From positions 103,735 through 167,734 of the forward strand of contig VXCM01000779.1 of NCBI GenBank assembly GCA_014773175.1: a DNA stretch of 64,000 nucleotides, read 5' to 3'. The DNA comes from Lucifuga dentata (lineage: Eukaryota > Chordata > Actinopteri > Ophidiiformes > Bythitidae). The notes under the pieces are model-generated. The model was not told the origin of the DNA and searched no databases. It was given only the letters and a program-made list of their open reading frames with translations. Of this stretch, positions 1-64,000 are shown in pieces. Positions within the stretch are counted from its first letter, which is position 1, and the number at the start of each line of letters is the position of its first letter. Made by a program: the position numbers and the translations under genes.

Positions 1-2
1 TC

Positions 3-1408
3 TATTTGGGCCATGTGCTGCACATCGTCCGCATGGAGGAGAAGAGGAGGGAGAGGGAGGAGGAGCTCAGGAAGTCGGGGCGCCACCAGGAGGATCACGA
101 CCCGCTCTATCATAATGGAGTAGGTGATGGAGGAAGAGGAGGGAAGAGGGAGAAGCCGCCGATCCGGGATCAGCACGGGAAGATTCGAATACGTGGGGCT
201 TTGCTGAGGACCTACATCTTCAACATCATCTTCAAGACTCTGTTTGAGGTGGGCTTCATCCTGGGACAGTACATCCTGTATGGCTTCCACCTGAAGCCGC
301 TCTATAAATGTGGCCGCTGGCCCTGCCCCAATACTGTGGACTGCTTCATCNCCTGAAGCCGCTCTATAAATGTGGCCGCTGGCCCTGCCCCAATACTGTG
401 GACTGCTTCATCTCCAGGTTAGAGATCAGGATTTCATTTTAGGATCTTTTTCATGCCGATTATATGTAACAGAAAATTCACTGATATTTGTTAATGTCTT
501 TCCCCAGGCCCACAGAAAAGACCATCTTCATCATCTTCATGCTGGTGGGGGCGTGTGTCTCTCTCATCCTCAACCTGCTGGAGATCTACCACCTGGGCTG
601 GAAGAAGCTCAAGCAGGGGGTCGTCGACGGGTTTACGCCCGATAATGAGTCGCTGCTGCTGGGCGCCACCGAGCCCGGGGATTCAGAGATGATTCCCGAG
701 CAGAACTCTCCCCCAGCGCTCGACTCTTTGGCGGCCTACGCCAGCGTTAGCGTGGTGGAAGGAGGAGGAGGAGGAGGAGGAGGAGGAGGAGCAGGAGCAG
801 CTGAGGGAGGAGCTTACAGTCCCACTGAGGCCTCCTCCGCTGTGCTGTCCTTAAACTCTAATATGGCCGCCATCCCCACAGCTCTGCCTGCCAGACTTAA
901 GAGGGACGCCGCGGCGTTCCACCCAGATGACTTCCTGTCCATTTCCTTTTACGGCAGCGGTGAGGGAGCGAGCGCCGGGAGTCACAGGCAGCTCATGGCG
1001 GTGGAGCAAAACTGGAGCAACATGATGCTGGAGCTCCACACTCTGGATGGGAAAAACTCCTCCTCCTCCTGTCCTCTTCCTCTTTCTTCTCCCCCCTCCT
1101 CCCCCTCCTCTTCCTCCTCTCCTCACCAGGAGACAACCTCGCCACATCCACAAGAGGATCACCTCCCCACATCTCCTTCACCCTCTAGTCGTCCCCTTAT
1201 TCCCCCCGTAACCCCAGAAGAGGAGGCGGTGGATCAGGAAAACATTGTCACGGCGGTACCTTGCGTCGTCCCAGATGACAACTTCACCGTGGTTACCAGG
1301 GCAGAGATGCATAAGCCTCCCATCGCCATGGCAACAAACATCCGGAAGCTGAGTCGGGCCAGCAAGATCAACTGCGTCCGAGCTCGCCCCGATGACCTGT
1401 CTGTGTAG
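3..1408 (+). CDS. gja3: Alpha connexin, gja3-like (Cx46/Cx48.5), 5' partial
   Basis: Gap-junction channel subunit of the plasma membrane; gja3 orthologues act mainly in lens fibre cells. The window opens in the cytoplasmic loop after TM2 ([17 protein letters not shown]). TM3 follows ([17 protein letters not shown]), then extracellular loop 2 with the C-x4-C-x5-C pattern in [14 protein letters not shown], then TM4 ([20 protein letters not shown]). The [10 protein letters not shown] segment, an EQNW motif in the tail and the RARPDDLSV end favour gja3 over gja8. The tail has a run of ten Gly from (GGA)10 at 761-790 and a Ser-rich stretch around 1060-1125. Exons are 3-417 and 508-1408, with a GT-AG intron at 418-507. 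Bases 290-350 recur at 352-412 after an N at 351, an assembly artefact; with one copy removed the frame is continuous. The first half of the gene lies outside the window. Confidence 0.85.
290..412. other. False duplication around single-N gap (connexin exon)
   Basis: The 61 bases at 290-350 are repeated exactly at 352-412, either side of an N at 351. Together with the N this adds 62 bases and shifts the connexin frame. One copy is surely artificial, because removing it restores the conserved loop-2 sequence. Confidence 0.93.
418..507 (+). other. 90-bp intron inside the connexin coding region
   Basis: Donor AG|GTTAGAG and acceptor TTTCCCCAG|GC flank a 90-bp insertion exactly at the Arg codon of FIS-RPTEK. 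Reading through it would hit an in-frame TAG after eleven codons, so it must be removed to make the protein. Most vertebrate connexin coding regions are intronless, although exceptions such as gjd2 are known. Confidence 0.85.
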
Positions 1409-1780
1409 CTAAAACGCACACACACTCGCACACAAACACACACAACCATGCATATCAACTGCACACACATGCAGTTTCTTATCTTTTAACCTCATATCGA
1501 CACGCAAAAACTTTTACGTTGCAGATGGAGATTCAGCTGGAGTTAGCTGCTTATTTTTGCCTCGGCGTTATGTCTCCGAGCAACACATCTGGCATCGTTT
1601 TAGAAGACGTACGCACAATTTTCCATCATTAACATATTTTAAAATTTTTTATAGATAATAGCACAATAATCTGCACAAAACCCTGCAGAGCGCACAAAGA
1701 TATGAGTATATTTGATATCACAGCTGTTCTGGTCAGATACTCACTTTTCTTCAGGGAAGATAGGCTCAAAGAATATATAA

Positions 1781-1803
1781 CACACACACACACACACACA
1801 CAC
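1781..1803. repeat. (CA)n microsatellite
   Basis: Uninterrupted CA dinucleotides, about eleven units, in the presumed gja3 3' UTR. Confidence 0.9.
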
Positions 1804-1988
1804 TAAAAAATTATGGTGGCGATGGTGATGATGACTGGACTAACTTATACGTTTGGGGGCTTAGAGGCAGCAGTACCATCTTTTATTTAATAATTTCTTC
1901 TCTTTCTTTTTGCTGGGAGACATCAGAGGAGAGGTTTGCACTTTTGTTTCTTTATTTTTCTCGTGATGATGGACTGGGAGCTGAACAG

Positions 1989-1992
<4 letters not shown>

Positions 1993-2037
<45 letters not shown>
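1993..2037. repeat. (TG)n microsatellite
   Basis: About 22 TG units. They produce spurious HTHTHT open frames on the other strand. Confidence 0.95.
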
Positions 2038-2042
<5 letters not shown>

Positions 2043-2159
2043 ATCTGTCTGTCTTTGTGTATTACAACCAGCCTTGTTTCAATGAAGAGAGGGATGCACC
2101 GATAATCTCTACAGGAACGCAATAAAGCATTCCCACCCTGAGACACAGGCTGTTCAGGC

Positions 2160-2170
2160 TGTGTGTGTGT

Positions 2171-2202
<32 letters not shown>
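2160..2202. repeat. (TG)n microsatellite, one interruption
   Basis: About 21 TG units broken by a single TC. Confidence 0.95.
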
Positions 2203-2509
2203 AAGGCAATCTTGTTTCAGTGTTTGCAAAAATTCCTCTCTGCAGTTACATCCAACACACAAATATGTAATGAAATCAGGCAGAGCCAATCAAAAATGAG
2301 ATAAGGCAAATAAGAAAAAATAAAGGATTAAGGGGTTTTTAATCCGATTTCTGTGTTCAATGAGTTCTTTGTTAAGAAATTTTCAGCTTTGCAGCGTAAA
2401 ATATCAGTTCATCCTCTTTCTGATGCTTGTGTTTGCAGTGTGTTACAGAAGTGTCAAGTTCCCCCTCGCTGCTCTGCGTAGGAGGACTTTAAGTTAATAT
2501 TCTAGACTA

Positions 2510-2638
2510 GTTGTAGGATATACAGTAGTTAGACTTTTGGAAAAAAAAAAAAGGAATATGATCTAAAAAAGGTNGTTGTAGGATATACAGTAGTTAGACT
2601 TTTGGAAAAAAAAAAAAGGAATATGATCTAAAAAAGGT
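2510..2638. other. False duplication around single-N gap
   Basis: The 64 bases before the N at 2574 are repeated exactly after it, including the same run of twelve A. Confidence 0.9.
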
Positions 2639-4248
2639 GATGACATTTTTCTGTTAGTTCTTAACCAACATCCTACACAGGATTCTTTTTTCTTTTTTTT
2701 CTTTCTTCTGCTCTTTTTTTATTACTTCCTGCCCAAAAAGAAAAAAAAAATCATAAAATAGCAAATGGCTCATTTACAGTTCGGTTGTGTTTCTTTACAG
2801 CGACTTCCCAACAAGATTTATTTATCCAATTTTTATTATTTTAATTTTCATTCATCATTTCATTACCTAACCAGTATGAGAAGAAAGGAGAGTGGTTTGG
2901 GGCATATTGCATTTTAGGGTTTTGTATGTTTTTGTATGTGATATATACTACATAGAGTATGTATAGTATCTTATAGATATTATATACACTCTTATAGATC
3001 TTATAGCTGGATTGTCTCACGGGGAAACATATGCTGGATATTGAAATGAAATTATGAAATCAGGCCTCATTGTAGCTGGCTGCCAGATCTCACAGTGCCT
3101 TGATTAATTAATATCTGACATTAAAAATGGCCACATACAGCTAAATTTATATGATATTTATATATATGAAGCATGTTTGGTTTGTCTACATTCATGACAA
3201 CCTGGAACCTGCTTTGAAAAAAAACGCATAAGGAGTAATGGAAGCTCATAGTTAGTACAGAAATTTCTAAATTATTATATGCAACCTTTATAACCGGCTG
3301 AGATGATACTTCATATTTTTTACTATTAATACTTCTTACATATTGTGTATGAACATTAAATCAGGGATACCAGAGTTTCAGAAACCTTTAAATCACTCTG
3401 GAATCTAAAATCTGTGACCTTTAAGGTGGAATTTTCCAAATCAGAAGTTGAAAATTTCTGATTACCACGAATGCAACACTTCAGTTTTGGCACTTAATGC
3501 AGCTATACCTTTTCTATTTGCTCTGTGTCGCATGTTTACATGCTTCTCCGTTTTCTTCATCTTCAGCCCTCATGGTCGCTGACGTGCTGAACCTGTTTTT
3601 GGAAAGAAACCATCAGCTTTGATATTCCCAAACCAAAGATTTCACGATTTATGCCAAAGATATTAGTTTTAACTGAGTGATCACAAACCAGATTTCCACC
3701 AAAAAGCGATAAACTAAAAATTTAAAGACATTATATTATGTTGGGTCTCTAAAAGATGAAACAAGGCTTATTTATGACGTTGAAATGTTTTTCATAACCT
3801 TGTTGTTCCGAGTATTTTTTTTAATATGTAGATAAAGTTTTGCACAGTTAGACAGTTAGTTTATGAGAGTAGTATCAATAGGAATGAAGAGGAAAGAGGG
3901 ACATAAACATAATTTTGTTTACTTATGGAAAAAATACACTCAATCAAAATTTTAAATTATATGACTGTAAAGTGATATTGTTAGCATTTTCTGGACTTTT
4001 GCATCCTCCGGTTTTTACACCACGGATGTCTTGCATCAAAACTCCCCCCATGGAAATCAGACTGACTGGATCATCGCAGAGCTCCGACAGGCAGGGAAAA
4101 CCGATTTCCAGGTGTTAAAAACAGAATCGTGCCCCTGATCTGCTGTAAAACGACTGTCTTTGAAGAGAAGTGCCTTGTCTGAACCTTTTGTAAAGAACAT
4201 GTTGATGTAAATGTTCATTTACCTCAGATGTTTACAGAACTGTTACTG

Positions 4249-4254
4249 AATAAA
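4249..4254 (+). terminator. Poly(A) signal, candidate for gja3
   Basis: AATAAA followed by a T-run and GT-rich sequence (GTTTTTGTACC...GTGTTGTGC), the usual layout of a cleavage and polyadenylation site. Confidence 0.5.
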
Positions 4255-4364
4255 GTTTTTGTACCACATCAGTGTTGTGCTATGGAATATTATTTCAGTT
4301 TAAGCATTGTAATTGCCTCTTTTGTCCTTATAGCCACCCTCCAGGTAAAGCTAGGGCTCCATGA

Positions 4365-4378
4365 CCACCAGGGGGCAC
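4365..4378 (+). promoter_or_regulatory. CTCF-like motif, forward
   Basis: CCACCAGGGGGCAC matches the core of the vertebrate CTCF consensus. It lies between the convergent gja3 and hpx genes. Binding is inferred from sequence only. Confidence 0.5.
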
Positions 4379-4593
4379 CCAAACAAGAGTTCATTACCTA
4401 ATCTTATTATGTCAATTGCTATTTCTGAATATGTTAAACAGTTTATTTTTGTTTTAATGCAGTAGCTTAGATCTTCCGGGAAGAATCATGACACCAAAGA
4501 AAGTATCTGTCTGGAGCAGAGAAAAGAAAGAGGAGAGAAAATCAGGAGGAAAAAAACAAGGTAACGGTTAGTTTTTCACATTTTTGTAATTGT

Positions 4594-4649
4594 GGGGGCC
4601 CCAATTTCAAAATCTGCTTAGGCTCCCCAAAATGCTCAGTCCGGCCCTG
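4594..4649 (-). mobile_element. hAT-like terminal fragment (relic)
   Basis: Read on the minus strand it begins CAGGGCCGGACTGAGCATT and continues into TTTTGGGG...GGGGCCCCC, resembling the terminal sequence of fish hAT elements. No matching second terminus or target duplication was found nearby, so this is a solo fragment at best. Confidence 0.35.
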
Positions 4650-5115
4650 GTATGTGTGTGTTTGTTCTCACGGCCCCGCCTACGGAGCTGTGCTGAGGCC
4701 AGCACTTCCTTTATGCCTGCTGAAAGTCACAGGGATTTTAGTTCAACAAAAATCACTCCAGGGTGTGAAAAGGCCTTCAGAGCTTGCTAATGCCAAGCCG
4801 ATCCCTGAACTCCTGCAGGCTGCTGCTGCAAACATATCCATATGTTACAACATACTAAATACACTAATATTGCAAAGATGATGGAGATTATGGCTCGTAA
4901 ATCATTGTCTCTCCATATTTTTGGAGGCATGACTTCCTAACACTTTGCATTATTTTCAGTTTTTACAATAAACCAGGAAACTTCTCTTTTATGCTTAATA
5001 ATGTCCCAAAAATGCATACATTCACTATAGCTCAAGAGTCAAGATCAAGTTTTTTATGTTACAGTTAATCTGATCCGTATTGTCCTGGTGTAACATGTTA
5101 TTTTGTACAGTTGGG

Positions 5116-5129
5116 TCCCCTAGTGGCCA
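5116..5129 (-). promoter_or_regulatory. CTCF-like motif, reverse
   Basis: TCCCCTAGTGGCCA is the reverse-strand form of the CTCF core (TGGCCACTAGGGGA). It faces the motif at 4365. Confidence 0.4.
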
Positions 5130-5457
5130 ACAACTGCAATTACTTATGGTGCATTTGGAGTTTGTAGGTCAAAATTCATTTCTAAACATAAAACTTTTAC
5201 TTCAGTTTATCAATTAATGTCTGCAAACAAACTGGAAATACAAAAGTAATAATTATTGGCTAACAATATCTGATGTCTACAATGAAATGAATCCAATAAA
5301 TTACACTCCAATTACACTTTTTTTCAGTTTTTGACTTTTTTATTATCCAGACAGAAAGGTCAAATGAACTGTGCATGCAAAAAACAAATTTTTATAAAAT
5401 TCTGCATATTTATGACACTCCCTTTTCTCTCAGAGTGTGTGAGTGGGTGTCTCTAAT

Positions 5458-5463
5458 TTTATT
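5458..5463 (-). terminator. Poly(A) signal, candidate for hpx
   Basis: TTTATT on the plus strand (AATAAA on the minus strand), about 100 bases past the hpx stop. A second one lies at 5339-5344. Confidence 0.45.
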
Positions 5464-5561
5464 TTGGGGATGAATCTTTATATGGTTTCTGCAAAATTGT
5501 TCTGGAGAATTTCTAGGAAGAAGCCAAAGCTGTACAGCTCAATGAAATGTCTGATTTCCTC

Positions 5562-8500
5562 CTAATCCTGACACCCCATCATATTGGAGGTGATTTTATG
5601 AGGAACAGGGGCCATTCTGCTAGCATATAGTATCATAGGACTTTGATATTCATAAAACTCAGAGCCTTTGAACACTTTAATTCCGTCTGGACCACACAGA
5701 GCAGCATCACTGCTGGAGAAGGGCAGGGGGAGTTCTTGGCTCACAGTCCTGGGAGTTGTAGACAAGTCGATATTAATCATGTTCTTTCCTGTTGGGAGAA
5801 AATCAGTAAGCATGATTAAAGGACCATGCTACCCATTTTGCATGTTTGAGCCTAATACTGTGTATTTAATTTTCATACGTTACGTTACTGACAACCATTT
5901 CCCAAAGGATAAAACCGTATTTCAGCTTTCCTGATATTTTGCAAAATCTCTTAATTTTTCAAAATCAAATATTCAAGTGATACACCCACCTTAAAAATCC
6001 ATGTTTCTCCTGCTAATAGTTACACAGCCTTATGAAGTCACGGTCCTTTAAATTTTTCCATAAACGCAGGTCTTCTTTTGGGACTATATTCCCCGGTGGA
6101 GGCATACATTCACTCCACGCTTTTTATTGAGCTTAAACACTAAAATTACATAACTTCTAAAAAAAACCTGAATACACGTCTTGTTGGTGATGATGGATTA
6201 CCTATCCCAAGAACGTTTCAAGTATCAACAAGTTGATTTTAATAGCAGAATGAACTGAAACCAATGGCAGCCTGGAAGGTAGGAAGAACATTTTTAATTC
6301 TCTGTTCCAGTAGTATGCTTTGGAAAATGATTGTCAGTAATGTTATATGTATGAAAATTGAATATATAAGGCTCAAATATGCAAAATGGGTGGTATTTTC
6401 CTTTAAATTGGTCACAGCTCACCAATGCTACCTACGCTAAGTAAATCACAACTGAAAATACTAATTTCTATTATCAAAGCTAATCGTGATTGATATCCAT
6501 TGATAAGAAATTGTATGATAATGATAAATATCAGTCTAAATAGTTGATTGATTTTAGTTTTGAGAAATATCTCACTTTGCTGAGACCGCTGGATAGAATA
6601 TACTGTATATGTCTAAATGTAGATGTGGGAGCTATAATTGACCTGTTTTAGAGTGTAGATATGTACATGATAATATGTTCAAACCATGAACTTTTTGTTT
6701 GACTAAGCTGATGAGTTTTGCTTGTTTGCCCTGATTTCGTGGAGGACAGAAATAAGATTGTTAAAAGATATTATAGTTAATCCAAGTTTTGATAAATCAA
6801 AGTTCCTTGTACCGTCAAGAGGAGTAAAAAGGAAAATAAAATGAAATGAAATCATTGCTATTTTTGTCCCTGGGCTTTGGATCCTCTTCCTCTCTCTCTC
6901 TCTCTGGATCACAATCCTCAAAGTACAACTATCTGGGTAGATGTATTTACTGTAGTTCCAGATTCCCAGACCTGACACTTTAACCTCACCTTGGATGATA
7001 TGAATGGTGTTATTATCACTGTCATCACAGAAAAAAGCAGCATCCACGTGTCCTTCAATGCCCAGCTCTTCCTTCAGGCTTTTCGGGTAGCCTTCAATGA
7101 GGGTGTAGTGTGCCGCAGTTTTATAGATGTAAACCTGATCATCCTGCAGGAGAACTCTCAGTGTCAATTGCATGATGAAGAAAGAAAAAAAGAAAGGTGG
7201 CTGTCACTTCAAAAACTGTCGTACCTTTATCATGTACATTTTGTGATCGTAGGAAAAAGCGGCATCGAGGCCATGACCCATCTCCTTCCACTGTCTGGTA
7301 ATAGGGAAGGCATGTAGGCCATCACGAATTGTGTCCAGACGTAGGTAGACGGGACCTGAGCAGGTGGAATGATTTAATATTGATCTGCATAATCATAAAG
7401 GAATATCGTCTCTTGTCCGTGAATCTGGATTAATGATGTAATTATTACCAATGAAGGCGTAAACTTTGCCGACATCATCTGAGGTCATGGCATCCAGTTT
7501 GACGTCGCTGCATTTAGGGACTTTATAATCACCGCCATGACCTGTCATGTAAAATGCAAAAGATTACACATCTATTTCAGTGTAATAAAGGAGCATATCG
7601 GTGGTTTTACATGTTGAAGCCCAGTATATGGCCTGCATATATCTTACGTTACTGCCAGTTTTCAAAACATACTACTGGAGTGGTAGTTTATATTTTGAAA
7701 AATGGTGCCAGTAAAATCACCTGTATGCTCCTGTAACTATTTACCATCAAGAAGGAAGACAGAAAATAAAGATCTAAAAGAGGAAAAGAAGGAATCCTGT
7801 ATCTAGTCGACATACAAAGTCTACCAAAGCGAATTTGAGTAAATGACCTTTGAACTCACCAAAGCCGGGGCACTTCATGAAGTAATGTCTGCTATCTTTG
7901 GGGTAGTTGCCCGTCACCTCTCCCGTCTGTGGGTTGAACCTGGTGAAGTTGTATCCGTGGAAGCAGTAGTAGTGCTCGAGCCAGCGTAAAACTGAGGTGC
8001 AGGCCGGCAGGTGGGGCCACGACTTCACCTTCACCGCCTTTGTGGCGATGTCAAAACTGTGCACGTCGTGTCCTGTGGGGAGGAGTAGAAGAGATAGTTT
8101 GAGATGAAGGCTACCAAGCATCTCCCTCTCTCCTGGAACCCAGAATTTGTCTAGCTCATTCCAATTTGTGCAAACGTACCTTTAAAGAATAGAACGGAGT
8201 CTGTGATGCATTCTCCTTTGGGACACTCCACAGCAGCATCCAGGTGATCGGGGACCCCTGGGAAGTCCTCTGTGATACTTTTGGGATAACCTTCCTCCAG
8301 AGTATGGTTAAAGTAGCTGAAAACCTTGTCATCCTGGAGATTAGGTTAGAAAAAATAATTTATTGTCATCATCTGGAGCTACATGTGATACATATGTGCA
8401 TTTCCTGGCTTCACTGCTCCAACCTCGTCTCTCAAACTATCTGAGGAAGAAATATACCAGGAAGAAGTAAATGTGATCATGGTCGTCCGTGTTTTCTTCA

Positions 8501-10214
8501 TTGTGCATGCGGAAGGCAGCGTCGATGTGGCCGATGTTGTGGAGGTCATCCAGCTCTTTGAAGGACTCGTTGGAAAAGTGAGCTGGACCGTCAAAGCCCT
8601 TCCACAGGTGATCACCTCAAGGGGAAATATTAGAGGAGTGTCATTATGGAGCATTAAATGTACAAAAGTTAAATGTACAAAATTAAATGTACAAAAGTTG
8701 TTCAATATATTATTCTTCTAACTCAGCATACTTTTTTTTTTTTTTTTTTTNTTTTTTTTTTTTTTTTTTTTAATCCCGAGGTCCTTTTCTTGGATGTCCA
8801 AAAAAGTTGATAAGAGGCCAAATGGGTTCCTGCCAAAACCTTTCTCTTGTTTGGTAAGAGGTCAAAGTCTAAGCAGGTCAGGTAAGCAGGGAGGGGGGCT
8901 GAATTAGCTCAAATCCACAATCGTGGACTGCAGCCAGCAAGTGCACTTTGACCTAGGTTGTCCACCTTTGGTACTTCTTTATTCATGCAACACCCTTTTC
9001 CAACTGTTTTTACCATTTTTATAGGGTCATAATTTAAAAATGTCACAAATATAAGACAAGACATACTACTTTCATACCTTTGAAGAAGAAAACTGTTCCT
9101 TTCTCGTTGGGAGTGATGGCATCAAACTCAATGCCTTCACATCGGTCTGGCCAATCATGATGGTCTGGTGGACCACATATTAAGCATAAAAGTACACATA
9201 ATTAAAATGCAATAATTAAAATACACAAGACACTTTTTCCTCTGTTGGCAAGAAAATAAATATTTTACACCCACCGTGTGCTTCAGCAGCTACTGCATCT
9301 CCATTGTGCCTGTAGAAGATAAAAACATCTTTATTTTATTTCATGATTATGAAAAAAATCCCTGAGTCATGAGTGAATCAATGACAAACTACCAAAATAA
9401 TCTGATAACTCAGCACTTTTTATTTGTTTAATTGATCCGACTTGTTGAACTCTGTGAACTAGCAAATAGACTTGTGCAATGAATGAACAGTGACCAATGC
9501 ATGACCTCTGAACTTAGAAAAAATAAAAATAAAAATCTAGATGAAGGAAGAATTATAACCCAGTCCAGTCAGTTACAGAGAGTGGACAAAATAACAGGAA
9601 CACCTTTCAGTACAGTGTAGTCCAATAGAACAACAAAATAAATTGTGATTGATAAGTTCTGAGCCTATGGTTAATTTTTATTTTGATCTCCTCCACAGAT
9701 GATTTGACATCACCATATGATATTTAGGTTTATTGATCCATCCTGATAGCATTTGGATGGAACTTAAATAATAAAGCTGATTGTTAAAAATTTCCAAAAA
9801 AGTGTAGCCTGAGACATTCTTTTTATTTCCACACTTTTACTATGTTTTTACTTTTTTTTAAATTAGGTTTTAGAATGCAAACAGTTAAATCATTTAAACT
9901 ATGCCTTCATTTTTCATCAACCCTGTATTGTAAGGAGTTTCTGTTATTTTGTCTACCTGTATGTGCACAGTGTACTTCTGGAAAATATTATCATTGAAAA
10001 TTTAATACAATACTATTCCTTGGAGCCATTATGGTTTAGTTTCTTAACAATCTGCACATCTCCACGTTTTGTCTCATAAACAAAATCTACTGTATCTTTA
10101 AAGAACAAAAAATATAATATATCACTAGTAAAAGTTTATTAATACTCACATAGGAGCACCATTAGTGAGTGTAAGTGCCAAGCACAGAAAGAGAGCTGAG
10201 GAGAGCGGCTTCAT
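5562..10214 (-). CDS. hpx: Hemopexin / warm-temperature-acclimation protein Wap65
   Basis: Secreted plasma glycoprotein that binds free haem; fish Wap65 is its temperature- and stress-responsive form. Ten coding exons on the minus strand: 10150-10214, 9275-9309, 9078-9164, 8458-8615, 8180-8333, 7860-8072, 7449-7541, 7225-7355, 6990-7143 and 5562-5788. All junctions are GT-AG and phases agree, giving 438 aa. The signal peptide is [19 protein letters not shown]. Hemopexin blades are recognisable from [76 protein letters not shown] and [10 protein letters not shown]. Potential N-glycosylation sites include NES, NHT, NFT and NNT. Intron 9 carries a TTAA-flanked element. Which fish paralogue (wap65-1 or wap65-2) this is cannot be decided from the window alone. 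Confidence 0.95.
5820..6402. mobile_element. TTAA-flanked inverted-repeat MITE, copy A
   Basis: A 583-bp element with long imperfect terminal inverted repeats. It begins AGGACCATGC..CCATTTTGC and ends GCAAAATGGG..TTTTCCT, with TTAA directly on both sides (5816-5819 and 6403-6406). It shares ends and internal sequence with copies at 25842 and 27178. No transposase frame is present. TTAA target use suggests a piggyBac-type source, which is an inference. It sits in hpx intron 9. Confidence 0.8.
8730..8771. repeat. Poly(T) tract with N gap
   Basis: More than 40 T broken by a single N at 8751, in hpx intron 3. Similar poly(T)-N-poly(T) gaps occur at N positions 23563, 28266, 33652, 38644, 48826, 51789, 57581, 58907 and 60080, where the true length is unknown. 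Confidence 0.85.
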
Positions 10215-10282
10215 GCTGCACGGTCCAGATGACATCCTCTGATGTGGATGCAGAGTAGCGCTGTGCAGGAGCTCACCCTGCT

Positions 10283-10290
10283 CTTTTGTA
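10283..10290 (-). promoter_or_regulatory. TATA-like box of hpx
   Basis: On the minus strand, GTACAAAAGAG lies about 70 bases before the hpx ATG, a plausible place for a TATA-type promoter with a short 5' UTR. Weak match, inferred. Confidence 0.3.
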
Positions 10291-11353
10291 CTGGTCACTC
10301 GTGTGGGTGGACGTGTGTGAACTGTGAACTCTGCGTGTGTATGTGTGTGTGGGTTCAGTTGTTGCAAAATGAGGTTTTGCACAATTCCCCTTTGATGTCC
10401 CCATTCTGTGATATTTACATTTTCTAAACATACTATATGTGTAACTGACTTTAACCAGAGAATAACAATTTTGCACGCATTTTGTACTTTGTTGCGTTTG
10501 CTTGATAAAATCTACTTTGAGAAGGAAGATATTTAATGCATGGAGCCTCACCTGAGATTTTATCTCAGTTTCAAATGAAATGATTCATCTGTTTGGTTAA
10601 CTTCCCACTGCCGTTGAGTTTCGAAATCCCAGTGATTTTACTTTTTTCTTTATGATTAAAGAGTAAATTTTTTTTAGAAGCTTTGAGATAATCTGCTAAA
10701 CAGATGAAATACATGACATGATCCTCTTCAAATGACACCACAATAACAACAGAATCATATATAATTAGAATCTAATTTAATTCTTTTTACTCAGTGGAAT
10801 TGACAGTATAATTCATCTCATCCTGAGGTGAGCCTAAGCAAATAAACCATGTGGCCTGATCATTGCACAAATCAAATTAAGCAAGACTATATCAACATAT
10901 TACTCAAATCTGGCTATTTTAAAGGCTATTTAAACTTCCTGCCATATGGCATGATTGAAAACAAAAATCAATACATAACATTATGGGTCATCATGCATTA
11001 GATTATTTTGAGATGATTGAAAACAGAAGCCCGATCAATTCTAAGCATGCAACTTTCTATCTTATATATAGATGTAATGAAAATAATGCGCTAATCTTCT
11101 TGCATTCTACTGATTCATGACAGAAAATATCATAGCTTCGTCACGTCAGAAAATCTCAGCAGACGTGATTTCATAAAATAATAAGAGGTAGAAGCTGTAG
11201 AATGTAAAATATACTCAAAGAAGCACACAGCATAAGTTGCCAAGGATTTTTTAACTAGTGCTATGAGGTTAACTCTCTAAATTTATGATGATATTATCCT
11301 TAAACGTATTCTCTTCTGTTTCTATTTCTGCCATCGCCATCATCATCTTCAGG
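10291..11353. other. Spacer between hpx and the NHL gene
   Basis: AT-rich, with no supported gene. It should contain the hpx promoter at its left end and the 3' UTR of the NHL gene at its right end. A short (TG)-rich stretch lies near 10339. Confidence 0.55.
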
Positions 11354-13912
11354 TTATTTGTAGCGGTAGATCTTGATGCAGTGGTTCATGCTGTCTGACA
11401 CGACTATGTGGCCATCAGGGAGCAATGCTAGACCCCTGGGGCTGCTCAGGTTATCAATAACCAATGGCCAGCCGACCCCCTTGGCTGGGTAGAGCAGCAC
11501 GCGGTGGTGCTGCTTGCCCCAGTCTGCCACCACGATGTCCCCATCGCTGTCAATACAGAGGCCCCACGGGCAGGACAGAATGGGCCCTAAGCCTGAACAC
11601 ACACCCAAGATTCGGATAGTGTTCCATCCAGGCTCCAGGATTCTGATACATGGGACTCGTCCGGTCTCATTGCCTCGCTCTGATACGGCCATGAGCCCGG
11701 TAGTGAGACAGGCCGCCACCAGGTAGGGTCTGTGGTATCCGGTGACCACTGTACGCTCCAGCCTGGCTCCGGTCTTGGGATCCAGCTTGAAGGCAGTTAG
11801 GGTGCCACGCTTGATGTCAGCCACCAAGAACTCATCTAGTTGGGTAACAGTCACCCCTCTGGGAGCATCTAGCTCTTCATTGGTGGAGCCAATCATCGTG
11901 CCTCCAAAGGTTTGGAGGAGGCGTCCATGGCGGCTGAAGACTAACAGAGCGCGCTCAGCAGCGCAGGTCAAAGCAATGAGGCCCTTGGAGTTCACAGCCA
12001 CGTCAAAGTAGTTGCAGATTCGGGAAGACCTTTCTGATCCTGAGGGGGACACTTGCTGCACGACATTCTTCTGGAGGTCAGTCACTTGAATCCGGGCGTT
12101 TCCACAATCCACCACAAAAAGCTGCCCTTTGACAGTTGCATGAACCCCGCTAGGTAGGTTGAAGTCAGTGCGGCCTGACCCTTGTTTTCCAAACTGTTTG
12201 ACCAGATAAGCCGAGTCAAGCGCAGTTGAGCTACCCTCTTCATCCAGTTCCCTCAAAGACAACGCAGCTGTCTCTTTGCTGTACAGCTGCGATTCTTTTA
12301 CTTGGTGTAATTTGTCTCCTTCAATTGCAGACATGGACAGAGATCTGCTCACACGTTTTAAATCCAAACCCTTTGCACGATCCTGGGGTCTTGGTTCTTG
12401 TTCATCAGAGCTCATGGCACTTTTGTCTGATTCTGTGCATTTTCCTTGGTCTTGTTCAATCTTCAAAGGTTCCGAAGCAAGTCTCATTCGGTTGATCTTC
12501 CTTAGTCCTTTACGTTCACCCTTGTCACCATTAATCAAAGGACGTAGCTTGCCAGAGAGGTCAGCAGTGGACATTGAACGGCAGTGCTCCTCCTTACGTG
12601 GAGTATTCACATCAGCGTCGGTGTAACACAAATCCTCGCTGTCAGCTGGAGACGGAGGGCTACCACTGTCCACGGATGATTCATTTGAAGCCTTTTTCCT
12701 GGAAAATGCTTGTGCAGAAAGAAGATTTTGTTTGGAGACTGAACCATGCCCTGTAATTGTTGGAGACGCTGACACATCACAGCTTTGTTCGGTAATTTCT
12801 TCAGGTGGGCAAGATGGTTCTTCACACGAGACCAAGACAAGAGCCTTCTGCTTTCGCTTACTCTTGAGCGAGTAATGCCTCTTGGTTCCATTTTGTTTGT
12901 CATCAGATTCATCACCTTCAGACTCTCCGTGGCTGGAGACTGGTGGTATAGCCAGGAAAAGGTCTTGCCCTTGTATGTCTGAACACACGGACTCAAGTTC
13001 TTCATCTTGGGATGACTCAGACACACGATGTCGTCTTTGAACAGGAGACTTTAAGGTGGGGGATTTGATCTCGTCCTCATTATCTGTAGAGCTTGACAGG
13101 CGTAGTTTCCTGATGACACGCATGTTCCCACTGTTTGTCTTACTGGTCTCATCAGGACTTTGCCTTTGGGCTGCTCTACTGGGTGGTGGTTCCTTTCGAA
13201 TTTCAAGAGGGGCGGTGTTTGAAAATGCAATATCACCTGAATGCAAGGCACATTTCTGTCCTTGGATGCCACAGACACCAATAGGGTACGCCATGCCTTG
13301 CTCACGAACATCAACTTCCCCTAAGCTTAGGGTCTTAGACTCAGGGCTTGGCAAGAAACTGACTCTTTTCAGTGTCAAGGAGATTTCCCAAGGTTGGGTG
13401 ACCTCCGTCACCCCTCTTTGGAGCTGATTTTTGTTGGCTCCACCAGCAGTACTACCCCACCTTTGAATCTGCTCCTTCAGTTGGCCAATTTTCCGAATCT
13501 GATGGTCGACAAGTGACTGCACAACCCGCACCGCTGCCGCATTCTCCCTCTTCACCTGATCGAGGCGCCGCTGGGCCTCTCTGTGCTCTTGCTCCACCTT
13601 CTCAAGAAGGCGACGCTCTTCTCTTTGAGCTTGGATCACTGCGTTGTCCAGCTCACGGTTCACCTGCTCCACTTCAGCCTGCTGTCTTTCTCTGAGGGCC
13701 TGGAGTTCAAGCTCTCCTTGCTCCAGGTTGGAAAGGGCCTGGGTCACCCAGTGTGGCGGCGATGTAAGAGACACAGGTGTAAAGATGGAGTCTTGTGGGG
13801 AGAAGGCTCGGGGAGGTGGGGTAGTCGCATCCCTTTGTTTTGGAGTGCTGTGTGTCAAGAGGGCTGTGAACCCAGGCAGGGCTCTTCTTTCTGAATGAGA
13901 GCGCATTAACAT
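11354..13912 (-). CDS. TRIM32-like coiled-coil/NHL-repeat protein without RING
   Basis: A single 2,559-bp coding exon encoding 852 aa. Residues ~60-150 form a charged coiled coil rich in Glu/Gln/Arg (QALRERQQAEVEQVNREL). Residues ~160-570 are Ser/Glu/Lys-rich and probably disordered. Residues ~572-852 form an NHL beta-propeller, with FNLPSGVHATVKGQLFVVDC, DAPRGVTVTQLDEFLVADI, SCPWGLCIDSDGDIVVADWG and SSPRGLALLPDGHIVVSD. The final NHCIKIYRYK resembles the TRIM32 C-terminus. TRIM-NHL proteins are usually RING E3 ligases, but no RING or B-box Cys/His cluster is present. The frame stays open upstream only to an acceptor near 13938. A likely 5' UTR exon ending near 14061 has an in-frame TGA, supporting the chosen ATG. 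Family placement is secure, function unknown. Confidence 0.85.
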   Translation of the reverse strand: MLMRSHSERRALPGFTALLTHSTPKQRDATTPPPRAFSPQDSIFTPVSLTSPPHWVTQALSNLEQGELELQALRERQQAEVEQVNRELDNAVIQAQREERRLLEKVEQEHREAQRRLDQVKRENAAAVRVVQSLVDHQIRKIGQLKEQIQRWGSTAGGANKNQLQRGVTEVTQPWEISLTLKRVSFLPSPESKTLSLGEVDVREQGMAYPIGVCGIQGQKCALHSGDIAFSNTAPLEIRKEPPPSRAAQRQSPDETSKTNSGNMRVIRKLRLSSSTDNEDEIKSPTLKSPVQRRHRVSESSQDEELESVCSDIQGQDLFLAIPPVSSHGESEGDESDDKQNGTKRHYSLKSKRKQKALVLVSCEEPSCPPEEITEQSCDVSASPTITGHGSVSKQNLLSAQAFSRKKASNESSVDSGSPPSPADSEDLCYTDADVNTPRKEEHCRSMSTADLSGKLRPLINGDKGERKGLRKINRMRLASEPLKIEQDQGKCTESDKSAMSSDEQEPRPQDRAKGLDLKRVSRSLSMSAIEGDKLHQVKESQLYSKETAALSLRELDEEGSSTALDSAYLVKQFGKQGSGRTDFNLPSGVHATVKGQLFVVDCGNARIQVTDLQKNVVQQVSPSGSERSSRICNYFDVAVNSKGLIALTCAAERALLVFSRHGRLLQTFGGTMIGSTNEELDAPRGVTVTQLDEFLVADIKRGTLTAFKLDPKTGARLERTVVTGYHRPYLVAACLTTGLMAVSERGNETGRVPCIRILEPGWNTIRILGVCSGLGPILSCPWGLCIDSDGDIVVADWGKQHHRVLLYPAKGVGWPLVIDNLSSPRGLALLPDGHIVVSDSMNHCIKIYRYK

Positions 13913-14100
13913 TGTGATGAATATGAATAATCCTGTGCCTGTAAAGAGAAGAAGAAATTTGTTTGGCCATGGTTTAAAAACACCCCTCTGAAATTTTCAA
14001 ACTAGAAAAGAGAGATGGTTCAAATTTTTAATAACTCTACAAAAGCCAACAACATACAATACCTGCAGATGTAGCACTGTTCTCGGTTCAGATCTAAGTT
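13913..14100 (-). other. 5' UTR splice sites of the NHL gene
   Basis: On the minus strand an acceptor (TTCTCTTTACAG|GCACAGG) lies 26 bases before the ATG, and a donor (CTACATCTGCAG|GTATTG) lies near 14061. Joining them puts a TGA in frame upstream of the ATG. The extent of the upstream exon is uncertain. Confidence 0.5.
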
Positions 14101-17100
14101 AATTTCAAACAGATTTACCCTACAATGTTCTGTAAAAGAACCCGTCTGTCCTCCAGGAAAGCTATTGACCTACCTGCTGCTTCAGGTGTATCACATAAAC
14201 CCAGAGAAGGCTTATGTTTCCTTCACATATACACATTCCTGTTGCTTTTTTTTTTTTAAATTGGGACATGGGTTCCCCTCCGTGCAACTGTATCTCCCAC
14301 AATATTCTGTTCCTCATGAGACTCAAATGCTCTCAGATATCCAATGTCCTCTTACCCTAAGGTCATCAATGTTATATATGTTCTAATTGCAGAGGTGGAA
14401 AGGAAGTACATTACTCAATTACTATATTTAAAGCTAAATTTGGTACTAGTTTGTGAGACATCTTACTTTTGCTTCAATATACTTCAAAGGAAACTATCAT
14501 TTTATTCTTGATACTTGAGTTCATTTTACTGCAAATACTTGTTTAACTTTTTTATGGACTAATAGACTTGTGTAGTATCGGTGAATTATTTGCTTCTTAT
14601 TTTTAATATTCCATGTGTTTTTTCAGTTATTTCTCCAGTGATATAACCCTTAATGCTCATTGCAGACCACTCAGCAGAGGCAGCAGGGCTTCTTCGTTTT
14701 CTCGTTTGCTTCTATTCTCATCATCTCATCTCAAAACATTGTAACCCACAGACAACAGTGCTGCCTATCTGCTTAAGGCACTGAAACTGAGCTCTGTTTT
14801 TCTGCTATCTATCAGCGGCATGTGTGTGTAAGAGACATCAAATGCACCAGGGGAAAGTTTTTGTCTCCTTTAGTGTATGTGTGTTTTTATACTCGGTGTG
14901 TATGACTTACATTTAGGACATATTTTGAGTTGGCAGGGCATCTGTGGGTTCTAGGGTGTATAGGTTAACAGGGTAGACCTAGTTAGCGTGTCTTTTATCC
15001 ACCCTCCAGGAGTAAAACAACAAGCCCTTTTGCTAGGATGAAAGGGTGAGGTGTCAGTTTACCTCTGCATATTCACAATAAAGTCCCCCTGGAAATATAT
15101 GACCTCAGTGTGAATGGATAAAATCTGTTTCTCATGTTTTAAAATGATGTTAAATGATGTTATCTGCGGTTGATCATTTAGGATACTTGAGCCCTCAGGA
15201 GAATGAAAAAAAAAAAAAAGTGTTTGTTTCTGGAGAAATTTAGAGCAGAGATCGTGAGGAAAGCATTCACTCTTCACTTCAAAAGTTTGTCCACAGAAGA
15301 TTTAAGATCTGTAGGCTCATGAAGTCATCAATCTGTTTATTGGAATGAGGGAAAATGAAGGTTACGTGTCAGTAACAAATCCCGGTCATTCTCCTGGAGA
15401 GAGGCCACTGCATCTTCTCACGTTACTTCACTTTAATGTTGAATGAGAGGCGGTAGTTGCTAAGCTACCTGACGGCCATGGCTGAGCTGCTATAGAATAA
15501 ATGATACCATTCATAATTGAGAGGATTATGCAGGATGTTCAGGAGCATTCCAATGTTTCAAGCCTAAACAATAGACCCATTCAGCACAAGTTACAGAGCA
15601 TGAAACCCGCAGAGACCACTTTAAGATGTTCAATAAAAGTACTTGAGTAAATTAAAAAAAAAAATCTGTTGACAGTATATTGATCCCAGCAAAGTTATTT
15701 AGAAGTACACATAGATTTCATTGATATTTGTTGTAGTGATACTTAAGAATATAACTTCAGAATACACAAATGCATGCATAATATATAGGTTTTTTTTGTT
15801 TGTTTGTTTGTTTGTTTGTTGTTTTAGAACCATGATGAAGATGTCCTACCTGAATTCAAGGTGTGCGTTCCTTACTCCGCTGCTCTCTGTGTTCTGTCCT
15901 ACAGCCTCTGGTTCTTTCACTCTGCAAGTCTCTCTGTCACTCCCCCTCTCATCCCTCTTCCCTCCCTCTTTCTTCCTTTCAATTATTTTTTTCTGAGTTT
16001 AAAATGGCTCTGTGGAGTCATTGCTTTACAGACATTCTCAGCTTAAGCAACACAGTAGATTTGTTCTCTGACCACAAATGATAAAACTGAAGGAAATCTA
16101 TCTTGTGGTTTGACAGTTAATCTTCTTTTTAAAGCAGTGAATAAAATGAATGAAACAATGATTCAGATGTTAGCAAGTTCACCGATTTGATTAAATATTT
16201 CTTCCACTTTCTACTGGGAAATGGGAAATTCATCTACTGTACATCATTCAATATATTTAAATTATTAATGTTTAGCTATTTAAAGCTAACTTTGGCCAAC
16301 TTAAATGTTCTGATGAGTATATGACAATAGGTATTTTCTACCTGTTACCCAAACACCGAATAACTTTCTTCCAAAATATTCAATGGTGTGAAAGGCAGCC
16401 CAAAATAATGTTGTAACTTTTTAACCAAAGAAAAAGTGGAAAAAATAAAACTGTCTCAATAATTGACCATGTTTAATTGTCACTTTTAATTTTAAATCAT
16501 ATTCATTTAATTCAGAGCTATTAGTTAAATGTATTAGTTTCCAGTCTTACTTATTTATTTTTTTAAACTGGAGACCTGAATACCAAGAATACGACTGAAA
16601 ATTAAACAATTGCTGTATTGCTCCATAAGGGGGCGATACAACATCACAACAAACATGCTTAGCAGCCAAGTGCCTTTACCGATGACGTAGCTCCACATCG
16701 ACAACGTAAAGCAGAAAAACTGTCGTAAACACAACGAGAACGATGTTAACATGTATAAGCATCCTTTTCTACGTAAATTTTACGATTTGAACCTAATTTA
16801 TCTCGTTAACTTAAACATTTAAAAGGAAAATACTTATACTGTTTTGAAACCGCTGTTGAAGCCTGAATATTTTCGATTATTTGGCATTTCTATGTGGCAG
16901 TTCCCTGACAGGGTCTGTGTATCCGGTTCTCCTACCAAATTAAATGTGCATCGGTGGATACGTACCAAACAGCACCTAGGATGACACATTTAATACATGT
17001 TTGATTTATTGAAGTTTGTTTAGCTACATTTAGCTTTTAGTATTTATGTTTTGTACACCTGCAACACATCATGTATAGAAAATACAGTGTGTGAATTTTC

Positions 17101-17160
17101 TTACTCTGAAGCGATAATAATTATTTTGAAACAAAAAGGAAGTTGCCGTGTTTGTATGCG
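14101..17160. other. Divergent intergenic region between NHL gene and nbeal1
   Basis: AT-rich, with a (GTTT)n run near 15792-15820 and a CTCF-like CATAAGGGGGCGA at 16624-16636. It should hold the promoters of both divergent genes. No coding sequence could be supported. Confidence 0.5.
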
Positions 17161-17240
17161 CTCACAATCTCTTTTCGGCATCTTGACACATTAACGAGAA
17201 CTGTAGAAACGGCGTCAGTGACCGTCTTTTCCTGATACAG
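17161..17240 (+). other. nbeal1 non-coding first exon (3' part)
   Basis: A GC-richer stretch ends at a strong donor, CCTGATACAG|GTGAGC (exon end 17240). It resembles a 5' UTR exon of the downstream gene. The transcription start is not defined. Confidence 0.4.
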
Positions 17241-17715
17241 GTGAGCACTTTTACTTCTCCTACGGCTTAAACTAATTTAACCAAATATATTCCTCCATTC
17301 AAACTTCAAAACACGAGTGTTGTGTGTCCGGACGGGCTTGTGTGGACGAGGGGTTTGTATCACATGAGGAGAAGGAGGAGAAGGAGAGGCGAAGAAATGG
17401 AAATACTCTTTTTTGACAGCTAGCCGTTAGCTAGCTTGGTCAGGTACCTGAGGGCGAAGTCAACAGAAACCGTTTTGCTGTTCCAGAACTTAGACAGCTT
17501 GTCGTTGTATTTTGAGAACACACAAGAGAAAGACATTATTAATGGCGTGTGTTAAACCACTTTCGCTCCAATCTGCGGCTGGAGCCAGCAGGGCAGCTCC
17601 AAGAACACAGGGAATAATACTTGAAGTACAGTTGCTGCTAGCATAGCATAGCTTCGGAGTTTGTTTCAACGCGACAAAACATACATCTCAGTATATTTGT
17701 ATTGTTCCCTTAAAG

Positions 17716-18012
17716 GTACAAACTGCTGGGCTTAAAGAAGAGGTGAGGAAGTGGGAATACAGGCCCAGCTGGACAACACACCTCTGCTCTGCCATGGAAC
17801 AAAATTAGGAAAGTTTGTTTAGTCCATTGGCAGAATACCCTACATCCCAGGGAGGACGTTTCCACATCTCTGAAGGAATGATGGTTGCAAGAGTTGGACA
17901 GTCATGATGTTTCGATGAAGTCCTAAGACAGAAGAAAACCATGAAGCAGCCAGGGAAGTGACCTAGGTGGAAACTACAGCCTGTCGGTTGGAGGCCACCA
18001 CACACCGGCACC
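17716..18012 (+). other. nbeal1 5' UTR in the start-codon exon
   Basis: An acceptor-like TTGTTCCCTTAAAG precedes 17716, and the exon runs to the ATG at 18013 in the context CACCATGG, a good Kozak match. Confidence 0.4.
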
Positions 18013-50810
<32,798 letters not shown>

Positions 50811-53175
50811 CCCGTCCCAAACCCCGAGCCCTAACCCCCTCCTCCACACAAACCCCATTACTCCTATCACCCAGCTGTCCAGGTGCACCTCCTCTTTGTC
50901 CTCCATCTTACCCAAACAGGTTGCCTCATTCTTCTGCTATTCATAGAACTCCTTCCCTCAGTTCCTCCAGCACCTTCTGAGAATCATAAGAGTGTTGGGC
51001 ATTGGTTTGGTTTCTGAAACATGTATCAGAAAGTGTTTTCGTTTGTGTGCGTCGTGTTCCTGTGGGTGCGGCTGCTCTGGATTGACTGATTGGCGCTGGC
51101 GCTGTGGTTCAAATCCTCGAGCAGCATCAGATCAGGCTAAACGCTCTCCTAGCTCAGGAGCTCTTGACCGCTGAGCTGCAAAAGCATGTACGTGTGTGTG
51201 CATGAGCAGTGTGTTGCCATTCTCTATCTTAAAATATGTTTTAAAGGTTTTAAGTGGCCTTTCTGTCGCCCCTTAGTTTGCCTTCGATGCAGACAGGCAG
51301 GCCTATGCAGCAGGACGGTTCCATCACCTCGAGACCAAAAGCTTTGCTTTTCCTGTGCGTCTTTGCATCTTTTCATGTGTGGGTTTTCACTCGTTTTACT
51401 GTGGATTTCTTGTTGTTAGTTAGACGAGTGTGTGCACGTGCGATTTGGCGTCTGTCTGCATGTCTCATTTAGCCTCATTTGAGATTAGATATTAGATACC
51501 AAACACAAGCAACATAGGAATCATGCGTTTTCCACTTTTCATAGATGGATTTTGCCGGCATATTTTTTGAGAGGCATCACAGACGATGTAGTGTCTTTAT
51601 TTACGGCGTATTTATACTTTTTTTAATCCTCAGTATGAGCGAAACACTACATTCTCCAATACAACAAGCTTGTACATGGAGCTTTTTTACAGCAGTACAT
51701 GGCTCTTTGATGTCACATTATCACCTGGCTTTTGTGCATCATGGAGTGTTTTACATTACTTGAATCCATGCTTTTTTTTTTTTTTTTTNTTTTTTTTTTT
51801 TTTTTGCCTTGTTACAAGCTTTTCTGACTGTTCAGATCTGTAAAAGAAGGACAGAGGAAGTATCCTCAAGGGCTTTATGAGATGTCAGTGTTAACAGCAA
51901 TAGCAGCTTCTTCCTCGGGTGCCAGTTGACGCTTTCTTCCTGTTCTTTGGTCCCACGTAGTCCAGTCTTCCTTAGCTTTTGGACAGTCAATTTGCCCTCT
52001 GACCCCTCCCTTCCTCCCCCACCTCAGCTCTCATTAATGCCTCAAACTTCTCCCCTTTATTATTTTAAAATCTCCCTCTCCTCCCTGCTCGTTTCGAAGC
52101 AAGCGATTTCATAGGAGATTTTCTTGACGAGGCATGGAGTACACGCCTTTGATTTAGATTTGCTGTTTGCGCGCGAATGTGACTTCTTTCCTGTTCAGTG
52201 CAAATATCAGAATCACTAGAACTCCACAGTGTGAAGCTTCTGTGGAGGAGATTTTTCTGAGATTCATATTTCTTTTGCACCATAACTTTGTGTGTGTGTG
52301 TTTCTATGTCAGTGTGTTTGGACATGCCAAGGATGCATGCGTTTATTTTTTTATGCCAAATTGTTGATCTCATCATACATGTTGATATGGTGTCTCTGAT
52401 TCGGCGTGTCGTGGCAACCCCTGACTGTTTTGGCTCAGTCACGGGGTCGGCATTGGACACAAGGTTGCTTGATTGATTTTGTTTTAACTTTTTATTTAAG
52501 TCACAGCAAAAAATTCTTGTTTTGTTCAGACAAAAATCACTGTCAGACTTTCGTGACTGCAACAGAGTGCCTTTATCCCAGTGTGTTAACATAGAAATAG
52601 GTTGTTCTCATTATTAAAGCTAATTATCGCAACCATAAATCCAACAAAAGCAGCATTCCAGAAGTTAAACTTCCACAATTTAATATGGGACTTCAAAGCA
52701 AAATCAGCGTTAATGAAAATGTACTATTTTATGTCTTAGCTACATTGTCTGTGTCACCAAATGGATGTGTGTATATCTGTGATTATTTATGAAGACAGTA
52801 TATAATGTACAGCATGATTTTTATTTCGACGTATTTGAAATGTACTTTTGCACTTTCCAGGTACTAAATTGTAAGAAACCGTTTTAACTAGGCTCCCTAA
52901 TCTGTACAAACTGCTTTGTATACACAAGTGGAAAATGATCATTAAAGTCTTGTCTAAATTCAAATGGTTTACAAGCAATTGTGACGTGGTTGAGGTCATA
53001 ATTCCCAATTTTTTCCACGTGCTTACTTTGAAGCACAGATATGACAGGACAGAAATGTGTAATGCCAAGTTTTTTAATCAAGGGCATGTAGACATAATTT
53101 GAGGAAATCTATAAGGAAACAAGCTCAGTTTCAGGGAGGAAGATCAGGCCGCTCTGTTCATCTGTGTTTCTTCTC
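50811..53175 (+). other. Probable nbeal1 3' UTR
   Basis: No coding sequence is supported after the nbeal1 stop. It includes a poly(T)-N gap at 51789 and ATTAAA variants near 52612 and 52938 that could serve as poly(A) signals. The right part would overlap the 3' UTR of the opposite-strand lectin gene. Confidence 0.45.
52820..52825 (-). terminator. Poly(A) signal, candidate for the lectin gene
   Basis: AATAAA on the minus strand, about 350 bases past the lectin-gene stop. Confidence 0.4.
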
Positions 53176-56100
53176 TTATGCAGTCACAGGGTAAGAGCAG
53201 ATGGACGCCCTCTTCAGTTCACAGTCTGCAGCCGTCCACCAGCTCTCATCTGCACAAAACAAAGAGGTAGAGGCAGTTTGAAAAGTTGTTCTTAATGTCA
53301 GATCTCCATTTATAGGTTCTGGACCCCAAACTCACTGGCAGGTTTGAAAGGCATATTTGCTTTAAAACAAAATCACCCAAATTACACCATTTGTCATAGC
53401 CAGAAAAATGTAAAAATCAAAATTATCATCGGGTTTTCAAATTTCTGACGGTCCTTGAACTAATCATGTGCGCTGAACACTTCCATCAGGAAAAATAACC
53501 AAATCTAAGCTTAAAATAGTGATATTTCCTCAAAATCACTTTATTCTACGTCTCATTTAGAAATTCACCAAAAATAAACTGTTTGCACGATCCAGATTCT
53601 GTGAAAAATAAATTCTGTGTTCCTCAGCACAACTGGGAAGCCTTGAACGATTCGGCTGAGAACAGTCGTGACAAAAATTCAGCGAATCTTCGACTGAACT
53701 GCAGGCTGGAGCAGAGAGGAGAAGCAGTGTGCCTACCTAGTTATAGGTTGTAAAAATATAAATAGTTCAGTATGTATAGCATGTGGAGCTCCCCCTTTTT
53801 TTTTTTCCAATAGTGGTAACACTTGTAGGCTCTTGGAAAAATGTTGTATATATTNCCCCCTTTTTTTTTTTCCAATAGTGGTAACACTTGTAGGCTCTTG
53901 GAAAAATGTTGTATATATTGATTCCATCTTTTTTCAACTTTTTAAAATAAATTATCAAAGAGATTCAACTTACATTTTTTTCTTTTTTATGATTTATGCC
54001 ATTATAACTGTTAAACTACACGAAAGACGTTTTTGAGTTCTCCCTGCGTATAGCCATGATTGTGCTGTTTCCATAGAGGTGGCAGGACTTGCAGGTAAAG
54101 TGAAAAATGAGCCCACAGTGAGTAAAAATGTGACAGGAGCAAAAACTGCCCAGAAACTGCTTGAGGTCCAGTTATTAAAGCGAGTTCAAAGGTTGTTTAA
54201 TGCTACAGTGCAAAGCTCAACGCAATAAAGTCGTATTATCATCTAATCATTTCCCTTTGCCGTTTCCAGTGAAGTTAGGACATCTTATCTGAGCTTATTT
54301 GATCTGTAACCTTTATAATTATTAATGTAGCTAGAGATAAAGGTGTGGCTGTGCGGGTTTTACCTATCCTGAACATCTCCACACAGACAGGTTTGTCGGT
54401 GTGAATGTTAGGGTGGCCCGGCATCCAGTCGCTGTAACTCCCCTCTGACCCGTCTACCCATGATGCCTGCTGGTTCTGAAGGGTTCAAACAGAACACGTT
54501 GAAAACAAGCGTAGACAGGTAATTGATACAGAACCTTTTTTTGTTTACGTACTGATAATGTATCACGGTAAAAGTTCAATGGTCAATGTTCAACAAGGAA
54601 AGAATAGCACGTTTTGTCCTTGTGATATCGTATCTGATGACAGTCTCCTTGGCCTCTTTCCAGGGCTGCAGTCTGGAACCAAACTGCCAATGTACATTAC
54701 TGACAGCCAATTTCCAAAATGTCAAACTTCCTTTTTTAGTTTTCCTATTTTTTTTTTTTTCTTTCAAATCCCCTAATCTCTCAAAATCAAATATTCAGAT
54801 GAATAAAGTTGATTACTGGAATGAAGCCAATGGAAGTCTGGAAAATGTTAAAATTTACCGCTAAACTAGTATATTTTGGGAAATGGTTGTCAGTGATATA
54901 ATGTGTAAAACGTGCACTTTTTTTCCTCTTTTCTCAAAATCTACCTTGACTGTGGCTCCCAGCCAGGTCAGCACAGGGCTTCTCTCGCCTCCGTTGGTCA
55001 CCAAGGAAACCAGGCGGAAGTGTAGATCAATATTAGTTACCGATGCGAGCTCAGCGTTTGGGGCGAGAGCTCTGCAGGACGACTGGAGACGAGCACAGAA
55101 ACGTGAAGTTTAGTTTTTAGAACCACAGACGGTAATTACAAATTCAGCGGTCAGTACCTGTGCGTCTTTGAAGGCCATTGGAGTGCGGTTGAACTCGTAG
55201 CATTTTCCATTAATGCTCTCCCCCTTACATGCTACAGTTTCTGTTTGGAGGCTGGAGGTGGAGGGTTCAGTGCCCTGTCTAAAACCGTCTGGGAGGGAGA
55301 TTATTGGCTCGGTTCCCTGCCTGAAACCATGAGGGATATCAAAAGAAGGTTCAGTTCCCTGGCTGAAGCCCTGTGGGATTTTGTGAACAGGTTCGGTGCC
55401 TTGTCTGAAACCAGCTGGGATAGCCATCATAGGTTCAGTTCCCTGTTTAAAACCATCTGGGATTGTATACACAGGTTCGGTGCCCTGTTTGAAACCATTT
55501 GGGAGGGAGATTATAGGTTCGGTGCCCTGTCTGAAGCCCTGCGGGATTGTATGGACAGGTTCAGTGCCTTGTCTGAAACCAGCTGCGATAGCCATCATAG
55601 GTTCAGTTCCCTGTATAAAGCCGTCTGGGATTGTATGAATGGGTTCGGTGCCTTGTCTGAAATCAGCTAGGATAGGCATCATAGGTTCTGTCCCCTGTCT
55701 AAAACCTGATGGAATAGACATCTTTGGTTCTGTGCCCTGCCTAAAACCTGATGGAATAGTCATCTTTGGTTCCGTCCCCTGCCTAAAACCTGATGGAATA
55801 GTCATCTTTGGTTCCGTCCCCTGCCTAAAACCATCTGGGAGATGAGCAGAGGCCTCCTCCACTCTGACCCAACCACCGCCATTGCCTGAAAAACAGAAAG
55901 TCTCAAGGTTAGTTAGTAAACTCGTATTGGATTAATTAAAATACTGTATGTGCAGAATGTTGCTTCCTCACCCTCATCCCTCAACCCGTGTATTCTCTCC
56001 ATCTCTTCAAATCCTTTCCCCAGAGAAGGGCGGATGAAGGCTCTCCTGTCCATCTCACTGATGTGCTCCTCCACCAGACCAGTGTTGAGGTTGACAATGA

Positions 56101-57045
56101 ATCTCCTGGACGGCTCGGTACCTTGTCGGAACCCATCAGGGAGTTGGTAGGTGTTGTGTGCCTTGTGGAAACCTCTAGAGGGTCCGATGGGGACGGCTTG
56201 GATGCCTGTGGTGATACACAAATATCAACTTTGGATTAAACAATGCCCTTTGGCAGCCAATTGATAGACTAAGATAAACCTGGTCCTTTTTCTTCAATCA
56301 TTAACTCTTGTGTCACAATCAGCTGTCGTTTCTTCGACAGCACAATAAATCAACATGCAATGTAATTTGTTTTCTCACAATCATAAGATGCAAATATTTG
56401 AGCAATCACAAACTCTTTTTAGGACTGCTTTTATGTCAACTGCTGATTTTTAATGCTTTTAATAGTCATATTCTAGTTTAACTTTTATCTTTTTTTTAAA
56501 TCTTATTCTTATACGAAGCACTTGGAGTTGCACATTGTGTATGAACTGTGCTATAGAAATAAAGATTATTTTATTATTCTGAGATCACAAGGAAGCAGTT
56601 ATGTGACATTATTAGTCATATATCACCCAGTTCATTTTTTTTTTGTGATCGTAGAATATATAATAATCTTTATTTCTGTAGCACAGTTTGTACACAATGT
56701 TCAACTCAAAAAGTGCTTCACATAAGAATAAAAGAGATTTAAAAAAAAAATATATGACCAATAAAAGCATTAAACATCAGCATTTGTCATAAAAAGATAT
56801 GTTGTAAGATTCTTCTTAAAAAAACATCCATAGTCTTGGACCATAAAAACCAAAAGCTGCCACTCCAAACCTTTTAGTTTGGACCTGAGGAACATTTAAG
56901 GCTTAAGTTAGAAAATCTAAGGGACTTGCAGTGTAACCTAGTGTAACATATCAGATAAATAGAACATATAAATATATGAGTATGCATAATGAGAGAGTGA
57001 GATCTTACTTGACAGCACCAGGCATGGCAGCACAAACTTGAGCAT
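53176..57045 (-). CDS. Secreted protein with FRQGTEP repeats and a C-type lectin-like domain
   Basis: I do not recognise this gene. Six coding exons on the minus strand: 57009-57045, 55972-56205, 55158-55885, 54945-55082, 54364-54475, 53176-53249. All junctions are GT-AG and in phase, giving 440 aa. Residues 1-16 (MLKFVLPCLVLSSIQA) are a signal peptide. Residues ~17-90 contain one repeat, LPDGFRQGTEPSRR. Residues 106-301 are fourteen 14-residue repeats of the form [IL]PxGFRQGTEPxxx. Residues ~310-440 form a C-type lectin-like domain: GKCYEFNRTPMAFKDAQSSC, VLTWLGA, ASWVDGSEGSYSDWMPGHPN, PVCVEMF and WTADCELKRASICSY. The usual EPN/WND calcium-sugar residues are not conserved, so classical sugar binding is doubtful. 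The overall plan recalls proteoglycan/major-basic-protein-like lectins, but that assignment is weak. Confidence 0.85.
53791..53919. other. False duplication around single-N gap (lectin gene intron 5)
   Basis: 64 bases repeated about the N at 53855. Confidence 0.9.
54690..54905. mobile_element. Relic of the TTAA-type MITE family, copy D
   Basis: Shares TACATTACTGACAGCCAATT, CTCAAAATCAAATATTCA and TTTGGGAAATGGTTGTCAGT with copies A-C, but the outer termini are lost. It lies in intron 4 of the lectin gene. Confidence 0.6.
55258..55848 (-). repeat. 42-bp tandem repeat coding for 14 FRQGTEP units
   Basis: Fourteen in-frame 42-base units in exon 3 of the lectin gene. Units 2-4 (plus-strand ~55680-55806) are nearly identical at DNA level, suggesting recent expansion. 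Later units vary at the three or four residues after TEP and at the Asp/Ser/Ala/Gln before GF. Confidence 0.93.
56484..56745. repeat. Inverted pair of LINE-tail-like sequences
   Basis: The left arm (~56500-56575, ...CACATTGTGTATGAACTGTG...GAAATAAAGATTATT) and the right arm (~56660-56745) are imperfect inverted copies separated by ~80 bases. Each arm resembles the common 3' end of fish L2-type retroposons (GTGCTATA.AAATAAA). In intron 1 of the lectin gene. Confidence 0.6.
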
Positions 57046-57255
57046 CCTGTTTCCAGAGCTGCTGGAAGCACTGAGCGTTGGAAGCTTCAAGATTGTACCA
57101 GGTCATTGTGCAAGGATCATAAAGATGTCTCACGTGGTTCTGTTGCAGAAAGATTCACGCCATCCTGGTCGTCAGCGTTTCTGCCCACATCAGCAATGGT
57201 AATTAGAGTTTCAAAAAAGGTGGTATTCTCATTTACTCTGAGGGTCTTATTCGCT

Positions 57256-57291
57256 ACAGAGAGCCATTGTACCCTTACAATGGCTCTCTGT
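57256..57291. repeat. Perfect 16-bp-arm hairpin upstream of the lectin gene
   Basis: ACAGAGAGCCATTGTA, loop CCCT, then the exact reverse complement. It lies about 210 bases upstream of the lectin-gene ATG. Confidence 0.85.
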
Positions 57292-57349
57292 TTCAGACAC
57301 ATGCTTGGTTTAATACAAAAAAGTATTGTAAAAATATATTTTAAAAAAA

Positions 57350-58500
57350 AATATATATATATATATGTAAATATATATATATATAATGTAAATTATAAAA
57401 AAGTATTCTTATGCATACTAAATTTCTGCAATCAAATGAAATTAAATTCTGCAAATCATCTGTACTGTATATTTTTTCGTCAACTCAGTTCATCCAAAAA
57501 TTGTTAATCTTTTTGTAGCTTTGTGTTTAATTTATTCTTCTTATGTGTGGTTTTTTTTTGTTTTTGTTTTTTTTTTTTTTNGTACAGACTGGGTTTGCTG
57601 ACAGCTCAAGTAGAGATGACCGATTCACTGAATCATCGACTCAAAAGATTCGATTCTTAGTCCATGAATCGGTGATGCAGGTCATAACTGAACCACATAC
57701 CTCCGGTTCATTCATTTATATGCTTTTTCTTTCACAACATCCCGTTTTTGAGATTAATTAACACATTCCAGCTCTAACCATGAAAGTGGTGAAATCACGA
57801 TACCTAGTGGCTAAACATTGATTTGCATCTTAAAATAAAACAAACCAAGTTATGTTAATTTGTGTGGAGGTTTGTTAATTGACCTGGTGATGATTGGCTT
57901 TTTATTATCTGTGTTCATTGTTTTGATGGTTAACTTTTCATTTTTTGATGTGTGTATTTACAATGGTTAGCTTTTCATTACTTGACCTGTGCAATTGTTA
58001 GTGGTTGGCTTTTTATTATTTGAGCTCATTATTTCCTTTTCATTATTTATTGTCAGTATTCATTATTTGACATTTGTCCCTTTTATTATTCAACCTGAGT
58101 ATAATTCGAAGCAGGCGAGTTTTAATCATTACATGTTGTAATTAATTGTTTAAATGTGGCACACAATATATTCCATAGGACTGATCCAGTCGAATTTTCC
58201 ATCTCTACCGTCAAGCTAGCATCGCTAACTGGACATGTACAGGAAGACACACAGTGGGACTTCAAAATAAATGTACAATCGCATCGTATTCGGTTAAGAA
58301 AACGCGTGTATAATTGAGGTTTTACCTCCGTCCTTTATATTAATCAAAGCGTTGTTGCAGGAAATTATGAAAATTTGGATATGTACATTATTTTGTCAAA
58401 CACATTTATACATGTTATTTTATCTGCGTATTCATGCATTATATCTGCAAATACCTCATCGGAAAATTTACAGTTGTACAACACGTTGTGTGTGGTTTTT

Positions 58501-58536
<36 letters not shown>

Positions 58537-58860
58537 CTTTTCAAAATTTTAATTTGTCTTTTGGTTTTGCTAGCTTTTATTTTAGAAGCATTACCAGGAA
58601 GTTGTGTTATGATGATATTTCCTGATTTACGAAACACATTGGTCGCCTTGCATTTACGGTTGGACTATAAATCAAACCGCTGGCACACATGTGGCTGCCT
58701 AGTTTTTGTAACTGACACAAGCCAAGCAACTAATCGTGGATGTTAAAAACTAACCGTTGCCATTGGTTACCTGTTACGCAATGACCCTGACAGCGTGACG
58801 TTACGCAGCTAAAAGCAGCTAGCTAGCGCAGTTAGCTAGCTCTCGACCTAAAAGTGTCAG
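57350..58860. other. Spacer between the lectin gene and fdx1
   Basis: AT repeats near 57350-57385, poly(T)-N gaps at 57581 and 58907, and a degenerate TTTTCATTATTTGA-type tandem array at ~57890-58100. The upstream regions of both divergent genes lie here. No gene is supported. Confidence 0.55.
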
Positions 58861-58931
58861 TGTTACTTTCTCGGTTCTGTAGCATTTCTTTTTTTTTTTT
58901 TTTTCCNTTTTTTTTTTTTTTTTTCCTCCAC

Positions 58932-60080
58932 ATGGCTTTGGTAACGGTGACTAGAAGACTGGCTCACGTAACGTTACGGGAATGTGCACGGAGGACGGCG
59001 GCCGTCGCTCTAGCCTGCTGGCCGGCAGGTCAGAGGAGTTTAAGCCGCAGCACGCAGCCTCTGAGGTGGGTAAAAGTTAGAGAACAGCGATAAAGGGCGA
59101 AGTCTGAACACGCCGAACCCCGTTCATAAAGCTTATCAGAATGAGCTGCTTTTATCTTTTTTTTTTAACTTACATACGTCACATTTATCAGAATTCACAT
59201 TAATTATTACAGTCTTTGTGAATGGAGTGTGACATTTCCAAACTTACATCAACTCACTCAACGGTTATACTGCAGTCACACCGATGCAATAATTATTTTA
59301 TTTGTGACACCTAATTACTGTAGTGTATTTATCATTAATTTTTATTAGATTGCTTTATTTTTTTTTTATTAAATATTGATAATTGTATAATCATGTCTTA
59401 CGCTTTGTTTTAATGGATAAATTGCTCAAAATAATTGATTGATTTTCTGTCAGTCAACCAATCGATTAATTCACTGATTATTTCCTGGTAACAGTAGATT
59501 ATTAACATTGAATATTGATGAAGGCCTTGTTTTTAAAGAGAACCTGATGGAGCAGTGACTGTGTTTTTTTGCCTTCTACATGTCATGTCTCCAGGGCTGG
59601 AGCAATCCATCTTTGTTCAGGTACAAGGCTTTGACCCTGGCCAGGCTTCTCAGGGCTAAACACCCTGTTAAATTTGCATAATCTTTTTTTTTTTAAAAGC
59701 CTTAACCAATTGAACTGTGTGTTCACGTCAGCCTGCAGGGCGACCCTAACCATCCTGTTATTTTTTTTAAAAAAATCAACTTGATCATGCTTTCAGGTCT
59801 TAGTAAGGTTTTGTGTTAAATGTGGTCAAAAAAGAGGACATGAACTAGTTTGAAAGCTGAACCTCAGACTTTTGATTCCCCAAAATGTCACTTTAATACT
59901 TTTGTAGATTAGTTCATATAAACAGGCTGTTGTAGCATTTTGATCTTGCCACAAATGTTTATTGATGTGGTTTTGAGTGGGATAGCCTCTGACCTACTGC
60001 ACTGAAATAACCCATCAGCTGGATTTCAGGTCTCTGTGGGGCCTGCATGGGAGATTTTCATTTTCCTGCATGCGTCTTGN

Positions 60081-60112
<32 letters not shown>

Positions 60113-61311
60113 GTTACTTTCTCATTTTAATTTTGAAAGCCCAAAATTGTCAAGCCTCTGGTTATAGTACAGGTCAGGTAAAGGTAAAGTTAAGGTCTTA
60201 ACTTTATTCCATTCAGTGATAAATGTTATGACTTGGCCAGGTGGGTAAGCAGATGAAAAATGTTTATTCACAGCTCTCATGACCTTGGACTAGAAAAAAA
60301 TCACTGAACAGACACAGCCTGGATTTGTCAACTCTTGCACGAAGGACAAACATTTGTCAGTGCCATCGCTGATAACACTTAAACTTTAAATATAATTTTG
60401 TTAACCCTATACAGTGACTGCATAACACAAATTAAATTGCCCATTAACATTATTTACCAGCTTGCCTCCCTTTAGTATTTTTTTAACTTAACTTTTAAAA
60501 CTTTTTTGTATGAACCCTTTGGTCTTGTAATTGCGTACATGAATTACTGTGGACTAACATAAAACTCTAATTTGTTCAACTAATTTCTTTTTATTTATTT
60601 GTTTTTTCTTTTTAATACCTGGTCAGGGACTACAGATGATAATTAGTCTTTGACTAACTTTGGTACCTTTACAGAAATGTGTATTAATGTAAGAAAGAAA
60701 GAAATTTCTGCTGAAGGATCACTGTGTAATGATCAACTATGACCACAAGAGGGCAGTAAAGTATGCTATAAAGATGCAAGATTTGAAAAAAAAAAAATCC
60801 CAATATTTTAGTCATGTTAAGCCTTAGCAATGGGACACTAAACTCTCCCTCCCCTTCCAGGTCAGACAATAAAGTGACAGTCCACTTCATCAACAGAGAT
60901 GGAGACAAAATCACAGTGAAGGGTTCGCCTGGAGACTCACTGCTAGACCTGGTCATTAATGAAGACCTTGACTTTGATGGATATGGTATGCACACAAACG
61001 CTTGTTTGGACCGTCTCGCTTGTTCCTTACCTCCTTTGTTCTCTTCATCTATCTTTATTCTTCAATTCAACATGTGCATAGGAGCGTGTGAGGGAACGCT
61101 GGCGTGCTCCACGTGCCATCTGATCTTTGAGGAGGACGTCTACAATAAGCTGGGGCCGATCACAGATGAGGAGATGGACATGTTGGACTTGGCCTATGGC
61201 TTGACTGACATGTGAGACACGCACGTACCCTTGATAAGAATGTGCTGCACAGATTAGTTTGATTTAATCAGGTGTTCACAAGACATCCTGCATTGTCATT
61301 TTCACGAAATG

Positions 61312-61345
<34 letters not shown>

Positions 61346-61472
61346 NCCCCCCCCCCCCCCCAGGTCTCGTCTGGGTTGTCAGATCTGTCTGACAAAGTCA
61401 CTGGAGGGCATGGTGGCCAGGGTTCCAGAGAGCGTCGCCGACATCAGACAGAGCAAAGACGAATCTGCTTAA
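58932..61472 (+). CDS. fdx1: Ferredoxin 1 / adrenodoxin, mitochondrial [2Fe-2S] protein
   Basis: Electron carrier from ferredoxin reductase to mitochondrial cytochrome P450s in steroid and related synthesis. Exons 58932-59065, 60861-60985, 61082-61211 and 61364-61472, all GT-AG and in phase, give 165 aa. The N-terminus is Arg-rich without acidic residues ([20 protein letters not shown]), a mitochondrial targeting sequence. The core [19 protein letters not shown], the cluster ligands in [15 protein letters not shown] and LGCQIC, and [15 protein letters not shown] are diagnostic. All four cysteine ligands are present. Fish often have a second copy (fdx1b), and which one this is cannot be told. 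The exon 4 acceptor is formed by (TG)n-N-(C)15-AG, so its true intron end is poorly resolved. Confidence 0.95.
60743..60756 (+). promoter_or_regulatory. CTCF-like motif in fdx1 intron 1
   Basis: CCACAAGAGGGCAG, close to the CTCF core, within a ~45-base segment that recurs downstream of the gene at 61895-61935. Confidence 0.45.
61314..61361. repeat. (TG)n-N-(C)n tract at the fdx1 exon 4 acceptor
   Basis: 32 bases of TG/GT, an N at 61346, then fifteen C running straight into the CAG acceptor. No other polypyrimidine tract is present. Confidence 0.9.
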
Positions 61473-61864
61473 CAGGACACCTGTCCTGAAAAACAAGACT
61501 GTTAGTGGTGTGTTAGCGCCTGGTGAGCACTGAGGGTATGTGTGTGAGGTTCAGATCTGTCAGTCATCACTTAAAAATATCTTTGCTGTCCATAACCCGT
61601 ACAAGTGCCTTCACATTATGGAGGAAAAGTATGATTGGATTTACCCAAAAACAGAAAATTAAGATTGTCGTTTCTGTGCTCACATTCATGTCCATCTGAT
61701 AATGATCCACTGGCTGAAACATGAACCAAGTGTGCTCATACTGACATCTTCTTGAATACCATATATTTTAATTCTACATAGTATGTATACACTGAGATTT
61801 GTTGGTTTCATCAAATCATGAATACTATAATTCCAAAATATGATTGTACAGTGATGAATAATGT

Positions 61865-61870
61865 AATAAA
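61865..61870 (+). terminator. Poly(A) signal of fdx1
   Basis: AATAAA about 400 bases after the fdx1 stop, a typical 3' UTR length. Confidence 0.55.
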
Positions 61871-61911
61871 GATAAACTTTCTAATGGTGTGGTAGTAATG
61901 ATCAATTTTGA

Positions 61912-61925
61912 CCACAAGAGGGCAG
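61912..61925 (+). promoter_or_regulatory. CTCF-like motif downstream of fdx1
   Basis: A second copy of CCACAAGAGGGCAG, in the same orientation and with similar flanks (TAATGATCAA..TGA before, TAAAGT after) as the copy at 60743. Confidence 0.45.
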
Positions 61926-62183
61926 TAAAGTGCTAGAAAGAGTAATATACAAATCCTGTTTTACCCATGTATTATTTAATTTGTAAATGTAGAGTTTTTA
62001 GCTTATTAACAGCGTATGAATACACAGCAGATGACAGTATAAGAAACCACACTGGCAACAAAACAAGGATCAAATCTCGTGACAGGTTTACATGTAAGAC
62101 ATCCTATCAGCAGATAAAATCTTATCTATGGCTATAATCCTTGTAAGTTTGCAAGCATAACAGATTTAATCAAAAGCAGATAA

Positions 62184-62318
62184 GTTTATAGAATCTTACT
62201 GAATAACCATGACTAGCTTCATACTACACAAATCAGAGGCTTCCAAGTCANGTTTATAGAATCTTACTGAATAACCATGACTAGCTTCATACTACACAAA
62301 TCAGAGGCTTCCAAGTCA
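62184..62318. other. False duplication around single-N gap
   Basis: 67 bases repeated about the N at 62251. Confidence 0.9.
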
Positions 62319-62475
62319 AAACTATATTCATATAAGTAATGATATAGGTTAATTAAAGCCAAATGCTCCACATCTCCTATAATTCGACACTAACACCTGG
62401 AGTGACTCCATATAGCAGATGTGTAAAAAAAAAGAAATGTATAAATCAATATATAAGATTGATGTCAGTTCAATC

Positions 62476-62610
62476 CATGTCGCAAAGCAGCCTACATGAT
62501 AAATAAGCTGCGAGCACGTCAGAGCTAACAGGTAGCTGAGCANCATGTCGCAAAGCAGCCTACATGATAAATAAGCTGCGAGCACGTCAGAGCTAACAGG
62601 TAGCTGAGCA
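62476..62610. other. False duplication around single-N gap
   Basis: 67 bases repeated about the N at 62543. Confidence 0.9.
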
Positions 62611-62622
62611 GAGCTTTGATTG

Positions 62623-62684
62623 TGTGGCGCAGACGGTATGTCTTGGTGGAGCAGGTCCCCGGGTTCGAGCCCAACCTGCGCATT
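62623..62684 (+). repeat. tRNA-like sequence (SINE head or tRNA relic)
   Basis: Contains an A-box-like TGGCGCAGACGGTATG and a B box GGGTTCGAGCCC, spaced too closely for an intact tRNA. Probably a tRNA-derived repeat fragment. Confidence 0.4.
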
Positions 62685-62764
62685 TTATGCTTGTCGGTTG
62701 ATTTCACCATTTGCAGCGATTACGTCACAGATAAAAGGCAGTTGACGAGAACATTGATTGTGTG

Positions 62765-62852
62765 GCACCGTGGCGCACATGGATAAGGTACGTCGTGAGG
62801 GTTTGGACGCCTTGCCCGGGCAAGTGTGGTTCGAGCCCAAGATCCGACGGGG
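62765..62852 (+). repeat. tRNA-Arg-like sequence (SINE head or tRNA relic)
   Basis: TGGCGCACATGGATAAGG resembles the D-arm and A box of tRNA-Arg, and TGGTTCGAGCCC is a B box 50 bases on. I could not form a clean acceptor stem, so this is not called a functional tRNA. Confidence 0.4.
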
Positions 62853-63043
62853 AAAGAGGGAGCGGGGAGGTTCCTCCCCCGGGCGTTTCTGAGGTTTGAA
62901 ACCAGGGGGTTATGAAATTTTATGGATGGAAATTTTTTTTTTTTAAATTTCGCGGTGCGCGTTCAAATTTGGTTGGAAGGAAAAGAAACTTTTTTAATGA
63001 AATAAGCTGTGTTTAATTCTCATTTCATATTAGATTGCCCAGG

Positions 63044-63178
63044 TAACTGGTGCAAAGAACATTAACAAACATTCATCATAATTAATTACTAATTATAAAG
63101 AATATATTATNTAACTGGTGCAAAGAACATTAACAAACATTCATCATAATTAATTACTAATTATAAAGAATATATTAT
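63044..63178. other. False duplication around single-N gap
   Basis: 67 bases repeated about the N at 63111. Confidence 0.9.
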
Positions 63179-63678
63179 ATTATTATTAATTGCATGATAA
63201 AACTTTTACAGACTTTAAATTAGCAAAATCAAGAAGGCAACAGCAGGTACACAAAACTAATCCAAATCAGATTTAAGGTGCATTAATATATCTGATAACA
63301 CTAAAAGTCAATAAGAAGGTAATTTTAACATACATAAGCTTAGAAAGATTCTGTCTGCAAGTGTAAATAGAGCCTCAAGGACATCTAACCACAAATCAAT
63401 AATATTCCTCAAATGGCAATAAGCTGTATGTATTTTATTGATTTTCTTTAGCTTTCTGTTTCCCTGTTTGTTGTAATACAGCAAACAATGCAAATGCGAT
63501 TTGAGGCAAAATATATCACAAGATACTGAATGGTTTCAAATAAGTGGAGGTGCTTTAACACTAGTAAGGCCAACAGAATGCTAATAAGCAGTCAAAGGCG
63601 GTGAGGATAATTGTAATTAGGGTTATTTTTTGAAAAGTCCACTTGTGTGGTGTCTAAAGGACTGTCAGGTTTTGTGAC
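63179..63678. other. AT-rich 3' flank of the last gene
   Basis: No coding sequence. It probably includes the 3' UTR of the minus-strand gene that follows. Confidence 0.5.
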
Positions 63679-64000
63679 TCACACATAGGATTCTTCAGCA
63701 AACAGGAGCTGTTCAAAATCTGCCTCTTCTGTGGGATGAATGCACCTCTTCAGCCAGTCTCTGTGACTCTCAACCAGGGCTAGCGCCACCTGCTGGCTGC
63801 TCTGAGAGCGACTCCGTGGGGTGGATGAGAAATAGTCCTTGACTGCTTTGGTGGCATAGGGGGAGAGGCAGAAACGGGTCTCGCCCTGTGAATTTGCCTG
63901 GGAAACCTTCAGTCCTGGGTCACCGGGGAGCCTCGCGTGGAATAAGGTGGAGGCTCGGTCCATAACCAGCCGCCCCGGCTCTGATCCCCTTCGCTGTGAG
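63679..64000 (-). CDS. C-terminal end of a protein, possibly ARHGAP20; 5' partial
   Basis: An open frame runs in from the window edge to a TGA at 63679-63681 (about 106 residues). Sequence such as GETRFCLSPYATKAVKDYFS, VALALVESHRDWLKRC and the end EQLLFAEESYV looks like a conserved protein. The last residues, ESYV, fit a class I PDZ ligand. In mammals ARHGAP20 neighbours FDX1, so it is the candidate by position, but I cannot confirm it from this fragment. The Met at 63963 is not necessarily the start, since the frame stays open beyond it. Confidence 0.55.
   Translation of the reverse strand, partial: SQRRGSEPGRLVMDRASTLFHARLPGDPGLKVSQANSQGETRFCLSPYATKAVKDYFSSTPRSRSQSSQQVALALVESHRDWLKRCIHPTEEADFEQLLFAEESYV
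63781..63797 (-). promoter_or_regulatory. CTCF-like motif inside coding sequence
   Basis: TAGCGCCACCTGCTGGC, the reverse form of an almost complete CTCF consensus, inside the last coding exon of the minus-strand gene. Confidence 0.5.

What the first reader, a model, noticed from the sequence alone, without database searches (positions are those of the whole stretch)
53176..57045. Unrecognised secreted protein joining FRQGTEP repeats to a C-type lectin-like domain
Six exons splice in phase into a 440-aa protein with signal peptide, fourteen perfectly phased 14-residue repeats and a lectin-like domain with six cysteines. I know no named family with a GFRQGTEP repeat. The regular array in an extracellular protein suggests a structural, matrix or multivalent-binding role, but that is inference.
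Basis: partly seen in the sequence, partly recalled or inferred. Interest (0 to 1): 0.75.

Follow-up and report, generated by a model that had tools for sequence, protein, structure and literature searches.

The report
Fish secreted repeat-plus-lectin protein
This is a real, apparently secreted fish protein that strings fourteen copies of a tightly conserved eight-letter motif in front of a lectin-type domain; relatives are found in fishes from gar to cod and perch, but what it does is unknown.

Summary
Confirmed. Six minus-strand exons, every intron GT..AG, encode 440 aa at exactly 53176-57045, identical to a deposited Lucifuga dentata protein, LDENG_00187170. A signal-peptide-like start is followed by one motif copy in exon 2, fourteen in-phase 14-residue units in exon 3, and a six-cysteine C-type lectin-like domain (CTLD). 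The array is not neutral: in the eight motif codons pN/pS is 0.054, against 0.77 in the six linker codons. The protein belongs to a family seen in gar, bowfin and teleosts, mostly 'uncharacterized' or labelled wu:fa56d06. Non-acanthomorph forms carry a longer RQGTEPSRRFLxDLNTGL module; the 14-mer array most likely arose once, at the base of acanthomorphs. The CTLD lacks canonical calcium/sugar residues; its introns match those published for soluble single-CTLD genes. No paper in the library holds the motif strings searched, apart from one unrelated QGTEP hit. Best explanation: a secreted multivalent scaffold of short peptide ligands with the CTLD as anchor; architecture shown, function inferred. 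An uncharacterised family, not a new kind of system.

The parts
57009..57045 (-). Exon 1: start codon and most of the signal-peptide-like stretch
   Evidence: donor GTAAGA; intron phase 1
55972..56205 (-). Exon 2: end of the signal-peptide-like stretch, first motif copy and one retained ancestral module
   Evidence: (35 of 62 aligned residues identical to Salmo salar P0118, score 144 against a maximum of 52 in 100 shuffles)
56042..56131 (-). Retained ancestral module FRQGTEPSRRFIVNLNTGLVEEHISEMDRR (residues 38-67)
55158..55885 (-). Exon 3: short linker, 14-unit array and the first hairpin of the CTLD
55245..55832 (-). Array of fourteen 14-residue units, consensus GFRQGTEPxxxIPx (residues 109-304)
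55158..55229 (-). CTLD part 1 (C310, C319; residues 310-333)
54945..55082 (-). Exon 4: CTLD part 2, C336 and the WLGA (WIGL-type) motif
54364..54475 (-). Exon 5: CTLD part 3, GHPN at the EPN position, C410
53176..53249 (-). Exon 6: CTLD part 4, WWTAADC at the WND position, C426, C434, stop codon
52820..52825 (-). Possible polyadenylation signal AATAAA about 350 bases beyond the stop codon (weak: the hexamer is common in this window)
   Evidence: 120 matches in the window against 61 expected

Best explanation
A secreted extracellular protein made of two working parts. (1) A flexible, probably disordered chain that presents many copies of one short peptide, F-x-Q-G-T-E-P, on a 14-residue pitch; each copy acts as one binding site for an extracellular partner, so copy number sets the valence. 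(2) A folded C-terminal C-type lectin-like domain that has lost the canonical calcium/sugar ligands and so probably binds protein or glycan without calcium, anchoring the chain. The whole works as a multivalent cross-linker or scaffold in matrix or mucus. Shown by tool or sequence: gene model, homologous family, constraint on the motif, clustering of the array in acanthomorphs, missing calcium-site residues. Predicted: signal peptide (by eye), disorder (low AlphaFold confidence in the gar orthologue). Inferred: a partner for the motif, anchoring by the CTLD, the scaffold role, the tissue.
For: Gene and architecture. Motif octapeptide pN/pS 0.054 at widely varied synonymous sites (pS 0.69) against 0.77 in the linkers, so the units are kept for the motif, in an old array. 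The QGT[EQ][PN] core persists in the gar, bowfin, eel, tarpon, herring, salmon and zebrafish sequences read although spacing and surroundings differ. Of 13 acanthomorph species with two or more entries, 9 have entries with identical first 40 and last 131 residues, and in 9 of these 9 the lengths differ by multiples of 14: valence varies, the ends do not. AlphaFold of gar P0188: CTLD blocks mostly 74-96 with a dip to 59-68, repeat region mostly 24-48. At the E of EPN the family has H in 123 and E in 1 of 149 CTLDs; the WND position reads mostly W-T-A. All 25 carp-like (cyprinoid) entries fetched lack a CTLD by a family profile but hold RQGT[EQ], so the repeats can be kept without it.
Against: No expression, localisation, partner or phenotype data were found. 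Purifying selection shows that the motif matters, not that it binds a partner. AlphaFold was obtained only for the gar orthologue, not for the window protein, and low confidence in a 23-sequence alignment is weak evidence of disorder. Absence of the CTLD in carp-like fishes argues against a strictly two-part mechanism. In 4 of the 13 species with several entries the ends differ, and in 3 of those 4 the lengths do not differ by multiples of 14.
Confidence: 0.4

Rival explanations
1. A soluble host-defence lectin of skin or gut mucus: the CTLD recognises microbes and the repeats are a stalk that spaces or multimerises it.
For: The CTLD's three introns match those published for the antifreeze-like CTLD genes and said there to be shared by groups VII and XII and, for the first two, by Salmo salar serum lectins (PMC514892); one relative is named ladderlectin (P0095).
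Against: A mere stalk need not hold FxQGTEP at pN/pS 0.054; the canonical calcium/sugar residues are missing; all 25 carp-like entries fetched lack the CTLD.
Confidence: 0.2
2. A matrix protein of a mineralised or fin-skeletal tissue, working like sea-urchin spicule matrix proteins: a CTLD joined to a disordered repeat domain that gels.
For: The same two-part architecture is described for SM50 and SM30B/C (PMC6771980, passages).
Against: Order of parts reversed (CTLD N-terminal there); repeat type described there is different (MAQPG); no tissue data; the region before the CTLD is not strongly acidic (pI 5.89 in Lucifuga, 9.49 to 9.69 in gar, bowfin and elephantfish).
Confidence: 0.15
3. A precursor of small secreted peptides: older forms have dibasic RR before and after QGTEPS in some units, so convertases could release QGTEPS and neighbouring peptides.
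For: Stretches of the type RRQGTEPSRRFxxDLxTGLxKxxxxEMxRR in salmonid, pike and herring sequences.
Against: Other units of the same proteins read FRQGT without the dibasic pair, and the 14-unit array of this protein holds no RR; the CTLD is kept in most groups seen.
Confidence: 0.1
4. A neutral coding minisatellite without function in the repeat units.
For: Copy number varies between species and entries.
Against: Motif pN/pS 0.054 against 0.77 in the linkers.
Confidence: 0.03

Closest known systems
Uncharacterized protein wu:fa56d06 / LOC795664 family of fishes (database label only)
   Same: Homologous: QGTEP modules and, in most groups seen, the same CTLD
   Different: The zebrafish and other carp-like entries fetched lack the CTLD and have longer modules, not the 14-mer array
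Soluble single-CTLD proteins: groups VII (Reg/lithostathine), XII (eosinophil major basic protein) and fish type II antifreeze-like (PMC514892)
   Same: Three introns: just upstream of C1, just downstream of WIGL, between C2 and C3; glycine in the fourth WIGL position in 115 of 149 family CTLDs (but alanine in Lucifuga)
   Different: No such repeat array is mentioned for them in the parts of PMC514892 that I read; the Lucifuga CTLD is not basic (pI 5.55)
Sea-urchin spicule matrix proteins SM50 and SM30 (PMC6771980, passages)
   Same: CTLD plus a disordered repetitive region in one secreted protein
   Different: CTLD at the N-terminus, MAQPG-type repeats, invertebrate; presumably convergent (inference)
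Macrophage mannose receptor and LY75 CTLDs
   Same: Best solved-structure sequence matches: mannose receptor E 1.2e-10 with the single protein, LY75 2e-16 with the A3 profile
   Different: Large multi-CTLD receptors; the similarity is that of the general domain family

Membership tests
C-type lectin-like domain (PF00059) | Profile match above the curated cut-off | tested here: met
   42.8 bits against 22.6
C-type lectin-like domain (PF00059) | Conserved disulfide cysteines (long form, six; pairing recalled) | tested here: met
   C310, C319, C336, C410, C426, C434; each present in 145 to 149 of 149 family CTLDs
Calcium-dependent sugar-binding C-type lectins | EPN or QPD plus WND at calcium site 2 (WND recalled; EPN and QPD also stated in an abstract in the listing) | tested here: not met
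   HPN and WTA in Lucifuga; E at the first position in 1 of 149
Soluble CTLD groups VII/XII/antifreeze-like | Introns upstream of C1, downstream of WIGL, between C2 and C3 | tested here: met
   Introns after Q333, after K379 and within codon 417 against PMC514892
Soluble CTLD groups XII/antifreeze-like | Glycine at the fourth position of WIGL | tested here: inconclusive
   G in 115, A in 33, gap in 1 of 149; Lucifuga has A
Group XII, eosinophil major basic protein | Acidic neck before the CTLD (and, recalled, a basic CTLD) | tested here: not met
   CTLD pI 5.55; the 30 residues before it have pI 4.05 in Lucifuga but 4.87 to 11.83 in the 8 other family members tried
Fugu EMBPL of PMC514892 | CTLD pI 7.1, 30-residue neck pI 3.62 | tested here: inconclusive
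   Takifugu flavidus relative P0053 gives 4.76 and 6.76, which does not fit; the T. rubripes sequence itself was not available
wu:fa56d06 family | Homology along the protein, QGTEP module included | tested here: met
   1e-82 to Salmo salar wu:fa56d06; 7e-12 to zebrafish LOC795664 in the repeat part
Extracellular matrix proteins (functional class) | Incorporation in matrix | not testable with these tools
   No localisation data

The most novel reading that the evidence does not exclude
QGT[EQ][PN] is an undescribed extracellular ligand motif of ray-finned fishes, kept since before the gar-teleost split and read by a dedicated, still unknown receptor or matrix partner; acanthomorphs turned it into a 14-residue-pitch multivalent array whose valence changes by whole units, while the attached CTLD is an optional anchor that carp-like fishes discarded.
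Probability: 0.35. Interest if true: 0.65.

Novelty: new variant of a known kind. Interest (0 to 1): 0.45.

Why it matters
A gene seen from gar and bowfin to percomorphs (some 300 million years, recalled), with a strictly conserved short motif and no described function in the literature searched, is a good target. The zebrafish form has only the repeat half, while stickleback and other percomorph forms have both, which makes a natural comparison of the two parts. It also adds a repeat-plus-CTLD architecture that I did not meet in the parts read of the one published survey of fish CTLD proteins consulted here (PMC514892).

Tried and rejected
Rejected: an antisense gene. Plus-strand ORFs lie over the array (187 aa at 55107-55670), but a 42-base unit keeps any frame in step. 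One antisense frame gives pN/pS 0.349, so codon statistics alone do not exclude it; the splice sites and the homologues do. Rejected: neutral minisatellite. Rejected: link to human REG3A. The only paper holding QGTEP is PMC4035769 (one passage seen), where QGTEPN lies in REG3A; a five-residue match taken as chance. Considered: actinodin, another fish secreted family; 40 papers hold the word, 30 were listed with abstracts, none opened, and I saw no such name in the homologue rows listed; not tested by sequence. Considered: Fugu EMBPL, the pI values of a sister species do not fit. Weak Pfam hits below cut-off (Chordopox_A33R, CotJA and others) taken as chance; two passed their cut-offs narrowly, RCC_reductase in salmon P0118 and MPAB_Lcp_cat in Prochilodus P0114, both over short module stretches, and I take them as spurious. 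Viral contigs and phage records: no relative. Rfam at 50-60 kb: none. A sigma-70 promoter scan says nothing for a fish gene.

Relatives outside gar, bowfin and teleosts were not seen, but the listings stop at 120 rows of 196 and of 198 and only the best-matching candidates were scored, so absence is not shown.

Full report
What is there. On the minus strand, six exons (57009-57045, 55972-56205, 55158-55885, 54945-55082, 54364-54475, 53176-53249) join into a 1323-nt reading frame of 440 residues; every donor is GT and every acceptor AG. The same 440 residues are deposited as hypothetical protein LDENG_00187170 of Lucifuga dentata (P0001, 100% over 100%), a Cuban cave brotula, which very probably is the source. 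Lucifuga is an ophidiiform percomorph. The protein begins with a signal-peptide-like stretch (judged by eye), carries one motif copy and one longer module in exon 2, fourteen consecutive 14-residue units in exon 3, and a C-type lectin-like domain over exons 3 to 6 (PF00059, E 9.5e-11).

The array is under selection as protein. Among the fourteen units, F, Q, G, T, E and P of the motif are identical in 14 of 14; the leading G is kept in 13 and R in 10. In the eight motif codons pS is 0.690 and pN 0.037 (ratio 0.054); in the six linker codons the ratio is 0.768. By codon position 0 of 8 first, 2 of 8 second and 8 of 8 third positions vary in the motif; in the linkers all 18 positions vary. So many silent differences say that the array is not freshly expanded and that the motif has been held copy by copy. 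Against a simple reading: one antisense frame gives a similar overall ratio (0.349 against 0.337 in the sense frame); this frame-level test therefore does not by itself choose the strand, which rests on splicing and homologues.

The family. Searches with the window protein (196 hits, 120 listed), with a profile of salmonid, pike, mudminnow, smelt, anchovy and characin forms (198 hits, 120 listed) and with residues 1-150 of the bowfin form (4 hits) gave 189 distinct proteins. Those with a readable organism name are ray-finned fishes; most are deposited as uncharacterized, hypothetical or unnamed, and many of the non-acanthomorph ones carry the label wu:fa56d06. Gar (P0188) and bowfin (P0158) are included, so the family predates teleosts. 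18 of the 120 rows also carry the Pfam accession PF27023, which the local Pfam copy did not report for the three such proteins I scanned; what it describes I do not know. Non-acanthomorph forms repeat modules of the type RRQGTEPSRRFLxDLNTGLxKEHxSEMxRR ... FRQGTENSxxTLVDxRTG. Exon 2 of Lucifuga keeps one such module: 35 of 62 aligned residues identical to Salmo salar, score 144 against a maximum of 52 in 100 shuffles. Strict GF[RKS]QGTEP units occur in 0 of 81 non-acanthomorph entries and at least twice in 103 of 108 acanthomorph entries; the five exceptions (P0077, P0078, P0089, P0108, P0115) have one. The grouping went by the names in the listings, and three entries without an organism name were put with the acanthomorphs. 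A 51-row CTLD tree (one row per genus, chosen by me; quick method; 24 of 48 inner branches weak) puts the acanthomorph rows in one group with SH-aLRT 100; two changes of label are needed, the second being Monopterus with one strict unit. The array therefore most likely arose once, at the base of acanthomorphs, hake and cod included. Because I chose one row per genus, this tree says nothing about gene duplicates.

Valence varies by whole units. Of 13 acanthomorph species with several entries, 9 have entries that share their first 40 and last 131 residues, and in 9 of those 9 (seven entries for Epinephelus moara) all lengths differ by multiples of 14. In the other 4 the ends differ; Gadus still differs by a multiple of 14, Pleuronectes, Pampus and Salarias do not. 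In zebrafish and pike, which lack the array, lengths do not differ by multiples of 14. These may be splice forms, alleles or effects of repeats on assembly and gene prediction; I could not tell.

The CTLD. A pattern search found it in 149 of 189 entries. A profile built from those finds strong pieces of it in 5 of the 40 misses (P0032, P0091, P0098, P0135, P0151) and remnants in 5 more (P0124, P0162, P0169, P0175, P0170: catfishes and a knifefish). In 25 of 25 carp-like (cyprinoid) entries nothing above 3 bits is found, while 25 of 25 hold RQGT[EQ]; a sucker (Myxocyprinus) and loaches (Misgurnus, Triplophysa) keep the CTLD. No DNA of these species was examined, so a missed exon is not ruled out. 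At the EPN position the family reads H in 123, Q in 19 and E in 1 of 149, and at the WND position W, then T in 131 or S in 13, then A in 108; canonical calcium-dependent sugar binding is therefore unlikely. Introns lie after Q333, after K379 and within codon 417, which is just upstream of C1 (C336), just downstream of WLGA (373-376) and between C2 (C410) and C3 (C426): the three positions published for antifreeze-like CTLD genes and said there to be the same in groups VII and XII (PMC514892; outline, sections 11 and 31 and passages seen). The change of WIGL to glycine in the fourth position noted there for EMBP and most antifreeze proteins is present in 115 of 149 family CTLDs but not in Lucifuga itself. 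Membership in group XII fails: the CTLD is not basic and there is no consistent acidic neck.

Structure. AlphaFold of the gar orthologue (23-sequence alignment, mean pLDDT 51.5, pTM 0.40) gives a mostly confident CTLD from about residue 230 and low confidence through the repeat region.

Transcript support. None was seen for this species; PMC7826195 (passages) states that a transcriptome exists. Indirect support: P0042, a 509-residue relative from signal-like start to the end of the CTLD, lies on a contig of only 2086 bases, which leaves little room for introns and suggests spliced cDNA (inference).

Literature. No paper in the library holds FRQGTEP, fa56d06, LOC795664, six other gene numbers or six motif strings; QGTEP occurs in one, within human REG3A. 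Supplementary files were not searched, and most subscription papers are not in the library.

How it probably works. A flexible chain of short conserved ligands plus a folded anchor is a multivalent scaffold. The strongest evidence is the contrast between motif and linker, and the persistence of QGT[EQ][PN] while its surroundings changed. The carp-like forms, which show no CTLD, suggest that the repeats carry a function of their own. Tissue, partner and phenotype are unknown; the nearest architectural analogue I found is the sea-urchin spicule matrix group (PMC6771980, passages), with the parts in the opposite order and a different repeat.

Verdict. Observation confirmed; interpretation partly supported; an uncharacterised fish family with a lineage-specific repeat innovation, a new variant of a known kind (soluble CTLD proteins).

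Noticed in passing
window, N at 351, 2574, 24603, 30747, 32237, 33394, 35700, 41165, 43535, 53855, 62251, 62543, 63111: 18 of 28 single N positions sit between two near-identical flanks, against 6 of 2000 random positions. In 13 the flanks are 61-68 bases long, which looks like gap-closing artefacts of the assembly; the other 5 are 16-19 bases, at least 4 of them inside T-runs. The one at 53855 lies in intron 5 of this gene.
   Followed up: yes
P0130, P0131, P0138, P0172 and 21 other carp-like entries: 25 of 25 carp-like entries fetched, zebrafish included, hold RQGT[EQ] but show no lectin domain, whereas a sucker and loaches keep it; four catfish entries and a knifefish show only remnants.
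   Followed up: partly
P0050, P0054, P0055, P0060, P0061, P0064, P0067 (Epinephelus moara) and 8 other species: Entries of one species with identical ends differ by whole 14-residue units (9 of 9 such species), hinting at splicing or allelic variation of repeat number.
   Followed up: partly
18 of the 120 proteins listed, e.g. P0003, P0004, P0005: Precomputed Pfam accession PF27023 on relatives of this protein; not reported by the local Pfam copy. It may be a recent model touching this family or a chance hit.
   Followed up: partly
window 56522-56574 and 56658-56710 (intron 1): Inverted repeat, 53-nt arms 89% complementary, with GTGCTATAGAAATAAA; looks like two inverted copies of a retroelement 3' end (recalled resemblance).
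   Followed up: no
window 485-1405, 7774-8181, 11354-13996, 60787-61212: Neighbouring coding pieces: connexin, weak hemopexin (below cut-off), NHL-repeat protein; the ferredoxin-like ORF at 60787 and neurobeachin-like pieces at 30-49 kb are named from recall only, without a Pfam match.
   Followed up: partly
human REG3A in PMC4035769: Human REG3A, itself a CTLD protein, contains QGTEPN; taken as a chance five-residue match.
   Followed up: partly
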